From the NCBI RefSeq assembly GCF_900187975.1, contig NZ_FZPC01000009.1, forward strand, positions 62,001-126,000: a DNA stretch of 64,000 nucleotides, written 5' to 3'. Below the pieces are notes generated by a model. It searched no databases. It was not told the DNA's origin and saw nothing but the letters and a program-made list of their open reading frames with translations. Positions 1 through 64,000 of the stretch are shown here, piece after piece. Origin of the DNA: Pseudomonas delhiensis. GTDB lineage: Bacteria; Pseudomonadota; Gammaproteobacteria; Pseudomonadales; Pseudomonadaceae. The first letter of the stretch is position 1; each line of letters opens with the position of its first letter. The position numbers and the translations under genes are program-made.

Positions 1-523
1 TCTTCACGCTGATGTCCAGCTGCTCGGCGACCTCGCGGTTGGTGTAGCCGCGCACCAGCGGCAGCAGCACGTCGCGCTCGCGCGGGGTGAGCGCAGCGAG
101 GCGTTCGTCCAGCTCGCCCAGGCCGGCGCGCGAGGCGTGCTGGCGGGCGCGGGACTGCAGGGCCTGCTGCACGCTGTCGAGCAGCAGCTGCTCGTTGTAG
201 GGCTTCTCGATGAAGTCCAGCGCGCCGGCCTTGAAGGCGCGGATGACGATGGGCACGTCGGCGTGGCCGCTGACGAAGATCACCGGCAGCTCCAGGCCGC
301 GCCGGCGCATTTCCTCCTGCACGCTAAGCCCGCCCAGGCCGGGCATGCGCACGTCCAGCAGCACGCAGCCGTGGGCGTCCGCCGGGCAGGCGTCGAGGAA
401 ATCGCGGCCGCTGGTGAAGGGCAGCGCCTTCAGGCCCACCGAGTCGAACAACCAGACGGTGGACTCGAGCATGCCCGGGTCGTCGTCCACCACGTACACC
501 ACCGCCTCTTGCGGCACTTCCAT
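1..523 (-). CDS. FixJ/NarL-type response regulator (partial, runs off left edge)
   Basis: This is the response regulator of a two-component pair with the sensor kinase at 547-2796. The N-terminal receiver domain shows the acidic cluster VVDDDPGM (residues 11-18), the phospho-acceptor Asp57 in LLDVRMPG and the conserved Lys in IEKPYN. The C-terminal part begins a LuxR-type helix-turn-helix (LTPRERDVL, then GYTNREVAEQLDISVK), and the end lies outside the window. The start chosen at 523 has AAGGAG six bases upstream; an alternative ATG at 550 overlaps the kinase stop codon (ATGA) but has a poorer ribosome site. Either way the two genes are tightly coupled, kinase first. The target genes are not shown by the sequence; the divergent acyl-CoA genes are a reasonable guess only. 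Confidence 0.9.
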   Translation of the reverse strand, partial: MEVPQEAVVYVVDDDPGMLESTVWLFDSVGLKALPFTSGRDFLDACPADAHGCVLLDVRMPGLGGLSVQEEMRRRGLELPVIFVSGHADVPIVIRAFKAGALDFIEKPYNEQLLLDSVQQALQSRARQHASRAGLGELDERLAALTPRERDVLLPLVRGYTNREVAEQLDISVK

Positions 524-546
524 CCCCTGCTCCTTCCGTTCCCCGT

Positions 547-2796
547 TCATCCCCGCCCCCCTTCGCCGGCCGCCGGCAGCCGGCACTCCAGGCGCAGGCC
601 GTCGGCCACCGGACGCGCGTCCAGGGTGCCGCCGAAGCCCTCGACCATGCCGCGGCTCATCGACAGCCCCAGGCCCAGGCCATCCGGCTTGCTGCTGTAG
701 AAGGGCGTGAACATGCGCTCCAGTGTCTGCTCGTCGGCCCCCGGGCCGTTGTCCTCCACCCACACGCACAAACGCCCGTCCGCCTCCAGCGCCGAACCGA
801 TGGCGATGGCCGAAGGCGCGCCGGCGTGGCGCTCGCGGTTGGCCTCGATGGCGTTGCGCAGCAGGTTCAGCAGCACCTGCTGCAGCAACACCCGGTCGGC
901 GTAGACCGGCGGCAGATTCTCCGCCAGCGCCTGGGCGATGGCTACCCCGCCCTGCCCCGCTTCCCAGGCGCACAGGCCCAGGGACTCACGCACCAGTTCG
1001 TTGACGTCCAGCGCCTGCAGGCGGCGCTGGCCCTTGCGCAGGAAGGCGCGCAGGCGGCGGATGACTTCCGAGGCGTGGTTGGCGTGCTCGGTGATGCGCG
1101 CCAGGCCCTGGGCCACGCGCTGCGCCGCCTCCGGGTTGCTGCCCAGGGCCGCCAGGTAGCGCTGGCTGGCGCCGGCGTAGTTGACCACCGCGGCCAGCGG
1201 CTGGTTGATCTCGTGGGCGATGCCCGAGGCCAGCTCGCCGAGGGTGACCAGGCGCGCGCTGTGGGCCAGTTCGTCCTGGTGGCGACGCTGCTGGTTTTCG
1301 CGCAGTTCGCGCTCGGTCATGTCGCGGGCCACCAGCGAGTAGTAGCGCTCGCCGCCGGCCGCGCGGTGGCCCAGCAGCACCAGCGACACCGGCACCGGCG
1401 CGCCGCCGCCCAGCGGCCGCAGCTGGCCTTCGGCGCGCCATACGCCCTGGCCGTCGGCAGTGTTCCAGCCCTCTGCCGCCAGGCGCCGCAGCAGGGCCTC
1501 GTCGAACAGCCCGTCGAGGCTCGCCGGCAGGCTTTCCTCGCCCAGCGCCAGCGCCTTGCGCGCCGCCGGGTTGGCATAGTTGGGGCGCCCGCCGGCGTCG
1601 ACGAACAGCACCAGGTCGGCGTTGGCCTCCACCACCTCGGCCAGGCGCCGGCGGTTCTCCTCGGCGCGCACCCGTGCGGTGATGTCGCGGGATACGCTGA
1701 CCACCTCCACCACCGCCCCGGTGTAGGTCTCGCGGATGGCGCGGCTGGCGGTCTCGAACCACAGGTAGTGGCCGTCGCGGTGGCGCAGGCGGTAGGTCAG
1801 GGTGGCGTAGCCGTCCTGCTCCAGGGCGTCGCGGGTATGCCGGGCCACGCGCTTGCGGTCGTCCGGGTGCAGCAGCGGCAGCACCGACTGGCCGCGCATC
1901 TCTTCCGGCCAGTAGCCCAGCAGCGGCCAGGACGAGGGCGAGGCGTCGAGGATGACGCCATCCAGGGTGCGCCGCGAGATCAGGTCGCTGGTGTTCTCGA
2001 TGATCTGCCGGTACAGCCGCCGCGCCCGCGCCGCCTCGCGTTCGCCGGCGATCTGCGCGCTGGCCTCGCGGCCGCGCACCAGCACCTCGGCCTGGCCGGC
2101 GTCGGGGATGAAGCTCCAGAGGAAGTGCCGGCCGCCCTGCTCGCTGGGCGCGTCCTGCACCGCGCGGGCCTGGGCCAGGCAGCTGCGCAGCAGTTCGCGA
2201 TGGTTGCTCGGCAGCAGTTCGCGCACGTCATCCAGGCCCAGCTCGGCGGCCAGGCGGCGCAGGGCCGGGTTGCCATCGAGCAGGTGCCCGTCGCCATCCA
2301 GCAGCAACGCCGGCAGCGGCTCGGCGGCCAGCAGCGGCGCGCTGCGCCGAGCGCCCCCGGCCAGCGCGAGCACTTCGTCGAGCAGCTCGCCGATCCAGCC
2401 CAGCCAGGGCGCGGCCGCCTCCGGCGCCGCCAGCAGCAACAGGCCGGGCTCGCCGCCCAGCGCCAGGTTCAGCGCCAGGCCGTGGCTCCAGCCGGCGCGG
2501 CGCAGGCGCCCACCCAGCCAGCCGGGCAGCGCCAGCAGTTCGTCCAGGGGCATGTCGCGGCGCCCGGCGAAGGCGGCGTGCAGGGCCTCGTCGTTGGCCT
2601 GCAGCGGGTCGCCGGCGCCGGGTGGCAGGCGCTCGTCGCCCAGCGCCTCGTAGCTGCGCGAGCGCGGCCGCCAGGCCAGGTAGAGCGCACGCGCCAGGGG
2701 CGCGCGGGCGCGGCACAGGGCGAGCAGCGCGTCGGCCTGGGCGGCCAGGGGCGCGGGCTCGCGGAGCAGGCGCACCAGGGTATTGAGTTCAGGCAT
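547..2796 (-). CDS. PAS-domain sensor histidine kinase
   Basis: A 749-residue soluble-looking kinase without obvious membrane helices. The N-terminal 240 residues are Ala/Leu-rich and not recognisable to me. Two PAS modules follow (about 260-375, with the typical LYRQIIENTSDLIS opening and LLGYWPEEM, and about 385-490). The HisKA box is ASGIAHEINQPLAAV with His528. The ATPase domain has the N box LLRNAIEAN (Asn648), G1 DNGPGA (about 682) and G2 GLGLGLSMSRG (about 706). HEINQPL is the FixL/DctB-type (HPK4) phosphorylation motif, which matches the FixJ-type regulator encoded just downstream. The gene is transcribed away from the acyl-CoA ligase at 2962 across a 165-bp intergenic region. The signal sensed by the PAS domains cannot be read from the sequence. 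Confidence 0.9.
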   Translation of the reverse strand: MPELNTLVRLLREPAPLAAQADALLALCRARAPLARALYLAWRPRSRSYEALGDERLPPGAGDPLQANDEALHAAFAGRRDMPLDELLALPGWLGGRLRRAGWSHGLALNLALGGEPGLLLLAAPEAAAPWLGWIGELLDEVLALAGGARRSAPLLAAEPLPALLLDGDGHLLDGNPALRRLAAELGLDDVRELLPSNHRELLRSCLAQARAVQDAPSEQGGRHFLWSFIPDAGQAEVLVRGREASAQIAGEREAARARRLYRQIIENTSDLISRRTLDGVILDASPSSWPLLGYWPEEMRGQSVLPLLHPDDRKRVARHTRDALEQDGYATLTYRLRHRDGHYLWFETASRAIRETYTGAVVEVVSVSRDITARVRAEENRRRLAEVVEANADLVLFVDAGGRPNYANPAARKALALGEESLPASLDGLFDEALLRRLAAEGWNTADGQGVWRAEGQLRPLGGGAPVPVSLVLLGHRAAGGERYYSLVARDMTERELRENQQRRHQDELAHSARLVTLGELASGIAHEINQPLAAVVNYAGASQRYLAALGSNPEAAQRVAQGLARITEHANHASEVIRRLRAFLRKGQRRLQALDVNELVRESLGLCAWEAGQGGVAIAQALAENLPPVYADRVLLQQVLLNLLRNAIEANRERHAGAPSAIAIGSALEADGRLCVWVEDNGPGADEQTLERMFTPFYSSKPDGLGLGLSMSRGMVEGFGGTLDARPVADGLRLECRLPAAGEGGRG

Positions 2797-2961
2797 GGAG
2801 GCGGTCCGGGTGCTTTTGTCTTTATATAGTATTTATACCATAAGCATATGGTTGTACTTCCATAACAATCTCGGGATTGCTATAAATCGCCCCATCAGCC
2901 GCCCGACAAGCCTGCAGGCGGCCAAGAACAATGAGCTAACAATCAGCCACAGGGTGTCTAC

Positions 2962-4584
2962 ATGTCGATCTTCGAACAGGGTCTCGCGCCTGCCCCGGTC
3001 AACCATACCGCGCTGACCCCGCTGAGTTTCATCGAACGCACCGCCAGCGTTTACCCCGACCGCACCGCCGTGATCCACGGCAGCCTGCGCCGCACCTGGC
3101 GCGAAACCTACCAGCGCTGCCGGCGCCTGGCCTCGGCCCTGGCCTGGCGCGGCATCGGCCGCGGCGACACGGTCGCGGTGATGCTGCCAAACACCCCGCA
3201 GATGCTGGAGGCGCACTTCGCCATCCCGATGATCGGCGCGGTGCTCAACACCCTCAACGTGCGCCTGGACGCCGAGGCCATCGCCTTCATGCTGCAGCAC
3301 GGCGAGGCCAAGGTGCTGATCACAGACCGTGAGTTCCACGATGTGATCCGCGCCGCCCTGGGCATGCTCGACCACCCGCCGCTGGTGATCGACGTCGACG
3401 ACCCGGAATACGGCGAGGGCGAGCCAGTCGGCAGCCTGGACTACGAGGCCCTGCTGGCCGAGGGCGACCCCGAGTACGCCTGGGCCTGGCCGCGGGACGA
3501 GTGGGACGCCATCTCGCTGAACTACACCTCCGGCACCACCGGCAACCCCAAGGGCGTGGTCTACCACCACCGCGGCGCCTACCTGAACTCGCTGGGCAAC
3601 CAGATGACCTGGTCCATGGGCCAGCACCCGGTGTACCTGTGGACCCTGCCGATGTTCCACTGCAACGGCTGGTGCTACCCCTGGACGGTCACCGCGCTGG
3701 CCGGCACCCACGTGTGCCTGCGCCGGGTGGACCCGCAGAAGATCCTCACCCTCATCCGCGAGCACCGCGTCAGCCACCTGTGCGGCGCGCCCATCGTGCT
3801 CAACGCGCTGATCAACATGCCCGACTCGGCCAAGGCCGCCATCGACCACCCGGTGCACGCCATGGTCGCCGGCGCCGCGCCGCCGGCCAAGGTGATAGGC
3901 GCGGTGGAGGAAATGGGCATCCACGTCACCCACGTCTACGGCCTCACCGAGGTCTACGGCCCGGTCACCGTGTGCGCCTGGCACGAGGAGTGGGACGCGC
4001 TGCCGCTGGACGAGCGGGCGAAGATCAAGTCGCGCCAGGGCGTGCGCTACCCGACCCTGGAAGGGGTGATGGTCGCCGATCCCAAGACCCTGGAGCCGGT
4101 GCCGCGCGACGGCCAGAGCGTCGGCGAGATCTTCATGCGCGGCAACACCGTGATGAAGGGCTACCTGAAGAACCCCAGCGCCACCGAGGAAGCCTTCGCC
4201 GGCGGCTGGTTCCACACCGGCGACCTGGCCGTGTGGCACCCCGACGGCTACGTGGAGATCCGCGACCGGCTGAAGGACATCATCATCTCCGGCGGCGAGA
4301 ACATCTCCACCATCGAGGTCGAGGGCGTGCTGTTCCGCCACCCGGCGGTGCTGGAGGCGGCCGTGGTGGCGCGCCCGGACGAGCGCTGGGGCGAGACGCC
4401 CTGCGCCTTCGTCACCCTCAAGACCGGCCATGCCGACACCACCGCCGAGCAGGTCATCGCCTTCTGCCGCGAACACCTGGCCGGCTTCAAGGTGCCCAGG
4501 ACGGTGGTCTTCACCGAACTGCCGAAGACCTCCACCGGCAAGGTGCAGAAATTCGTCCTGCGCGACTGGGCCCACAAGCTCTGA
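2962..4584 (+). CDS. Acyl-CoA synthetase (AMP-forming; medium-chain or methylmercaptopropionate-type)
   Basis: A 540-residue member of the ANL superfamily that activates a carboxylic acid to its acyl-CoA through an acyl-adenylate. The P-loop YTSGTTGNPKGV lies at about residue 188, the A5 motif at HVYGLTEVYGP, and the A7/A8 region at HTGDLAVWHPDGY and KDIIISGGENIS. The A10 lysine is in TSTGKVQKFVL near the C-terminus. Length and motifs fit the group that holds AlkK-like medium-chain ligases and DmdB-type ligases. The next gene, 57 bp downstream on the same strand, is an acyl-CoA dehydrogenase of the DmdC-like length class, so the pair probably performs the first two steps of degrading a fatty or short thio-acid. 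The exact substrate is inferred, not seen. Confidence 0.9.
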   Translation: MSIFEQGLAPAPVNHTALTPLSFIERTASVYPDRTAVIHGSLRRTWRETYQRCRRLASALAWRGIGRGDTVAVMLPNTPQMLEAHFAIPMIGAVLNTLNVRLDAEAIAFMLQHGEAKVLITDREFHDVIRAALGMLDHPPLVIDVDDPEYGEGEPVGSLDYEALLAEGDPEYAWAWPRDEWDAISLNYTSGTTGNPKGVVYHHRGAYLNSLGNQMTWSMGQHPVYLWTLPMFHCNGWCYPWTVTALAGTHVCLRRVDPQKILTLIREHRVSHLCGAPIVLNALINMPDSAKAAIDHPVHAMVAGAAPPAKVIGAVEEMGIHVTHVYGLTEVYGPVTVCAWHEEWDALPLDERAKIKSRQGVRYPTLEGVMVADPKTLEPVPRDGQSVGEIFMRGNTVMKGYLKNPSATEEAFAGGWFHTGDLAVWHPDGYVEIRDRLKDIIISGGENISTIEVEGVLFRHPAVLEAAVVARPDERWGETPCAFVTLKTGHADTTAEQVIAFCREHLAGFKVPRTVVFTELPKTSTGKVQKFVLRDWAHKL

Positions 4585-4641
4585 CGTCCCCTTCCCACTT
4601 GCGATAGCGCCCCGGCCTGGCCGGGGCGCCGAGGTACCCTC

Positions 4642-6408
4642 ATGCCCGACTACAAGGCTCCGCTGCGCGACATGCGCTTCCTGCTCATCGACGTGTTCGA
4701 CGCCCCGGCCCTGTGGCAGCGCCTGCCGGCCCTGGCCGAGCGCGTCGACGCCGACACCGCCGAGGCCATCCTCGAAGAGGCGGCGAAGCTCACCGGCGGC
4801 CTGCTCGCCCCGCTCAACCGCAGCGGCGACGAACAGGGCGCACAATGGCGGGACGGCGCGGTCAGCACCCCGGCCGGCTTCCGCGAGGCCTACGCCACCT
4901 ATGCCGAGGGCGGCTGGGTGGGCCTGGCCGGCAACCCCGGGTACGGCGGCATGGGCATGCCGAAGATGCTCTCGGTGCAGTTCGAGGAAATGGTCTACGC
5001 GGCCAACGCCAGCTTCGCCCTCTACTCCACCCTCTCCGCCGGCGCCTGCCTGGCGCTGGACGCCCACGCCAGCGAGGCGCTGAAGCAGAAGTACCTGCCG
5101 GCCATGTACGAAGGCCGCTGGGCCGGCTCCATGTGCCTGACCGAGCCCCACGCCGGCACCGACCTCGGGCTGATCCGCACGAAAGCCGAGCCGCAGGCGG
5201 ACGGCAGCTACGCCATCAGCGGCACCAAGATCTTCATCACCGGCGGCGAACAGGACCTGACCGAAAACATCATCCACCTGGTGCTGGCCAAGCTGCCCGA
5301 CGCGCCGGCCGGCTCGCGCGGCATCTCGCTGTTCCTGGTGCCCAAGGTGCTGGTGGGCGACGACGGCGCCCTCGGCGCGCGCAACGCCGTGAGCTGCGGC
5401 TCCATCGAGCACAAGATGGGCATCAAGGCCTCGGCCACCTGCGTGATGAACTTCGACGGCGCCACCGGCTGGCTGGTGGGCGAGCCGAACAAGGGCCTGG
5501 CGGCGATGTTCACCATGATGAACTACGAGCGCCTGTCCATCGGCATCCAGGGCATCGGCTGCGCCGAGATGTCCTACCAGGCCGCCGTCGGCTACGCCCG
5601 CGAACGCCTGCAGAGCCGCGCGCCGACCGGCCCGCAGCAGAAGGACAAGGCCGCCGACGCGATCATCGTCCACCCGGACGTGCGGCGCATGCTGCTGACC
5701 ATGAAGGCCCTGACCGAGGGCGGCCGCGCCTTCGCCACCTACCTGGGGCAGCAGCTGGACATCGCCAAGTACGCCACCGACGACGCCGAGCGTGCTCGCG
5801 CCGAAGGCCTGGTGGCGCTGCTCACCCCGGTGGCCAAGGCGTTCTTCACCGACACCGGGCTGGAAAGCTGCGTGCACGGCCAGCAGGTGTTCGGCGGCCA
5901 CGGCTACATCCGCGAATGGGGCCAGGAACAGCTGGTGCGCGACGTGCGCATCGCGCAGATCTACGAAGGCACCAACGGCATCCAGGCCCTGGACCTGGTC
6001 GGGCGCAAGGTGCTGGCCAACGGCGGCGAGCTGCTGGCGCTGTTCGCCGGGGAAATCCGCGCCTTCGCCGAGGCCGTGGCGGACGACGAGTTCAGCGCCC
6101 CGCTGCTGGAAGCCCTGGAGCAGTTGGAAGCCCTCACCCGGCAGCTCCAGGAGCGCGCCAAAGAAGACCCGCGCGAGCCGGGCGCCGCGGCGGTGGACTA
6201 CCTGCACCTGTTCGGCTACACCGCCTACGCCTACATGTGGGCGCGCATGGCCCGCGCCGCCAGTGGCCAGGCCGATGACTTCCACCAGGGCAAACTGGCT
6301 ACGGCGCGTTTCTATTTCGCCCGCCTGCTGCCGCGTACCCAGTCCCTGGCCAGCGCCGTGCGCGCCGGCAGCGAAAGCCTCTACGCGCTGGAGGCCGAGC
6401 AGTTCTGA
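4642..6408 (+). CDS. Acyl-CoA dehydrogenase, large (588-aa) FAD-dependent type
   Basis: It oxidises an acyl-CoA to the 2-enoyl-CoA with FAD, passing electrons to ETF. The sequence has the flavin/substrate segment CLTEPHAGTDLG (about residue 160), ITGGEQD, and GGHGYIREWGQEQL. The likely catalytic base is Glu442 in IYEGTNGIQALDL. At 588 residues, with a C-terminal extension after the core, it belongs to the longer family that includes 3-methylmercaptopropionyl-CoA dehydrogenase (DmdC) and several Pseudomonas fatty acyl-CoA dehydrogenases. The ATG at 4642 follows GAGG with suitable spacing. It forms a likely operon with the ligase at 2962 and is followed by a strong terminator at 6427. Confidence 0.92.
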   Translation: MPDYKAPLRDMRFLLIDVFDAPALWQRLPALAERVDADTAEAILEEAAKLTGGLLAPLNRSGDEQGAQWRDGAVSTPAGFREAYATYAEGGWVGLAGNPGYGGMGMPKMLSVQFEEMVYAANASFALYSTLSAGACLALDAHASEALKQKYLPAMYEGRWAGSMCLTEPHAGTDLGLIRTKAEPQADGSYAISGTKIFITGGEQDLTENIIHLVLAKLPDAPAGSRGISLFLVPKVLVGDDGALGARNAVSCGSIEHKMGIKASATCVMNFDGATGWLVGEPNKGLAAMFTMMNYERLSIGIQGIGCAEMSYQAAVGYARERLQSRAPTGPQQKDKAADAIIVHPDVRRMLLTMKALTEGGRAFATYLGQQLDIAKYATDDAERARAEGLVALLTPVAKAFFTDTGLESCVHGQQVFGGHGYIREWGQEQLVRDVRIAQIYEGTNGIQALDLVGRKVLANGGELLALFAGEIRAFAEAVADDEFSAPLLEALEQLEALTRQLQERAKEDPREPGAAAVDYLHLFGYTAYAYMWARMARAASGQADDFHQGKLATARFYFARLLPRTQSLASAVRAGSESLYALEAEQF

Positions 6409-6426
6409 TTCCCTGTTGAGCGTGTT

Positions 6427-6467
6427 GCGCGGCCAGCCCTTCGGGGGTGTGCCGCGCTTTTTTATTT
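6427..6467 (+). terminator. Rho-independent terminator of the acyl-CoA operon
   Basis: A 7-bp stem GCGCGGC (6427-6433) pairs with GCCGCGC (6451-6457) and is followed directly by TTTTTTATTT. It lies 19 bases after the dehydrogenase stop codon. Confidence 0.85.
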
Positions 6468-6468
6468 C

Positions 6469-6764
6469 GTAGGAGCGAGCTTGCTCGCGAAGGGTGCCAG
6501 CCGATAGCAGCGGTGTTTGGGATGTACGCCGTCCCCTCTCCCCAGCCCTCGGCTGCGCGCCCCGCCCTGAAGGGAGAGGGGGCTTGTCCGTGCCGGCTGC
6601 AAGGATGGTTTCAACCGGATGCCGCAACGTCCGGCTGACTTCAGAACATCAGCGTCTGCCGAACGGTCCCCTCTCCCTTCAGGGAGAGGGTTAGGGAGAG
6701 GGCGCTCTCATGCCTGGCACCGGCATGGCCGGGAAACTCCGTTCGCGAGCAAGCTCGCTCCTAC
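6469..6764. repeat. Composite dispersed repeat bounded by REP-like inverted arms (copy 1)
   Basis: This fills most of the 429-bp gap between the dehydrogenase and the methyltransferase. The outer arms CGTAGGAGCGAGCTTGCTCG (6469 onward) and its inverse (6741-6764) enclose about 175 bp that start with CCCTCTCCCCAGCCCTCGG and end with AGGGAGAGGGTTAGGG. The same layout, with very similar inner sequence, recurs at 15501-15799, and a related inner part recurs at about 18070-18235. No coding gene is visible in it. Confidence 0.8.
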
Positions 6765-6837
6765 AAGTCCCCCCAGCCCCCATCACCCCAAAAACCCGGC
6801 GTAGAATGACCGTCCCAGCGACTCACCGACGCCCGCC

Positions 6838-7470
6838 ATGTCCCTAGACGACCAGACCCTGCGCGACATCTCCCGCCTCACCCTGCAGCACTACCAGGAC
6901 AGCGCCGAGGCCTTCCGCGAAGGTACCCGCAACCACGACGTCAGCCAGAACATCGCCGCGCTGCTGCGGCACATCCACAGCGAGCCTCCCTTCGCCCTGC
7001 TCGACTTCGGCTGCGGCCCCGGCCGCGACCTGAACACCTTCAAGGCCCTGGGCCACGCCCCGGTGGGCCTGGACGGCTGCCCGAACTTCGTCGAGATGGC
7101 CCGCCAGGCCAGTGGTTGCGAGGTGTGGCTGCAGGACTTCCTGGCGCTGGACCTGCCGGCGGCGCGCTTCGATGGCATCTATGCCAATGCCAGCCTGTTC
7201 CACGTGCCGCGCCAGGAGCTGCCGCGGGTGCTGGGAGAGCTGCGCGCGGCGCTGAAGCCCGGCGGCGTGCTGTTCGCCTCGAACCCGCGCGGGGACAATG
7301 CCGAGGGCTGGAACGGCCCGCGCTACGGCGCCTACCACGATTGGGAACACTGGAAGCAGTTGCTCGAAGCGGCGGGCTTCGAGCAGTTGGAACACTACTA
7401 CCGGCCCGCCGGGCTGCCGCGCGAGCAGCAGCCCTGGCTGGCCAGCGTCTGGCGCCGCGCCGAGCCCTAG
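6838..7470 (+). CDS. Class I SAM-dependent methyltransferase
   Basis: A 210-residue Rossmann-fold methyltransferase. Motif I is LLDFGCGPGRDLNTF at about residues 54-68, the acidic residue after beta-2 is in VGLDGCPNFVEMA, and motif IV is FDGIYANASLFHVPR. The C-terminal half (LKPGGVLFASNPRG) matches the UbiE/Tam/Methyltransf_11 fold. The substrate cannot be inferred. It stands alone on the plus strand, and its stop codon overlaps the stop of the convergent binding-protein gene (shared CTAG at 7467-7470), so no room is left for a terminator between them. Confidence 0.88.
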   Translation: MSLDDQTLRDISRLTLQHYQDSAEAFREGTRNHDVSQNIAALLRHIHSEPPFALLDFGCGPGRDLNTFKALGHAPVGLDGCPNFVEMARQASGCEVWLQDFLALDLPAARFDGIYANASLFHVPRQELPRVLGELRAALKPGGVLFASNPRGDNAEGWNGPRYGAYHDWEHWKQLLEAAGFEQLEHYYRPAGLPREQQPWLASVWRRAEP

Positions 7471-8498
7471 TTGGCCTTGGCCGCCCAGGCGTTGAAGCGC
7501 AGCTCCAGCTCCTCGCCGTGGTCCACCCAGAAGGCGAAGTCCACCGGCACCGCCTGCTCCAGGTTGGCCGGCGCGGTGTTCAGGCGCTCCACCAGGGCCG
7601 GGTCGAGCAGCGCGGTGGTCTGCCTGTTGACCGAGCCGTAGCCCAGCTTCACGGTGTGGATCTTCTGCTGCTCCGGGCGCAGCGAGAAGGCGATGAAGTC
7701 CTCCGCCTCCTGCTTCTTCGGGCTGCCCTTGGGGATGGCCCAGGAGTCGATGGCGTACAGGCTGTCGTTCCACACCACCTTCATCGGCGCGCCTTCCTCC
7801 TGGGCGGCGAACACACGGCCGTTGTAGGCGGTGCTCATCACCACGTCGCCGCTGGCGAGGAACTGCATGGGCTGGGCGCCGGACTCCCACCACTGGATCG
7901 ACGGCTTGATCTGGTCCAGCTTGCGGAAGGCGCGGTTCACGCCCTCGGGGGTGGAAAGCACCTTGTAGATGTCCTGCTTCGGCACGCCGTCGGCCAGCAG
8001 GGCGATCTCCAGGGTGTACTTGGCGCCCTTGCGCAGCGCGCGCTTGCCGGGGAATTTCTGCGTGTCCCAGAAGTCCGCCCAGCCGGTCGGCGCGGTGCTC
8101 AGGCGCTTGGCGTCGTAGGCCATGGCCATGGACCACACCAGCAGGCCGGCGCCGCAGTCGGACACGGTGCCCGGCACGTAGTCGGCGACATTGCCCAGGC
8201 GCGCCGGGTCCAGTTGCTCGAACAGGCCTTCGTCGCAGCCGCGCAGCAGTTCCGGGCCCTCGACCTGGACCACGTCCCAGTTGACGCTGTGGGTGTCGAC
8301 CATGGCCTTGATCCTGCCCATCTCGCCGTTGTACTCGCCGGCGATCACCTTGTTGCCGGTGGCCTTCTCGAAGGGTTTGTAGAAGGCTTCGGTCTGCACG
8401 TCCTTGCTGGTGCCGCCGAAGGAGATCACGCTCAGGTCGGCCGCCATGGCGCCGGACGCCAGGCCCATGAGCAGGGCCGCCGCTATCGGGTTCTTCAT
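7467..8498 (-). CDS. Periplasmic substrate-binding protein, PotD/spermidine-putrescine family
   Basis: A 343-residue secreted ABC-type binding protein. The ATG at 8498 has AGAGGTGG just upstream and opens a clean signal peptide, MKNPIAAALLMGLASGAMA, cut before ADLSVISFGG. The phrase VISFGGTSKDVQTEAFYKPF and later WDVVQVEGPELLRG and MVVWNDSLYAIDSWAIPKG-like segments are typical of the PotD/PotF/YdcS group that binds polyamines and similar cations. No permease or ATPase genes are adjacent. It lies 82 bp downstream of the class II aldolase gene on the same strand and is probably co-transcribed with it. The ligand is unknown. Confidence 0.88.
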   Translation of the reverse strand: MKNPIAAALLMGLASGAMAADLSVISFGGTSKDVQTEAFYKPFEKATGNKVIAGEYNGEMGRIKAMVDTHSVNWDVVQVEGPELLRGCDEGLFEQLDPARLGNVADYVPGTVSDCGAGLLVWSMAMAYDAKRLSTAPTGWADFWDTQKFPGKRALRKGAKYTLEIALLADGVPKQDIYKVLSTPEGVNRAFRKLDQIKPSIQWWESGAQPMQFLASGDVVMSTAYNGRVFAAQEEGAPMKVVWNDSLYAIDSWAIPKGSPKKQEAEDFIAFSLRPEQQKIHTVKLGYGSVNRQTTALLDPALVERLNTAPANLEQAVPVDFAFWVDHGEELELRFNAWAAKAN

Positions 8499-8580
8499 TT
8501 CCACCTCTTGGCTTTGTTGTTGGCAGATTTCAAGCACGCCAGGCGCCCGGCCTCTGCGGGCCGGGACGCATGCAAAGGGA

Positions 8581-9354
8581 TCAGCTGCGGTAGTCGGCCT
8601 CGCCGTCGGCGATCAGGCGCAGGGCCGACTCCCAGGCCAGCAGGTGCAGGCCGCCGGCCAGGGCTTCCTCTTCCTGCACGGCAACGCGCTCGCGCACCGC
8701 TTCCGGCGGGTAGCGCAGCTGGCGGCCGCCGGCCAGGGCCTGCACCTGGGCCTGGCAGGCGCGTTCGAGGAAGTAGATCTGGTTGAAGGCCTCGGCGATG
8801 CACCGCCCGGCGGCCAGCAGGCCGTGGTTGCGCAGGATCATCGCCATGTTCGAACCCAGGTCGCGGACCAGCCGCGAGCGCTCGTCCGGGTCCAGGGCGA
8901 TGCCTTCGTACTCGTGGTAGCCCAGGCGGTTGTGGAATTTCAGCGCGTGCTGGCTGATCGGCAGCAGGCCGTCCTCCTGGGCCGACACGGCGATGCCGGC
9001 GGCGGTGTGGGTGTGGATCACGCAGGCCACGTCCGGGCGCGCGGCATGCACCGCCGAGTGGATGTTGAAGCCGGCGCGGTTGACGCTGTTCGGGCCGAAG
9101 CGCGGGTCGATGACGTCGCCGGCGTGGTCGACCTTGACCAGGTCCGAGGCGCGCATCTCGTGGAACATCACGCCGTAGCGGTTGATCAGGTAGTGGCCCG
9201 GCTCGCCCGGCACGCGGGCGGAGATGTGCGTGTCGATGTGGTCGGTCCAGCGGAAGTGCGCAACCAGCCGGTACAGCGCTGCGAGGTCGCAGCGGGCCTG
9301 CCACTCTTCGGCGGAAATACTCGCGGGGTCGATGTTGTAAGCTGTGTCGCGCAT
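8581..9354 (-). CDS. Class II aldolase/adducin family protein
   Basis: A 257-residue zinc-dependent aldolase/epimerase fold protein. The metal ligands are seen in CVIHTHTAAGIAVSA (two His of the HxH motif) and in ILRNHGLLAAG (third His). The substrate phosphate loop region is HISARVPGEPGHYLINRYG. Family members cleave or epimerise short sugar phosphates, but the subgroup without a clear kinase or isomerase partner, as here, is poorly understood. It is the first gene of a probable operon with the PotD-like binding protein and is transcribed divergently from the MocR regulator at 9520, which probably controls it. Confidence 0.88.
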   Translation of the reverse strand: MRDTAYNIDPASISAEEWQARCDLAALYRLVAHFRWTDHIDTHISARVPGEPGHYLINRYGVMFHEMRASDLVKVDHAGDVIDPRFGPNSVNRAGFNIHSAVHAARPDVACVIHTHTAAGIAVSAQEDGLLPISQHALKFHNRLGYHEYEGIALDPDERSRLVRDLGSNMAMILRNHGLLAAGRCIAEAFNQIYFLERACQAQVQALAGGRQLRYPPEAVRERVAVQEEEALAGGLHLLAWESALRLIADGEADYRS

Positions 9355-9519
9355 GGCAAATCCTTGTTATCAGGCTCGCGCGGCGTAGGCGCCGCGTTCT
9401 GCCCAGGAGTGTGCGGCGCCCGCCGTGGCGCCGCCATGCACAGGGGCGATGGACTGCCTGCAGTGCTGTTATGGTCGCGTGGCCTGTACAGTTTCCGTTC
9501 CCCCCTACCGGACGCTTCG
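9355..9519. promoter_or_regulatory. Divergent control region between aldolase operon and MocR regulator
   Basis: A 165-bp region separates the two divergent starts. It holds CTGTACAGT (9484-9492) and nearby CTGCAGTGCTGTTATGG, repeats of a CTGnnnnG kind that could serve as MocR sites. I see no convincing -35/-10 pair. The assignment as an operator is inference. Confidence 0.4.
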
Positions 9520-10914
9520 ATGCTGTTGCTCGACCCCACTTGCGAAACGCCCCTGGTCACCCAGATCGTCGAAGGCATCGCCCAGGCCATCGACGAGCAG
9601 CGCCTGCGCCCCGGCGCCAAGCTGCCCTCCATCCGCAGGTTCGCCCAGAGCCACGGGGTGAGCCACTTCACCGTGGTCGAGGCCTACGACCGCCTGGTGG
9701 CGCGCGGCTGCCTGAACGCCGTGCCCAACGCCGGCTTCTACGTGCGCGGCCCGGCCAGCGAGGACGCCGCCGAGGCGCCCGCGCCGGAGTTCGACTTCGA
9801 CGCCCACCTGCTGCTGCACAAGGTGTTCCAGCCCCTGGGCATGGAACTGCGCCCCGGCGTCGGCCTGCTGCCCGAGCACTGGCTGGACGCCGAGGGCCTG
9901 CTGCGCGGCCTGCGCACCCTGGCCCGGGAAGAGCCGCGGCAATTCGGCAACTACGGCCACAGCAAGGGCAACCCGCGCCTGCGCGGCAAGCTCGCCGACC
10001 GCCTGGCCGACGCCGGGGTGGCCGCCAGCCCCGAGCAGGTCCTGCTGACCAGCGGCGCCAGCCAGGCCCTGGACCTGGCGGTGCGCTACCTGGTGCAGCG
10101 CGGCGACCCGGTGCTGGTGGACGAGCCCGGCTACCACAACCTGTTCCTCAACCTGCGCCTGCAGGGCGCGCAACTGCTGGGCGTGCCGCGCAGCGCCGAC
10201 GGCCTGGACCTGGAGCGCCTGGAACAGCTGGTGCGCGAGTACCGGCCCAAGGTCTACTTCACCCAGGCGCGGCTGCAGAGCCCCACCGGCGCCAGCCTGT
10301 CCCTGGCCGCCAGCCACCGCCTGCTGCAACTGGCCGAGAAGTACGACTTCCTGATCGTCGAGAACGACATCTACGCCGACCTCGACCCCGCCGGCCAGCT
10401 GCTGCTGGCCAACCTCGACCAGCTGGCCCGGGTGATCTACATCGGCAGCCTGTCCAAGGTCATAGCCCCGGCGCTGCGGGTGGGCTTCATCGCCGCCCAC
10501 CCGGAGCTGATCGACGAGCTGGTGCCGCTGAAGATGGTCGCCGGCCTGACCAGCTCGGAACTCACCGAGACCCTGGCCCTGGACATCCTCCTCCAGGGCC
10601 GCCAGCGCAAGCACGTGCGCCAGCTCCGCGAGCAGCTCGGCGAGGCCCACGACAGCGTGGCCCGGCGCCTGGAGGCGGCCGGCCTGGAACTGTTCCACGA
10701 ACCGCGCGCCGGGCTGTTCCTCTGGGCCCGCCACCGCGCGGTGGCCGACGCCACCCTGCTGGCCGAACGGGCCAAGGAAGCGAAGATCCTGCTGTTCCCC
10801 GGCCAGTTGTTCATGCCCGACGGCCGCCACGTGCCCTGGCTGCGCTTCAACGTCGCCCATTCGCTGGACGCGCGGCTGTACGACTTCCTCGCCCGCCAGG
10901 ACGGCTCTTCCTAG
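9520..10914 (+). CDS. MocR-family transcriptional regulator (GntR HTH fused to aminotransferase-like domain)
   Basis: A 464-residue regulator. The N-terminal winged helix (KLPSIRRFAQSHGVSHFTVVEAYDRLVARG, split over residues 35-65) is of GntR type. The rest is a fold-type I aminotransferase domain with the PLP lysine in YIGSLSKVIAPALR and the conserved VLLTSGASQALDLA and DEPGYHN motifs. MocR proteins bind pyridoxal phosphate and respond to amino acids, amines or vitamin B6. The ATG at 9520 gives the standard MLLLDPTCETPLVTQIVEG opening. Its divergent position suggests that it controls the aldolase and polyamine-type binding protein operon. Confidence 0.92.
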   Translation: MLLLDPTCETPLVTQIVEGIAQAIDEQRLRPGAKLPSIRRFAQSHGVSHFTVVEAYDRLVARGCLNAVPNAGFYVRGPASEDAAEAPAPEFDFDAHLLLHKVFQPLGMELRPGVGLLPEHWLDAEGLLRGLRTLAREEPRQFGNYGHSKGNPRLRGKLADRLADAGVAASPEQVLLTSGASQALDLAVRYLVQRGDPVLVDEPGYHNLFLNLRLQGAQLLGVPRSADGLDLERLEQLVREYRPKVYFTQARLQSPTGASLSLAASHRLLQLAEKYDFLIVENDIYADLDPAGQLLLANLDQLARVIYIGSLSKVIAPALRVGFIAAHPELIDELVPLKMVAGLTSSELTETLALDILLQGRQRKHVRQLREQLGEAHDSVARRLEAAGLELFHEPRAGLFLWARHRAVADATLLAERAKEAKILLFPGQLFMPDGRHVPWLRFNVAHSLDARLYDFLARQDGSS

Positions 10915-10922
10915 GGCCTGCC

Positions 10923-10951
10923 CGCGAATCGCGCGCAGGGCGCGCTCCTAC
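10923..10951. repeat. REP-like palindrome
   Basis: GCGAATCGCGCGCAGGGCGC followed by GCTCCTAC is a half element of the dispersed palindromes seen at 21300, 30035 and 34302. Confidence 0.6.
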
Positions 10952-11045
10952 AAGGTGACTCATTCGCGTCGATCCGGCGGATATCGCCAGGCGCCGCGCC
11001 AGCGCTTAGACTTGCCGCCCATCACGAACCAGCCAAGAGAACACC

Positions 11046-11747
11046 ATGGGCGCCCAGTGGAAAGCCAAACATAAGGAAGCCGCCGCCAACGCCAAGGGCC
11101 GCGTCTTCGGCAAACTGTCGAAGGAAATCATGATCGCCGCGCGCAATGGCGCCGATCCGGACATGAACCCGAAACTGCGCCTGGTGGTCGAGCAGGCCAA
11201 GAAGGCCTCGATGCCGCGCGACACCCTGGAGCGCGCCATCAAGAAAGGCGCCGGCCTGCTCGACGGCGGCGCCAGCTTCGAGCGCGTGGTCTACGAAGGC
11301 TTCGCCCCGCACCGCGTGCCGGTCATCGTCGAATGCCTGACCGACAACGTGAACCGCACCGTGGCGGAAATCCGCGTGCTGTTCCGCAAGGGCCAGCTCG
11401 GCGCCTCCGGCTCGGTGGCCTGGGACTTCGACTACCTGGGCCTGGTCGAAGCGACCCCGGCCAGCAGCGATGCCGACCCGGAACTGGCCGCCATCGAGGC
11501 CGGCGCCCAGGACTTCGAGCCCGGCGAGGAAGACGGCGACACCCTGTTCCTCACCGACGCCACCGACCTGGACGCCGTCTGCCGCGCCCTGCCCGAGCAC
11601 GGCTTCAACGTCGTCTCGGCCAGGCTCGGCTACAAGGCGAAGAACCCGGTGAGCCTGTCCGGCGCGGAACTGGAGGAAGTCGAAGCCTTCCTCGACGCCC
11701 TGGACGGCAACGACGACGTGCAGAACCTGTACGTCGGCCTGGCCTGA
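11046..11747 (+). CDS. YebC/PmpR-family protein (YeeN-like paralogue)
   Basis: A 233-residue member of the YebC/PmpR/TACO1 family. The conserved opening [18 protein letters not shown] and [20 protein letters not shown] replace the usual AGHSKWANIKH start, which places it with the shorter YeeN-like paralogues, not the canonical PmpR. The middle motifs [20 protein letters not shown] and [14 protein letters not shown] are clear. Family members are described as transcription regulators or as translation factors acting on proline-rich stalling; which applies here cannot be told. It is a single gene with AAGAGAACACC before the ATG. Confidence 0.88.
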
Positions 11748-11770
11748 CTCCACGCGCCGGGTCCCCAGGG

Positions 11771-11934
11771 GCGTAGGGCGTATAACCGTTCGCGGTTATA
11801 CGCCGTTTCACCTTTTTCACCGCCAACGCCATGGCTGAGCCAGGCGCTCCCACCCCAGAATGCCCGGGCTCGCCCCGATCGGGGTTCGACCAAGGCCAAA
11901 CGGCGGATAACGCGGAGCGTTATTCGCCCTACGC
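11771..11934. repeat. Pair of inverted REP-like elements of the GTAGGGCG...CGCCCTAC class
   Basis: GCGTAGGGCGTATAACCGTT at 11770 and TTATTCGCCCTACGC at about 11920 are inverted arms around about 130 bp, with internal GGTTATACGCC and GGCGGATAACGCGG. The same class recurs at 30120-30220 and at 36460-36532. The right arm reaches the stop of the LysR gene. Confidence 0.65.
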
Positions 11935-12825
11935 TCCCCGCCCCATCAGCACCGCCTGGCCCGCCTCGGCCTTCTCGCGGAGGAAGTCCCAGGTGGTGCG
12001 CATCCGCGCGATGTCCTTGAGCTCCGTGGGCATCAGCATCCAGAAGGTCCGCACGAACTCGATCTCGCCCGGCAGCACCGGCTGCAGCGTCGGGTCCTCC
12101 GCCGCGGCGAAGGCCGGCAGGATGGCCAGGCCGGCGCCCTCGGCCACCGCGCGCTGCTGGGCCAGGATGCTGGTGCAGCGCAGGGCCATGTGCAACGGCC
12201 GGCCGATCTCGTCCAGGTACTGCAATTCCTTGCTGTACAGCAGGTCGTCGACGTAGCCCACCAGTGCGTGCTTGCGCAGGTCGTCGCGGCTGCGGATGGG
12301 GCCGCGCTCGGCCAGGTAGTCCCTGGCCGCATACAGGCGCAGCACGTAGTCGGTCAGCCGGGTGATCAGGTAGGGCCCGCGGCCGGGGCGCTCCAGGGTG
12401 ATGACGATGTCCGCCTCGTGGCGCGACAGCTGCAGCGCCCGCGGCACCGCCAGCAGGTCCACGCCCAGGTGCGGGTGGCGGCGGTTAAGTTCCACCAGCT
12501 GCGAGGTCAGTAGCGTCGAGCCATAGCCCTCGGTGGCGCCGATGCGCACCTTGCCCGAGAGGTTGTCCTCCGCCCCGGCCAGGCGCTTCTCGATCACCTT
12601 GCAGGCGCTTTCCATGGCCTCGGCCTGCGGCAACAGCCCGTGCCCGGCCTCGGTCAGGCGGTAGCCGGAGGGCTCGCGCACCAGCAGCTGCGCGCCGATG
12701 CTCTTTTCCAGCGCCTGCAGGCGCCGAGCCACCGTGGTGTGGTCGACGCCCAGGCGCCGCGCGGCCACGGTGAGCTTGCCGGCGCGGGAGAGTTCGAGGA
12801 AGAAACGCAGGTTGTCCCAGTCCAT
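11929..12825 (-). CDS. LysR-family transcriptional regulator, divergent to mmsA
   Basis: A 298-residue LTTR. The HTH is in the first 60 residues (MDWDNLRFFLELSRAGKL, then AARRLGVDHTTVARRLQALE). A PBP2-type effector domain follows (GKVRIGATEGYG, DIVITLERPGRGP). The start at 12825 is preceded by GGAG at good spacing; an upstream in-frame ATG at 12858 would add an unusual N-terminal leader and is less likely. The gene is divergent from mmsA-mmsB, 147 bp apart, so it is a good candidate regulator of valine/methylmalonate semialdehyde metabolism. In P. aeruginosa the known mms regulator is an AraC-type protein, so this is a different arrangement. Confidence 0.9.
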   Translation of the reverse strand: MDWDNLRFFLELSRAGKLTVAARRLGVDHTTVARRLQALEKSIGAQLLVREPSGYRLTEAGHGLLPQAEAMESACKVIEKRLAGAEDNLSGKVRIGATEGYGSTLLTSQLVELNRRHPHLGVDLLAVPRALQLSRHEADIVITLERPGRGPYLITRLTDYVLRLYAARDYLAERGPIRSRDDLRKHALVGYVDDLLYSKELQYLDEIGRPLHMALRCTSILAQQRAVAEGAGLAILPAFAAAEDPTLQPVLPGEIEFVRTFWMLMPTELKDIARMRTTWDFLREKAEAGQAVLMGRGA

Positions 12826-12838
12826 CGCCGGCTCCAGG

Positions 12839-12867
12839 TGTGCAAAAACGCAGAGCATGCTTGCACA
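12839..12867. promoter_or_regulatory. Candidate LysR operator (inverted repeat)
   Basis: TGTGCAA (12839-12845) and TTGCACA (12861-12867) form a perfect 7-bp inverted repeat with a 15-base spacer, just upstream of the LysR start and about 110 bp before mmsA. A further TGCA lies at about 12892. Position and symmetry suit an autoregulatory LTTR site; binding is inferred. Confidence 0.5.
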
Positions 12868-12972
12868 TCACCGCATTGAATTCATCAAAAATGCACTGCT
12901 AGGATCAACCCAACCTCCTTGAGGTACGCCCCAAGGCCCATAACAACAAACCGCCGCAGGCTGGGAGTTCCG

Positions 12973-14487
12973 ATGAGTACCACCAATGCTGCCGTTCCCA
13001 CGGTCAAACTCTTCATCGACGGCAAGCCCGTCGAATCCACCAGCAGCGAATGGCGCGAGGTGATCAACCCCGCCACCCAGGAAGTCCTGGCCCGCGTGCC
13101 CTTCGCCACCCGCGATGAAGTCGAGCGCGCCGTGGCCAGCGCCAAGGCCGCGTTCAAGACCTGGAAGAAAACCCCGATCGGCGCCCGCGCACGCATCTTC
13201 CTCAAGTACCAGCAACTGATCCGCGAGAACATGAAGGAACTGGCGGCCATCCTCACCGCCGAACAGGGCAAGACCCTGCCCGACGCCGAAGGCGACGTGT
13301 TCCGCGGCCTGGAGGTGGTCGAGCACGCCGCGGCCATCGGCAACCTGCAGTTGGGCGAGCTGGCCAACAACGTGGCCGGCGGCGTCGACACCTTCACCCT
13401 GCTGCAACCGCTGGGCGTGTGCGCCGGCATCACCCCGTTCAACTTCCCGGCGATGATCCCGCTGTGGATGTTCCCGATGGCCATCGCCACCGGCAACACC
13501 TTCGTCCTCAAGCCCTCCGAGCAGGACCCGATGGTGACCATGCGCCTGGTCGAGCTGGCCCATGAAGCCGGCATCCCGCCGGGCGTGCTGAACGTGATCC
13601 ACGGCGGCCCCGACGTGGTCAACGCCATCTGCGACCACCCGGACATCAAGGCCGTGTCCTTCGTCGGTTCCACCCGCGTTGGCACCCACGTCTACAACCG
13701 CGCCTCGCTGGCCGGCAAGCGCGTGCAGTGCATGATGGGCGCCAAGAACCACGCCGTGATCCTGCCCGACGCCAACAAGGAGCAGACCCTCAACGCCATC
13801 GCCGGCGCGGCTTTCGGCGCCGCCGGGCAGCGCTGCATGGCGGTGTCCGTGGCGATCCTGGTGGGCGAGGCCAACGAGTGGATCCCGGACCTGGTGGCCA
13901 AGGCCAGGACCCTCAAGGTCAGCGGCGGCACCGAGGCCAACACCGACGTCGGCCCGCTGGTCTCCTGCGCCGCCCTGGACCGCGTCAGCGGCCTGATCGA
14001 GCGCGGCATCCAGGAAGGCGCCAAGCTGGAGCTGGACGGCCGCAACCCGCAGGTGGCCGGCTACGAGAAAGGCAACTTCGTCGCCCCGACCCTCTTCTCC
14101 GGCGTCACCGCGCAGATGAGCATCTACCGCGAGGAAATCTTCGGCCCGGTGCTCTGCGTGGTCTCGGTGAAGACCCTCGACGAGGCCATCGAGCTGATCA
14201 ACGCCAACCCCAACGGCAACGGCACCGCCATCTTCACCCGCTCCGGCGCCGCCGCGCGGCACTTCAAGGAAGAGATCGACGTCGGCCAGGTGGGCGTCAA
14301 CGTGCCCATCCCGGTGCCGGTGCCGCTGTTCTCCTTCACCGGCTCGCGCGGCTCCAAGCTGGGCGACCTGGGCCCCTACGGCAAGCAAGTGGTGCAGTTC
14401 TACACCCAGACCAAGACGGTCACCGAACGCTGGTTCGACGAGAACGAAGTGGGCGGCGCGGTGAACACCACCATCCACCTCAAGTAA
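12973..14487 (+). CDS. mmsA: Methylmalonate-semialdehyde dehydrogenase (CoA-acylating)
   Basis: It converts methylmalonate semialdehyde (or malonate semialdehyde) with NAD and CoA to propionyl-CoA (or acetyl-CoA) plus CO2 in valine degradation. The 504-residue protein has [15 protein letters not shown], the NAD-binding SFVGSTRVG, and the catalytic Cys288 in [12 protein letters not shown]. The hallmark missing-glutamate pattern of this CoA-dependent subgroup is seen in [10 protein letters not shown], where ordinary aldehyde dehydrogenases have ELGG. The ATG at 12973 has GGGAG upstream. It is followed by mmsB after 117 bp. Confidence 0.95.
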
Positions 14488-14604
14488 CCCCCGCAAACCC
14501 GCCCGCGCGCCCCGCCGGCCAGGCCCCGCAGCAGCAAGCTCCGGGGCCGCAGGCCACGCGCGGCGCGGGCCCTGTTCCCGACAACGACAACAAGGGGAAA
14601 CCCC

Positions 14605-15480
14605 ATGCGCATCGGTTTCATCGGACTCGGCAACATGGGCGGCCCCATGGCCGCCAACCTGCTCAAGGCCGGCTTCGACCTGAGCGTCTTCGACCTCTCC
14701 GCCGCCGCCGTGCAGGCCGCCGTGGCCCAGGGCGCCAAGGCCGTGGCCTCGCCGGCGGAACTGGCCGGCGCCGACGTGGAGGCGATCATCACCATGCTGC
14801 CGGCGGCGGCCCACGTGAAGCAGGTCTACCTCGGCGCCGACGGCCTGCTGGCGAACGTGCAGCCGGGCGTGCTGCTGATCGACTCCTCCACCATCGACCC
14901 GCACAGCGCCCGCGAGGTCTCGGCGGCGGCCCAGGCCCACGGCAACCCGATGCTCGACGCGCCGGTCTCCGGCGGCACCGCCGGCGCCGCGGCCGGCACC
15001 CTGACCTTCATGGTCGGCGGCGAGGCAGCCGACTTCGAGCACGCCAGGCCGGTATTGGCGGCCATGGGCAAGAACATCGTGCACTGCGGCGGCGCCGGCA
15101 ACGGCCAGGTGGCCAAGGTGGCGAACAACCTGCTGCTGGGCATCAGCATGATAGGCGTGGCCGAAGCCATGTCCCTGGGCGTGAAGCTGGGCATGGACGC
15201 GGAGGTGCTGGCCGGCATCATCAACACCTCCAGCGGCCGCTGCTGGAGCTCGGAAGTGAACAACCCCCTCACCGGCGCGCCGGCGGCCCGCGGCTACAGC
15301 GGCGGCTTCGGCACCGACCTGATGCTCAAGGACCTGGGCCTGGCCAGCGAGGCCGCGCGCCAGGTGCGCCAGCCGGTGCTGCTCGGCGCGCTGGCGCAGC
15401 AGCTGTTCCAGGCCTTCAGCAACCAGGGCAATGGCCAGCTGGACTTCTCGGCGATCGTGAAGCTGTATCAGGAGGGGTGA
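14605..15480 (+). CDS. mmsB: 3-hydroxyisobutyrate dehydrogenase
   Basis: A 291-residue beta-hydroxyacid dehydrogenase that oxidises 3-hydroxyisobutyrate to methylmalonate semialdehyde with NAD, the substrate of MmsA. The NAD site is IGFIGLGNMGGPMAANL, the substrate loop is DAPVSGGTAGAAAGTL, and the catalytic lysine is Lys171 in GQVAKVANNLLLG. The C-terminal KDLGLA segment is conserved. Length matches the family. It follows mmsA in the same operon and precedes the second copy of the composite repeat. Confidence 0.94.
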   Translation: MRIGFIGLGNMGGPMAANLLKAGFDLSVFDLSAAAVQAAVAQGAKAVASPAELAGADVEAIITMLPAAAHVKQVYLGADGLLANVQPGVLLIDSSTIDPHSAREVSAAAQAHGNPMLDAPVSGGTAGAAAGTLTFMVGGEAADFEHARPVLAAMGKNIVHCGGAGNGQVAKVANNLLLGISMIGVAEAMSLGVKLGMDAEVLAGIINTSSGRCWSSEVNNPLTGAPAARGYSGGFGTDLMLKDLGLASEAARQVRQPVLLGALAQQLFQAFSNQGNGQLDFSAIVKLYQEG

Positions 15481-15500
15481 GGCCAACCGCCAACCGCTCT

Positions 15501-15799
15501 CGTAGGAGCGAGCTTGCTCGCGAATGGAGTCAACCGGCGGTGGTGGTGCTTTGGGTTGACTCCGTACCCTCTCCCCAGCCCTCGGCTGCGCGCCCCGCCC
15601 TGAAGGGAGAGGGGGCTTGTCCGTACTGGCTGAAAGCATGGCTTCAACCGGACGCCGTAATAGTCGGCTAACTCCGAAATACCCGAACACTCCGAACGGT
15701 CCCCTCTCCCTTCAGGGAGAGGGTTAGGGAGAGGGCGCTCTTCAGCACAGGCACACGCCCCAGCCGGCAAGCACCGTTCGCGAGCAAGCTCGCTCCTAC
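15501..15799. repeat. Composite dispersed repeat bounded by REP-like inverted arms (copy 2)
   Basis: The arms CGTAGGAGCGAGCTTGCTCG (15501 onward) and its inverse (15776-15799) enclose an inner segment that closely follows the one at 6529-6710, including CTTCAACCGGA and GAACGGTCCCCTCTCCC. It lies directly after mmsB. No gene is visible. Confidence 0.8.
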
Positions 15800-15884
15800 A
15801 AAAGCTCCCCCTCCCCCACTCTGCGAAATTTCATACCCCACCTTTCCATTGAGCCCCTACAAACCCCGCCGGTAGGCTCTGCCC

Positions 15885-16172
15885 GTCACGGTCACTGCCG
15901 TGACACGGGTGTAGCAACCTGTAGAGTCAGAGCGCGGTAGCCCCTTGCCTTCCCATGCACGGTGCTTTTCCCGCCAGCCCCTCAAGGGCACTCATGGCGG
16001 GCCGCTCGGGGCAGGCTTCGGCCTGGCCGGCTCTCTGGCTCCGGTTTGCTACCCCCGAGCGGCCCGCCTCCCTTTCCGGAGGGCGGTTCCTCACCCACTC
16101 GAGGAGCAATGGACATGCCACTTCCGGCCAACCGCGTGCATCGCCCTGCTGCCTCTCACCCGGAGGCAGACG
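15885..16172 (+). other. Structured leader-like region upstream of small helical protein gene
   Basis: The stretch contains several perfect inverted repeats. They are TCACGG-N6-CCGTGA at 15887-15904; a 15-bp stem GCGGGCCGCTCGGGG (15997-16011) with its exact complement at 16053-16067; and inside that loop CAGGC-TTCG-GCCTG (16012-16025), a stem capped by a UUCG tetraloop. A reading frame passes through but its codons are unlike those of neighbouring genes and are interrupted by palindromes, so I read this as RNA structure, not as protein. It lies just before the gene at 16173 and might be its leader or a separate small RNA. No known riboswitch class is recognised. Confidence 0.45.
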
Positions 16173-16451
16173 ATGCCTGACATGATCCCCCTCACCACCC
16201 TCTCCCAACCCCACGAGGACGTTCTCTACGTCAACCTCCAGGCCCCGGTGGAGCACCTGATGGGCACCGCCGAGCGCCGCCTGGAATCCCTCAGCGTGCT
16301 GCTGCGCCTGCTGGAGGACAGCGCCGACGAAATGCCCATGCCTGCCGGGGTGGCGCGCCTGTCCGCCAGCCTCGCGCCGCTGCTGGAGGAAGCGCGGCAG
16401 CTGTACGAGCTGGCGGAGCGCAAGGCCCGGCAGGAGCAGGCCGGCGCCTGA
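16173..16451 (+). CDS. Small helical protein, DUF3077/DUF6124-like
   Basis: A 92-residue protein with no signal peptide or membrane helix. It is largely predicted helical, with heptad-like leucines in the C-terminal half (VARLSASLAPLLEEARQLYELAERKARQEQ). The start at 16173 (MPDMIPLTTLSQPHEDVL) follows GGAGGCAGACG. Small proteins of this shape, often annotated DUF3077, are common in Pseudomonas near phage or mobile segments, but I cannot confirm the family by eye. It is preceded by the structured region at 15885-16172. Function unknown. Confidence 0.65.
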   Translation: MPDMIPLTTLSQPHEDVLYVNLQAPVEHLMGTAERRLESLSVLLRLLEDSADEMPMPAGVARLSASLAPLLEEARQLYELAERKARQEQAGA

Positions 16452-16457
16452 GCCCCC

Positions 16458-16482
16458 GGCGGAGGGCGCCGCGCCCTCCGCC
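16458..16482 (+). terminator. Strong hairpin after small protein gene
   Basis: An 11-bp perfect stem GGCGGAGGGCG / CGCCCTCCGCC with a CCG loop lies 7 bases after the stop codon. No T-tract follows, so termination is uncertain; it may act as an RNA-stabilising 3' hairpin. Confidence 0.45.
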
Positions 16483-16554
16483 TGCCCCGCGCCACCAGGC
16501 GGGCATCTCGGCTATGATGCGCGCACCCCCGCGTACCCGCCTGGAAGCCCCCGC

Positions 16555-17475
16555 ATGATCCTCCGCCCGCAAACCCCGACGCTCTGGGTGCTGCTGTTCT
16601 CCCTCAAGGGTTCGATCATCCCGGCCATCTGGCGCAAGGTGCTCTACACGGTGCTGCTCAGCTCGCTGGTGGTGGCCACCCACGGCACCCTCTACCACTA
16701 CAAGGTGGTGCTCACCTCCACGCCCTTCACCCTCTGGGGCCTGACCCTGGCGATCTTCCTGGGCTTCCGCAACAACGTGGCCTACCAGCGCTTCTGGGAG
16801 GCGCGCACGCTCTGGGGCGAGCTGCTGGTCGTCTCGCGCAACCTGGCGCGGCAGAGCCTGTCGCTGCTGCCCGGCCTGGACGATGCCGGGCGCCGCCTGC
16901 TGGCCCGGCACCTGGCCGCCTTCGCCTACGTGCTGCGCGACCAGTTGCGCGAGCGCCCGCAAAGCGAGGACGCCCGCCGCCTGCTCGGCAGCGAACTGGC
17001 CGACGCCCTGGCCCGCGCGCCCGGCCCGGCCAACGCCCTGCTCGCCCGCCTGGGCCGCGACTTCGCCGAGGCCGGCCGGCGCGCCGGCGCCAGCGACATG
17101 CTGCAGGCCAACGTCGACCAGCAGGTCAGCCGCCTGTCCTACGTGCTCGGCGGCTGCGAGCGGATCAAGGGCACGCCCATCCCCTACCCCTACATCCTCA
17201 TGCTGCACCGCATCGTCCACGTGTACTGCTTCCTGCTGCCGTTCTGCCTGGTCGACAGCATCGGCTGGTTCACCCCGCTGGCGGTGTGCGTGCTGGCCTA
17301 CACCTTCTTCGGCCTGGACGCCCTGGGCGACCAGATCGCCGACCCGTTCGACACCCAGCCCAACGACCTGCCGCTGGACGCCATGAGCCGCCACCTGGAG
17401 ATCGCCGTCATGGAGATCCTCGGCGATGCCGAGTTGCCGGCTCCGCTGGAGCCGGTCGACGGCCTGCTGCTCTGA
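16555..17475 (+). CDS. Bestrophin-family inner membrane channel
   Basis: A 306-residue integral membrane protein of the bestrophin/UPF0187 (YneE) family, predicted to form pentameric ion channels. Helices lie at about residues 27-47 (VLYTVLLSSLVVATHG), 55-75 (PFTLWGLTLAIFLGFRNN) and 220-265. The family signatures are FLGFRNNVAYQRFWEARTLWG and, near the C-terminus, FFGLDALGDQIADPF followed by NDLPLDAMSRHLE. TATGAT at 16514 is a possible -10 box. The flavin reductase-like gene follows after 17 bp and is probably co-transcribed. Confidence 0.9.
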   Translation: MILRPQTPTLWVLLFSLKGSIIPAIWRKVLYTVLLSSLVVATHGTLYHYKVVLTSTPFTLWGLTLAIFLGFRNNVAYQRFWEARTLWGELLVVSRNLARQSLSLLPGLDDAGRRLLARHLAAFAYVLRDQLRERPQSEDARRLLGSELADALARAPGPANALLARLGRDFAEAGRRAGASDMLQANVDQQVSRLSYVLGGCERIKGTPIPYPYILMLHRIVHVYCFLLPFCLVDSIGWFTPLAVCVLAYTFFGLDALGDQIADPFDTQPNDLPLDAMSRHLEIAVMEILGDAELPAPLEPVDGLLL

Positions 17476-17492
17476 CCTTCGAGGAACCACCC

Positions 17493-18065
17493 ATGAACCA
17501 CCTGCAAGACGTCCCCCTGGCCAAGGCCTACCTGCTGCTCAACCACGGCCCCTCCACCCTGGTCACCAGCGAGCACGCGGGCGTGGCCAACGTAATGGCG
17601 GCGGCCTGGGTGATGCCACTGGACTTCGACCCGCCCAAGCTGCTGCTGGTGCTGGACCGCAACACCTGGTCGCGGCACCTGGTGGAAGGCGCCGGCACCT
17701 TCGTCATCCAGCTGCCGTCGCGGCGCCAGGCCGAACTGACCCTGGCGGTGGGCTCCAGCAACGGCGGCGAGCTGGACAAGTTCGCCCGCTACGACATCGC
17801 CCACGGCCGCGCCCGCCAGGTGCAGGCGCCCGTCGTCGAGGGCTGCCTGGCCTACCTGGAATGCAAGGTGATCGCCGAGCCGCACAACCAGGAGAAATAC
17901 GACCTGTTCATCGCCGAGGTGGTGGCGGCCTATGCGGACGAGCGGGTGTTCTCGAAGGGGCGCTGGCATTTCCCCGACGAGGAGTCGCGGACCATTCATT
18001 ACCAGGCCGGCGGGGCTTTCTTTGCGACGGGGGAGGCGTTTCAGGTGGTCAAGGCTGAGGCTTGA
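17493..18065 (+). CDS. Flavin reductase-like FMN-binding protein
   Basis: A 190-residue split-barrel flavoprotein. The FMN-binding core is seen in ANVMAAAWVMPLDFDPPKLLLVLDRNTWSR and GTFVIQLPSRRQ. Such proteins supply reduced flavin to monooxygenases or act as stand-alone oxidoreductases. The ATG at 17493 follows GAGGAACCACCC. Its partner cannot be named; the upstream bestrophin gene is the only co-directional neighbour. Confidence 0.88.
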   Translation: MNHLQDVPLAKAYLLLNHGPSTLVTSEHAGVANVMAAAWVMPLDFDPPKLLLVLDRNTWSRHLVEGAGTFVIQLPSRRQAELTLAVGSSNGGELDKFARYDIAHGRARQVQAPVVEGCLAYLECKVIAEPHNQEKYDLFIAEVVAAYADERVFSKGRWHFPDEESRTIHYQAGGAFFATGEAFQVVKAEA

Positions 18066-18069
18066 AGCA

Positions 18070-18235
18070 AGAGCCCCTCTCCCTAACCCTCTCCCTGAAG
18101 GGAGAGGGGACTGTCCTCTGCCAATCGAAGCATCAGCGCACTCCTGCCTCTAGGCTGACACCTGACTACCCGTACATGCCGAACGGCCCCCTCTCCCTCT
18201 GGGAGAGGGCTGGGGTGAGGGCAAGCGCGCTCAAA
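18070..18235. repeat. Inverted, partial copy of the composite repeat core
   Basis: CCCTCTCCCTAACCCTCTCC at 18075 and CCCTCTGGGAGAGGGCTGGG at about 18191 match the inner part of the elements at 6469 and 15501 in the opposite orientation, without the REP-like outer arms. It fills the gap between the convergent flavin reductase and kinase genes. Confidence 0.65.
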
Positions 18236-18248
18236 CCCCACACCCAGG

Positions 18249-19628
18249 CTACCCCCGCACCGCCCCCGAAACCACCCGCCCCCGCAAACTCACCCAACAC
18301 CCCGGCGCCCCATCCCCCACGCTCATCGCCAGGTCGTGCAGCCGCGCCACTGCCGCCACCAGGCTCAGCCCCAGGCCGTTGCCCGGCGTGTGGCGGCTGC
18401 GCTCGGAGCGGTAGAAGCGCCGCAGCACCGCCTCGCGCTCGTGCTCCGGAATCCCCGGCCCGTCGTCGCGCACCTGCACCTCCACCCACTCCTCGCCCGC
18501 TTCCACCCGCACCTCGACGCTCCCCTCGGCCGGGGTGAACTTCAGGGCGTTGTCCACCAGGTTGCTCAGGGCATCGAACAGCAGGTGCGCGTCGCCCTGT
18601 AGCCAGGCCGGCTGCGCCGGGCCGCTGTAGCTCAGGTGCAGGCCGCGCTCCTCGGCCAGGGGCTCGAACAGCTCGACCACGTCGGCCGCCACCTGGGTCA
18701 GGTCCACCGCGACGAAGCCGGTGCGCCGCGCGCTGTCCTCGATCTCGGAGATGCGCAGCAGCGCGCGGAAGGTCAGCAGCAGGCCGTGGGCGTCCTCGAT
18801 GGCCTGGTCGATGGCGGCGGCGTACTCCTGCTGGCTGCAGTCGCGCCGCTGGGCGCGCTCAAGCCCCGCCAGCAGGCGGGTGAGCGGCGTGCGCAGGTCG
18901 TGGGCGACGTCGTCGCAGACGCCCTTCACCTCGTGCATCAGCCGCTCGATCTCGTCGAGCATGCGGTTCACTACCACCGCCAGGCGGTCGACGTCGTCGG
19001 AGCTGCCGCGCACCGGCAGGCGCTCGCTGAGGTCGCCCTTGACGATGCGCTCGATGGCCCCGGTCACCGCGTCCAGGCGCTGCTGCGAGGTGCGCCCGGC
19101 GATGATCGCGCCGGCCAGGCCGAGGATGAGGATCAGCACCCCGCCGGAAGCCATGGCGCTGACCAGCAGCTCGTCGAATTCCAGCAGGTCCTGGATGTCC
19201 TGGCCGATCACCAGCACCTCGCCCGAGGGCATGCGGTGGACGATGCCGCGCACGCGCCGCTCGCCGCCGGAGAGGCTGCGCCGGCTGAACTCGATGGGCC
19301 TGTCCAGCACCTGGGTCGGCGGCTGCTCGGCGAGGGTGCCGGCCAGGCGCCGGCCGCTGGCGTCGAACAGCGCCTGGGGGAAGTGCTGCTCGGGGTCCTT
19401 GGCGGCGTGCTCCTGCACCTCGCGCAGCAGCTCGGGCAGCTCCAGGCCGGCGCGGTTGTGGACCTGCCGCGTCAGGTTGGCCTGCACCTCGGCGCGCAGG
19501 TAGCCGGCGGTGCGCCAGTACACGTAGCCGAACAGCGCCAGCGAGGCCACGCCGAACAGCAGCAGGAACAGCAGCGCCACGCGGAAGCTGGTGGTGCGCG
19601 GAATCTCACTCAGGCGCCCGGAGAACAT
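18249..19628 (-). CDS. OmpR-system sensor histidine kinase
   Basis: A 459-residue membrane kinase. Transmembrane helices lie at about 16-36 and 156-177 and flank a periplasmic sensor of about 115 residues; a HAMP segment follows. The phospho-acceptor is His243 in DVAHDLRTPLTRLL. The ATPase domain has NLVDNALKFTP, DDGPGIPEHE and GNGLGLSLVAAVARLH. The gene overlaps the upstream response regulator by 23 bp, so they are translationally coupled. Its overall look is close to QseC/CopS/PhoQ-type kinases, but the signal is unknown. Confidence 0.92.
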   Translation of the reverse strand: MFSGRLSEIPRTTSFRVALLFLLLFGVASLALFGYVYWRTAGYLRAEVQANLTRQVHNRAGLELPELLREVQEHAAKDPEQHFPQALFDASGRRLAGTLAEQPPTQVLDRPIEFSRRSLSGGERRVRGIVHRMPSGEVLVIGQDIQDLLEFDELLVSAMASGGVLILILGLAGAIIAGRTSQQRLDAVTGAIERIVKGDLSERLPVRGSSDDVDRLAVVVNRMLDEIERLMHEVKGVCDDVAHDLRTPLTRLLAGLERAQRRDCSQQEYAAAIDQAIEDAHGLLLTFRALLRISEIEDSARRTGFVAVDLTQVAADVVELFEPLAEERGLHLSYSGPAQPAWLQGDAHLLFDALSNLVDNALKFTPAEGSVEVRVEAGEEWVEVQVRDDGPGIPEHEREAVLRRFYRSERSRHTPGNGLGLSLVAAVARLHDLAMSVGDGAPGCWVSLRGRVVSGAVRG

Positions 19629-20295
19629 AGCCCGCCCCCCGCACGGTGTGGATCATCGGCGGCTCGCCGTCCACGTCGACCTTGCGCCGCAGGCGGCCGA
19701 TGTGCACCTCGATGACATTGGTGCGCTCGTCGTAGCGGTAGTTCCAAACCGCCTCGAAGAGCATGGTGCGGGTGACGATCTGCCCGGCGTGGCGCGCCAG
19801 GTATTCCAGCAGCTGGTACTCGCGCGGCACCAGGTCGATCTGCCGCTCGCCGCGGCGTACCGAGCGGCGCAGCAGGTCGATGTCCAGGTTGCCGATGCGC
19901 AGCCGGCTGTCGCGCGCCTCGCCGCCACGCGCGGCCCGGCGGGTCAGGGCGTCCAGGCGGGCGGTCAGCTCGATGAACTCGAAGGGCTTGGTCAGGTAGT
20001 CGTCGCCGCCGGCGCGCAGGCCGCGCACGCGCTCGTCGAGGTCGGACAAGGCGCTGAGGATCAGCACCGGCGTCTCCACCCCGGCCGAGCGCAGCGCGGT
20101 GAGCATGGCCAGGCCGTCCATGCCGCCGGGCAGCATGCGGTCCAGGACGATCACCGCGAAGCTCTCGCTCAGGGCCCGCACCAGGCCGTCGCGGCCGTTG
20201 CCGACCAGGCTGACCTGGTAGCCGTGGTCGTGCAGCGCGGCGCCGATCTCGGCGGCGGTGGCGGGGTCGTCTTCGACGACGAGAACCTGGGTCAT
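19606..20295 (-). CDS. OmpR-type response regulator
   Basis: A 229-residue regulator with a receiver domain (VVEDDPATAAE; Asp52 in VLDRMLPGG; Lys in DDYLTKPFEF) and a winged-helix domain ending VEVHIGRLRRKVDVDG and HTVRGAGYVLRAPE. It is the first gene of the regulator-kinase operon with 18249-19628. Its start lies 81 bp from that of a second response regulator on the other strand at 20377, an unusual back-to-back arrangement of two regulators sharing one kinase in the neighbourhood. Confidence 0.93.
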   Translation of the reverse strand: MTQVLVVEDDPATAAEIGAALHDHGYQVSLVGNGRDGLVRALSESFAVIVLDRMLPGGMDGLAMLTALRSAGVETPVLILSALSDLDERVRGLRAGGDDYLTKPFEFIELTARLDALTRRAARGGEARDSRLRIGNLDIDLLRRSVRRGERQIDLVPREYQLLEYLARHAGQIVTRTMLFEAVWNYRYDERTNVIEVHIGRLRRKVDVDGEPPMIHTVRGAGYVLRAPE

Positions 20296-20376
20296 GGGCA
20301 GCGATCCGTGGCGGCGGCGGGAAGTGTCCGGCAGTATATTTCGCCAGGTGCGGGCGAACGCCAGCCTCGCGCCAAG

Positions 20377-21084
20377 ATGAACAAAAGTTTAGGTGCGCCC
20401 TTGAGAATCCTGGTCATCGAAGACGAACCGCAGGCCGCCGGCTACCTGGTGCGCGGCCTGCGCGAGAGCGGGCACATAGTCGACGCCGCGGGCGATGGCG
20501 TCCACGGCCTGGACCTGGCCCTGGAAAACCTCTACGACGCCCTGGTGCTGGACCGCCGCCTGCCCGGCCTGGACGGCCTGGAACTGGTGCGCCGGCTGCG
20601 CGCCGCGGGCTCCGACACGCCGGTGCTGATGCTCAGCGCCCTGGCCTCCACCCACCACCGCGTGGAGGGCCTGCAGGCCGGCTGCGACGACTACCTGGCC
20701 AAGCCCTACGCCTTCGTCGAGGTGCACGCGCGCCTGGCCGCGCTGCTGCGCCGCCCCGGCCGCCAACTGCTCGGCGCGCGCCTGCAGGTCGGCGACCTGC
20801 TGCTGGACTGCGAGGGCCGCGTGGCCCAGCGCCAGGGCCGCAGCATGGTGCTGCAGCAGCGCGAATTCCTGATCCTGGAAAAACTCATGCGCCACGCCGG
20901 CCAGGTGGTGACCCGCGGCATGCTGCTGGAAAGCGCCTGGGACTACGACTTCGACCCGCGCGACAACGTCATCGACAAGCACATCCACCGCCTGCGGCAA
21001 AAGGTCGACCAGGGCTTCGAGCACCCGCTGATCCACACCGTGCCGGGCGCCGGCTACATGCTCAGCGAGACGCCGCCGGAATAG
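20377..21084 (+). CDS. OmpR-type response regulator without adjacent cognate kinase
   Basis: A 235-residue regulator (receiver with Asp59 in VLDRRLPGLDG and Lys in DDYLAKPYAF; winged helix ending HIHRLRQKVDQG and HTVPGAGYMLSE). The start is ambiguous. ATG 20377 has no clear ribosome site, while TTG 20401 is preceded by AGGTG at six bases and would give the classical LRILVIEDEP opening, numbering the phospho-Asp 51. It sits divergent to the regulator/kinase pair and upstream of the RND efflux operon that starts at 21499, separated from it by 414 bp of REP-like repeats. It may regulate that pump; a kinase is not next to it. Confidence 0.9.
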   Translation: MNKSLGAPLRILVIEDEPQAAGYLVRGLRESGHIVDAAGDGVHGLDLALENLYDALVLDRRLPGLDGLELVRRLRAAGSDTPVLMLSALASTHHRVEGLQAGCDDYLAKPYAFVEVHARLAALLRRPGRQLLGARLQVGDLLLDCEGRVAQRQGRSMVLQQREFLILEKLMRHAGQVVTRGMLLESAWDYDFDPRDNVIDKHIHRLRQKVDQGFEHPLIHTVPGAGYMLSETPPE

Positions 21085-21099
21085 GGGTAACCGCGCGCC

Positions 21100-21360
21100 G
21101 GATTCACCAATCCGTAGGCCGCATGACCGTTCGCGGTTATCCGGGGCGCCCGGCGTGGCCGGAGAATCCAATCGCGGACGGAGTCCGCTCCTACGACCGT
21201 GCTTCCTGGAACCGTAGGAGCGGACCTTGTCCGCGATAGCCGGGCGTCCCGGCGCGTTTCGCGGATGAGATCCGCGCCTACGGGTTGCCTCACGCGCCGA
21301 GCCCCTGTAGGAGCGCGCCCTGCGCGCGAAATCGCGGGCAGGGCCCGCTCCTACGGGGTT
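21100..21360. repeat. Cluster of REP-like palindromes
   Basis: The 414-bp gap before the efflux operon holds at least five elements. They are GTAGGCCGCATGACCGTTCG (21114 onward), GCGGACGGAGTCCGCTCCTA (21174 onward) with its inverse from 21212, TTCGCGGATGAGATCCGCG (21259), and GTAGGAGCGCGCCCTGCGCG (21308 onward) facing GGGCAGGGCCCGCTCCTAC. I see no gene in it. Confidence 0.75.
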
Positions 21361-21498
21361 CCAAGGCTGGGGCAAGCCAATCCCCCTACCCCACCTAAAT
21401 TTTTATTCAGCTTGGGAAGAACCGCCCGGTAGCTGCCCGGCGCTAGGCTCGTCCTCCACAGCAGCCCGCAGCGCGCGGGACGCAGAAGGACGTAGCCC

Positions 21499-22899
21499 AT
21501 GCCCCCATCCACCGCCGGCGCCCTGCCCCGGCTGGCCGCCGCCCTCTCCCTGGCCCTGCTCGGGGCCTGTTCGCTGGTGCCGCCGTACCAGCGGCCCGGC
21601 GTCCCCGTCGCCAGCCACTGGGACAACGCCGCCGCCCCCGGTGCCCAGGTGCCGCAACAGTGGTGGAAGGACTACGCCAGCACCGAGCTGGACCAGCTGA
21701 TACAGCGCGCCGGCAGCGACAGCCTGAGCCTGCAGGCGGCCATCGCGCGGGTCGACCAGGCCCGGGCCAATGCCCGGGTCGCCGAGGCCGCGCTCTACCC
21801 GGACCTGAGCCTGGGCGGCAGCTACGTCCACGACCATGACAGCAGCAAGAACGCCCACGACCTCTACGCCCAGGCCAGCTACGAGCTGGACTTCTGGGGC
21901 CGCAACCGCGCCCTGGCCGATTCCGCGACCGCGCAGGCCCAGGCCACGGCCTACGACCTGGAGACGGTGCGCATCGGCCTGCAGGCGGACATCGCCGACG
22001 CCTACTTCCAGGTGCTCTCGCTGGACGAGCGCCTGGCCGTGGCCCGGCGCATCGCCAGCGACGCCGGGAACATCCTGCAACTGGTGCAGACGCAGTCGCG
22101 CCTGGGCTCTTCCTCGGACCTCGAGGTGGAACAGCAGCGCAACGCCCTGCAGAACTTCCAGGCCAACGTCAGCGTCCTGGCCCGGCAGCGCGATGCCGCG
22201 CTCTACCAGCTGGCGGTACTGGTGGGCGCCGCACCCGAAGGCTTCGCCCTGCAGCACCGCGGCCTGGACGGCATCCAGCTGCCCGAGGCGCGCGCCGGGC
22301 TGCCGGCCAGCCTGCTGGGCCAGCGCCCGGACATCCAGGCCGCCGAGGCGCGGCTGCTGGCGGCCAACTTCGACGTCGGCGCGGCGCGGGCGGCCTTCCT
22401 GCCGAACATTTCCCTGGGCGCCCTCGCCGGCAGCGACGTGCGCACCGGCGGCGGGCTCTGGCAACTGGCCGCCAGCCTCGGCCAGCCGCTGTTCGACGGC
22501 GGCCTGCTGGAGGGCCAGCTGCAGGCCGACCGCGCCCACGCCCGCGAGCTGGTCGCCGACTACCGGCAGAACGTGCTCCAGGCCCTGCAGGACGTGGAGA
22601 CGCAGCTCAGCGCCAACGCCCGCCTGGCGCAGACCCAACGCCTCGACCAGGCCGCCGTGGACTCGGCGCGCAAGGCCGCCGACCTGGCCCAGGTGCGCTA
22701 CCGCCTGGGCAGCACCGACTTCCTCACCCTGCTGACCGTGCAACGCACCCTGTACCAGGCCGAAGACAGCCTGTTGCAGGTGCGCCTGCAACGCCTGCAG
22801 GCCTCCGTAGGGCTGAACCGCGCCCTCGGCGGCGGCTTCCAGGCACCGCAGGCCCAGCTGGCCAGCAACCCACCTCCCGCACAGGCGACCCGACCGTGA
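21499..22899 (+). CDS. RND efflux outer-membrane lipoprotein (NodT/OprM family)
   Basis: A 466-residue outer membrane channel. A lipoprotein signal peptide with lipobox LLGAC (Cys24) precedes two repeated outer-membrane-factor domains, with the typical WWKDYASTELDQLI opening and the later AEARLLAANFDVGAARAAFLP and AELTLAV-like coiled regions. It is the first gene of a tripartite operon (channel, adaptor, pump); its stop codon overlaps the GTG start of the adaptor. Having the channel gene first is less usual than last. Confidence 0.92.
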   Translation: MPPSTAGALPRLAAALSLALLGACSLVPPYQRPGVPVASHWDNAAAPGAQVPQQWWKDYASTELDQLIQRAGSDSLSLQAAIARVDQARANARVAEAALYPDLSLGGSYVHDHDSSKNAHDLYAQASYELDFWGRNRALADSATAQAQATAYDLETVRIGLQADIADAYFQVLSLDERLAVARRIASDAGNILQLVQTQSRLGSSSDLEVEQQRNALQNFQANVSVLARQRDAALYQLAVLVGAAPEGFALQHRGLDGIQLPEARAGLPASLLGQRPDIQAAEARLLAANFDVGAARAAFLPNISLGALAGSDVRTGGGLWQLAASLGQPLFDGGLLEGQLQADRAHARELVADYRQNVLQALQDVETQLSANARLAQTQRLDQAAVDSARKAADLAQVRYRLGSTDFLTLLTVQRTLYQAEDSLLQVRLQRLQASVGLNRALGGGFQAPQAQLASNPPPAQATRP

Positions 22900-24062
22900 G
22901 CCCGTCCCCCGCATCCTCCCGGCGCCGCTACTGGCGCCTGGCATTCCTCTTCCTGGCCGTGGCGCTGGCCGCCTTCGCCTGGCGCCATTTCGAGGCCGCC
23001 AAGACGGCCAGGCCAGCCGAGGCGCCGGTGCCGGTCAGCCTGGGCGTGGCCGACCAGCGCGACCTGCCGATCTGGCTGCAGACCATCGGCACGGTGCAGG
23101 CGCTGAACGCGGTGGACATCAAGGTGCGGGTGGATGGCGAGCTGCAGCAACTGCACTTCCAGGAGGGCCAGATGGTCAAGGCCGGGCAGTTGCTCGCCGA
23201 GATCGACCCGCGCCCCTATGCCGCCCAGGTGCTGCAGGCCAAGGCCAACAAGGCGCGCGACGAGGCGCAGCTGGCGGTGGCCAAGGTCAACCTCGAGCGC
23301 GCCGGCAAGCTGGCTGCCGCCCATGCCGGGCCGAGCCAGGACGTGGACACTCTGCGCGGCCAGGTGGCCACCCTGCAGGCCACGATCCAGGCCGACCAGG
23401 CGGCGCTGGACAGCGCCCAGCTGCAGCTCGGCTACACCCGCATCGCCGCGCCCTTCGCCGGGCGCACCGGGCAGCGCCTGGTGGACGCCGGCAGCATCGT
23501 CCACGCCGGCGACAACACCGGCCTGCTGACCCTCACCCAGATGGCGCCCATCTCCCTGGCCTTCAGCCTGCCCCAGGAGGACCTGGCCGACGTGCTGCAG
23601 GCCAGCGCCGGGCAGGCGCTGCAGGTCGAGGCGCTGAGCCGCGACGGCCGCCAGCACATCGCCACCGGCCGGCTGAGCTTCATCGACAGCCAGGTCTCCA
23701 CCGGCAACGGGCAGATCCTGTTCAAGGCCGACTTCGACAACGCCGACGGCAAGCTCTGGCCCGGCGAACTGCTCAGCGTGCGCCTGCTGCTGCGCACCGA
23801 GAAGGCCGCCACCGTGGTGCCGGCCAGCGCCGTGCAGCAGGGGCCGCAGGGCAGCTTCGTGTACGTGGTCGGGCGCGACCAGCAGGCCCGGGTGCGCGAG
23901 GTGAAGGCCGGCGCCGTGGTCGACGGCCTGCAGTGGATCCACCAGGGCCTGGCGCCCGGCGAGACCGTGGTCACCGGCGGCCAGTACCGCCTGGCCCCGG
24001 GGCTGAAGGTCGCGGCCCTGGCCGACGCCCGCCAGACCGCCAGCGCGGGGCAGCGGCCATGA
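22896..24062 (+). CDS. RND efflux periplasmic adaptor
   Basis: A 388-residue membrane fusion protein. It starts with GTG at 22896 inside the overlap GTGA with the previous stop. An N-terminal membrane anchor (about residues 13-31) is followed by the lipoyl half-motifs (VRVDGELQQLHFQEGQMVKAG; YTRIAAPFAGRTG), an alpha-hairpin and the beta-barrel. The pattern fits the MdtA/MuxA/AcrA family. The stop overlaps the pump ATG (ATGA). Confidence 0.92.
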   Translation: MSPSPASSRRRYWRLAFLFLAVALAAFAWRHFEAAKTARPAEAPVPVSLGVADQRDLPIWLQTIGTVQALNAVDIKVRVDGELQQLHFQEGQMVKAGQLLAEIDPRPYAAQVLQAKANKARDEAQLAVAKVNLERAGKLAAAHAGPSQDVDTLRGQVATLQATIQADQAALDSAQLQLGYTRIAAPFAGRTGQRLVDAGSIVHAGDNTGLLTLTQMAPISLAFSLPQEDLADVLQASAGQALQVEALSRDGRQHIATGRLSFIDSQVSTGNGQILFKADFDNADGKLWPGELLSVRLLLRTEKAATVVPASAVQQGPQGSFVYVVGRDQQARVREVKAGAVVDGLQWIHQGLAPGETVVTGGQYRLAPGLKVAALADARQTASAGQRP

Positions 24063-27000
24063 CGCTCTCCGAGCCCTTCATCCGCCGCCGGGTGGCCACC
24101 ACCCTGCTGGCCCTGGGCGTGCTGCTGCTCGGCGGCGCCGCCTACTTCCTGCTGCCGGTGGCGCCGCTGCCGCAGGTGGACATGCCGACCATCCAGGTCC
24201 AGGCCAAGCTGCCCGGGGCCAGCGCCGAGACCATGGCCTCGTCGGTGGCCACGCCGCTGGAGCGGGCCTTCGCCAGCGTCCCCGGGGTCACCCAGATGAC
24301 CTCCTCCAGCTCGCTGGGGCTGACGCAGATCACCCTGCAGTTCGGCCTGGAGCGCAACATCGACGGCGCCGCCCAGGACGTGCAGACGGCGATCAACGCC
24401 GCCGGCGGCAACCTGCCGAAGAACCTGCCGGCGCCGCCGACCTTCCACAAGGTCAACCCGGCGGAGTTCACCTTCCTGTCCCTGGCCCTGACCTCGCCGA
24501 CCCGCACCCTGCCGGAGCTGGACCACTACGCCGACGACTACCTCGGCCAGCAGCTGTCGCAGATCCCCGGCGTCGGCCTGGTGGACTTCCACGGCGAGCA
24601 GCGCCCGGCGGTGCGCGTGCGCATCGACCCCGACGCCCTGGCCGCCCGCGGCCTGACCCTGGACGACGTGCGCGGCGTGCTGGGCAGCGCCACGGTGGAC
24701 GCGCCCAAGGGCAACCTCGACGGCGCCGAGCGGGCCATCACCCTGGACACCACCGACCAGCTCACCCGCGCCGCGCAGTACGGTTCGCTGGTGATCGCCT
24801 ACCGCAACGGCGTGCCGATCCGCATCAGCGACCTGGGCACGGTGATCGACGGCGCCGAGGACGTGCGCCAGGCCGCCGGCCTGCAGGGCCGGCCGACGGT
24901 GATCGTCGACATCCACAAGCAGCCCGGCTACAACGTGCTGGCGGTGACCCAGGCGATCAAGGACCGCCTGCCCTCGCTGCTGCTGCAGCTGCCGCGCGAC
25001 GTGCAGGTGCACCTGGTGGGCGACCGCACCCAGACCATCGACGCCTCCATCGACGAGGTGCAGTTCAACCTGCTGCTGTCCATCGCCCTGGTGGTGGCGG
25101 TGGTCTTCGTGTTCCTGCGCAACGTCAGCGCCACGGTGATCCCGGCGCTGACCATCCCGCTGTCGCTGGTGGCCACCTTCGCGGTGATGTACGTGCTGGG
25201 CTACAGCCTGGACAACCTGTCGATCATGGCCCTGAGCATCGCCGTGGGCTTCGTGGTGGACGACGCCATCGTGGTCATGGAGAACATCATCCGCCACCTG
25301 GAGATGCACAAGCCGCCGCTGCAGGCGGCCATCGAGGGCACCGCCGAGGTGGCCTTCACCATCGTTTCCATGACCGTTTCGCTGGTGGCGGTGTTCATCC
25401 CCATCCTGTTCATGGGCGGGGTGATCGGCCGCCTGCTGCGCGAATTCGCGGTGACCGTGAGCGTGGCGGTGGTGATGTCCGGGGTGGTCTCGCTGACGGT
25501 CACGCCGATGCTCTGCGCCTGGTTCATCCGCCACGACCTGCACGGCGTGCGGAACCGCTTCCTGCAGTGGAGCGAGCGCACCTTCGAGGCCCTGCTCGAC
25601 GGCTACCGGCGCAGCCTGCGGCGGGTGCTGCGGCACGAGCGCCTGACCCTGGCCGTGGCCCTGCTCACCCTGCTGGTCACCGCCGTGCTCTACGTCGAGG
25701 TGCCCAAGGGCTTCTTCCCGCAGCAGGACACCGGGGTGATCATGGGCGTGGCCGAGGCCAACGCGGACGTTTCCTTCGCCGCCATGCGCGAACGCATGGC
25801 CGCGCTCAGCGAGGTGGTCCGGCGCGACCCGGACGTGGCCAACGTCTACTACTGGATCGGCCCCAACCCCACCCTCAGCCAGGGCCGGGTGATGATCAAC
25901 CTCAAGCCCTACGAGCAGCGCGCGGCCAAGGCCGACCAGGTGGTGGCGCGGCTCAAGCGCGAGCTGGCCGCGGTGCCGGGCATCGCCCTGTACATGCAGG
26001 TGCGCCAGGACGTGCAGATCGGCGGCCGGCCGAGCAAGACGCAGTTCCAGTACACCCTGCAGGACCCGGACAGCCACGAGCTGGACCACTGGGCCGGCGT
26101 GCTGCTGGCGCGCCTGAAGCAGCTGCCGCAGCTGCGCGACGTGGCCACCGACCAGCAGCAGGCGGCGCCGCGCGCCACCCTGCACATCGACCGCGACAGC
26201 GCCGCGCGCCTGGGCGTGAACGTGCAGGCCATCGACGACGTGCTCTACGACGCCTTCGGCCAGCGCCAGGTGGCGACCCTGTTCACCGCGCTGGACCAGT
26301 ACCACGTGATCCTCGAACTGGACCCGCGCTGGCAGGTTTCAGAGGAAAGCCTCAGGCACCTCTATGCGCGCTCCAGCCTGACCGGCGACCTGGTGCCGCT
26401 GAGCGTGCTCGGCCGCCTGGAGCCGGACCTGGCGCCCATCACCATCAACCACCAGGGGCTGTTCCCGGCGGTCACCCTGTCGTTCAACCTGGCGCCGGGC
26501 TATGCGCTGGGCGATGCGGTGAGCGCCATCAACCAGGCCACCCGCCAGGCCGGCCTGCCGGACAGCGTCAGCGGCACCTTCCAGGGCACCGCCCAGGCCT
26601 TCCAGGATTCGCTGCGCAGCCAGCCGTGGCTGATCCTGGCGGCGGTGGTGACGGTGTACATCGTCCTCGGCGTGCTCTACGAGAGCCCGCTGCTGCCGCT
26701 GTCGATCCTCTCCACCCTGCCCTCGGCCGGCCTCGGCGCGCTGCTGGCCCTGCTGCTGTGCGGCCAGGACCTGTCGCTGATGGGGATGATCGGCATCATC
26801 CTGCTGATCGGCATCGTCAAGAAGAACGCCATCATGATGATCGACTTCGCCCTGGTGGCCGAACGCGGCGGCATGACGCCGGAGCAGGCGACCATCGAGG
26901 GCAGCACCCTGCGCTTCCGGCCGATCCTCATGACCACCCTGGCGGCGCTGTTCGGCGCCCTGCCGCTGGCCCTGGGCACCGGCTCCGGCGCCGAGCTGCG

Positions 27001-27160
27001 CCAGCCGCTGGGCATCGCCATCGTCGGCGGCCTGCTGGTGTCGCAGGTGCTGACGCTGTACACCACGCCGGTGATCTACCTGTGGTTCTCGCGCCTGGCC
27101 GCCGGCTTCCGCGCCTGGCGCCAGGCCCGCGGCGGCCTGCTGGCGCCGCAGCAGCGCTGA
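24059..27160 (+). CDS. RND efflux inner-membrane pump (HAE-1, MdtB/MdtC/MuxB-like)
   Basis: A 1033-residue proton-driven drug exporter. The opening FIRRRVATTLLALGVLLLGG forms TM1 and is followed by the large porter domain. The proton-relay residues are present: Asp401-Asp402 in VGFVVDDAIVVMEN and Lys922 in GIVKKNAIMMIDFA. The text NLSIMALSIAVGFVVDD and LPQVDMPTIQVQAKLPGAS is typical of the MdtBC/MuxBC branch, yet only one pump subunit is encoded here, whereas MdtBC and MuxBC use two. Possible regulators are the response regulator at 20377 or the pair at 18249-20295. Substrates are unknown. Confidence 0.93.
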   Translation: MTLSEPFIRRRVATTLLALGVLLLGGAAYFLLPVAPLPQVDMPTIQVQAKLPGASAETMASSVATPLERAFASVPGVTQMTSSSSLGLTQITLQFGLERNIDGAAQDVQTAINAAGGNLPKNLPAPPTFHKVNPAEFTFLSLALTSPTRTLPELDHYADDYLGQQLSQIPGVGLVDFHGEQRPAVRVRIDPDALAARGLTLDDVRGVLGSATVDAPKGNLDGAERAITLDTTDQLTRAAQYGSLVIAYRNGVPIRISDLGTVIDGAEDVRQAAGLQGRPTVIVDIHKQPGYNVLAVTQAIKDRLPSLLLQLPRDVQVHLVGDRTQTIDASIDEVQFNLLLSIALVVAVVFVFLRNVSATVIPALTIPLSLVATFAVMYVLGYSLDNLSIMALSIAVGFVVDDAIVVMENIIRHLEMHKPPLQAAIEGTAEVAFTIVSMTVSLVAVFIPILFMGGVIGRLLREFAVTVSVAVVMSGVVSLTVTPMLCAWFIRHDLHGVRNRFLQWSERTFEALLDGYRRSLRRVLRHERLTLAVALLTLLVTAVLYVEVPKGFFPQQDTGVIMGVAEANADVSFAAMRERMAALSEVVRRDPDVANVYYWIGPNPTLSQGRVMINLKPYEQRAAKADQVVARLKRELAAVPGIALYMQVRQDVQIGGRPSKTQFQYTLQDPDSHELDHWAGVLLARLKQLPQLRDVATDQQQAAPRATLHIDRDSAARLGVNVQAIDDVLYDAFGQRQVATLFTALDQYHVILELDPRWQVSEESLRHLYARSSLTGDLVPLSVLGRLEPDLAPITINHQGLFPAVTLSFNLAPGYALGDAVSAINQATRQAGLPDSVSGTFQGTAQAFQDSLRSQPWLILAAVVTVYIVLGVLYESPLLPLSILSTLPSAGLGALLALLLCGQDLSLMGMIGIILLIGIVKKNAIMMIDFALVAERGGMTPEQATIEGSTLRFRPILMTTLAALFGALPLALGTGSGAELRQPLGIAIVGGLLVSQVLTLYTTPVIYLWFSRLAAGFRAWRQARGGLLAPQQR

Positions 27161-27166
27161 GCGTAC

Positions 27167-28552
27167 TCAGGCGGCCGTCTCGAAGCTCCAGTACGGTTTC
27201 GACGAGCCCAGTGCCGCCGCCGGCAAGGCCCACTGCAACGGCGTGCCTTCCAGCAGCAGTGGCGGGCGCAGGCGCTGCGCCGGGCCCCAGGCGGTGGTCT
27301 CGATGGCCGGGCCGAGATCGGCCGGTGCCTCTTCGGCCAGGGCCGGCAAGGCGTCGGCCCGCATCCCCTGCTCCACCAGGAACTGCGCGGTGCGCGCCAG
27401 CGACAGGCGCCAGGTGCTGCCGCGCCCGCTGCCCAGGCGCCGGCCCAGGCCACAGAGCGCGGCGGCGGCCATCAGGTAGCCGGTGGCGTGGTCCAGGGCC
27501 TGCACCGGCAGCGGCACCGGCTTGTCGGCCTGGCGCCAGCGCATGCCGGCCTCGGCGATGCCGGTGCTCATCTGCACCAGGCTGTCGAAGCCCCGTCGAT
27601 TGCGCCAGGGGCCGCTCCAGCCGTAGGCGTTCAGGCTCACGTCGACCAGCCCCGGCGCCAGGTCCTGGCGCACTTCGGCGTCGAAGCCGAGGTTCTCCAG
27701 GGCGTCGCCGCGGTAGCCGTGGATCAGCACGTCGGTGTGGCGCAGCAGTTCCTCGAAGCGCTCGCGCCCGGGCAGGTCCTTCAGGTCCAGGCGCGCGCAG
27801 CGCTTGCCCAGGCAGACCTCGGGGATCACCCCCGGCTCGTCCCAGCCCGGCGGGTCGATGCGCAGCACCTCGGCGCCCAGGCCGGCGAGGAAGCGGCTGG
27901 CCACCGGCCCGGCGAGCACCCGGGTGAGGTCCAGCACCCGCACCCCGGCCAGCGGCCGGTCCGCCGCCAGCGCCCAGGCCGGCGCGGGGGCGATGGCCTG
28001 CTCCTGGCTCCAGACCAGGTCCTGCTCCGCCAGGGCCTGGCCCTGGGGGTGCGCCTTCCATTCGTCGATGGAGCGCATCTCCGCGGCGCAACCGCCGGTG
28101 GCCACCACCGCGTGCTCCAGCTCGGCCTTGCTCCAGGTGGCGACGCGGGCCGCCGCCTCTTCGCGGCTGGCCACCGGCCCCAGCACGCGCACGACCGCGG
28201 CGCGGTGGTGCGAGGCGTTGGTGTGCAGGCGGATCCAGCCGTCGCGGGTGGCGTAGTCGCCGGCGATGTCGCCCCACATGGGCGGCAGCGCCCAGCCCTG
28301 GGGCCGCAGCGTCCAGGCGAACCAGAAGGACGCCAGGCGGCGGTCCACCTGCAGCGCCCCCGGCGCCTGGCCGGCGCGCTTCAGCAAGGCCGCGGTGGCC
28401 AGGCCGGCAGCGGCGATGGAGGCACTGGCGAGGTCGGTGACGGCGAAGGTCGAGGGCAGCCCGCCCTCGGCCTGGAAGGACAGGGGCGCGGGCAGGGCCG
28501 CGTTCTCTTCCAGGGCCTGCCACAGGGCCCTGGTCATCTGGCTGGCGAGCAT
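27167..28552 (-). CDS. CaiB/BaiF-family CoA transferase
   Basis: A 461-residue type III CoA transferase. The central motif VRVLDLTRVLAGPVASRFLAGLGAEVLRID matches the family signature around the CoA site, and RCARLDLKDLPGRERFEELL plus DVLIHGYRGDALENLGF follow. The N-terminal 170 residues form an extra half-domain that some longer members carry. The acid substrate is not indicated. It is convergent with the RND pump (6-bp gap), and no other pathway genes are next to it. Confidence 0.87.
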   Translation of the reverse strand: MLASQMTRALWQALEENAALPAPLSFQAEGGLPSTFAVTDLASASIAAAGLATAALLKRAGQAPGALQVDRRLASFWFAWTLRPQGWALPPMWGDIAGDYATRDGWIRLHTNASHHRAAVVRVLGPVASREEAAARVATWSKAELEHAVVATGGCAAEMRSIDEWKAHPQGQALAEQDLVWSQEQAIAPAPAWALAADRPLAGVRVLDLTRVLAGPVASRFLAGLGAEVLRIDPPGWDEPGVIPEVCLGKRCARLDLKDLPGRERFEELLRHTDVLIHGYRGDALENLGFDAEVRQDLAPGLVDVSLNAYGWSGPWRNRRGFDSLVQMSTGIAEAGMRWRQADKPVPLPVQALDHATGYLMAAAALCGLGRRLGSGRGSTWRLSLARTAQFLVEQGMRADALPALAEEAPADLGPAIETTAWGPAQRLRPPLLLEGTPLQWALPAAALGSSKPYWSFETAA

Positions 28553-28657
28553 GCTGCACCTCGATCGAAGGAGTCCATGAAACGGACCCGCCAGGCAACC
28601 TTAGCCCGCCCGCCGCGCCGCCGCGAGCCGGCCTTGCGCCGCAGGGGAATCGCAGGC

Positions 28658-28687
28658 AATAAAAAACCCGCCGGTGGCGGGTTCTTT
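28658..28687 (-). terminator. Rho-independent terminator of the lipoprotein gene at 28762
   Basis: AACCCGCC (28665-28672) and GGCGGGTT (28676-28683) form a perfect 8-bp stem with a 3-base loop. Read on the minus strand it is followed by TTTTATT. It lies about 75 bases beyond the stop at 28762. Confidence 0.75.
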
Positions 28688-28761
28688 ACTGGGGCGCTAG
28701 TCCTTTAGCGATGTGCCTACCATCGCCCCCGAAGCGTGAAAATTTCGTGAAGAACCTTGAG

Positions 28762-29157
28762 TCAACCTGAATAATCCAGTGCCGTCCAGGCACGGCTGAG
28801 GTCGTCGCGGATGCGACAGGCGGACAGGTCGCCGCCCTCCTCACCCACGCTCAGCAGGCGGGTGGCGCCGGTGCCGTCGTCGTGCACCTCGGTCAGCGTC
28901 TGCAGGCGGCCGCAGTTGGGCGTGTCTATCACATAGCTGGCCACCACCGCCGAGCGCGAGCGCGGCACGCGGATGGCGTCGCGCACGATGCCGTGTTCCT
29001 CCACCCGCTTGCCGTCGGCCACCAGCACCGCCCAGGCCTCGCGGCCGTCGATCACCAGGTAGGCGCCATTGGCCTTGGGCCCCTCGGCCTGCGGCTGGGC
29101 GCAACCGGCGAGCAGGGCCAGGAGGGTGAGCACCAGCAGGGCTTTGACTTGCTTCAT
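28762..29157 (-). CDS. Small lipoprotein of unknown function
   Basis: A 131-residue exported lipoprotein. MKQVKALLVLTLLALLAGC is a lipoprotein signal with lipobox LLAGC (Cys19). The mature part is short and mixed (AYLVIDGREAWAVLVADGKRVEEHG, then two further cysteines in DTPNCGRL and LSACRIRDD that could form a disulfide). The ATG at 29157 has AAGAGGA upstream. It is divergent from the LexA-controlled gene at 29356; the LexA box at 29257 lies 100 bp upstream of its start, so it might also be affected by SOS. I do not recognise a family. Confidence 0.8.
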   Translation of the reverse strand: MKQVKALLVLTLLALLAGCAQPQAEGPKANGAYLVIDGREAWAVLVADGKRVEEHGIVRDAIRVPRSRSAVVASYVIDTPNCGRLQTLTEVHDDGTGATRLLSVGEEGGDLSACRIRDDLSRAWTALDYSG

Positions 29158-29256
29158 CACGCGTTCCTCTTCTTCGTCGTCGCCGCGGGGCGGGGCCCGG
29201 TTTCGCGGCGGCCATGGATTCAGTGAGCCAGCGGAAACCATGGTAGCCACAAAATA

Positions 29257-29272
29257 CTGTTCATGCATACAG
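29257..29272. promoter_or_regulatory. LexA (SOS) box 1
   Basis: CTGTTCATGCATACAG fits CTG-N10-CAG and extends to TACTG...CAGTA. It lies 84 bp upstream of the 105-residue gene at 29356 and between it and the divergent lipoprotein gene. Confidence 0.85.
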
Positions 29273-29355
29273 TATTTTTCGATTATCCTTCCGTCATCGA
29301 CGAAAGGCACCCTGGCAACAGGTGGCAGGCAAGGACCCGAACAGGAGCGAAAGCG

Positions 29356-29673
29356 ATGGTGGACATCCGCCAGATGAAATACACCGTGAACCACATGGGC
29401 GTGGAGGAAGTCAGCGAAGCGGTCGCCGAACTGCACCTCGAGGGCCTGGTCACCGAGGGCAAGACGCCCTTCTCCCGCACCCACTTCAACACCTGCTTCG
29501 CCGAGATCGAGGCACTGCTGCAGCGCGCCGGCTACCACCGCCCGCTGGACGTGGTGGGCTACCAGGGCCAGGCCTACGCCATGTTCGACCCCACGCGCTG
29601 GGATGCGGTGGAGGTGCTGCGCTGGCTGAAGGAATACGTGGAGGAGGCGCGCAGCGAGGCGGCGGGGGCCTGA
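29356..29673 (+). CDS. Uncharacterised SOS-controlled small protein
   Basis: A 105-residue soluble protein with a LexA box 84 bp upstream. The start at 29356 is set by AGGAG eight bases before it; longer in-frame starts would run into the LexA box. The chain is rich in aromatic and acidic residues (MKYTVNHMGVEEVSEAVAEL, SRTHFNTCFAEIEALLQRAGY, AYAMFDPTRWDAVEVLRWL), with no signal peptide and no recognised domain. It does not resemble YebG or SulA by eye. The P. aeruginosa LexA regulon is known to include small unnamed genes; whether this is one of them needs a search. Confidence 0.8.
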   Translation: MVDIRQMKYTVNHMGVEEVSEAVAELHLEGLVTEGKTPFSRTHFNTCFAEIEALLQRAGYHRPLDVVGYQGQAYAMFDPTRWDAVEVLRWLKEYVEEARSEAAGA

Positions 29674-29807
29674 ACCTTGCCCCGCCGCGGGGATGGCAAA
29701 AGGCCGCAAAGGCTTGCCGCAGAGCGGCCGGGCTTGCGCTGAAGGAGTTCGGCCACTAATGTCCTTGGGGCAGTTACGCACCACCACGCTGAATCAAGGA
29801 CGAGTCC

Positions 29808-29984
29808 ATGAGCAAGACGCTCCCCCAGGACTGGCTGTGGGCCTACCAGAAACTCCGCAGCCTCGCGGTCGGCCGCACCAGCTCCGCCTTCCTCGCCACC
29901 CTCTACCACCTGCGCGGCGATACCGGCCCCTTCTACTGCAAGGGCGGGCTGCGCAAGTCGCGCCTGGTGCGCAAGGAGTCCTGA
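29808..29984 (+). CDS. Small basic protein (58 aa) of unknown function
   Basis: The start at 29808 has AAGGA at good spacing, and codon use is typical for the genome. The protein begins MSKTLPQDWLWAYQKLRSLA, is mixed in the middle (SSAFLATLYHLRGDTGPFYC) and ends in a basic tail (KGGLRKSRLVRKES). There is no signal peptide or clear membrane helix. It is 134 bp after the SOS-controlled gene and could be read from the same transcript. Confidence 0.55.
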   Translation: MSKTLPQDWLWAYQKLRSLAVGRTSSAFLATLYHLRGDTGPFYCKGGLRKSRLVRKES

Positions 29985-29990
29985 GGCGGC

Positions 29991-30228
29991 TCATCGCGGA
30001 CGGAGTCCGCTCCTACGGTTAGCGCCGCGCCCCTTGTAGGAGCGCGCCCTGCGCGCGATCGCGGGCAGGGCCCGCTCCTACAAGGTTGACGTCGAGCTTC
30101 CCGCGCTCACGGAGCCATCCGTAGGGCGCATAACGCCTACGGCGTTATCCGCCGCCGCCATCGGGCACCGGTGCCTCGGCCAACGGCGGATAACCGCGAA
30201 CGGTTATTCGCCCTACGATTGAGCCCGA
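29991..30228. repeat. Mixed REP-like repeat cluster
   Basis: GCGGACGGAGTCCGCTCCTA (29996 onward), GTAGGAGCGCGCCCTGCGCG (30035 onward) facing GGGCAGGGCCCGCTCCTAC, and a pair GTAGGGCGCATAACGCC (30121) / TTATTCGCCCTACG (30214) fill the 265-bp gap between two genes. Confidence 0.7.
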
Positions 30229-30249
30229 GCGTCGGCGAACGGCGCCCAT

Positions 30250-30594
30250 TCAGGGATACGACTGCCGCTGCCCGTTCGAGCGCGTCGTCCCCGGGGTGAC
30301 GTCGAATTGCACGCCGTTGGGGTATTCGATGCTCTGGCGGATGCCACTGTTGGTACCACCGCCGCTGTTGTCGATGATCACCCGGCTGGAGCCTTGTTCG
30401 TAGCCGCGCGGAACCTGCACGCCACCGTAGCCGTCATAGCGCTGCACACTCGACGAGCTGTCGATGCTGCCACTGGCGCCGGGGCTGACGTAGATGCGCT
30501 CGATGCTGCGCACCGGCGGCTGGCCGGCCAGCGCCGCCCCGGCCAGCAGGCTGGCGAGCAGGCCGCAAAGCGCTCGGCTCTTCATGCTGGTCAT
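30250..30594 (-). CDS. Small secreted protein of unknown function
   Basis: A 114-residue exported protein. The signal peptide (MKSRALCGLLASLLAGAALA) is cut before GQPPVRS. The mature part is rich in Ser/Gly/Tyr (SPGASGSIDSSSSVQRYDGY) and lacks recognisable motifs. GGAGG lies ten bases before the ATG at 30594; a second in-frame ATG at 30585 gives the more compact signal peptide. It is divergent from endonuclease I (146 bp). Confidence 0.7.
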   Translation of the reverse strand: MTSMKSRALCGLLASLLAGAALAGQPPVRSIERIYVSPGASGSIDSSSSVQRYDGYGGVQVPRGYEQGSSRVIIDNSGGGTNSGIRQSIEYPNGVQFDVTPGTTRSNGQRQSYP

Positions 30595-30739
30595 GCTGGC
30601 TGAACCTCCGGTTAGGCTGGAAATGCCCCCAGTCTAACAACTCCAGTTTCCTACGTACCTGTTCCTTGCCATTCGATTGCCACGATTGGCAGATCGTTTC
30701 ATATCAGTAAGATGCGACGATTTCTGAAAGAAGTTTCTG

Positions 30740-31459
30740 ATGAATATTCGTCGCACAGCCTTCCTCCTCTTGATTGCGGTCCTGCCCCTGGCCGCCTCCG
30801 CCGCCGCCCCGCGCACCTTCCAGGAAGCCAAGAAGATCGGCTGGAAGCTCTATGCCCGCCAGTCGGTGGAGTTCTATTGCGGCTGCCGCTACAAGGGCAA
30901 CCGCGTCGACCTGGCCAGCTGCGGCTACGTGCCGCGCAAGAACGCCAAGCGCGCCGGGCGCATCGAGTGGGAGCACATAGTCCCGGCCTGGGTCATCGGC
31001 CACCAGCGCCAGTGCTGGCAGAGCGGCGGGCGCAGCAACTGCTCGCGGCACGACCCGGTGTACCAGCGCGCCGAGGCCGACCTGTTCAACCTGGTGCCGA
31101 GCATCGGCGAGGTCAACGGCGACCGCAGCAACTTCGGCTACGGCTGGCTGCCGCAGCAGGCGCCGCAGTATGGCGCCTGCCCGATGGTCATCGACTTCAA
31201 GGCGAAGAAGGCCATGCCGCGCCCGCAGATCCGCGGGATGATCGCCCGCACCTACTTCTACATGAGCGACCGCTACGGCCTGAGGCTGTCCAGGCAGGAC
31301 CGCCAGTTGTACCAGGCCTGGAGCAGGCAGTACCCGGTGGAAACCTGGGAGCGCCAGCGCAACCAGATGGTCGGCTGCGTGATGGGCTGGGGCAACCCGT
31401 ACGTGGGCAAGATCGACCTGCAGGGCTGCGGTACCGCGGGCAGCGTCGCCGGGCGCTGA
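30740..31459 (+). CDS. endA: Periplasmic endonuclease I
   Basis: A 239-residue nuclease of the EndA/Vvn family that cuts double-stranded DNA non-specifically outside the cytoplasm. The signal peptide MNIRRTAFLLLIAVLPLAAS is cut before AAPRTF. The beta-beta-alpha-metal motif is RIEWEHIVPAW, with the general-base His, and the distal Asn/metal ligand segment is EADLFNLVPSIGEVNGDRSN. Conserved cysteines (YCGCRYKG, ASCGY, QCW, NCSRHD) suit the disulfides of the family. A function in nutrient scavenging of DNA is usual. Confidence 0.93.
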   Translation: MNIRRTAFLLLIAVLPLAASAAAPRTFQEAKKIGWKLYARQSVEFYCGCRYKGNRVDLASCGYVPRKNAKRAGRIEWEHIVPAWVIGHQRQCWQSGGRSNCSRHDPVYQRAEADLFNLVPSIGEVNGDRSNFGYGWLPQQAPQYGACPMVIDFKAKKAMPRPQIRGMIARTYFYMSDRYGLRLSRQDRQLYQAWSRQYPVETWERQRNQMVGCVMGWGNPYVGKIDLQGCGTAGSVAGR

Positions 31460-31549
31460 AAGCCAGGCGACGGCCGCCGCGCCCGGCAGTAGACTCAGCG
31501 GGTGCGCCCTGTCGCGCAGGCCTCTTTCCCCCTGTCTGGAGTACCTCGC

Positions 31550-32056
31550 ATGTCCCTGTCGATCTACCAGATTTCCGTTCCGGTGTTCATCCGCATGCTC
31601 GGCAACCTCTCGGCCATCCTGGCCAAGGCCGAGGCCCATGCCCAGGCCAGGTCCATCGACCCGACGGTGTTGCTGAACGCCCGCCTGGCCCCGGACATGT
31701 TCCCGCTGGCGCGCCAGGTGCAGATCGCCAGCGACGCCGCCAAGGGCTGCGCCGCCCGCCTGGCCGGCGTGGAGATTCCCAGCTACGCCGACGACGAACA
31801 GAGCTTCGCCGACCTGCAGGCGCGCATCGCCAAGACCATCGACTACCTCAAGGGCTTCAAGCCCGAGCAGTTCGAAGGCGCCGAGAACCGCGAGATCCAC
31901 ATCAAGACGCCGAGCCGCGAGCTGCACTTCAAGGGCCTGGACTTCCTGCTCGGCTTCGCCAACGCCAACTTCTACTTCCACGTCACCACCACCTACGCCA
32001 TCCTCCGCCACAACGGCGTGGAGCTGGGCAAGATGGACTTCCTCGGCGGCGCCTGA
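31550..32056 (+). CDS. DUF1993-family protein
   Basis: A 168-residue cytosolic helical protein with the family features SIYQISVPVFIRMLGNLSAIL, ARLAPDMFPLARQVQIASDAAKG split across residues 45-68, and FKGLDFLLGFANANFYFHVTTTYAILRHNG. The fold is DinB/YfiT-like (four-helix bundle), and the function is unknown. The ATG at 31550 follows CTGGAGTACC. It is a single gene between endA and the Lrp regulator. Confidence 0.88.
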   Translation: MSLSIYQISVPVFIRMLGNLSAILAKAEAHAQARSIDPTVLLNARLAPDMFPLARQVQIASDAAKGCAARLAGVEIPSYADDEQSFADLQARIAKTIDYLKGFKPEQFEGAENREIHIKTPSRELHFKGLDFLLGFANANFYFHVTTTYAILRHNGVELGKMDFLGGA

Positions 32057-32093
32057 GCCCGCCCGGTGCCGGCCACGCCGGCACCCTCCCCCC

Positions 32094-32567
32094 CTAGCGC
32101 CCGGGCAGCGGCAGGCTGGTGGTCGACTTGATCTCCGACAGCGCGACTATGGAGTTGATCTCCTGGATGCCCGGCACCTGCGACAGGCGCTCGAAGAAGA
32201 AGCGCTCGTAGGCCTCGATGTCCTCGGTGACGATGCGCAGCATGAAGTCCACCGCGCCCATCAGCACATGGCACTCCAGCACCTCGGGGAACTCGCGGAT
32301 GGCCGCGGCGAACTCGGTGAGGTTGTTGCGCCCGTGGGTGTTCAGCTTCACCTGGGCGAATATCTGGGTGTTCAGGCCGATCTTCTTGCGGTCCAGCAGG
32401 GTCACCTGGCGGCGGATCACCCCTTCTTCCTTCAGGCGCTGGATACGCCGCCAGCACGGCGACTGCGACAGGCCAATGCGCTCGGCGATCTCGGCGGTGG
32501 AGAGCGTCGCCTCCTCCTGCAGCAGGGCGAGGATGCGCTTGTCGTAGGCATCCAGCTCGATCGGCAT
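32094..32567 (-). CDS. Lrp/AsnC-family transcriptional regulator
   Basis: A 157-residue regulator. The HTH is LDAYDKRILALLQEEA and AEIAERIGLSQSPCWRRIQRL, and the C-terminal RAM/ACT domain is VLECHVLMGAVDFMLRIVTED and VPGIQEINSIVALSEIK. It belongs to the BkdR/Lrp-like activators of amino-acid genes. It is divergent (98 bp) from the small ACT-like protein at 32666. The intergenic DNA contains TCTATTC twice (32570 and 32601) and ATGC-ATTCAC-GCAT (32584-32597), a plausible Lrp site. Confidence 0.92.
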   Translation of the reverse strand: MPIELDAYDKRILALLQEEATLSTAEIAERIGLSQSPCWRRIQRLKEEGVIRRQVTLLDRKKIGLNTQIFAQVKLNTHGRNNLTEFAAAIREFPEVLECHVLMGAVDFMLRIVTEDIEAYERFFFERLSQVPGIQEINSIVALSEIKSTTSLPLPGR

Positions 32568-32665
32568 TATCTATTCTCCAACCCATGCATTCACGCATAG
32601 TCTATTCGCAAAACATCTCCATCGCCGCTCATTTCGCAAAGCAAAACCCGGCCGGGCCACCGACA

Positions 32666-33052
32666 ATGAGCCACCTCCCAGCCTTGCCGGTCACCGCCAT
32701 GAACCAAGCCGTTTCCCTGCCCACCCGCACCGCCGCCCTGCCCGCCAGCCTGCTCGACGCCGGCCCCGGCGAGCGCCCCGACGGCTGGACCCGCCGCCCG
32801 GCCGACGCGGCGCGCCAGGCGCACTTCGCCATCCGCGCCGAGGCCGATGCCGACGTGCTGTGCAAGCTGCTGAACCTGTTCGCCCTGCAGGGCTGGCTGC
32901 CGGCCGAAGTGCATGCCGTGCAGGCGGGCGAATGGCTGCAGGTGGCCCTACGCGTACCGGGCATGCCGGAGCGGCGCGGCGAGGTGATGGCCGAGCGCAT
33001 GCGCTCGCTGGTCAGCGTGGCGACGGTGGAATTGGCGTTCAGCAGCTTCTGA
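32666..33052 (+). CDS. Small ACT-like domain protein
   Basis: A 128-residue protein (or 117 residues from the ATG at 32699). The C-terminal 75 residues look like a single ACT-type beta-alpha-beta module: HFAIRAEADADVLCKLLNLF, then WLPAEVHAVQAGEWLQVALRV and SVATVELAFSSF. Such stand-alone modules often bind amino acids. Its position divergent to an Lrp-family regulator supports an amino-acid-related role. The fold is read by eye only. Confidence 0.6.
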   Translation: MSHLPALPVTAMNQAVSLPTRTAALPASLLDAGPGERPDGWTRRPADAARQAHFAIRAEADADVLCKLLNLFALQGWLPAEVHAVQAGEWLQVALRVPGMPERRGEVMAERMRSLVSVATVELAFSSF

Positions 33053-33192
33053 CGGCGCAATCTGTCCGTTCAGCGATACAGGCTGGCTTTCTCGCGTTAG
33101 CCGGAAGGCCAGCACGGACATAGAGTCGGAACCGTCATCCGTCCGTCAGAGGCGGCGACCGCATTCTTCGTACCTTGCCCGAGATGATCGCC

Positions 33193-34197
33193 ATGGCTCG
33201 TCCACGTCTGCTCCCCGACAACTTCACCCTGGCCCTGGTCGCTACCGTGGCCATCGCCAGCCTGCTGCCCTGCCAGGGGCCGGTGGCCACCGCCTTCGGC
33301 TGGATCACCAACCTGGCCATCGGCCTGCTGTTCTTCCTGCACGGCGCCAAGCTGTCGCGCCAGGCCATCATCGCCGGCGCCACCCACTGGCGCCTGCACC
33401 TGCTGGTGTTCGCCTGCACCTTCATCCTCTTCCCGGTCCTCGGCCTGGTGCTCAAGCCGGTGCTCTCGCCGCTGGTGACCCCGGACCTGTACCTGGGCCT
33501 GCTGTACCTGTGCGCCCTGCCGGCCACCGTGCAGTCGTCCATCGCCTTCACCTCACTGGCCCGCGGCAACATCCCGGCGGCGGTATGCAGCGCCTCGGCG
33601 TCCAGCCTGATCGGCATCTTCCTCACCCCGCTGCTGGTCCAGCTGCTGCTGGGCGTGCACGGCGACACCGGCGTCTCCACCCTGGACGCCATCGGCAAGA
33701 TCACCCTGCAGCTGCTGGTGCCCTTCATCGCCGGCCAGGCCCTGCGCGGCGTGATCGGCGGCTGGGTGGACCGGCACAAGCCGGTGCTGCGCTACGTCGA
33801 CCAGGGTTCGATCCTGCTGGTGGTCTACACCGCCTTCAGCGCCGCGGTGATCCAGGGCCTGTGGCACCAGGTGCCGCTGGCCGCGCTGGCCGGCCTGGTG
33901 GTGGTGTGCTGCATCCTGCTGGCGCTCGCCCTGTTCGCCACCAGCCAGCTCAGCCGGCGCCTGGGCTTCGACAAGGAGGACGAGATCACCATCGTCTTCT
34001 GCGGCTCGAAGAAGAGCCTGGCCACCGGCGTGCCCATGGCCCAGGTGCTGTTCGCCACCGGCAGCATCGGCGTGATCCTGCTGCCGCTGATGCTCTTCCA
34101 CCAGATCCAGCTGATGGTCTGCGCGGTGCTGGCCCAGCGCTACGCCAAGCGCCAGCAGGAAGCGGCGGCCACGGCGCAGGTGGCGCAGTCGCGCTGA
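33193..34197 (+). CDS. Bile acid:sodium symporter (BASS) family transporter
   Basis: A 334-residue inner membrane protein with about ten hydrophobic helices, starting at LALVATVAIASLLPC. The family motifs are NLAIGLLFFLHGAKLS, LPATVQSSIAFTSLARGN (the crossover helix with the sodium site) and KEDEITIVFCGSKKSLATGVP. The members close to this length in Pseudomonas are annotated YocS/BASS transporters of organic anions; the substrate is unknown. In-frame starts exist at 33184 and 33193; the latter gives the MARPRLLPDNF opening. Confidence 0.88.
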   Translation: MARPRLLPDNFTLALVATVAIASLLPCQGPVATAFGWITNLAIGLLFFLHGAKLSRQAIIAGATHWRLHLLVFACTFILFPVLGLVLKPVLSPLVTPDLYLGLLYLCALPATVQSSIAFTSLARGNIPAAVCSASASSLIGIFLTPLLVQLLLGVHGDTGVSTLDAIGKITLQLLVPFIAGQALRGVIGGWVDRHKPVLRYVDQGSILLVVYTAFSAAVIQGLWHQVPLAALAGLVVVCCILLALALFATSQLSRRLGFDKEDEITIVFCGSKKSLATGVPMAQVLFATGSIGVILLPLMLFHQIQLMVCAVLAQRYAKRQQEAAATAQVAQSR

Positions 34198-34239
34198 GCC
34201 GTTCGGTGCGATGTATCCGCAATAAGCCAGACGCCGGCC

Positions 34240-34572
34240 TTGCCAGCGTAATCGCGGATGAATCCGCTCCTACCGGTGAGAATGCCAGGCTTCACGGCAA
34301 CCTGTAGGAGCGCGCCCTGCGCGCGAATCGCGGGCAGGGCCCGCTCCTACACTACCCGCTGGCAACTCTTTTCGTAGGAGCGAGCTTGCTCGCGAACAAA
34401 CGCGGTGCCATGCGGTTCGCGAGCAAGCTCGCTCCTACGAAGAGCATCTCGGTGCAAGCCGCAAGACAGTCCGCCTAAATGGCAGGAGAAGCCCCACCGT
34501 AGGATGGTGTTGAGCGAAGCGATACCCATCGCCACGGCCACATGGGTTTCACAAGCTCAACCCATCCTACGA
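34240..34572. repeat. Dense REP-like repeat cluster of three classes
   Basis: It fills the 377-bp gap between the symporter and glutathione reductase genes. In order it holds ATCGCGGATGAATCCGCTCC (34250); GTAGGAGCGCGCCCTGCGCG (34304) facing its inverse; the GTAGGAGCGAGCTTGCTCGC class as an inverted pair (34375-34440); and an inverted pair of the GTAGGATGGTGTTGAGCG / CTCAACCCATCCTAC class (34499-34570). No gene is visible. Confidence 0.75.
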
Positions 34573-34574
34573 GA

Positions 34575-35930
34575 TCAGCCCACCGGCGTACGCAGGGTGA
34601 CGAACTCCTCGGCCGCCGTCGGGTGGATGCCGATGGTTTCGTCGAACACCCGCTTGGTGGCCCCGGCCTTGAGCGCCACGGCGATGCCCTGGAGGATCTC
34701 GCCGGCCTCCGGGCCAACCATGTGGCAGCCCAGCACCTGGTCGCTGTCGGCGTCGACGATCAGCTTCATCAGGGTCTTTTCCTGGGACTCGGTGAGGGTC
34801 AGCTTGAGCGCGCGGAAGCGGCTCTCGAACAGCTTGATCCGGTGCCCGGCGGCGCGCGCCTCGTCCTCGGTGAGGCCGACGGTGCCGATGTTCGGCAGGC
34901 TGAACACCGCGGTGGGGATCAGCTTGTAGTCCACCGGCCGGTATTCCTCGGGGCGGAACAGCTGGCGGGCCACCGCCATGCCCTCGGCCAGGGCCACCGG
35001 GGTCAGCTGCACGCGGCCGATGACGTCGCCGATGGCGCGGATCGACGGCTCGCTGGTGCGGTAGGCCTCATCGACCTTGACGAAACCCTTGTCGTCCAGC
35101 GCCACCTCGACGTTCTCCAGCCCCAGGCCGTCGAGCATCGGCCGGCGGCCGGTGGCGTAGAACACGCAGTCGGCCTCCAGCAGGCGGCCGTCCTTGAGGG
35201 TCGCCAGCAGGCTGCCGTCGGCCTGCTTGTCGATGCGCGCGATGTCGGCGTTGAACTGCAGGTCCAGGCCCTTCTTCGTCAGCTCGTCGCGCAGGTGCTC
35301 ACGCACGCTGCGGTCGAAGCCGCGCAGGAACAGCTCGCGGCGGTACAGCAGGGTGGTCTGCGCGCCCAGGCCATGGAAGATGGAGGCGAACTCCACGGCG
35401 ATGTAGCCGCCGCCCACCACCAGCACCCGGCGCGGCAGCTGCGGCAGGAAGAAGGCCTCCTGGGAGGTGATGACGTGTTCCTTGCCGGGGATGTCCGGCA
35501 CCTGGGGCCAGCCACCGGTGGCGATGAGGATGTTGGCGGCGCGCAGGCGCTGGCCGCCCACTTCCACGGTATGGGCGTCGACCAGGCGCGCGTGGCCTTC
35601 GAGCAGGGTCACCCCGCTGTTCACCAGCAGGTTGCGGTAGATGCCGTTGAGGCGGTGGATCTCGCGGTTCTTGTTGGCGATCAGGGTCGGCCAGTCGAAG
35701 CGCGCCTCGCCCAGGCTCCAGCCGAAGCCGGCGGCCTGCTCGAAGTCCTCGTGGAAGTGCGCGCCGTATACCAGCAGCTTCTTCGGCACGCAGCCGACGT
35801 TCACGCAGGTGCCGCCCAGGTAGCGGCTCTCGGCCACCGCCACGCACGCGCCGAACCCCGCGGCGAACCGCGCGGCACGCACGCCGCCGGAACCCGCACC
35901 AATCACGAACAGGTCGAAATCGAAAGCCAT
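34575..35930 (-). CDS. gor: Glutathione-disulfide reductase
   Basis: A 451-residue NADPH-dependent flavoprotein that reduces glutathione disulfide in the cytosol. The FAD-binding GAGSGG lies at residues 11-16, and the redox-active disulfide is Cys42-Cys47 in [13 protein letters not shown]. The NADPH motif is [15 protein letters not shown]. The C-terminal catalytic His-Glu pair is in [10 protein letters not shown]. The start at 35930 is set by GGAGA at six bases and gives exactly the family length; longer reading adds a non-conserved leader. It is a single gene. Confidence 0.96.
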
Positions 35931-36016
35931 CGTCGTTCTCCACTGGCAGATGCCCGGCAGCATACCTCATCGCCGCTGGCCTATCCTGCCAGCAGAGCCC
36001 ACAGGAGGAAGCCGCC

Positions 36017-36448
36017 ATGCGCCCGTCCCTGACCCACCTGGCCCTGCACGTACCGGACCTGGAGGCCTGCATCGCCTTCTACGAACGCTTCTGCGGCATG
36101 CGCGTGATCCACCAGCGCGAGGGCAAGGGCTCGCGCATCGTGTGGATGGCCGAGCCGGGCAAGGAGCACCAGTTCATCTTCGTCATCATGCCCGGCGGCG
36201 AGGCCCGCCACCTGGCCAGCGACGACTACAGCCACTTCGGCTTCGCCGTGGACAGCCACGAGAAGGTCGATGCCATCGCCGCCGAGGCCGAACGCGCCGG
36301 CTGCCTGATCTGGCCGCCGCGCCAGGAGCCATACCCTGTGGGCTATTACTGTGGTCTCAGGGACCCAGCAGGCAATTACGTCGAGTTCAGCTACGGCCAG
36401 CCGCTGGGGCCGGGCTCGGAGGCGATGCCAATTCCATCGTCGCTGTAG
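36017..36448 (+). CDS. VOC-family (glyoxalase/dioxygenase superfamily) protein
   Basis: A 143-residue single-module vicinal-oxygen-chelate protein. It opens LTHLALHVPDLEACIAFYER (metal-ligand His in ALHV) and contains HFGFAVDSHEKV (His) and DPAGNYVEFSYGQ (Glu), the usual positions of metal ligands. It may be a lactoylglutathione lyase-like enzyme, although it is shorter and different from GloA. Divergent and next to gor, so a glutathione-related role is possible but inferred. Confidence 0.85.
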   Translation: MRPSLTHLALHVPDLEACIAFYERFCGMRVIHQREGKGSRIVWMAEPGKEHQFIFVIMPGGEARHLASDDYSHFGFAVDSHEKVDAIAAEAERAGCLIWPPRQEPYPVGYYCGLRDPAGNYVEFSYGQPLGPGSEAMPIPSSL

Positions 36449-36459
36449 ACGCCGAACCG

Positions 36460-36532
36460 TAGGGCGCATAACGCCCCCAGCGTTATCCGCCGCCTTCGCA
36501 AGGCAACGGCGAATAACCGCGAACGGCGGAAA
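36460..36532. repeat. Inverted pair of REP-like elements
   Basis: GTAGGGCGCATAACGCC (36461) and GGCGAATAACCGCGAACGG (36509) belong to the class also seen at 11771 and 30121; the right half is degenerate. Confidence 0.55.
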
Positions 36533-36533
36533 C

Positions 36534-36561
36534 GAAGAAGCCACCCGCAGGTGGCTTCTTC
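36534..36561 (-). terminator. Rho-independent terminator of galU
   Basis: A 12-bp perfect stem GAAGAAGCCACC / GGTGGCTTCTTC with a 4-base loop lies 24 bases beyond the galU stop. The T-tract on the minus strand is short (GTTTCC). Confidence 0.75.
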
Positions 36562-36584
36562 GACGTACCGGGAACGCGCCGGGA

Positions 36585-37424
36585 TTACCAGGCCTTGCCG
36601 GTCTTGTAGAGGTTCTCGTAGCAGAAGTTGGTCGCCTCGATGTAGCCCTCGGCGCTACCGCAGTCGAAGCGCTTGCCCTTGAACTTGTAGGCCAGCACGC
36701 AGCCGTCCTGGGCCTGCTTCATCAGGGCGTCGGTGATCTGGATCTCGCCACCCTTGCCCGGCTCGGTCTGCTCGATCAGCTCGAAGATGTCCGGGGTCAG
36801 GATGTAGCGGCCGATGATCGCCAGGTTCGACGGCGCCTCTTCCGGCTTGGGTTTCTCGACCATGTTGTTCACGCGGTAGATGTCGTCGCGGATCATCTCG
36901 CCGGCGATCACGCCGTACTTGTTGGTCTCTTCCGGCGGCACTTCCTGGATGGCCACGATGGAGCAGCGGAACTGGTTGTACAGCTTGACCATCTGCTTCA
37001 GGACGCTGTCGCCTTCCAGGTTCAGGCAGAGGTCGTCGGCCAGGACCACGGCGAAGGGCTCGTCGCCGATCAGCGGGCGGCCGGTGAGGATGGCGTGGCC
37101 CAGGCCCTTCATCTCGATCTGACGGGTGTAGGAGAAGGTGCACTCATCGATCAGGCGGCGGATACCGACCAGGTACTTTTCCTTGTCGGTGTTGCGGATC
37201 TGGGTTTCCAGCTCGTAGCTGATGTCGAAATGGTCTTCCAGCGAACGCTTGCCGCGGCCGGTGACAATGCCGATCTCCGACAGCCCGGCTTCCAGCGCCT
37301 CTTCGACGCCGTACTGGATCAGCGGCTTGTTGACCACCGGCAGCATTTCCTTGGGCATGGCCTTGGTGGCCGGGAGGAAACGGGTGCCGTAGCCGGCAGC
37401 CGGGAACAGACATTTCTTGATCAT
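36585..37424 (-). CDS. galU: UTP--glucose-1-phosphate uridylyltransferase
   Basis: A 279-residue enzyme forming UDP-glucose from UTP and glucose-1-phosphate, for LPS core, exopolysaccharide and trehalose pathways. The nucleotide-binding signature FPAAGYGTRFLPATKAMPKE spans residues 7-26, and VVLADDLCLN and RFDCGSAEGYIEA are also present. Length is identical to the P. aeruginosa enzyme. The start is the ATG at 37424, with GGAGTC upstream. It is transcribed alone and divergent from imuA. Confidence 0.97.
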   Translation of the reverse strand: MIKKCLFPAAGYGTRFLPATKAMPKEMLPVVNKPLIQYGVEEALEAGLSEIGIVTGRGKRSLEDHFDISYELETQIRNTDKEKYLVGIRRLIDECTFSYTRQIEMKGLGHAILTGRPLIGDEPFAVVLADDLCLNLEGDSVLKQMVKLYNQFRCSIVAIQEVPPEETNKYGVIAGEMIRDDIYRVNNMVEKPKPEEAPSNLAIIGRYILTPDIFELIEQTEPGKGGEIQITDALMKQAQDGCVLAYKFKGKRFDCGSAEGYIEATNFCYENLYKTGKAW

Positions 37425-37725
37425 GGGAGTCCTTCGACATGAACCAGGGTGTGAATGGCGCGCAGTCTAATGAGCCCGCGTGCGGCTTACAATGCCCGCA
37501 CTGCGTGCCCGCCAGCGGAGGCGCAGGCCCGTCGGCGATGGGCAACGGCTAGTCAGACCGCCGCGGCGCCGGCAAGTTCGGTCGATACTGGCAAAAAGTC
37601 AGCACCGGCGCCTTCAGTGACCGTCCGTCGGTGCCATCCTACGCACTCTGAAGGGTGCCGACGGAGCCCGCGCTGACCTGGCTCAGCCTTCCGGCGGATC
37701 GTCGCGGCGCAGCGAACTGGCCGTA
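37425..37725. other. Intergenic region between galU and the imu promoter
   Basis: About 300 bp without a convincing gene, repeat or terminator. It holds the upstream part of the divergent galU promoter. CACCGGCGCC and GGTGCCGACGG are short dyads without obvious meaning. Confidence 0.5.
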
Positions 37726-37768
37726 TTGACCGGATGGGGGCGAGACCAGATACTGTATTTCCATACAG
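37726..37768 (+). promoter_or_regulatory. imuA promoter with LexA (SOS) box 2
   Basis: TTGACC (37726-37731), a 17-base spacer and GATACT (37749-37754) form a sigma-70 promoter. The LexA box CTGTATTTCCATACAG (37753-37768) overlaps the end of the -10, the classical position for repression. It lies 55 bp before the imuA start. Confidence 0.88.
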
Positions 37769-37822
37769 TATTCAGGATTTCATCTTGCTCCACTTCCCCG
37801 CTTCCCATCACAGGTGCCAACC

Positions 37823-38440
37823 ATGGGCGTCGCCGTAGACCTGGGCGCGCTGCTCGACCAGCGACGCGTCTGGAAGGGCCAGGCCGGCACCATGCCCAGC
37901 GCGGCCCAGCCCACCGGCCACACCCGGCTGGACGCCTTGCTGCCGGGCGGTGGCTGGCCGGAGGCGGCGCTGAGCGAGATCCTCCACGCCGCCGAGGGTA
38001 TCGGCGAGCTACAGCTGCTCTGGCCGACCCTGGCGCGCCTGAGCGCGGCCGGCGAGCGCGTGGTGCTGGTGGCGCCGCCGCACATCCCCTACCCCCGCGC
38101 CTGGCTGGAGGCGGGCGTCGAGTTGCAGCACCTGGCCTGGGTCGAGGCCAGTGGCCGCGATGCGCTCTGGGCGACCGAGCAATGCCTGCGCTCGGGCTGC
38201 TGCGGCGCCGTGCTGTGCTGGCCGCAGCAGGCCGACGACCGCGCCCTGCGCCGCCTGCAGGTGGCGGCGGAAAGCGGCCAGACCCTGGCCTTCGCCTTCC
38301 GTCCGCTGCGCGAGGCGTACAACCCCTCGCCGGCCGCGCTGCGCCTGGCCGTCGAAACCCGCCCGGCGCAACTGCGGGTGCTCAAGTGCCGTGGCGGCCT
38401 GGCCCCGGCCAGCCCCCTGCCGCTGGCCGCCCTGCACTGA
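37823..38440 (+). CDS. imuA: Translesion synthesis accessory protein ImuA
   Basis: A 205-residue RecA/SulA-like protein of the DNA-damage mutasome. The opening half holds LDALLPGGGWPEAALSEIL, where RecA-like proteins bind nucleotide, and the C-terminal region VETRPAQLRVLKCRGG is typical. ImuA binds RecA and ImuB in other bacteria. The ATG at 37823 has AGGTG six bases upstream. It is the first gene of the operon imuA-imuB-dnaE2 under LexA control. In some pseudomonads lexA2 leads this operon, but here it does not. Confidence 0.92.
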   Translation: MGVAVDLGALLDQRRVWKGQAGTMPSAAQPTGHTRLDALLPGGGWPEAALSEILHAAEGIGELQLLWPTLARLSAAGERVVLVAPPHIPYPRAWLEAGVELQHLAWVEASGRDALWATEQCLRSGCCGAVLCWPQQADDRALRRLQVAAESGQTLAFAFRPLREAYNPSPAALRLAVETRPAQLRVLKCRGGLAPASPLPLAALH

Positions 38441-38447
38441 GGTCGCC

Positions 38448-39863
38448 ATGCGCTGGGCCTGCATTCTCCTGCCACAGCTGGCCATGGACGCCGCCCTGCG
38501 CCAGCGCAGCGATCCCGAGGCGCCCCTCGCCCTGCTAGCCGGCCCGCCACAACGGCGCGTGCTGCAGGCGGTCAACCCGGCGGCCCGCCGGCTCGGCCTG
38601 CGCCCCGGCCTGTCGCTGACCGCGGCGCGCGCCCTGTGCCGCGACTTCGATTGCGCCGAGTACGACCTGGCCGCCATCCAGCGCAGCCAGGACCTGCTCG
38701 CCGCCTGGGCCTACGGCTTCAGCTCCCAGGTCAGCCAGCACTACCCGCGCGCGCTGCTGCTGGAGGTCGCCTCCAGCCTGGCGCTGTTCGGCCCCTGGCC
38801 ACGCTTCGAGGCCCGCCTGCGCGAGGAACTGCGGGCCCTGGGCTTCAGCCATCGCATCGGCGTGGCGCCCACCCCCGCGGCCGCGCGGGTACTGGTCAAC
38901 GCCGGTGACGGCCTGGTGGTGGAACACCCGGAAGCCCTGCGCAGCGTCCTCGGGCGCCTGCCCCTGGAGCGCTGCGGGCTGCCCCGGGAAAGCGTGGCCA
39001 GCCTGGCGCGCATGGGCCTGCGCAGCCTGCAGCAACTGCTCGCCATGCCCCGCGACGGCCTGGCCCGGCGCTTTCCGGCGGAACTGCTGCGGCAGGTTGA
39101 CAACCTGCTCGGCCAGCGGTCGCTGGCCCTGGACTTCTACCGGCCACCGGAACGCTTCGAGAGCCGCATCGAGCTGAATTTCGACGTCGAGTCGACCCAG
39201 GCCCTGCTCTTCCCCCTGCGCCGCCTGACCGGCGACCTCGCCGCCTTCCTCGCCGGGCGCGACAGCGGCGTGCAGCGCTTCGAGCTGTACCTGGAGCACC
39301 ACGGCCACGGCGAAACCTGCATGCCGGTCGGCCTGCTCAGCGCCGAGCGCGAGCCGGCCATGCTCTTCGAACTGAGCCGCGGCCGCCTGGAACAGCTGCA
39401 ACTGCCCGCGGCGGTACAGGCCGTGCGCCTGCAGGCCGACGACCTGCCGCCCTTCGCCCCCGAGTTGCGTCAGCTGTTCGACGAGCGCCCGCAGCAGATG
39501 CAGCCCTGGGAACAGCTGCGCGAACGCCTGCGTGCACGGCTGGGCGACGATGCCGTGCACGGCCTGGGAGCCCTCGCCGAGCACCGCCCGGAGCAGGCCT
39601 GGCAACCCCGGGAAAGCCCGCGCGCCCTCCCCCTGCCGCCTTGCGGGCCGCGCCCCGGCTGGCTGCTGCGGCAGCCACAGGCGCTGCGCGAAAGCCTGCC
39701 CCGGGTGCTCGCCGGGCCGGAGCGCATCGAGTCCGGCTGGTGGGACGGCGCGGACATGCGCCGCGACTACTACCGGGTGCAGACCCGCGCCGGCCAGCAG
39801 GCCTGGGTCTACCGCGAGGTCGGCAGCGAGGGGCCGTGGCTGATCCACGGCTGGTTCGCATGA
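38448..39863 (+). CDS. imuB: ImuB, catalytically inactive Y-family polymerase homologue
   Basis: A 471-residue protein that acts as the adaptor of the mutasome. It has the Y-family fold (palm, then fingers [15 protein letters not shown], thumb and little finger) but lacks the catalytic acids: the first palm strand reads [18 protein letters not shown] with no DxD, and the second reads [12 protein letters not shown] without the Asp-Glu pair. A possible clamp-binding peptide is RQLFDE near residue 345. The start lies 7 bp after imuA and the stop overlaps the dnaE2 start (ATGA), so the three are coupled. It bridges DnaE2, the beta clamp and ImuA. Confidence 0.93.
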
Positions 39864-42800
39864 CCCCGGCCTACGCCGAGCTGCACTGCCTGTCGAACTT
39901 CAGCTTCCAGCGCGGTGCCTCCAGTGCCCATGAACTCTTCGAGCGCGCCGCACGCCTGGGCTACCGCGCCCTGGCCATCACCGACGAATGCAGCCTGGCC
40001 GGTATCGTCCGCGCCTGGCAGGCGGCGAAGGCATTCGAGCTGGCGCTGATCGTCGGCAGCGAGGTGCGCATCGAGGCCGGCCCCAAGCTGGTCCTGCTGG
40101 CCGAGAACCTCACCGGCTACCAGAACCTCTGCCGGCTCATCACCCACGCCCGGCGCCGCGCCGACAAGGGCAGCTACCGCCTGCTGCGCGAGGACCTGGA
40201 AGCCGACCTGGAAGGCCTGCTGGCGATCTGGCTGCCCGACACGGCAGCGGATACGGATGGCGCCTGGCTGCGCGAACGCTTCCCGCAGCGCCTCTGGCTG
40301 GGCGTCGGGCTGCACCGCGGCGCGGACGACAGCACCCGCCTGCAGGCCCTGCTGACCCAGGCCGCCCACCATGGCATCGCCGCCGTGGCCTGCGGCGACG
40401 TGCACATGCACAGCCGCGGCCGCCGGGCCCTGCAGGACTGCATGACGGCCATCCGTCACCACCTGCCGGTCAGCGAGGCCGGCGCCCACCTGTTCCCCAA
40501 CGGCGAACGCCACTTGCGCCAGCGGGAAGTGCTGGCCGAGCTGTATCCGGCGCAGTTGCTGGAGGAGACGCTGCGGATCGCGGGGCGCTGCAGTTTCGAT
40601 CTGGGGCAGCTGCGCTACCAGTATCCCCGCGAACTGGTGCCCGAGGGGCACACGCCGAAGTCCTGGCTATGCCAGATGACCTACGCCGGCATCCGCAGGC
40701 GCTGGCCGGACGGGGCGCGGAAAAAGGTGCTGAAACGCATCGGCAAGGAACTGCTGCTGATCGCCGAGCTGGAGTACGAGAACTACTTCCTCACCGTCCA
40801 CGACATCGTCCAGTTCGCTCGCAGCCAGGGCATTCTCTGCCAGGGGCGCGGCTCGGCCGCCAACTCCGCGGTGTGTTTCGCCCTGGGTATCACCGAGCTG
40901 GACCCGTCGCGCAGCAAGCTGCTTTTCGGCCGCTTCATCTCCCGCGAGCGCAACGAGCCGCCGGACATAGACGTCGACTTCGAGCACGATCGACGCGAAG
41001 AAGTCATCCAGTACGTCTTCCGTCGCTACGGCCGCCACCGTGCAGCCCTGACCGCCGTGGTCAGCAGCTACCGCGGCGCAGGCGCCATACGCGACATCGC
41101 CAAGGCCCTGGGCCTGCCACCCGACCAGGTGGACGCCCTGGCCGGATGCTGCGGGCGCTGGAGCGAGCAAACGCCACCCGAAGAGCAACTGCGCGAAGCG
41201 GGCTTCGACCCGCAGAGCCCGGTCATGCGCAGGGTGCTGGCGCTCACCGCGGAGCTGATCGGTTTTCCCCGACACCTGTCGCAGCATCCTGGTGGCTTCG
41301 TCATTTCCGAGCAGCCATTGATCAACCTGGTCCCGGTCGAGAACGCGTCCATGCCCGAACGCACCGTGATCCAGTGGGACAAGGACGATATCGATGCGGT
41401 GAAGCTACTCAAGGTCGACGTGCTCGCCCTGGGGATGCTCAGTGCCCTGCGCCGCTGCTTCGACCTGGTGCATCGCCTGCGCGGCACGCCGATGAGCATT
41501 GCCAGCATTCCCCCGGAAGACCCGGCCACCTACGGGATGATCAGCCGCGCCGATGCCATAGGCGTGTTCCAGATCGAGTCCCGCGCGCAGATGGCCATGC
41601 TGCCGCGGCTGCGGCCGAAGACGTTCTACGACCTGGTGATCGAGGTCGCCATCGTCCGTCCGGGCCCGATACAGGGCGACATGGTCCACCCCTACCTGCG
41701 ACGGCGTAACAAGGAAGAGCCGATCACCTATCCCTCGCCGGCCCTGGAACAGGTGTTCCGGCGCACCCTGGGCGTTCCGTTGTTCCAGGAACAGGTCATG
41801 GAGGTCGCGGTGGTCGCTGCCGGCTACACCGCCGGCGAAGCCGACGACCTGCGCCGTTCCATGGCTGCCTGGAAACGTCACGGCGGCCTGGAGAAACACC
41901 GCCTGCGCCTGACCGAGGGCATGCTGGAGAATGGCTACACCGCCGATTTCGCCGCCCGCATCTTCGAACAGATCAAGGGCTTCGGCAGCTACGGCTTCCC
42001 CGAATCCCACGCCGCCAGCTTCGCCCTGCTCACCTATGCCAGCAGTTGGCTGAAGTGCCACGAGCCGGCAGCCTTCGCCTGCGCCCTGGTCAACAGCTGG
42101 CCGATGGGCTTCTACAGCCCCGACCAGGTGCTGCAGGATGCCCGCCGCCACGGCATCGAGGTGCTGCCGGTGGACGTGCGCTACAGCCACTGGGACTGCA
42201 GCCTGGAGGATAAGGGGGAGGCACAGCCGGCGATCCGCCTGGGGCTGCGCATGGTCCGCGGCTTCCGCGAGGATTTGGCCCAACGCATCGTCCAGGCCCG
42301 CGAGCGGCGGGCTTTCGAAAGCGTCGAGGACCTCAGCTACCGGGCCGGCCTGGACGCCGCGGCCCGCGAGCGCCTGGCCGACGCCGGCGCCCTGCGCGGC
42401 CTGGCCGGGCATCGCCACCGGGCGCGCTGGGCCGTGGCCGGGGTGGAACCGCAGCTACCGCTGTTCGCCGGCCAAGACGCCATGGCGGAGGCCGCGGTGA
42501 GCCTGCCGTTGCCCAGCCTGGGCGAGGAAATGCTCACCGACTACGCCAGCCTGGGCACCACCCTCGGCCCACACCCGCTGCGCCTGCTGCGCGGCCAGTT
42601 GAAAGCGTTGCGCTGCCGCAGCTCCCGCGAGCTGCCCGGCCTGGAGCATGGCCGGCCACTCAGCGTCGCCGGGCTGGTGATCGGCCGGCAGCGGCCGCAG
42701 ACCGCCAGCGGCGTCACCTTCGTTACCCTCGAGGACGAGTTCGGCCTGGTCAATGTCGTGGTCTGGCGCGACGTTGCCGAACGCCAGCGCCGCGTCTTCC

Positions 42801-42934
42801 TGCAAGCGCAGTTGCTGCAGGTGCGCGGCCGGCTGGAAAGCGAGAGCGGCGTGCGCCACGTGATCGCCGAGCAACTGGTCGACCTGACGCCCCTGCTCAG
42901 CGGCCTGGACGTGCCCAGCCGCGATTTCCGCTAG
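39860..42934 (+). CDS. dnaE2: Error-prone DNA polymerase III alpha subunit
   Basis: A 1024-residue C-family polymerase (ImuC) that performs mutagenic bypass after DNA damage. The N-terminal PHP domain opens [17 protein letters not shown]. The catalytic aspartates lie in [12 protein letters not shown] (Asp369, Asp371, Asp373). The palm/fingers motifs [15 protein letters not shown] and [20 protein letters not shown] are complete, and a C-terminal OB fold ([19 protein letters not shown]) ends the protein. It is shorter than replicative DnaE, as expected. The downstream end converges on the UmuD-like gene with only 4 bp between stops. Confidence 0.95.
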
Positions 42935-42938
42935 TGGC

Positions 42939-43316
42939 TCAACTGGCCAGGCGGTGCAGGTTCCAGCGCACCACGCCCCAGATCGCCAGTTCGTCGCCTT
43001 CGCCGATGCGGATCGGCGGGTAGCGGTCGTTGGCCGGCAGCAGCGCGTAGGCGCCGTCGATGATGTCCAGGCGGCGGATCAGCGGCTCGCCGTTCACCGC
43101 GGCCACCACCACCTCGCCGGAACAGGCCAGGGAAGCGCGGTCCACCACCAGCAGGTCATTGTCGTGGATGCCGGCACCGGTCATACCATCGCCATGTGCG
43201 CGGACTATGTAGGTATGGGGCGTGTGCAGCTCAAGCAGGTCATCCAGCGACCGCGGCTGCGCCTGGAGGAACGCCGACGGCTCGGCGACGGCAGGATGGA
43301 AAGCGGCATGAGACAT
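42939..43316 (-). CDS. UmuD'-like protein with both catalytic residues lost
   Basis: A 125-residue S24-fold protein aligned throughout with UmuD (139 aa). In UmuD the self-cleaving dyad is Ser60 in SGDSM and Lys97 in TVKKL. Here the same places read HGDGM (Gly44; codon GGT, one base from the Ser codon AGT) and LIRRL (Arg81). The N-terminus starts about eight residues before the UmuD cut site and has no Cys-Gly or Ala-Gly there. It should therefore not self-cleave and resembles mature UmuD'. A start at 43316 places it 21 bp from LexA box 3. No umuC lies beside it; the mutasome operon converges on it. A role as a partner of ImuB or of a distant polymerase V is inferred. Confidence 0.85.
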   Translation of the reverse strand: MSHAAFHPAVAEPSAFLQAQPRSLDDLLELHTPHTYIVRAHGDGMTGAGIHDNDLLVVDRASLACSGEVVVAAVNGEPLIRRLDIIDGAYALLPANDRYPPIRIGEGDELAIWGVVRWNLHRLAS

Positions 43317-43336
43317 GGCGGGACATCCTCGGAATA

Positions 43337-43379
43337 CTGTACATGCATACAGATACCAGAAATAATGCGAACCCGGCAA
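43337..43379 (-). promoter_or_regulatory. Promoter with LexA (SOS) box 3
   Basis: The LexA box CTGTACATGCATACAG occupies 43337-43352. On the minus strand TTGCCG (43374-43379), 17 bases and GTATCT (43351-43356) form the promoter, whose -10 touches the box. It drives the UmuD'-like gene. Confidence 0.85.
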
Positions 43380-43459
43380 GCCATCCGCCACTCCATTGAT
43401 AGCCGCCGGCAACCGCCGCGGCGTGGTCTATCCTTCGTGTGGGGGCGAGGACTTTCAGC

Positions 43460-43672
43460 ATGAATCCTGGCACGTTCGTCACACTCATGATTTTCGGCTG
43501 GCTGCTGCTGGCGGGCGTCACGCTCTGGGCCTTCCTGCGCGTACCCATGCGCAGGGCCCGGCTGCATTCGCGCAACGAGGCCCAGGCCCATCCCCACGAG
43601 GCGCCGGCACCCCAGCCGCAGGCGGCCCCGCGCAGGCGTCATGCCGGCTGGCTGGCGTGGAATCATCGCTGA
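43460..43672 (+). CDS. Small membrane protein (70 aa)
   Basis: One N-terminal transmembrane helix (about residues 6-28, TLMIFGWLLLAGVTLWAFL) precedes a basic, Pro/Ala/His-rich cytosolic tail (RVPMRRARLHSRNEAQAH, then APAPQPQAAPRRR). GAGG lies ten bases upstream of the ATG at 43460. It is divergent from the LexA box 3 gene (about 108 bp from the box), so SOS influence is possible but not indicated. Family not recognised. Confidence 0.65.
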   Translation: MNPGTFVTLMIFGWLLLAGVTLWAFLRVPMRRARLHSRNEAQAHPHEAPAPQPQAAPRRRHAGWLAWNHR

Positions 43673-43843
43673 GGCGGCCGCAGGCCGCCGTCATCCAGGC
43701 TTTTCGGAAGCTCCATACAGCGCCCTTCCTCAGGTTTCCTTGCCCGACAGGCTCGTCCGGGTGAGTCCGATGGCCGCCTCACCATCCCCGCCACCCCGAT
43801 AACCGTCGATGGGCTCGCAGGGGCCGCCACTCCAAGGCCGGAG

Positions 43844-44059
43844 TCAGGCCAGGCGAATGTCCGCCCCGGTGACCTCGTCGCGCAGGGCACGCAATTCGGC
43901 GGCATCCTGGTTCAGGTGGTGGATGGCCTTGAGCAACCGCTGGCGCAGCAGTTCGTCCGGCACTTGCTCCACGGCGCGCATCACTTCGATGGCAGTGGCT
44001 TCGTTGTTGCTGGCTACCGAGTCCAGCACCTTGCGGATGTTACGGGCTGCACGTTGCAC
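43844..44059 (-). CDS. Small helical protein (71 aa) of unknown function
   Basis: It starts with GTG at 44059 preceded by TGAGGA at seven bases. The chain is all-helical in appearance and charged (NIRKVLDSVASNNEATAIEV, LLRQRLLKAIHHLNQDAAEL), without signal peptide. It lies downstream of tRNA-Leu on the same strand, about 195 bp away. No known domain is recognised. Confidence 0.65.
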   Translation of the reverse strand: MQRAARNIRKVLDSVASNNEATAIEVMRAVEQVPDELLRQRLLKAIHHLNQDAAELRALRDEVTGADIRLA

Positions 44060-44254
44060 GTCAGGTCCTCATGACAAAGTGCGAGCACCCTAGGACAACA
44101 ATATTTCTCAAAGATTTCAGCGAGTTGCATTCTGACCAGCGGTCAGGCGCATCCCCTCTTGCGCAAGCCGGCGGACGATGCGGCGGCGGGCCTTGGCAGC
44201 GCGGCCGATTGTCACGCTGCCGAGTCGGCAAGTCGGGAATGCAGGGAGGAATTC

Positions 44255-44341
44255 TGGTGCTCGGAGCGGGACTCGAACCCGCAAGACCGTTAGGCCGGCG
44301 CATTTTAAGTGCGCTGTGTCTACCAATTTCACCATCCGAGC
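44255..44341 (-). tRNA. tRNA-Leu (anticodon UAA)
   Basis: On the minus strand the cloverleaf is complete at 87 nt with encoded CCA. The acceptor arms are GCTCGGA / TCCGAGC, the D region is GGTGAAATTGGTAGACAC, the anticodon loop is CTTAAAA with TAA, a long variable arm (class II) is present, and the T arm is GCGGG-TTCGAGT-CCCGC. Confidence 0.97.
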
Positions 44342-44399
44342 CGGGCGGGCATTGCCGATGACGAAAAGCGCGGCCACCGGGCAATGTGGAAGGGCCGAG

Positions 44400-44428
44400 A
44401 CTATACCGAGTCGACTCGTTGCGGTAAA
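44400..44428 (-). promoter_or_regulatory. Promoter of tRNA-Leu
   Basis: On the minus strand TTTACC (44423-44428), 17 bases and TATAGT (44400-44405) lie about 60 bp before the mature 5' end. Confidence 0.65.
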
Positions 44429-44656
44429 GCCGGGGCCGAACGCCTAAACGCTTGATGGCACAGCCGATTCTACCCTCCCCCAGGTCCGCTGCGCGCCCAG
44501 CGCAAGGGACTAGTCGGAATTACCGGCTTTTTGCCATCCCCCATGTCACATAAGCTGCCCACCCACGGGACGGAAGGGAAGCCAGCCCCGGCTTGGGCCG
44601 CATTACCCCGGATGCGGCCGCTTTTTCTTCTGCCCCCCCCCCGGACAGCAGGACAA
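44429..44656 (+). other. Gene-poor stretch with two plus-strand hairpins and a C10 tract
   Basis: The gap from tRNA-Leu to the LytTR gene is about 420 bp and carries no convincing protein gene. On the plus strand it holds a weak hairpin GTCGG-AATTA-CCGGC followed by TTTTTG (about 44512-44532), a stronger terminator at 44596, and a run of ten C residues (44633-44642). A small transcript ending here is possible. Confidence 0.45.
44596..44628 (+). terminator. Rho-independent terminator without an assigned upstream gene
   Basis: GGCCGCAT (44596-44603) pairs with ATGCGGCC (44612-44619), followed by GCTTTTTCTT. No plus-strand gene precedes it for about 900 bp, which suggests a small RNA or a barrier before the LytTR gene. 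Confidence 0.7.
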
Positions 44657-44672
44657 TGTGAAGCCAATCACA
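44657..44672. promoter_or_regulatory. CRP/Vfr-type binding site upstream of the LytTR gene
   Basis: TGTGA-AGCCAA-TCACA is a perfect match to the TGTGA-N6-TCACA core, flanked as AA...TAA. It lies 88 bp before the LytTR start, a position typical for class I/II activation. Vfr is the CRP homologue of pseudomonads. Confidence 0.7.
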
Positions 44673-44759
44673 TAACTGCCGAAAAACCGGCACAGCGCCA
44701 TCATCGGTACAAGACTTTGACGTTCAGTGGATCACGAAACGCCAAACAGGAGAGCTCCG

Positions 44760-45179
44760 ATGAGGCAACGCATTGCCACTCGCGTGGGCAGGTCCCTGGT
44801 CGTCATCGAAACCAAGGACATCACGCATTTCAGCGCGGAAGAAAAGTATGTGACTGCCTTCACCGCCAAGGGCCGGATCCATTTCGACGCCACCCTGAAG
44901 GCCCTGGAAATCGAGTTCGCCGAAGCGTTCATCCGCATCCATCGCAGCCACCTGGTGCGCAGCAGCCTGGTCAGCAACCTGCGCTGGGACGCCTATTCGG
45001 CCAGCATCGGCATCGAGGGCACGGAAATCCGCCTGCCCCTGAGCCGCCAGCGCGTCGGCGCGGTTCGCAACCTGTTGCGGGCACGCAGCGGAGTCACCGT
45101 GATTGCCACCCTCGAAGGGCCGCTGTCGCTTGCCATGCCAGCCACCCAGCAGGCAGCCCCTGCCCTGCGGGTTCCCTGA
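44760..45179 (+). CDS. Stand-alone LytTR DNA-binding protein
   Basis: A 139-residue protein made almost entirely of one LytTR domain (residues 5-105), with DITHFSAEEKYVTAFTAKGR, EAFIRIHRSHLVRSSLVSNL and LPLSRQRVGAVRNLL. Unlike AlgR it has no receiver domain. The start at 44760 is fixed by AGGAGAG. Upstream are a Vfr-type site and a C10 tract; downstream, after 100 bp, is a terminator. It is probably a transcription factor of its own, possibly controlled by cAMP-Vfr; targets unknown. Confidence 0.88.
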   Translation: MRQRIATRVGRSLVVIETKDITHFSAEEKYVTAFTAKGRIHFDATLKALEIEFAEAFIRIHRSHLVRSSLVSNLRWDAYSASIGIEGTEIRLPLSRQRVGAVRNLLRARSGVTVIATLEGPLSLAMPATQQAAPALRVP

Positions 45180-45278
45180 CGAAGGGGGGCATCGCTTGCC
45201 CAGCTGCAATATCAAAGCAACATCATCCATCTATACTGCATGAAGGCTGACGGACCAGCCCCCATCGGCAGTACGAAG

Positions 45279-45312
45279 AAGCCTCGCCTCACCCGCGAGG
45301 CTTTTTCTTTCC
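45279..45312 (+). terminator. Rho-independent terminator after the LytTR gene
   Basis: AAGCCTCGC (45279-45287) pairs with GCGAGGCTT (45295-45303) and is followed by TTTCTTT. It lies 100 bp after the LytTR stop; the intervening DNA has a TATACT (45233-45238), so a short separate transcript is also possible. Confidence 0.8.
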
Positions 45313-45474
45313 ACCGCCATCGACCACCTGAAACGCCGTGCCGGCCGGGGACATGAGCGGCCCGCATACATGCACACGAGAATGTATGTTTATTTCGCTG
45401 TCGTGTAATGGCAATATGCCTGGCCCTCTTGCTGAGGACATGGCCGGCCGAGCAGGGACGCGACGGCCAGCCAC

Positions 45475-45897
45475 TTACCCTTCCCTGCCGCGCAGTCCCC
45501 AGAGCAGCAGCACGATGGCAAGCATGATCGCCAGGCCGACGCTGACGAAACCGAAGGTCACCAGCAGTTCCTGCCAGGGCTCCCCGCGATGCCCCGCGGC
45601 GGTGACGGGCAACATGGCCGCGGTGCCGAAGACCGCGGCGAGCAGGGTGAAGGCCCAATTGGCATAGGCGCCGTAGAGCAATGCGCAAAAGGCGACGCCC
45701 TGCCACCGGTGCGACAGCGCCACCTCGCCCCAGACAGCCCCCAGCGCCAGCAACAGCAGGCCATTGAGGATGCCCTCCAGGTGGGCCGCCAGGGCCATGC
45801 GCGGGTTGCTCAGCTGCGCCTCGACCAGCCCGGTGAGCAGGCCGAGCAACAACAGCAGCAGGCCGTGCCAGAGCAACCGCCGATATACACCAGCCAT
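45475..45897 (-). CDS. Four-helix membrane protein, hydroxylaminobenzene mutase (HabA/HabB)-like
   Basis: A 140-residue protein with about four hydrophobic helices: LLWHGLLLLLLGLLTGL, LEGILNGLLLLALGAVW, ANWAFTLLAAVFG and VSVGLAIMLAIVLLLWG. The loop SNPRMALAAHLEGILNG recalls the HabA/HabB hydroxylaminobenzene mutases and related anoxic-stress membrane proteins; this is my recollection of the motif and not a confirmed match. The ATG at 45897 has GGAGGT eight bases upstream. Confidence 0.6.
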   Translation of the reverse strand: MAGVYRRLLWHGLLLLLLGLLTGLVEAQLSNPRMALAAHLEGILNGLLLLALGAVWGEVALSHRWQGVAFCALLYGAYANWAFTLLAAVFGTAAMLPVTAAGHRGEPWQELLVTFGFVSVGLAIMLAIVLLLWGLRGREG

Positions 45898-45946
45898 GCC
45901 AGGCACCTCCGCGACCGGGTCTCCCCTTCACTCTAGACGGTGCGGG

Positions 45947-46066
45947 CTAGCGCAGCGGCAGCCAGCCGGGCGCGATGTATTCGGAGGGGAGCAACAGGCA
46001 GACGACCAGATAACAGGCGATGACAAGGCAGGCGGCGGCCACTACGAGCCATTCGAAGCGCGACAT
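45947..46066 (-). CDS. Very small membrane protein (39 aa)
   Basis: AAGGATGAGAG precedes the ATG at 46066. The product MSRFEWLVVAAACLVIACY continues through one transmembrane helix (residues 6-27) and ends LPSEYIAPGWLPLR. Size and layout resemble subunit-type small membrane proteins (KdpF, CydX-like), but no partner complex is adjacent. It is 49 bp upstream of the HabA-like gene on the same strand and probably co-transcribed. Confidence 0.55.
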   Translation of the reverse strand: MSRFEWLVVAAACLVIACYLVVCLLLPSEYIAPGWLPLR

Positions 46067-46339
46067 CTCTCATCCTTGAGCAGCGCAATTTCAGAATGAC
46101 AGTATGCCATGGCGAACGGCACATGACATCAGAACGCCATCTACCTCTCAGAGCCTTCGGCAGGCGGCGAGACGAGCAAAGAAACGCCGGGCCCGGTAGA
46201 ATTTCGCGCCCCTGGGAACCGGAACGGCTCCGGCCGGTCTGAAACCGCCAGCGAATTCACACCACGGGTCGGCATGCGATCCGGACGATCGACCATCCCG
46301 GGCGGCAAGTGCCGCCCTCCACTCCTCGAGGTTAGCAAT

Positions 46340-46690
46340 ATGCGCAAAGCACTCCCCGCCCTGGCCCTGAGCCTGCTGTTCGCCCAAGCCGCCATGGCCG
46401 GCGGTGGCACCCAGGCAGCCGTCGGCGGCGGCCTGGGCGGTGCCCTGGGCAACGTCATCGGCCAGCAGATGGGCGGCAGCACCGGTGCCGCGGTCGGCGC
46501 CGGCCTCGGTGGCGCCGCGGGTGGCGCAGCCACCGCCAAGAAAGGCCGGAAGACCAAGGCGGCCATCGGTGGCGGCCTGGGCGCGGCCGGCGGCTCGATC
46601 ATCGGCAACAAGCTCGGCGGCAGCACCGGCGCGGCCATCGGCGCCGGCCTGGGTGGCGCGGCGGGCGGCGCGCTCGGCGGCAAGAAGTAA
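46340..46690 (+). CDS. Secreted glycine-zipper protein
   Basis: A 116-residue exported protein. The signal peptide MRKALPALALSLLFAQAAMA is cut before GGGTQAAVG. The mature part is two tandem copies of a glycine-zipper unit (about residues 25-65 and 74-114), each ending in GGSTGAA-GAGLGGAAGGA, separated by a lysine-rich linker TAKKGRKTKA. Such modules insert into or line membranes and occur in outer-membrane or surface proteins; the function is unknown. A hairpin GGGCGGCA-AG-TGCCGCCC lies just before the ribosome site, and a TAGAAT (-10-like) lies at about 46195. Confidence 0.75.
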   Translation: MRKALPALALSLLFAQAAMAGGGTQAAVGGGLGGALGNVIGQQMGGSTGAAVGAGLGGAAGGAATAKKGRKTKAAIGGGLGAAGGSIIGNKLGGSTGAAIGAGLGGAAGGALGGKK

Positions 46691-46709
46691 GTCCGGCCGC
46701 CCCGATGTG

Positions 46710-46748
46710 AAAAGCCCCGTGGGAGCGATCCCACGGGGCTTTTCTTTT
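46710..46748 (+). terminator. Rho-independent terminator of the glycine-zipper gene
   Basis: A 15-bp perfect stem AAAAGCCCCGTGGGA / TCCCACGGGGCTTTT with a GCGA loop is followed by CTTTTG. It lies 20 bp after the stop. Confidence 0.92.
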
Positions 46749-46821
46749 GCGGATGTCCCGCCCGAAGAACGCTCGCCCCAGCCATGACGCAAATACCTGC
46801 GCATAGCGAAATCGGCCGCGA

Positions 46822-47109
46822 TCAATAGCCCGCTTCGCGTTGATGCCGAATGGCGAGAACCACAATGGTCTCGTTATCGATGCGATACCGGGCGACATGG
46901 CCGCTGTCACCGAACTCGATTGGCCATTCTCGGAAGGAGACGGGCAGGCTCTCGATTATCCGTCCCACCTGCGGGCGATTTCCCAGCGCCTGGGTGGCCA
47001 GGACGACCGCCTGAGCAGCCCGCCTGGCCGCATCAGGACTCCTGGAGCACAAATACTCCCGAAGGCGCTCGAGATCGCGTATCGCGGCCGGAGCGTAGAT
47101 CACTCGCAT
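46822..47109 (-). CDS. ParE/RelE-family toxin
   Basis: A 95-residue toxin-fold protein with MRVIYAPAAIRDLERLREYL at the N-terminus, then ALGNRPQVGRIIESLP and a C-terminal beta-sheet VARYRIDNETIVVLAIRHQREAGY. This matches the ParE branch (gyrase-directed) more than RelE. The start overlaps the end of the antitoxin gene by 10 bp, the usual antitoxin-first arrangement. Confidence 0.88.
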   Translation of the reverse strand: MRVIYAPAAIRDLERLREYLCSRSPDAARRAAQAVVLATQALGNRPQVGRIIESLPVSFREWPIEFGDSGHVARYRIDNETIVVLAIRHQREAGY

Positions 47110-47369
47110 CCGGGAGCGGGCCGCTCGTCAACCTCCCCCCAAGTGTTCAGCCACTCATTGACCGCTTCGGACGTCACATGCTTGCCGGTGGCCTGATACT
47201 CATCCCACGCCAACGCCGTCTCACGGTTCAGTGCCTCACGCCTTTCCTCGCGCTCGACATACTGGGCAATCGCCTCGCGCATGAGCCAATGTGGTGAACG
47301 CTGGCGTATCCCCGCAAGGTTGCGTATGCGCGCCATCATCGCATCGTCGAGCTTCACCGAAGTGGCCAT
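47100..47369 (-). CDS. CopG/ParD-type ribbon-helix-helix antitoxin
   Basis: An 89-residue antitoxin. The RHH DNA-binding part is MATSVKLDDAMMARIRNLAG followed by RSPHWLMREAIAQYVE; the C-terminal acidic helix (ETALAWDEYQATGKHVTSEAVNEWLNTWG, residues 50-78) is the toxin-binding part. It should repress its own promoter, in the DNA upstream of 47369. With the toxin it makes a complete ParDE module next to tRNA-Cys. Confidence 0.86.
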   Translation of the reverse strand: MATSVKLDDAMMARIRNLAGIRQRSPHWLMREAIAQYVEREERREALNRETALAWDEYQATGKHVTSEAVNEWLNTWGEVDERPAPGCE

Positions 47370-47500
47370 CACGCCCCCGAGTAGTCAAAGGTAATATCCG
47401 AGATGCTCCGCCCAGCCATGGAGCCTGTCAACCCGCATGCCACCGCTGCTCGAAGCAGGCGTCGGCACGAGCAATACGGGAAATACTTGCCTGGAGGAGA

Positions 47501-47538
47501 AAAGAAAAAGCCCCGAAGACCTGCGTCTTCGGGGCTTT
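47501..47538 (-). terminator. Rho-independent terminator of tRNA-Cys
   Basis: A 14-bp perfect stem AAAGCCCCGAAGAC / GTCTTCGGGGCTTT with a 4-base loop. On the minus strand it is followed by TTCTTTTCTCC. It begins 6 bases beyond the tRNA 3' end. Confidence 0.92.
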
Positions 47539-47543
47539 CATGT

Positions 47544-47617
47544 TGGAGGCTGAGGTCGGAATCGAACCGGCGTTCACGGATTTGCAATCCGCTGCATAAC
47601 CACTCTGCTACTCAGCC
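47544..47617 (-). tRNA. tRNA-Cys (anticodon GCA)
   Basis: A 74-nt cloverleaf with encoded CCA: acceptor GGCTGAG / CTCAGCC, D arm with AGCAGAGTGGTTATGCAG, anticodon loop TTGCAAA with GCA, T arm CCGG-TTCGATT-CCGA. Confidence 0.97.
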
Positions 47618-48005
47618 TTTGAACCTGGCAAACCGCGTTGCGATTCGCTGAAATTCTGTTAGGTCTGGCTCTCTTTCAAGCTCTAACCTATTGATTACAC
47701 AGAGTTTTCATCGCCCTGCGCTTTCGATGGCCGGGATTATGGACTAATGGGACAAGACTGGCAACACCTGAGATTAAATTTCTTCATGACCCGGCTGGCG
47801 GCAGGAGAGGAAGCAAGTCCATCAGGTCTCGTGATGCAAGCCCGAACACGGACTGCTTCACCTTCCCTTCGCAATCCTGTCAGTTGCACGGGCACCCAGC
47901 CAACCGTTACTTACACTGCAATCGGGGTTTTCGCGACCTGAATCGGGTAGTGGCGCAAATGTGAATTCGTATCATTCACACCTATCTCATTCAGGCGTGA
48001 ATTCC
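47618..48005. other. Intergenic region between tRNA-Cys and the TonB receptor, with a possible operator
   Basis: About 390 bp of markedly lower GC than the DNA to the left, without a convincing gene. GTGAATTCGTATCATTCAC (47961-47979) is a 19-bp dyad (GTGAAT / ATTCAC) immediately before the receptor. It matches the Fur consensus at about 11 of 19 positions by my count, so it may be a weak Fur site or a site for the AraC regulator. No attachment-site repeat of the tRNA was found. Confidence 0.45.
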
Positions 48006-50075
48006 ATGGCCCGCACTCCCCTCTTCCAGTCTGCCCGCTGCCTCCTTCTGTTCTGCGGCCCCCTGCCGTTGCTGCAAACCGCCCAGGCGGCCGATTCCGC
48101 CCCCAGGGAACTGGATGCCACCGTCATCACCGCCACCAAGCAGGACACCCCGGCGTTCAACACCGCCAACAGCGTCAGCGTGGTGAACGGGGAAAAGCTC
48201 GCGGACAGCCACCTGGACACGCTGGGTGACGTGGCCCAGCGCCTGCCCAACGTGTATTTCAGCACCTTCACCCAGCACACACCGTCGTTGACCATCCGCG
48301 GCCTGGGTTTCTCAGACGACGAAGGCGACAGCATCAGCAACAGCGTGTACATCGATGGTGTGCCGATGAATGGCATGGTCCTCGGCCAGCTCTACGACCT
48401 GGAGCAGATCGAGGTGCTGCGCGGCCCGCAAAACACGCTCTATGGCCAGAACAGCATGGGTGGCCTGGTAGCCCTGCGTACCCGCGACCCGGCGTTCGAT
48501 GCCGGCGGCAGGCTCAAGCTCGAATACGGCAGTCACAACCGGCAGCGCGCCGAGTTCGCCGGCAACCTGCCGCTTTCCGGGAATACCGCGTTGCGGCTCA
48601 GCGCCGGCGGCGAGCAGAGTGACGGCATGGTGGCCAACCCCACCCTCGGGCGCCACGACAGCGCCGGCTGGAACAGCGGTTTCGGCCGTATCAAGCTGTT
48701 GCACCTGGACGATGACGGTGGTGAATGGCGCTTTGCCCTGCACCAGATGAACACCCATGGCGACAACGACTACTTCGCCCCCCGCGAGTTGGCCAGGAAG
48801 CACGAATCCAACGCCACCGACACCGGCAGAAACGACACCGCATATACCCTGTTCGGCGGTGAATACCGCAAGCGCTACGCCGACGACACGCAACTGGTAG
48901 TCAACCTCGGCGCCAACCGGACCGAGTGGGACTACTGGTTGCCCGAATCGATTTTCGGCGGCGAGGCCGGCTACGACATGGAGACCCGCCAGTACAGTGC
49001 CGAGGCCCGCCTGAACGGCGAACGGGGAAAATGGGACTGGCTGGTGGGCGGCTTCCTCTCCCATGTGCGCCGGGACGCGCCCTACACCTTCGACCTGAGC
49101 CCGTACTACCTGAGCGATACCAAAGCCAAGGTCACCGGCGACACCGCGGCGGCTTTCGGTGAGCTGGGCTGGCGCTTCCAGCCGGACTGGCGCCTGGCCG
49201 CCGGCCTGCGCCTGGAGCACAACCGCCGCAGCATGGACTGGAGCAGCCAGCAGAGCGGCCTGTTCGACAGCAACGGCGACGGCGTGCCGGATACCCCGTT
49301 CGACAGCCTGGAAGCCTTCGACGACCGCAAGGTCAACGAAACCGAGGCCCTGCCGCGCCTGAGCCTGGAATACAGCCCCAGCGACCAGCACTTCAGCTAC
49401 CTGGTGCTGGCCCGCGGCTACAAGGCCTCGGGATTCAACACCTATGCCACGGGTGCCGCCGCGGCGGGCAATGCCTATGATCCGGAATACGGCAACTACG
49501 TCGAGTTGGGCTACCGCTATCGCGCCCCGGACAATCTTTGGCAAGCGGGTGCGAACCTGTTCTACACCCGCCTGCGCGACCAGCAGGTGATCGTCGAAGA
49601 TGTCGGCGGCCAGACCTTCACCAGCAACGCCGGCAAGTCCCACAACAAGGGGGTGGAACTGACCGCCACGCTTTTCCCGCTGGCATCGGTGCAACTCAAC
49701 GCCTACGCCAGCTTTGTCGAAGCGGAGTTCGACGACTACAGCCGCGGCTCGGTGGACTACGCCGGCAAGCAGTTCCCCAGCACCCCCAGGCACAGTTTCG
49801 GGGTGTCCATGGACTGGGCCGTCACCGACTGCATCACCTTCGGCACCGGCCTGACCCGCCAGGGCGAATCGAACCTGTACCCCAGCGCCAACATCGAAAA
49901 CGACGCCTACACCCTGTGGGACGCCAACCTCGACTACCGCCTCAGGCAATGGAGCATCGGCCTGTTCGGCAAGAACCTCAGCGACGCCACCTACTACACC
50001 CGCGCCATGGCCAACGACATGGTCATCGCCGGCCAGCCGAGGACAGTGGGAATGCGCGTGGGCATGGAGTTCTGA
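48006..50075 (+). CDS. TonB-dependent siderophore receptor, FyuA-like
   Basis: A 689-residue outer membrane receptor. The signal peptide ends TAQA, before ADSAPRE. The TonB box region is ELDATVITATKQD. The plug domain contains LPNVYFSTFTQHTPSLTIRG, YIDGVPMNGM and VLRGPQNTLYGQNSMGG. The barrel ends in phenylalanine (GMRVGMEF). Phrases ARGYKASGFNTY and SNAGKSHNKGVEL match the pattern of the yersiniabactin/pesticin receptor FyuA more than that of FptA. The ATG at 48006 is chosen; an in-frame GTG at 47961 lies in the dyad. It should import the ferric siderophore made by the genes downstream. Confidence 0.9.
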   Translation: MARTPLFQSARCLLLFCGPLPLLQTAQAADSAPRELDATVITATKQDTPAFNTANSVSVVNGEKLADSHLDTLGDVAQRLPNVYFSTFTQHTPSLTIRGLGFSDDEGDSISNSVYIDGVPMNGMVLGQLYDLEQIEVLRGPQNTLYGQNSMGGLVALRTRDPAFDAGGRLKLEYGSHNRQRAEFAGNLPLSGNTALRLSAGGEQSDGMVANPTLGRHDSAGWNSGFGRIKLLHLDDDGGEWRFALHQMNTHGDNDYFAPRELARKHESNATDTGRNDTAYTLFGGEYRKRYADDTQLVVNLGANRTEWDYWLPESIFGGEAGYDMETRQYSAEARLNGERGKWDWLVGGFLSHVRRDAPYTFDLSPYYLSDTKAKVTGDTAAAFGELGWRFQPDWRLAAGLRLEHNRRSMDWSSQQSGLFDSNGDGVPDTPFDSLEAFDDRKVNETEALPRLSLEYSPSDQHFSYLVLARGYKASGFNTYATGAAAAGNAYDPEYGNYVELGYRYRAPDNLWQAGANLFYTRLRDQQVIVEDVGGQTFTSNAGKSHNKGVELTATLFPLASVQLNAYASFVEAEFDDYSRGSVDYAGKQFPSTPRHSFGVSMDWAVTDCITFGTGLTRQGESNLYPSANIENDAYTLWDANLDYRLRQWSIGLFGKNLSDATYYTRAMANDMVIAGQPRTVGMRVGMEF

Positions 50076-50136
50076 GCCTCTCGCCGAAGTGTGACCGAGG
50101 CTGCAGAAGTGGCGCCCGAATGTGGGAGCCACACTT

Positions 50137-50155
50137 GAAAATGATAATAATTTGC
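50137..50155. promoter_or_regulatory. Fur box upstream of the AraC regulator
   Basis: GAAAATGATAATAATTTGC matches the 19-bp Fur consensus GATAATGATAATCATTATC at 15 positions by my count. It lies 140 bp before the regulator start and should make it iron-repressed. Confidence 0.8.
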
Positions 50156-50294
50156 AATAACATGAATCCTTGAACGCTCGCAGGGATCTCCGAGCCCCAT
50201 AGCGAATGGACTCGTTCCACCGCCATAAGCAGGGAGACCTGCGAGCCCTCTCCCTATGCCCAGCCCACCTGGGCGCAGGCCCGCGAGGACGACC

Positions 50295-51185
50295 ATGTAC
50301 CAGCTTCGCGCTTCCACCTTTTTCGACACGGCAATACCGGAGACCGGCCCGCCTGGCTGCCATGTACGCACCCAGGTTTTGCAGCCGGGCCTGGAAGTCT
50401 CCCTGGTGTCTTTCGATGCCACCCGCAACCTGAGTATCAGCACCATCGACGACAGTTCGCATCTGCACTTCAGTTGCATGCTCAACGGCGACGTCGACGT
50501 CCGTACCGGACAGAGGGGCCTGCGCCTGGGCCAGAACCAGCTGATGGCCAGCTTTGCTCCGGCCGAGCGTTTCGAGCTGGAGTTCGCGCCGGCCCACCGT
50601 AACCTCGAACTGCGCATCACCCCGCAACGCCTGCACGAACTGGCCGGCGACGATTACCAACGCCTGGGGGACAGCATCGAACGCAGCTTCTACCTGCAGG
50701 TCAGCCACGGCAACCAGAGGATCAAGGACGCGGCGCTGCGCCTGGAACGCCTGCTGGGCGACGAGACCGCCTTACCGTTGCTGGTGCATTCGGCCACCCT
50801 GGAGTTTCTCGCCTGGCACCTCAAGGCCTGTACCCCGCAGGACCAGGGGGAACGGGTATCCAAGCGTGAACAGCGGCTGCTGCTTGCCGCCCGCGAGCGC
50901 TTGCTGATGGACCTCAGCGCGCCCCCCACCATCGAGCAACTGGCACGGGAAATCGGGCTCAACCAGCTCAAGCTCAAGCGCGGCTTCAAGGCCCTGTTCG
51001 ATACCAGCATCTACGCGCTGTTCCAGCGTGAGCGCATGGGCAAGGCCCGACAATTGCTGCAGCAGCATGGCGTCACCGATACCGCATCGATGCTCGGCTA
51101 CAGCAATATCAGCCACTTCAGCGCAGCCTTTCGCAAACAGTACGGGGTACTGCCCCGCGATGCCCGCAAAGGCGCGCTGGAGTAA
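50295..51185 (+). CDS. AraC-family regulator, PchR/YbtA-like
   Basis: A 296-residue activator, the same length as P. aeruginosa PchR. The N-terminal domain (about residues 1-190) senses the effector, in PchR the ferric siderophore. The C-terminal double HTH is PPTIEQLAREIGLNQLKLKR and TDTASMLGYSNISHFSAAFRKQYG. A Fur box lies 140 bp upstream. The stop is 4 bp from the convergent ABC transporter stop. By analogy it should activate the receptor, transporter and biosynthetic genes when siderophore is present. Confidence 0.9.
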   Translation: MYQLRASTFFDTAIPETGPPGCHVRTQVLQPGLEVSLVSFDATRNLSISTIDDSSHLHFSCMLNGDVDVRTGQRGLRLGQNQLMASFAPAERFELEFAPAHRNLELRITPQRLHELAGDDYQRLGDSIERSFYLQVSHGNQRIKDAALRLERLLGDETALPLLVHSATLEFLAWHLKACTPQDQGERVSKREQRLLLAARERLLMDLSAPPTIEQLAREIGLNQLKLKRGFKALFDTSIYALFQRERMGKARQLLQQHGVTDTASMLGYSNISHFSAAFRKQYGVLPRDARKGALE

Positions 51186-51189
51186 CGCC

Positions 51190-52929
51190 TCAACCTGCCT
51201 GCTGGCGGCGCCACAGTTCGGCATACAGGCCATCCTCGGCCAGTAGTTGTTCGTGGCGACCGCGCTCGACGACACACCCTCCTTCCAACACCAGAATCAG
51301 GTCGGCATGGCATACCGTGCCCAGACGGTGGGCAACCACGATCAGCGTGCGCCCCTGGGCCAACTGCGAGAGCCCCCGCTGGATCTCGTACTGCGCCAGT
51401 GGGTCCACCGAGGCGGTAGCCTCGTCGAGCAACAGTATCGGCGCATCCTTGAGCAGCGCCCGGGCAATCGACAGGCGCTGACGCTCACCGCCGGACAGGC
51501 GCTGGCCATTCTCGCCGATCCGTGTGTCATAGCCCTCGGGCAGGCTGCGAATGAACTCATCGCAGCAGGTCTGGCGACACACCTCGACCACCTCCTCCAG
51601 GCTGGCCTCGGGCTTCGCCAGACACAGGTTGTCCAGCACGCTGCCGTCGAACAGCTGCACATCCTGGAAGACGAAACTCGACTGCTGGTAGAGCTGCTCC
51701 AGGCGTATCTGCCGCAGGTCGACGCCTCCCAGTTCAATGCTCCCCTGCTGCGGGTCGTGAAAGCGCGCCAACAAGTGCAGCAGGCTGCTCTTGCCGGCAC
51801 CGGAGGGACCGACGATCGCCACCATCTGCCCTTCCTCGACGACGAACTCCACCCCCTGCAGCGCCCATTGCGCTTGACCCGGATAGCGCAGGCCGACATT
51901 TCTGAAGACGACCCGATGGCCATGCAGCGAGGCCGGCGCCAGAGGTTCCTGCACCTCGGGCAATTGCATCAGTTCCTGCAGACGGGTTTGCGCCTGGGCC
52001 AGGCCGCGCAACTCACTCAGGTAGGCCGCGGCATCCAGCAAGGGATCGAGCAACCGGTTGGCCACCAGGGCGAACAGCATCCAGCTCAGGGCCGACAGCT
52101 GCGACGTCGCCGCCAACCAGGCCGCAACGGCCAGCATGAGCGCCAGGCTCATGTCGATGCAGATGCGATACAGCTGAATCGCACTGCCGGCCCAGGCTTC
52201 CACCCCCAGGCTGTGACGCTCGATGGCGCGGAACTGGCAGTCCAGCCGGGTACGCCAGGGCTCGGCACGATCGAACAGACGCAAGGTACGCAGACCGCCG
52301 ATGAACTCCACCAGCAACCCCGCCGCTTCGAGAAAGCCCTGCTGCTTGCGCCGCCCCACCGCGAGGAAGAAGCCGCTCAGCAGGTTGAGCATGGCGAACG
52401 CCAGGGGCAAGGTCACCAGCAGCGCCAGGGTCAAGCGCCAGTCGACCCATACCAGCACCAGCATGAACATCAGGGGCACGCTCAAGGCCGCCAGCAGCTC
52501 GGCCAGGACATGGGTGAAAATGCTTTCGATACGCTTGACGTCCTCGGTCAAGCGCTCCCCCAGCTGGCCGATCCGCTCACGCCGCAATGCCCCCAGGGGC
52601 AGCCGCCCGACATGGTCCAGCAAGCTCCGGCGATAGCCGTGCATCAGTTGATAGCCGCCGAGAAATGTATTGAGCTGGCCGAAGTGCGAACACAGCAGCT
52701 GTACCATCAGCAATGCCAGCAGCCCCACTGCCAGCCAACCCGGCGACGCAGACTGTGCCAGGCCCTGGTTGCCCGACGCGGGATCACCCAGCCAGAAAAA
52801 GCCGAGGAAGAACGGCGCCATGGCGCAGGCCCGCTCCAGCACCCGCAGGGCCAAGCCCAGCCAGAGGCGCGGCGCCCGCGTATCCGCAGTGGCCATCACC
52901 TGACGCAGCCCTTCAGTCAGCCACTGCAT
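51190..52929 (-). CDS. Siderophore ABC transporter, fused membrane-ATPase subunit (YbtQ/PchI-like)
   Basis: A 579-residue half-transporter with an N-terminal six-helix exporter-type membrane domain (from about residue 20) and a C-terminal nucleotide-binding domain: Walker A GPSGAGKSS, signature LSGGERQRLSIARALL, Walker B ILLLDEATASVD and the H-loop His in VVAHRLG. It starts 17 bp inside the end of the upstream transporter gene, so the two are translated together and probably form a heterodimer. In Yersinia the homologous YbtP/YbtQ import ferric yersiniabactin despite their exporter-like fold. Confidence 0.92.
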   Translation of the reverse strand: MQWLTEGLRQVMATADTRAPRLWLGLALRVLERACAMAPFFLGFFWLGDPASGNQGLAQSASPGWLAVGLLALLMVQLLCSHFGQLNTFLGGYQLMHGYRRSLLDHVGRLPLGALRRERIGQLGERLTEDVKRIESIFTHVLAELLAALSVPLMFMLVLVWVDWRLTLALLVTLPLAFAMLNLLSGFFLAVGRRKQQGFLEAAGLLVEFIGGLRTLRLFDRAEPWRTRLDCQFRAIERHSLGVEAWAGSAIQLYRICIDMSLALMLAVAAWLAATSQLSALSWMLFALVANRLLDPLLDAAAYLSELRGLAQAQTRLQELMQLPEVQEPLAPASLHGHRVVFRNVGLRYPGQAQWALQGVEFVVEEGQMVAIVGPSGAGKSSLLHLLARFHDPQQGSIELGGVDLRQIRLEQLYQQSSFVFQDVQLFDGSVLDNLCLAKPEASLEEVVEVCRQTCCDEFIRSLPEGYDTRIGENGQRLSGGERQRLSIARALLKDAPILLLDEATASVDPLAQYEIQRGLSQLAQGRTLIVVAHRLGTVCHADLILVLEGGCVVERGRHEQLLAEDGLYAELWRRQQAG

Positions 52930-54691
52930 GCTGCGGGCTCCTGTTGCGGATGGACCACTGCTCGGTCTCGAACTGGCGCCGCCATTGCTGCGCATACAGG
53001 GGGCTGCGCTCCAGCAATTGCGGATGCTGCCCCCGGTCGGACAGTACGCCGCGTTCCAGCACCACGATCTGCTCGGCATCGCGGACGCTACCCAGACGAT
53101 GGGCAATCACCAGCACGGTCTGCTCCGGCCAGGCCTGGCGCAGATCGCGATAAAAGCGCTGCTCGGTACGGCTATCGGCGAAGGCCGTGGCTTCGTCCAG
53201 CACCAGGACCGGCGTCTCGGCCAACAACGCCCGGGCCAGCCCGATGCGTTGCCGTTCGCCACCGGACAAGCGCACGCCCCGCTCGTCCAGCGGCGTATGC
53301 AGGCCCTGGGGCAAGGCACGCACGAAGTCTTCGGCCTGTGCCACGCGCAAGGCGGTGAACAGTTGTTCCTCGCTGGCGTCGGGGCGGCCGATCAACAGGT
53401 TGTCCAGCACGGAGCCCCGAAAGACGAAAGCCTCCTGGGAAACCACGCCGACCGTCGCCGCCCGCGTCGCGTCGCTCATCGCGGCCAGGGGCCTGCCGCC
53501 GACGGTCACCCGCCCGGAATCGGCGTCAAGAAGGCCGCCAAGCAGCCAGGCCAGGGTACTTTTGCCGCTCCCCGACGGGCCGACCAACGCAGTCATCTGC
53601 CCGGCAGGCAGGCACAGGTCGATCTCGCGGAGCACCGGCCGCCCGTCATAGCTGAAACACACCGCCTCGAAACGTACCTCCAGCGCCCCCTGTGGCACCT
53701 GCTCGTTCCCTTCTGCGGGTTGCGGCCACTGCAGCAGAGGGGCGAAGCGCCGTACGCCACCGATGATTTCCTGAATCTGCGAGTTGAACCGCGCCACCCG
53801 CAACAATGGCCTGAGCATGCCGGTGCCGAGGATCAGCACCAGTACCAGGTCGGACAGCCCCACTTCGCCCCGCGCATGCAGCCACAGGCCCAAAGGGAAG
53901 AGGATGGCCACGTTGGCCCCCAGCAGCACCGTGAACGCCGACCAGCCAGGCACGCTCAGGGCGATCATGCGGCCGATCAGGCGCCGGTAGCGATCCAGGG
54001 CTTCACGCATACGCTTGAACGAGCGCGAGTCCTGGCGGAAGGCTTTCATCAACAGGGCATTGCGCAGGTATTCCAGTGTCGCGCCGTCCAGATCGTCCAC
54101 GGCGCCGGCGTACTCCCGCAGCCGTCCCTCCAGGCCGCGCATCATCCAGCCCTGGGCGAGCAACGCCAGGGGTACGGGAAGCAAGGCACAGAGGGCCAGG
54201 CGCCAATCGACGGCGCACAGCAACGCGAACGCCCACAAGGGGCTCAGCAATGCCGCCACGCACTCGACGCTGTGGTGGGCGATGAATTGCTCCATGCGCT
54301 CCACGTCCTGGATCAGCCGCCGCTTGAGTTCACCGCTGGACAAGCGGACGAGCCAAGGCAGGGGCGCCCATGACAAATGCCGCACCAGGGCCCTGCGGGT
54401 GTTGAACAGTACCCGATAGGCCGCCACGTGGCTGAGGTAGTAGGCGAAGGTGTAGAGCACGTACTTGAGCAGCACGCACAGGGCCATCCAGCCGGCCAGC
54501 TCCAGCAGACTGGCGCTTGGCGCCGGTTCCTGCAGAACCAGGTTCACCGCCTGGGCCAGCAGCACGAAAGGCAGCAACTCGACGCCGGCAGCCAGCACCG
54601 CCATCGCCACCGCCCCGCCCAGACGCCAACCCTGCCCACGCAACAGCCAGCGCCAGGCAGGCCTTTGCCCTCTGCTGAACTCGCCCCCCAT
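52913..54691 (-). CDS. Siderophore ABC transporter, fused membrane-ATPase subunit (YbtP/PchH-like)
   Basis: A 592-residue half-transporter. The membrane domain covers residues 15-310. The ATPase domain has Walker A GPSGSGKST, signature LSGGERQRIGLARALL, Walker B VLVLDEATAFAD (Phe where Ser is usual) and the His of VIAHRLG. The start is set at 54691 (MGGEFSRGQRPAWRW); a longer reading to 54844 has no ribosome site and adds unconserved residues. It is the first gene of the divergent transporter pair and shares its control region (279 bp, with the Fur box at 54910) with the biosynthetic operon. Confidence 0.9.
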   Translation of the reverse strand: MGGEFSRGQRPAWRWLLRGQGWRLGGAVAMAVLAAGVELLPFVLLAQAVNLVLQEPAPSASLLELAGWMALCVLLKYVLYTFAYYLSHVAAYRVLFNTRRALVRHLSWAPLPWLVRLSSGELKRRLIQDVERMEQFIAHHSVECVAALLSPLWAFALLCAVDWRLALCALLPVPLALLAQGWMMRGLEGRLREYAGAVDDLDGATLEYLRNALLMKAFRQDSRSFKRMREALDRYRRLIGRMIALSVPGWSAFTVLLGANVAILFPLGLWLHARGEVGLSDLVLVLILGTGMLRPLLRVARFNSQIQEIIGGVRRFAPLLQWPQPAEGNEQVPQGALEVRFEAVCFSYDGRPVLREIDLCLPAGQMTALVGPSGSGKSTLAWLLGGLLDADSGRVTVGGRPLAAMSDATRAATVGVVSQEAFVFRGSVLDNLLIGRPDASEEQLFTALRVAQAEDFVRALPQGLHTPLDERGVRLSGGERQRIGLARALLAETPVLVLDEATAFADSRTEQRFYRDLRQAWPEQTVLVIAHRLGSVRDAEQIVVLERGVLSDRGQHPQLLERSPLYAQQWRRQFETEQWSIRNRSPQHAVAD

Positions 54692-54909
54692 GACCGTCCC
54701 CACTCGCCAACAGTGCCGACAGCATCCGCTACGCCCTGGCCAGGGGACTGCCCTGATCGGTTCTGACAGACCCCGGATGAGGACTATTGCCCTCCCGCCA
54801 TGGCCCTGCGCCCTGCCATCCGGGAACGTCGACGGCTTGGGCATAAGCTCATGACAAAAAATGCCGATCGGGGCTGAGGCGTTCGGTTTCGGGGAGTCCC
54901 TCTACAAAA

Positions 54910-54928
54910 CATAACAATAATCATTCTC
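54910..54928. promoter_or_regulatory. Fur box between transporter and biosynthetic operons
   Basis: CATAACAATAATCATTCTC matches the 19-bp Fur consensus at 15 positions by my count. It lies 43 bp before the biosynthetic gene at 54971 and about 220 bp before the transporter start, so it could repress both directions. Confidence 0.8.
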
Positions 54929-54970
54929 AAATTTTGGAATTTCCTGCGACCCTGCAAAAGGAGCAAGCCC

Positions 54971-57940
54971 ATGCCCACTCTTCACTGGCGTGACACCCAG
55001 GCCCGGAAATTCGTGCAACAAGGCTATTGGGAACCCCGGAGCCTGAATGAGCACTTGCAGGAGTGGAGCCACCGATTCGGCCCGCGCATCGCCCTGGTTG
55101 AAGGCGAACAACAGCTCAGCTATTTCGACTTCGAACAGCAAGTCTGCTGCCTGGCCGGTGGCCTGGCCGACCTGGGTATCCAATGCGGTGACCGGGTACT
55201 GCTGCAACTGCCCAATGGCATCGCTTTCGCCAGCAGTTTCTTCGCCCTGCTGCGCCTCGGCGCCTGGCCGATCCTGGCCATGCCGGCCCACCGCGAACGG
55301 GAGATCCAGGCCCTGTGCGAGCTGGCCGAGCCGACTGCCTACATAGTCGCCGAACGTTTTCTCGGCTACGACTACCGGCCCATGGCCGAGCGGCAACTGG
55401 GCAGGCAAGCGAGCCTGAGGCACCTGATCATCGCCGGCAAGCCAAGCAATGCCGGGGTCCCCCTGAGCGCGTTGAACGGAGAAATTCGCCGCCCAGCCGT
55501 CGTGGATCCCCTGGACACCGCCCTGTTGCTGCTGTCCGGCGGGACCACCGGCACCCCGAAGCTGATTCCCCGCAGCCATGCCGACTATGCCTATAACGCC
55601 AAGGCATCGGCTCGCCTGTGCGGCTTTGCTGGCGACTCGGTATACCTGGCCGCCCTGCCCATTGCCCATAACTTCCCACTGGCCTGTCCAGGTCTGATCG
55701 GAACCCTGTCGATGGGCGGCAAGGTGGTGTTCGCTCTTACCCCGGGGGCCGACGAAGCCTTTGGCCTGATCGCGCGCGAAGGCGTTACCCACACCGCGTT
55801 GGTACCATCTCTGGTCAAGCTGTGGCTACAGGCCCGGGAATGGGACAAGAGCGACCTGTCCAGCCTGCGCCTGTTGCAAGTGGGTGGCGCACGCTTGCCG
55901 GCGGAACTGGCGGCGCAGGTCACACCGATATTGGGCTGCGCCCTGCAACAGGTGTTCGGCATGGCCGAAGGCCTGCTCTGCTACACCCGCCTGGACGATC
56001 CTCAGCAGGTGGTACTCAATACCCAAGGCCGCCCCCTTAGCGAAGCTGATGAAGTGCGTCTGATCAGTGCCGACGGGCAACCGGTAGGCGACGGTCAAAC
56101 CGGTGAACTGATCGTGCGCGGCCCTTATACCATTCACGGTTATTACCGCGCCGAGGCACACAACCAGCAGGTGTTCGACGCCGAAGGTTTCTACCACTCC
56201 GGCGACCTGGCGCGCTGGTCCCCGGATGGAAATCTGGTGGTCGAAGGCCGCCTCAAGGAACAGATCAACCGTGCCGGCGAGAAAATCGCCGCTGCTGAAA
56301 TAGAGCAGTTGCTGCGTGAACACCCCCAGATCCAGGACGCCGCGGTGATCGCCCTGGCCGATAAGCGTCTGGGTGAACGACTGTGCGCCTGCGTGATTGT
56401 GCGAGGCGACCAAACTCTCGAACTGACTGACCTGCGCCAGCACTTCCAGGCCCTGGGTCTACCCCGCCACAAATGGCCAGACCAGTTGGAAACCCTGCAC
56501 AGTTGGCCGCTGACCAGCATCGGCAAACTCGACAAGCGCCAGCTGCAACAACGCTTCCAGGATGAAGCCGCGTCGCGCGCGGCCTATCTGGAGTGCTGCG
56601 TGCCCATCCGCGAAAAACCTCAGGAACTGGCAGCAGCGCTGGTCAAGCATTACCTGCCCGACGACCTCACCCTCTACGAGCACAACGGTGAGTGGGCCCT
56701 AGGCATTGGCAGCGCGGCATGCATCCGCTTGCTTGGCAACCAACTGCAATTGAGCATCGCCGAGCAGCGCAGGCAATGGCCCGCAGAGGACCTGCCCGAA
56801 GCCCTGGGCAAAGCCCTGGGGGAGCTGCCCTTCCAGGACTGGCGAGCCTACGGTACCGCCTGCTTCGAACTGGCCCGGCGCCTCCATGGCCTGCCTGTGC
56901 AGGATGGCAGCCGTCCGCCGCTTCGGTTGGATATCCCGGCCGTGGATATTCGTCTGCGCGACGGCACGGCGCTGATCCGGGCCCTGCAGCCCGAGGCACT
57001 GGCCAGCGCAAAAGCTCGCTTGCAGGAACTGGATGCCAAGCCACTTGCTCCCATCCGCACCGGCCATGCCCAGCCGAACGTGGCAACCCACGACGCCGCG
57101 CTTTATCGCGGTCAGGTGGCCAGCGCCGTGGCGGAAATCCGGCAAGGCCGATACCAGAAGCTCATCCTGTCACGCAAAGTGCCACTCAAAGGCAATCTGG
57201 ATCTGGTGGCCAGCTATCGTGCCGGGCGCCAGGCCAACACCCCGGCCCGCTCCTTCATCCATCACCAGGGCGACTTCGCCTGCGTTGGCTTCAGCCCGGA
57301 AACCGTGGTCGAGGTCAGTGCCCAAGGCCTGGTCGGCACCCAGCCCCTGGCCGGCACCCGCGCGCTGGGAGACAGCGTCGAGAAAGAAGCGCAACTGCGT
57401 GACGAGCTGTACAGCGACCCCAAGGAAATCGCTGAACATGCGGTTTCGGTCAAGCTGGCTTTCGAGGAACTGCAGGCGATCTGCGAGCCGCAACAGCTGG
57501 GGGTCAGCGAGTTCATGGCAGTTTCCCGGCGTGGCAGCGTGCAACATCTGAGCTCGCGGCTCAGAGGCCAGCTCCGGGACGGCTGCAACGCCTGGCATGC
57601 CTTCGCCGCGCTGTTCCCGGCGGTCACCGCCTCGGGCATTCCCAAACGTGAGGCCCTGCAGGCCATCGCGGCCCATGAGGGGGCCCCCCGTGACCTCTAC
57701 AGCGGCTGCGTGATGATCTGCGACAGCCACGGCATGCTCGACGCCGCGCTGGTGCTGCGCACAGCGTTCCAGCATCGCGACCAGGCCTGGGTCCAGGCCG
57801 GCGCTGGTATCGTCTCCCTCTCGCTGCCGGAGCGCGAACTGGAAGAAACCCGTGAGAAGCTCGCCAGCATCGCGCCCTACGTACACCTGGCCGAACCTCA
57901 GCTGGCAACCGTGCGGCAAACAGCCGAGGTGCAGCCATGA
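54971..57940 (+). CDS. Fused salicyl-AMP ligase and salicylate synthase
   Basis: A 989-residue protein joining two steps usually made by separate enzymes. Residues 1-535 are a stand-alone aryl-acid adenylating enzyme (YbtE/PchD/DhbE type): P-loop LLSGGTTGTPKLIPRSH (about 190), FGMAEGLLCYTRLDDP, KEQINRAGEKIAAAEIE and LTSIGKLDKRQL (about 518). Residues about 600-970 are a chorismate-using salicylate synthase (YbtS/Irp9/MbtI type): YQKLILSRKV (728), PLAGTRALG, DPKEIAEHAVSVK, RRGSVQHLSSR, TASGIPKREA and PERELEETREK. It thus makes salicylate from chorismate and activates it for the NRPS carrier domain. GGAG precedes the ATG; the stop overlaps the NRPS start (ATGA). Confidence 0.93.
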   Translation: MPTLHWRDTQARKFVQQGYWEPRSLNEHLQEWSHRFGPRIALVEGEQQLSYFDFEQQVCCLAGGLADLGIQCGDRVLLQLPNGIAFASSFFALLRLGAWPILAMPAHREREIQALCELAEPTAYIVAERFLGYDYRPMAERQLGRQASLRHLIIAGKPSNAGVPLSALNGEIRRPAVVDPLDTALLLLSGGTTGTPKLIPRSHADYAYNAKASARLCGFAGDSVYLAALPIAHNFPLACPGLIGTLSMGGKVVFALTPGADEAFGLIAREGVTHTALVPSLVKLWLQAREWDKSDLSSLRLLQVGGARLPAELAAQVTPILGCALQQVFGMAEGLLCYTRLDDPQQVVLNTQGRPLSEADEVRLISADGQPVGDGQTGELIVRGPYTIHGYYRAEAHNQQVFDAEGFYHSGDLARWSPDGNLVVEGRLKEQINRAGEKIAAAEIEQLLREHPQIQDAAVIALADKRLGERLCACVIVRGDQTLELTDLRQHFQALGLPRHKWPDQLETLHSWPLTSIGKLDKRQLQQRFQDEAASRAAYLECCVPIREKPQELAAALVKHYLPDDLTLYEHNGEWALGIGSAACIRLLGNQLQLSIAEQRRQWPAEDLPEALGKALGELPFQDWRAYGTACFELARRLHGLPVQDGSRPPLRLDIPAVDIRLRDGTALIRALQPEALASAKARLQELDAKPLAPIRTGHAQPNVATHDAALYRGQVASAVAEIRQGRYQKLILSRKVPLKGNLDLVASYRAGRQANTPARSFIHHQGDFACVGFSPETVVEVSAQGLVGTQPLAGTRALGDSVEKEAQLRDELYSDPKEIAEHAVSVKLAFEELQAICEPQQLGVSEFMAVSRRGSVQHLSSRLRGQLRDGCNAWHAFAALFPAVTASGIPKREALQAIAAHEGAPRDLYSGCVMICDSHGMLDAALVLRTAFQHRDQAWVQAGAGIVSLSLPERELEETREKLASIAPYVHLAEPQLATVRQTAEVQP

Positions 57941-60900
57941 GCACGCTGCACGCTACCCTGCTACGCCAGCAGATTCGTGCCTTGCTACCCCAGGGCGAGT
58001 TGTTGGACGACAGCGCCAACCTGATCGAACGAGGCCTGGACTCACTACACCTGATGCGTTTGGTCAACGAATGGCGCCAGGCTGGTGCCCAGGTCACCTT
58101 TGCCGAACTGATCGAACAACCGTTCCTTGAGCACTGGCTGCCGCTGCTAACCAAAACCAGCGGGATACCAGTAGCACTCCTGCCTCTGCCTCGTGACGAA
58201 CCACCCCCACAGGCGCCCTTCGCCCTGACCGATGTACAGCACGCGTACTGGATAGGCCGCGGCGATGAACAACTACTCGGCGGAGTCGGTTGCCACGCCT
58301 ACCTGGAATTCGACGGTGCGACTCTACAACCCCGGTGCCTGGCAACGGCCTGGCAAGAGGTGCAGCAATGGCACGGTATGCTGCGTGCCCGCTTCGACGA
58401 TGAAGGCAGGCAGCAGGTGTTGGAACGGGGCCAGTCCCGGTTACGCGTGCAGGACCTGCGTCAGCTGGACGAGGCCACCGTACAGCAGGCCCTGGTGGCG
58501 ACCCGTGAACGCTTGTCGCACCGGCGCCTGGCGGTGGAGCGCGGCGAAGTCGCCGGGCTGGAGCTGAGCCTGTTGCCAACGGGCGCCTGTCGCCTGCATT
58601 TCGACATCGACCTGCTGGTGGCCGACGTCCATAGCCTGCATCTGATCCTGCGAGATCTGGCTACTCGCTACCGTGGCGAAGCACTGCCGGAAGCCGGCCG
58701 GGACTGGTATTTCGCCCGTTACCTGGCCGTACGCCCAGCCCCTTCGGCCAGTTCCGCCCTTTATTGGCAGGCACGCCTGGACCAGTTGCCGGCGGGACCG
58801 GAGCTGCCGCTCGCACGTCCTCCCGAGTCGATCGAGCAGGTACGCTTCTCCCGTCGCCAGCAACGGCTGTCGGTCGAGGTCTGGACGCGCCTGCGCGAAC
58901 AGGCTGCACGGCACTGCGTGACCCCTGCCATGCTGCTGGCCGGATGCTTCGCCCAGGTGCTGGGGCGCTGGAGCCGCGTGCCGCACTTTCTCCTCAACCT
59001 GCCGCTGTTCGATCGCCAGGGCGGCCAGCCAACACTGGACCAGGTGGTAGCGGACTTCACCAACCTGCTGTTGCTGGAGGTCGACCTGCGTAAGCCCGGC
59101 ACCTTCGCCGAACAGCTGAAACGCCTGCAGACGCAGTTCCACCGAGACATGGCCCATGCCGACTATTCCGGCGTCCAGGTGCAACGAGACCTGGCTCAAC
59201 GCCATGATGGCCAGCGCAGTTTTTCCCCCGTGGTGTTCGCCTGCAACCTCGGCACGCCGCTGCTCGACCCGGCGGACGCCGACGTCCTGGGTCGCCTGAA
59301 CTACATGATCTCGCAGACCCCGCAGGTCTGGCTCGACCATCAGGTATACGAAGAGGACGGCACCCTGCTGCTGGCCTGGGATGCCCAGGACACGCTGTTT
59401 CCGGAAGGCCTGCTCGACGCCATGTTCGGTACCTACATCGACCTCTTGCATGACCTGCAGGGGCCAGCAGCCTGGGATTCACCAGTGCTACCGGATCTAC
59501 CTGAGGAGCAGCAGGCGCTGCGCCAACGGGTCAATGCCACCCAGGCCAAGATCCCCGTCCGTACCCTGCTGGAAGCGCCCTTCGCCATTGCTGGCGAACG
59601 CCTGGCGCTGATCGATGGTGAACGCCGGTTGAGCTACACCGCCTTGCGGGACGGTACCCTGAGAATTGCCAGTTACCTGCTGGAACAGGGAATACAGCCC
59701 GGTGACGCAGTGGGCGTGTGCCTGCCACGTGGCAGCGACGCAGTGATCGCCCTGTTCGGCGTACTGGCCGCTGGTGCCTGTTATGTGCCGATCAGTCCCG
59801 GCCAACCACCTGCCCGCCGCGAGCGCATAGCGCAACGTGCCAACATTCGCAGCCTGATAGATATGGAACTGCTGCAGCAAGCCCTCGATTACGTGCCCTT
59901 GTCCGCTCCCGTATACGTCGATCCGCAGAGCCCGGCCTATGTGATCTTCACCTCCGGCTCCACCGGTGAACCCAAGGGCGTGCAGGTCAGCCACCGTGCC
60001 GCCTGCAATACCCTGGACGATCTCAACCAGCGCTTTGCCGTCGGCCCCGAGGACCGCGTACTGGCGGTCTCGGCGTTGGATTTCGATCTGTCGGTCCACG
60101 ACCTGTTCGGCGTGTTGGCGGCAGGTGGCTCTGTGGTACTGCTGGATGAACAGCAACGCCGCGACGCCACTGCCTGGCTCAGGCTGATCCAGCAACACCA
60201 AGTGACCTTGTGGAACTCGGTGCCATTGTTGCTGGACATGCTGCTGACAGTGGCCGAAAGCGATGGGCGCACCCTGCCCTTGCGCCTGGCCTACCTGTCC
60301 GGCGACTGGATCGGCCTCGACCTGCCGGCCCGCCTGGACGCCGCCACTGCCGGCGGCTGCCGACTGATTGCCATGGGCGGCGCCACCGAAGCCGCCATCT
60401 GGTCGAACTGGCAACCCGTGACGCTGCCCTTGCCTGAACACTGGACCTCGATCCCCTACGGCACGCCCCTGGCCAACCAGTGCTTCCGCGTGGTCGACAG
60501 CCTGGGCCGCGACTGTCCGGACTGGGTCTCCGGCGAGCTGTGGATCGGCGGGGTCGGCGTCGCCGACGGCTATCGCGGTTCGGAACAGCTCAGCGCCGAG
60601 CGTTTCGTCCAGCATGAGGGCCAGCGCTGGTACCGCACTGGCGACATGGGTCGTTACTGGCCCGACGGTTGCCTGGAGTTCCTCGGCCGCCGCGACCAGC
60701 AAGTCAAGGTCCGTGGCCACCGCATCGAACTGGGTGAAGTGGAAAGCGCCCTGCTCACCCTGCCCGAGGTACGCCAGGTAGTGGTGCTCGCCACGGGGAA
60801 ACCGCTACGACTGATGGCCGCAGTGGTCGGCAGCATCGATTGCAGCGACGATCTCTGTCAGCACCTGGCCCAGCAGTTGCCCGAGTACATGCTGCCCAGC

Positions 60901-63900
60901 CAATGGTTGCTGCTCCCCAGCCTGCCCCTGAGCGCCAACGGCAAGCTCGACCGGCAACAGTTGTTGCAACTGGCCGAACAGCAGGCACCGCAAACCGACC
61001 AGCAACGGCAGCCGCCTTGCGGAGAAGTGGAGCAGCGGGTCGCGGCGATCTGGCGTGAGCTGCTGCATTGCCCGCAGGTCCACCGCCAGGACGATTTCTT
61101 CCGCCTGGGCGGCGACAGCCTCCTGGCCACTCGATGTAGCACCCGTTTGCGCCGGGAAGGTCTGGCTAGCAACCATAGCCTGCGCCAATTGTTCGCCACA
61201 CCGCGCCTGGCCGATTTTGCCGCAACCCTGCTGCCGGTCGGCGCCCCCCCAACGTTGCAGGTAGTACCGGACCTCGCCAACCGCTATCGAGGCTTCCCCC
61301 TGACCGAAGTCCAACAGGCCTACTGGCGCGGGCAAAGCCAGGACTTGCCATTGTCCTGTGGCACTACCTACCTGATCGAACTGGATGGCGAACGCCTGGA
61401 TGTGCCGCGTTTCGAGCGGGCCTGGCAGCGTCTTGTACAGCGCCATGAAATGCTCCGCGCCGAATTGCTTGACGACGACCGCCAAGTAATCCTGCAACAG
61501 GTGCCACCAGTACAGGTGCAGCAGCATTGGCTGAAGTGCGGCGACGCCGAAACCGCACGACAGCAGTTGGCCAAACTCTGGGCGCAGCGGCCACGCCAGC
61601 GGCGCAGCTGGCCACTGTTCGAAGTGCATGCGGTGAATTACACCGGGCAACGCTGTCGCCTGGGGCTGTTCTTCAACTACCTGACGTTGGACGGCCTGAG
61701 CATCAAGCTCCTGCTGGGAGAACTGGCCCAGCTCTACACCGAGCCCGATCATCCGTTATCGCCAATCGGCTTGTCGTTCCGCGACTATGTTCTGCAGGTC
61801 CAGCCCAGCCCCGAACAGCTGGAACAGGCCCACGCCTATTGGCGTGAACGCCTCGACGATCTGCCTGGGCCTCCAACCCTCCCTCTGCGCTGTTCGCCGC
61901 AGAGCCTTGAGGAAACCAGTTTCAGTCGCCGTGAATTCCGCCTGGAAGCCAACCAGTGGCAAGCGCTACGCCAGCGGGCACGAGAGTCGGGGATCACTGC
62001 CTCGGTACTGCTGCTCAGCGTCTATGCCCAGGTGCTGGCCCGCTGGAGCAACGGCCATGCCCATACCCTGAATCTGACACTGTTCGACCGGCAGGACATC
62101 CATCCGGACATCGGGCGAGTGCTTGGTGACTTCACCTCGCTGGTGCCGGTGAGCTTCTACCCCGAGGTTGGCCGCAGCTTCCTGCTCCAGGCCCAGCAGA
62201 TACAGGCGCAGATCGCCGATGTGCTGCAACACGCTGCCTGTTCCTCGATCTGGGTCCAACGGCAACGGGCACACCGGGTCGGTCCGCAGGCCGCGGCATT
62301 GCCAGTGGTGTTCACCAGTACCCTGGGGTTGGCCGACGATCTGCTGGGCGAGCTACCCGAGGACTTTCCGGATATCGTCCCCGGCGGTCTATCGGAAACC
62401 CCGCAGGTCTGGCTCGACCATCAGTTGTATGAACATCGCGGCGCCCTGGTGCTGTGCTGGGACGCCGTGGACGCACTGTTTCCGGAAGGCCTGCTGGACG
62501 CGTCGTTCGCTACCTATACCGAAGCGCTGGTGCGATTGATCGACGCCGACTGGCAGTACCCCCTGGCGCTGCCACTGCCTCCTATGCAGGCCGCTGTGCG
62601 CCGGCAGGTCAATGCCACAGCCCGCCCCATAGCCCCACGTACCCTACTCTCCGCCCCCTTTGCCATGAGTGCCGAACGCCTGGCGCTGATAGACGGAGAA
62701 AGCCGGCTGAGCTATGGCCAGTTGCGCGAGGCAGCCTTGCGCGTGGCAGCGGGTCTGCTGGCCCAGGGCGTAAAGCCTGGCGAGGCCGTTGGCGTATGCC
62801 TGCCACGTGGCAGCGACGCAGTGATCGCCCTGTTCGGAGTGCTCGCCGCTGGCGCCTGCTATGTACCGATCGGCATCGCTCAGCCCACGGCACGGCGCAA
62901 GCGTATCGAGCAACGCGCCACTATCCGCTACACCCTCGATACCCAGCAACTGCCGCAACTGCTGGCGCAAGCGCCGCTGTCAGCCCCCGTAGACGTCAGC
63001 GTGGACAGTCCGGCCTATGTGATCTTCACCTCCGGCTCCACTGGCGAACCCAAGGGCGTGCAGGTCAGCCACCGTGCCGCCTGCAATACCCTGGACGATC
63101 TCAACCAGCGCTTTGCCGTCGGCCCCGAGGACCGCGTACTGGCGGTCTCGGCGTTGGATTTCGATCTGTCGGTCCACGACCTGTTCGGCGTGTTGGCGGC
63201 AGGTGGCTCTGTGGTACTGCTGGATGAACAGCAACGCCGCGACGCCACTGCCTGGCTCAGGCTGATCCAGCAACACCAAGTGACCTTGTGGAACTCGGTG
63301 CCATTGTTGCTGGACATGCTGCTGACAGTGGCCGAAAGCGATGGGCGCACCCTGCCCTTGCGCCTGGCCTACCTGTCCGGCGACTGGATCGGCCTCGACC
63401 TGCCGGCCCGCCTGGACGCCGCCACTGCCGGCGGCTGCCGACTGATCGCCATGGGCGGCGCCACCGAAGCCGCCATCTGGTCGAACTGGCAACCCGTGAC
63501 GCTGCCCTTGCCTGAACACTGGACCTCGATCCCCTACGGCACGCCCCTGGCCAACCAGTGCTTCCGCGTGGTCGACAGCCTGGGCCGCGACTGTCCGGAC
63601 TGGGTCTCCGGCGAGCTGTGGATCGGCGGGGTCGGCGTCGCCGACGGCTATCGCGGTTCGGAACAGCTCAGCGCCGAGCGTTTCGTCCAGCATGAGGGCC
63701 AGCGCTGGTACCGCACTGGCGACATGGGTCGTTACTGGCCCGACGGTTGCCTGGAGTTCCTCGGCCGCCGCGACCAGCAAGTCAAGCTCCGTGGCCACCG
63801 CATCGAACTGGGTGAAGTGGAAAGCGCCCTGCTCGCCCTGCCCGAGGTACGCCAGGCCATGGCCGTGGTGCTGGGTGACCCGCCCAGACTGGCGGTGGCG

Positions 63901-64000
63901 GTAGTGCTGCATCGGGAAGTCGCGCCGGACCACCTGCGCCAGCAGCTGCGCGACAGTCTGCCGGACTACATGATTCCTGCCAGCCTGCATACCCTCGACA
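57937..64000 (+). CDS. Siderophore NRPS, HMWP2/PchE-like: ArCP-Cy1-A1-PCP1-Cy2-A2 (partial, runs off right edge)
   Basis: More than 2021 residues are open to the window end. An aryl carrier domain (about 1-75) has phosphopantetheine Ser36 in ERGLDSLHLM. Cy1 (94-525) has the intact heterocyclisation motif DLLVADVHS (225-233). A1 (545-1020) has FTSGSTGEPKGV, GGATEAAIW and RTGDMGRYW. PCP1 has Ser1061 in RLGGDSLLA. Cy2 (1119-1550) reads NYLTLDGLS, with Asn1247 for the first Asp. A2 (from 1571) nearly repeats A1. Reading pocket residues by eye gives D-L-H-N-Y-S-M-I-W-K, nearest the cysteine codes of PchE/HMWP2. No methyltransferase/epimerase insert is present in A1. It should join salicylate to two cyclised cysteines. 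Confidence 0.93.
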   Translation, partial: MSTLHATLLRQQIRALLPQGELLDDSANLIERGLDSLHLMRLVNEWRQAGAQVTFAELIEQPFLEHWLPLLTKTSGIPVALLPLPRDEPPPQAPFALTDVQHAYWIGRGDEQLLGGVGCHAYLEFDGATLQPRCLATAWQEVQQWHGMLRARFDDEGRQQVLERGQSRLRVQDLRQLDEATVQQALVATRERLSHRRLAVERGEVAGLELSLLPTGACRLHFDIDLLVADVHSLHLILRDLATRYRGEALPEAGRDWYFARYLAVRPAPSASSALYWQARLDQLPAGPELPLARPPESIEQVRFSRRQQRLSVEVWTRLREQAARHCVTPAMLLAGCFAQVLGRWSRVPHFLLNLPLFDRQGGQPTLDQVVADFTNLLLLEVDLRKPGTFAEQLKRLQTQFHRDMAHADYSGVQVQRDLAQRHDGQRSFSPVVFACNLGTPLLDPADADVLGRLNYMISQTPQVWLDHQVYEEDGTLLLAWDAQDTLFPEGLLDAMFGTYIDLLHDLQGPAAWDSPVLPDLPEEQQALRQRVNATQAKIPVRTLLEAPFAIAGERLALIDGERRLSYTALRDGTLRIASYLLEQGIQPGDAVGVCLPRGSDAVIALFGVLAAGACYVPISPGQPPARRERIAQRANIRSLIDMELLQQALDYVPLSAPVYVDPQSPAYVIFTSGSTGEPKGVQVSHRAACNTLDDLNQRFAVGPEDRVLAVSALDFDLSVHDLFGVLAAGGSVVLLDEQQRRDATAWLRLIQQHQVTLWNSVPLLLDMLLTVAESDGRTLPLRLAYLSGDWIGLDLPARLDAATAGGCRLIAMGGATEAAIWSNWQPVTLPLPEHWTSIPYGTPLANQCFRVVDSLGRDCPDWVSGELWIGGVGVADGYRGSEQLSAERFVQHEGQRWYRTGDMGRYWPDGCLEFLGRRDQQVKVRGHRIELGEVESALLTLPEVRQVVVLATGKPLRLMAAVVGSIDCSDDLCQHLAQQLPEYMLPSQWLLLPSLPLSANGKLDRQQLLQLAEQQAPQTDQQRQPPCGEVEQRVAAIWRELLHCPQVHRQDDFFRLGGDSLLATRCSTRLRREGLASNHSLRQLFATPRLADFAATLLPVGAPPTLQVVPDLANRYRGFPLTEVQQAYWRGQSQDLPLSCGTTYLIELDGERLDVPRFERAWQRLVQRHEMLRAELLDDDRQVILQQVPPVQVQQHWLKCGDAETARQQLAKLWAQRPRQRRSWPLFEVHAVNYTGQRCRLGLFFNYLTLDGLSIKLLLGELAQLYTEPDHPLSPIGLSFRDYVLQVQPSPEQLEQAHAYWRERLDDLPGPPTLPLRCSPQSLEETSFSRREFRLEANQWQALRQRARESGITASVLLLSVYAQVLARWSNGHAHTLNLTLFDRQDIHPDIGRVLGDFTSLVPVSFYPEVGRSFLLQAQQIQAQIADVLQHAACSSIWVQRQRAHRVGPQAAALPVVFTSTLGLADDLLGELPEDFPDIVPGGLSETPQVWLDHQLYEHRGALVLCWDAVDALFPEGLLDASFATYTEALVRLIDADWQYPLALPLPPMQAAVRRQVNATARPIAPRTLLSAPFAMSAERLALIDGESRLSYGQLREAALRVAAGLLAQGVKPGEAVGVCLPRGSDAVIALFGVLAAGACYVPIGIAQPTARRKRIEQRATIRYTLDTQQLPQLLAQAPLSAPVDVSVDSPAYVIFTSGSTGEPKGVQVSHRAACNTLDDLNQRFAVGPEDRVLAVSALDFDLSVHDLFGVLAAGGSVVLLDEQQRRDATAWLRLIQQHQVTLWNSVPLLLDMLLTVAESDGRTLPLRLAYLSGDWIGLDLPARLDAATAGGCRLIAMGGATEAAIWSNWQPVTLPLPEHWTSIPYGTPLANQCFRVVDSLGRDCPDWVSGELWIGGVGVADGYRGSEQLSAERFVQHEGQRWYRTGDMGRYWPDGCLEFLGRRDQQVKLRGHRIELGEVESALLALPEVRQAMAVVLGDPPRLAVAVVLHREVAPDHLRQQLRDSLPDYMIPASLHTLD
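59932..60778 (+). repeat. 847-bp direct repeat inside NRPS, copy in A1
   Basis: It spans A1 from just before the P-loop to after the A8 motif. Compared with 63010-63856 I count five mismatches, the last two giving Val/Leu and Thr/Ala changes. Outside the block the two A domains diverge sharply. Confidence 0.95.
63010..63856 (+). repeat. 847-bp direct repeat inside NRPS, copy in A2
   Basis: This is the partner of 59932-60778, in the same frame and orientation, 3078 bp downstream. A shorter shared run (about 41 bp beginning TGCCTGCCACGTGGCAGCGA) lies upstream in both A domains, at 59719 and 62798, separated from the block by divergent sequence. Confidence 0.95.

What the first reader, a model, noticed from the sequence alone, without database searches (positions are those of the whole stretch)
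42939..43316. LexA-controlled UmuD'-like protein that cannot self-cleave, beside the ImuA-ImuB-DnaE2 mutasome
Both catalytic positions are changed (Ser60 to Gly44 by a single-base AGT/GGT difference; Lys97 to Arg81), and the N-terminal arm with the cleavage site is missing, while the rest of the fold and SOS control are intact. It looks like a permanently mature UmuD' that skips RecA-stimulated cleavage. No umuC is present; the nearest Y-family protein is the inactive ImuB. This hints at a link between the two error-prone systems that I have not seen described.
Basis: partly seen in the sequence, partly recalled or inferred. Interest (0 to 1): 0.75.

Follow-up and report, generated by a model that had tools for sequence, protein, structure and literature searches.

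The report
Genus-wide protease-dead UmuD'-like SOS protein
Pseudomonas citronellolis and most of its searched relatives carry, behind a DNA-damage (LexA-type) control sequence, a conserved shortened relative of the mutagenesis protein UmuD in which both self-cutting residues are replaced; it likely acts only by binding partners and would probably damp the damage response rather than join the neighbouring error-prone polymerase.

Summary
The minus-strand ORF 42939-43316 (125 aa) is a UmuD'-type S24 protein with Ser60->Gly44, Lys97->Arg81, no cleavage arm, and a LexA box ending 20 nt before its ATG. It is not a local oddity or a decaying copy: a dead copy occurs in 22 of 25 searched genus genomes, each with an open frame and a LexA box. 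Position 97 is Arg in all 22; position 60 is Gly (19) or Glu (3). The dead proteins form one clade (100/99), and their core is under purifying selection (median dN/dS 0.136).

The mutasome link does not hold: ImuA-ImuB-DnaE2 is beside it in only 4 of 22 genomes; in 17 of 22 it sits next to galU. "Ready-made UmuD'" is doubtful: the conserved arm is lost, Ser60 and Lys97 also touch the UmuC tail in a published Pol V model, and 15 of 22 genomes lack a UmuC-tail match. Best reading (inferred): a stand-alone S24 core repurposed as a non-cleavable binding protein, most likely a RecA-filament decoy restraining SOS; an accessory to DinB or ImuB is the main rival. New variant of a known kind. Another dead UmuD, with arm and umuC kept, turned up in Chitinophagaceae.

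The parts
42939..43316 (-). protease-dead UmuD'-like CDS, 125 aa, ATG 43316, stop codon 42939-42941
43185..43187 (-). codon GGT, Gly44, at the position of catalytic Ser60
   Evidence: sequence
43074..43076 (-). codon CGC, Arg81, at the position of catalytic Lys97
   Evidence: sequence
43337..43352 (-). LexA box CTGTATGCATGTACAG, ends 20 nt before the ATG
43460..43672 (+). divergent small ORF (70 aa, MNPGTFVTLMIF..., membrane-type by eye), found beside all 22 dead copies but with weak matches in other genera too
   Evidence: no Pfam or NCBIfam match
39860..42934 (+). dnaE2 (imuC), convergent neighbour, not in the same operon
38448..39863 (+). imuB (Pfam IMS)
   Evidence: start codon chosen by eye
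37814..38440 (+). imuA (NF033429, 227 bits)
37753..37768 (+). LexA box of imuA-imuB-dnaE2
36585..37424 (-). galU, the direct neighbour of the dead gene in 17 of 22 genomes (name by eye and synteny)
44255..44341 (-). tRNA-Leu (taa) upstream

Best explanation
The ORF encodes a 125-residue UmuD'-type S24 protein that lacks the Ser-Lys dyad and the cleavage arm, lies behind a LexA box, and is conserved in 22 of 25 genomes of its genus; it likely works as a non-cleavable binding protein, most likely a decoy for the RecA filament that would slow LexA (or UmuD) processing and so restrain the SOS response. Shown: dyad loss, arm loss, LexA box, one clade, purifying selection on the core, presence without umuC and without mutasome linkage. 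Inferred: LexA really represses it; it is stable and dimeric; it docks on RecA* as LexA and UmuD do; the outcome is damping rather than activation.
For: Two clean classes: of 210 aligned rows, 141 are Ser/Lys, 64 are Gly/Glu/Asp with Arg, 5 have a gap at the Ser column, and none is mixed (some species occur twice, as P and L rows). Arg81 is kept in 22 of 22 through three synonymous codons. Core dN/dS 0.136 against 0.61 for the arm and 0.535 for the tail: selection holds mainly the S24 core. The model of P0002 (pLDDT 87.6) matches UmuD as bound to the RecA filament (8gmt_A, TMt 0.95, rmsd 1.2) and free UmuD' (1umu, 1ay9; TMt 0.92-0.93). The same list holds LexA and lambda repressor solved on RecA, and 8s7g, RecA with the LexA S125A mutant, so a dead dyad is compatible with RecA binding. 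The polymerase-facing arm is lost. Precedent: the pUM505 plasmid UmuD has no umuC beside it and was suggested to be an anti-SOS effector in P. aeruginosa (passage in PMC6636244; the original paper was not held).
Against: No RecA contact residues were mapped; the fold match does not tell RecA-binding from non-binding forms, since free UmuD' matches about as well. The missing arm includes the cleavage loop, which may add to RecA binding. The pUM505 protein has dyad and arm, so it is an imperfect precedent. LexA control rests on sequence; no expression data were found. G011 and G017 live without the gene. A manager role for DinB or ImuB explains the same facts.
Confidence: 0.38

Rival explanations
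1. A polymerase-manager or accessory subunit: the dead dimer binds DinB (Pol IV) or the ImuB-DnaE2 mutasome during SOS and tunes their access or fidelity, without any cleavage switch.
For: ImuB is in 25 of 25 genus genomes, and weak second hits in 22 of them look like DinB; DnaE2 was found beside imuB in 25 of 25; in the window the gene lies beside the mutasome with its own LexA box. UmuD binding to DinB in E. coli is recalled, not from a call. A 2026 survey shows diverse small PolY subunits (PMC12926913, passages).
Against: Adjacency to imu genes in only 4 of 22 carriers. The arm, the part through which the modelled small subunits enter the polymerase, is loosely constrained (dN/dS 0.61). Near-universal DinB and ImuB give no correlation to test.
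Confidence: 0.3
2. A ready-made UmuD' for Pol V, serving resident or incoming UmuC without RecA-stimulated cleavage, or pairing with a cleavable UmuD.
For: Length and start correspond to UmuD', the fold matches UmuD', and phage P1 HumD is reported as a functional UmuD'-like protein (title in a reference list). UmuC-tail matches co-occur in 7 of 22 carriers. Arg81 keeps the positive charge and Glu93 is kept in 21 of 22, so the pocket for the UmuC tail need not be lost.
Against: 15 of 22 carriers have no UmuC-tail match. Arm motif AGFPSP..D..E lost; Ser60 and Lys97, which touch the UmuC tail in the published model, are replaced. Armless UmuD' is reported dimeric but defective in mutagenesis (PMC11791011, passage). 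Canonical umuD coexists with the dead copy in several genomes.
Confidence: 0.17
3. A decaying relic of an old umuD.
For: Arm and tail are loosely constrained; G011 and G017, and possibly G007, lack it.
Against: 22 of 22 frames open, box kept 22 of 22, core dN/dS 0.136, Arg81 invariant through three codons.
Confidence: 0.02

Closest known systems
UmuD/UmuD' (E. coli Pol V subunit; NCBIfam NF007621)
   Same: S24 fold, UmuD'-like length, LexA box just before the start codon, closest relatives by sequence and structure
   Different: no Ser-Lys dyad, no cleavage arm, no umuC found; scores 93 bits against a cut-off of 110
HumD of phage P1 (NF051876)
   Same: SOS-regulated and described in a title as UmuD'-like; made without the arm (recalled)
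   Different: 35 bits against a cut-off of 120; chromosomal and genus-wide here. Whether HumD keeps its dyad was not tested
Orphan plasmid UmuD of pUM505
   Same: UmuD without umuC beside it in a Pseudomonas; suggested anti-SOS effect
   Different: keeps dyad and arm; on a conjugative plasmid
Dead UmuD of Chitinophagaceae (found here)
   Same: Ser60->Ala or Thr with Lys97->Arg
   Different: keeps an arm (GFGAAADDYMERGIDLNEQL or close in six, GFTAAADNYMERGIDLNEQL in L069) and lies upstream of a umuC-like ORF in 6 of 7 loci; in the seventh the contig ends 778 nt on. Own clade, 100/99
ImuA-ImuB-DnaE2 mutasome
   Same: neighbour in the window, also LexA-boxed
   Different: convergent and separate transcription unit; adjacent in only 4 of 22 carriers

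Membership tests
UmuD (autoproteolytic Pol V subunit) | S24 fold | tested here: met
   Pfam PF00717 73.8 bits; model matches UmuD'/UmuD
UmuD (autoproteolytic Pol V subunit) | Ser-Lys catalytic dyad | tested here: not met
   Gly or Glu, and Arg, in 22 of 22 genus copies
UmuD (autoproteolytic Pol V subunit) | N-terminal arm with cleavage site (A/C-GFPSP) | tested here: not met
UmuD (autoproteolytic Pol V subunit) | curated NCBIfam cut-off | tested here: not met
   93 against 110 bits
UmuD (autoproteolytic Pol V subunit) | umuC partner in operon or genome | tested here: not met
   own genome: only DinB and ImuB; 15 of 22 carriers without UmuC-tail match
UmuD (autoproteolytic Pol V subunit) | LexA box before the gene | tested here: met
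   22 of 22 (window); binding by LexA not testable
HumD | curated NCBIfam cut-off | tested here: not met
   35 against 120 bits
LexA | N-terminal DNA-binding domain plus cut-off of TIGR00498 | tested here: not met
   125 aa, S24 domain only; 41.6 against 110.95 bits
ImuABC mutasome component | conserved linkage with imu genes | tested here: not met
   4 of 22 carriers
RecA*-binding S24 protein (works like) | binding to the RecA filament | not testable with these tools
   only a fold match to RecA-bound UmuD and LexA

The most novel reading that the evidence does not exclude
A bacterial genus has turned UmuD into a pseudoprotease brake: an SOS-induced, uncuttable S24 core that occupies RecA filaments, prolongs LexA and holds down error-prone repair, so that the SOS response carries a built-in antagonist made from its own mutator subunit; dyad loss is also found in Chitinophagaceae, there beside umuC.
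Probability: 0.3. Interest if true: 0.78.

Novelty: new variant of a known kind. Interest (0 to 1): 0.56.

Why it matters
UmuD is the textbook case of a protein switched on by RecA-stimulated self-cleavage. A genus-wide, selected relative that has lost the switch and the conserved arm but kept the SOS box indicates that the S24 core has a function of its own, and gives a natural tool to separate RecA docking from cleavage and from polymerase activation. Database names such as 'DNA polymerase V', 'LexA family protein' and 'S24 family peptidase' hide this.

Tried and rejected
Link to the mutasome by synteny: rejected (4 of 22 carriers). Decay: rejected by dN/dS and open frames. Sequencing error: rejected, since 42 database protein clusters (some from the same species as my loci) show the same class. 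The divergent small membrane-type ORF as an obligate partner: it is beside 22 of 22 dead copies, but 41 of 119 family genomes have a match, 29 of them in other genera with weak E-values of 2.7e-7 to 7.2e-4, so it is probably an older neighbour. Absence in G007, G011, G017: G007 has no galU match either, so an assembly gap is likely; G011 and G017 have galU but no dead gene or strict box beside it. Naming a RecA interface from papers led nowhere. No match over 60% identity among 31 phage records or the 5000 best-scoring plasmid records, where the plasmid search hit its limit. Literature: ten searches, five aimed at this; nothing in the listings and passages that I saw describes a dead UmuD in Pseudomonas; only openly licensed PMC papers were searched. 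Papers seen as passages: PMC6636244, PMC3901139, PMC8944484, PMC1250226, PMC12926913, PMC11541004, PMC9603915, PMC11791011; PMC12706794 was opened for terms with no occurrence; others only as listings.

Limits: start codons of the genus loci are the first in-frame ATG after the box by my script, so the spacing is partly built in. dN/dS is Nei-Gojobori, part of the pairs left out as saturated or too close (178 of 231 used; 60 to 72 pairs). The ImuB-DnaE2 tree is not a species tree, was rooted on G017 by choice, and has weak forks. The UmuD tree rests on 82 columns and 83 of the 210 rows aligned, 88 canonical rows over 100 residues were used. (63 rows) gives a shorter stem (0.31 against 0.58) and does not reject one common clade for the Pseudomonas and Chitinophagaceae dead proteins (p-AU 0.349). 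In one search one row (L063) has a gap at the Lys column and is unassigned. One search scored at most 11 candidates a genome and did not list every match. One search listed 120 of 143 hits and scored only 7998 candidates.

Full report
WHAT IS THERE. The ORF at 42939-43316 runs on the minus strand, ATG at 43316, 125 aa. It is an S24 protein (PF00717 73.8 bits) whose nearest solved relatives are E. coli UmuD' and UmuD. Against UmuD, catalytic Ser60 is Gly44 (GGT) and catalytic Lys97 is Arg81 (CGC). The cleavage arm is missing. A LexA box at 43337-43352 ends 20 nt before the ATG. In the other 21 genus copies the box ends 14-22 nt before the first in-frame ATG that follows it; in canonical umuD genes of the genus it is 16-17 nt in four of five loci (the fifth, L146, reads 8 because its first ATG lies three codons earlier).

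The box pattern with one mismatch allowed is not enriched in the window (13 seen, 20.1 expected). The strict form is informative: CTGTATNNNNRTACAG has seven places in the 6.73 Mb genome and none for the reversed control. I put R in the pattern because the window's box has G there; 20 of the 22 genus boxes have the full ATACAG half, the window and G001 have GTACAG. On one side of each of the seven places lies a PA0069-family radical SAM gene, tag, one of two DUF1654 genes, a FAN1-like nuclease gene, imuA or this gene.

NEIGHBOURHOOD. imuA-imuB-dnaE2 (37814-42934, plus strand) has its own box at 37753. The dead gene is convergent with dnaE2, 4 nt apart, so it is a separate unit. The genome search finds DinB and ImuB but no UmuC; the other S24 proteins are a LexA-like one (C41, also the weak second hit) and two more.

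A GENUS-WIDE FAMILY. A profile of the dead proteins finds a dead copy in 22 of 25 genomes of the genus (E at most 1.5e-46). In 398 family genomes such scores stay in this genus; the next best match is E=2.5e-36, and the seven loci outside the genus that were read (L147-L153) are all Ser/Lys. Dyad tally over 210 aligned rows: Ser/Lys 141, Gly/Arg 56, Glu/Arg 6, Asp/Arg 2, gap at the Ser column 5, no mixed state. Of these 64 dead rows 42 are database proteins and 22 are genus copies including the window. A tree without the arm and the two dyad columns puts 30 dead rows in one clade (100/99), nearest to canonical Pseudomonas UmuD, after a long stem (0.58 changes per column, 0.31 with other rows). 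So: most simply one origin, a burst of change, then constraint.

SELECTION. Median dN/dS is 0.136 in the S24 core, 0.61 in the arm and 0.535 in the tail (whole gene 0.27 over 178 of 231 pairs). Arg81 is written CGC, CGG or CGT in 22 of 22; codon 44 is GGN in 19 and GAR in 3. Selection keeps the core, with Arg, far more than the arm.

LOCATION. In 17 of 22 genomes galU follows the dead gene; in the window, G001, G002 and G010 the imu operon lies between the two; G004 has neither. The four form one group of the ImuB-DnaE2 tree (support 0.80), with G004 as sister (0.995). A divergent small ORF lies beside all 22 copies but has weak matches in other genera.

WHAT WAS LOST, READ AGAINST POL V. A published Pol V model (PMC11791011, passages) places the UmuD' arm in the UmuC active-site cleft and lets the UmuC C-terminus contact UmuD' residues 36, 71, 73 and 69. 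Counting UmuD' from Gly25 these are UmuD Ser60, Thr95, Lys97 and Glu93 (my conversion). In the dead family Ser60 and Lys97 are replaced and Glu93 is kept in 21 of 22. Thr95 is Leu or Met in the 22, but Thr95 is not among the positions at least 85% conserved in the 88 canonical rows, so I do not count it. Arg81 keeps a positive charge. The arm motif is gone. The same paper reports armless UmuD' as dimeric but defective in mutagenesis. So the cleavage switch and the conserved arm are lost, and the tail pocket is altered. That weakens 'permanently mature UmuD''.

MECHANISM. What remains is a core that folds like RecA-bound UmuD (8gmt, TMt 0.95), like free UmuD' (TMt 0.92-0.93), and like LexA and lambda repressor, which are also solved on RecA. 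A LexA S125A mutant has been solved on P. aeruginosa RecA (8s7g, title). I infer that an uncuttable S24 core made during SOS would sit on RecA filaments and delay LexA processing. The pUM505 UmuD, which has no umuC beside it, was suggested to be an anti-SOS effector in P. aeruginosa, though it has dyad and arm. The rival, an accessory to DinB or ImuB-DnaE2, is nearly as likely. Neither was tested directly.

A SECOND CASE. Among 87 relatives (80 loci and 7), 74 are Ser/Lys, 5 are the Pseudomonas Gly/Arg type, 7 are Ala or Thr with Arg and 1 could not be read. The seven are UmuD-like proteins of Chitinophagaceae (one record is named only Bacteroidetes) with an arm kept; a umuC-like ORF lies downstream in 6 of 7, and in the seventh (L069) the contig ends 778 nt on. 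Only L044's was checked: UmuC is its best family, 375 bits, below the cut-off of 431. In a 63-row tree the seven form their own clade (100/99) and the Pseudomonas dead proteins group with canonical Pseudomonas UmuD (98/91), which favours two origins, but holding both together is not rejected (p-AU 0.349). There the dyad is lost but arm and umuC stay, the opposite combination, which fits the idea that arm and UmuC go together.

NOVELTY. NCBIfam cut-offs for UmuD (93 against 110) and HumD (35 against 120) are not met. Five literature searches showed no description in the listings and passages I saw; the library holds only openly licensed papers. I file it as a new variant of a known kind.

Noticed in passing
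L044, L049, L050, L053, L054, L069, L071 (Chitinophagaceae/Bacteroidetes loci): UmuD-like proteins with Ser60->Ala or Thr and Lys97->Arg that keep an N-terminal arm and lie upstream of a umuC-like ORF in 6 of 7 loci: a non-cleavable UmuD design, likely of separate origin.
   Followed up: partly
window 43460-43672 +: Small (about 50-80 aa) membrane-type ORF divergent from the dead gene, N-terminus MNPGTFVTLMIFGWLLLA highly conserved in the genus, no Pfam or NCBIfam match.
   Followed up: partly
window 29257-29272: A further perfect CTGT-N8-ACAG box (CTGTTCATGCATACAG) overlaps the start of a 136-aa ORF (29263-29673 +) with no Pfam match.
   Followed up: no
L144 (G017:C204): In a genus member without the dead gene, imuA-imuB-dnaE2 follows a second LexA-like gene that keeps the Ser-Lys dyad (by eye).
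   Followed up: no
L187 (pUM505, NC_016138.1 44386-44817): Canonical umuD with no umuC beside it, between an SOS-response-associated peptidase gene and an integrase gene.
   Followed up: partly
L141, L142, L143, L146: Canonical umuD genes of the genus lie divergent from a gene whose product begins MCGR, as SRAP (SOS-response-associated peptidase) proteins do; name given by eye.
   Followed up: no
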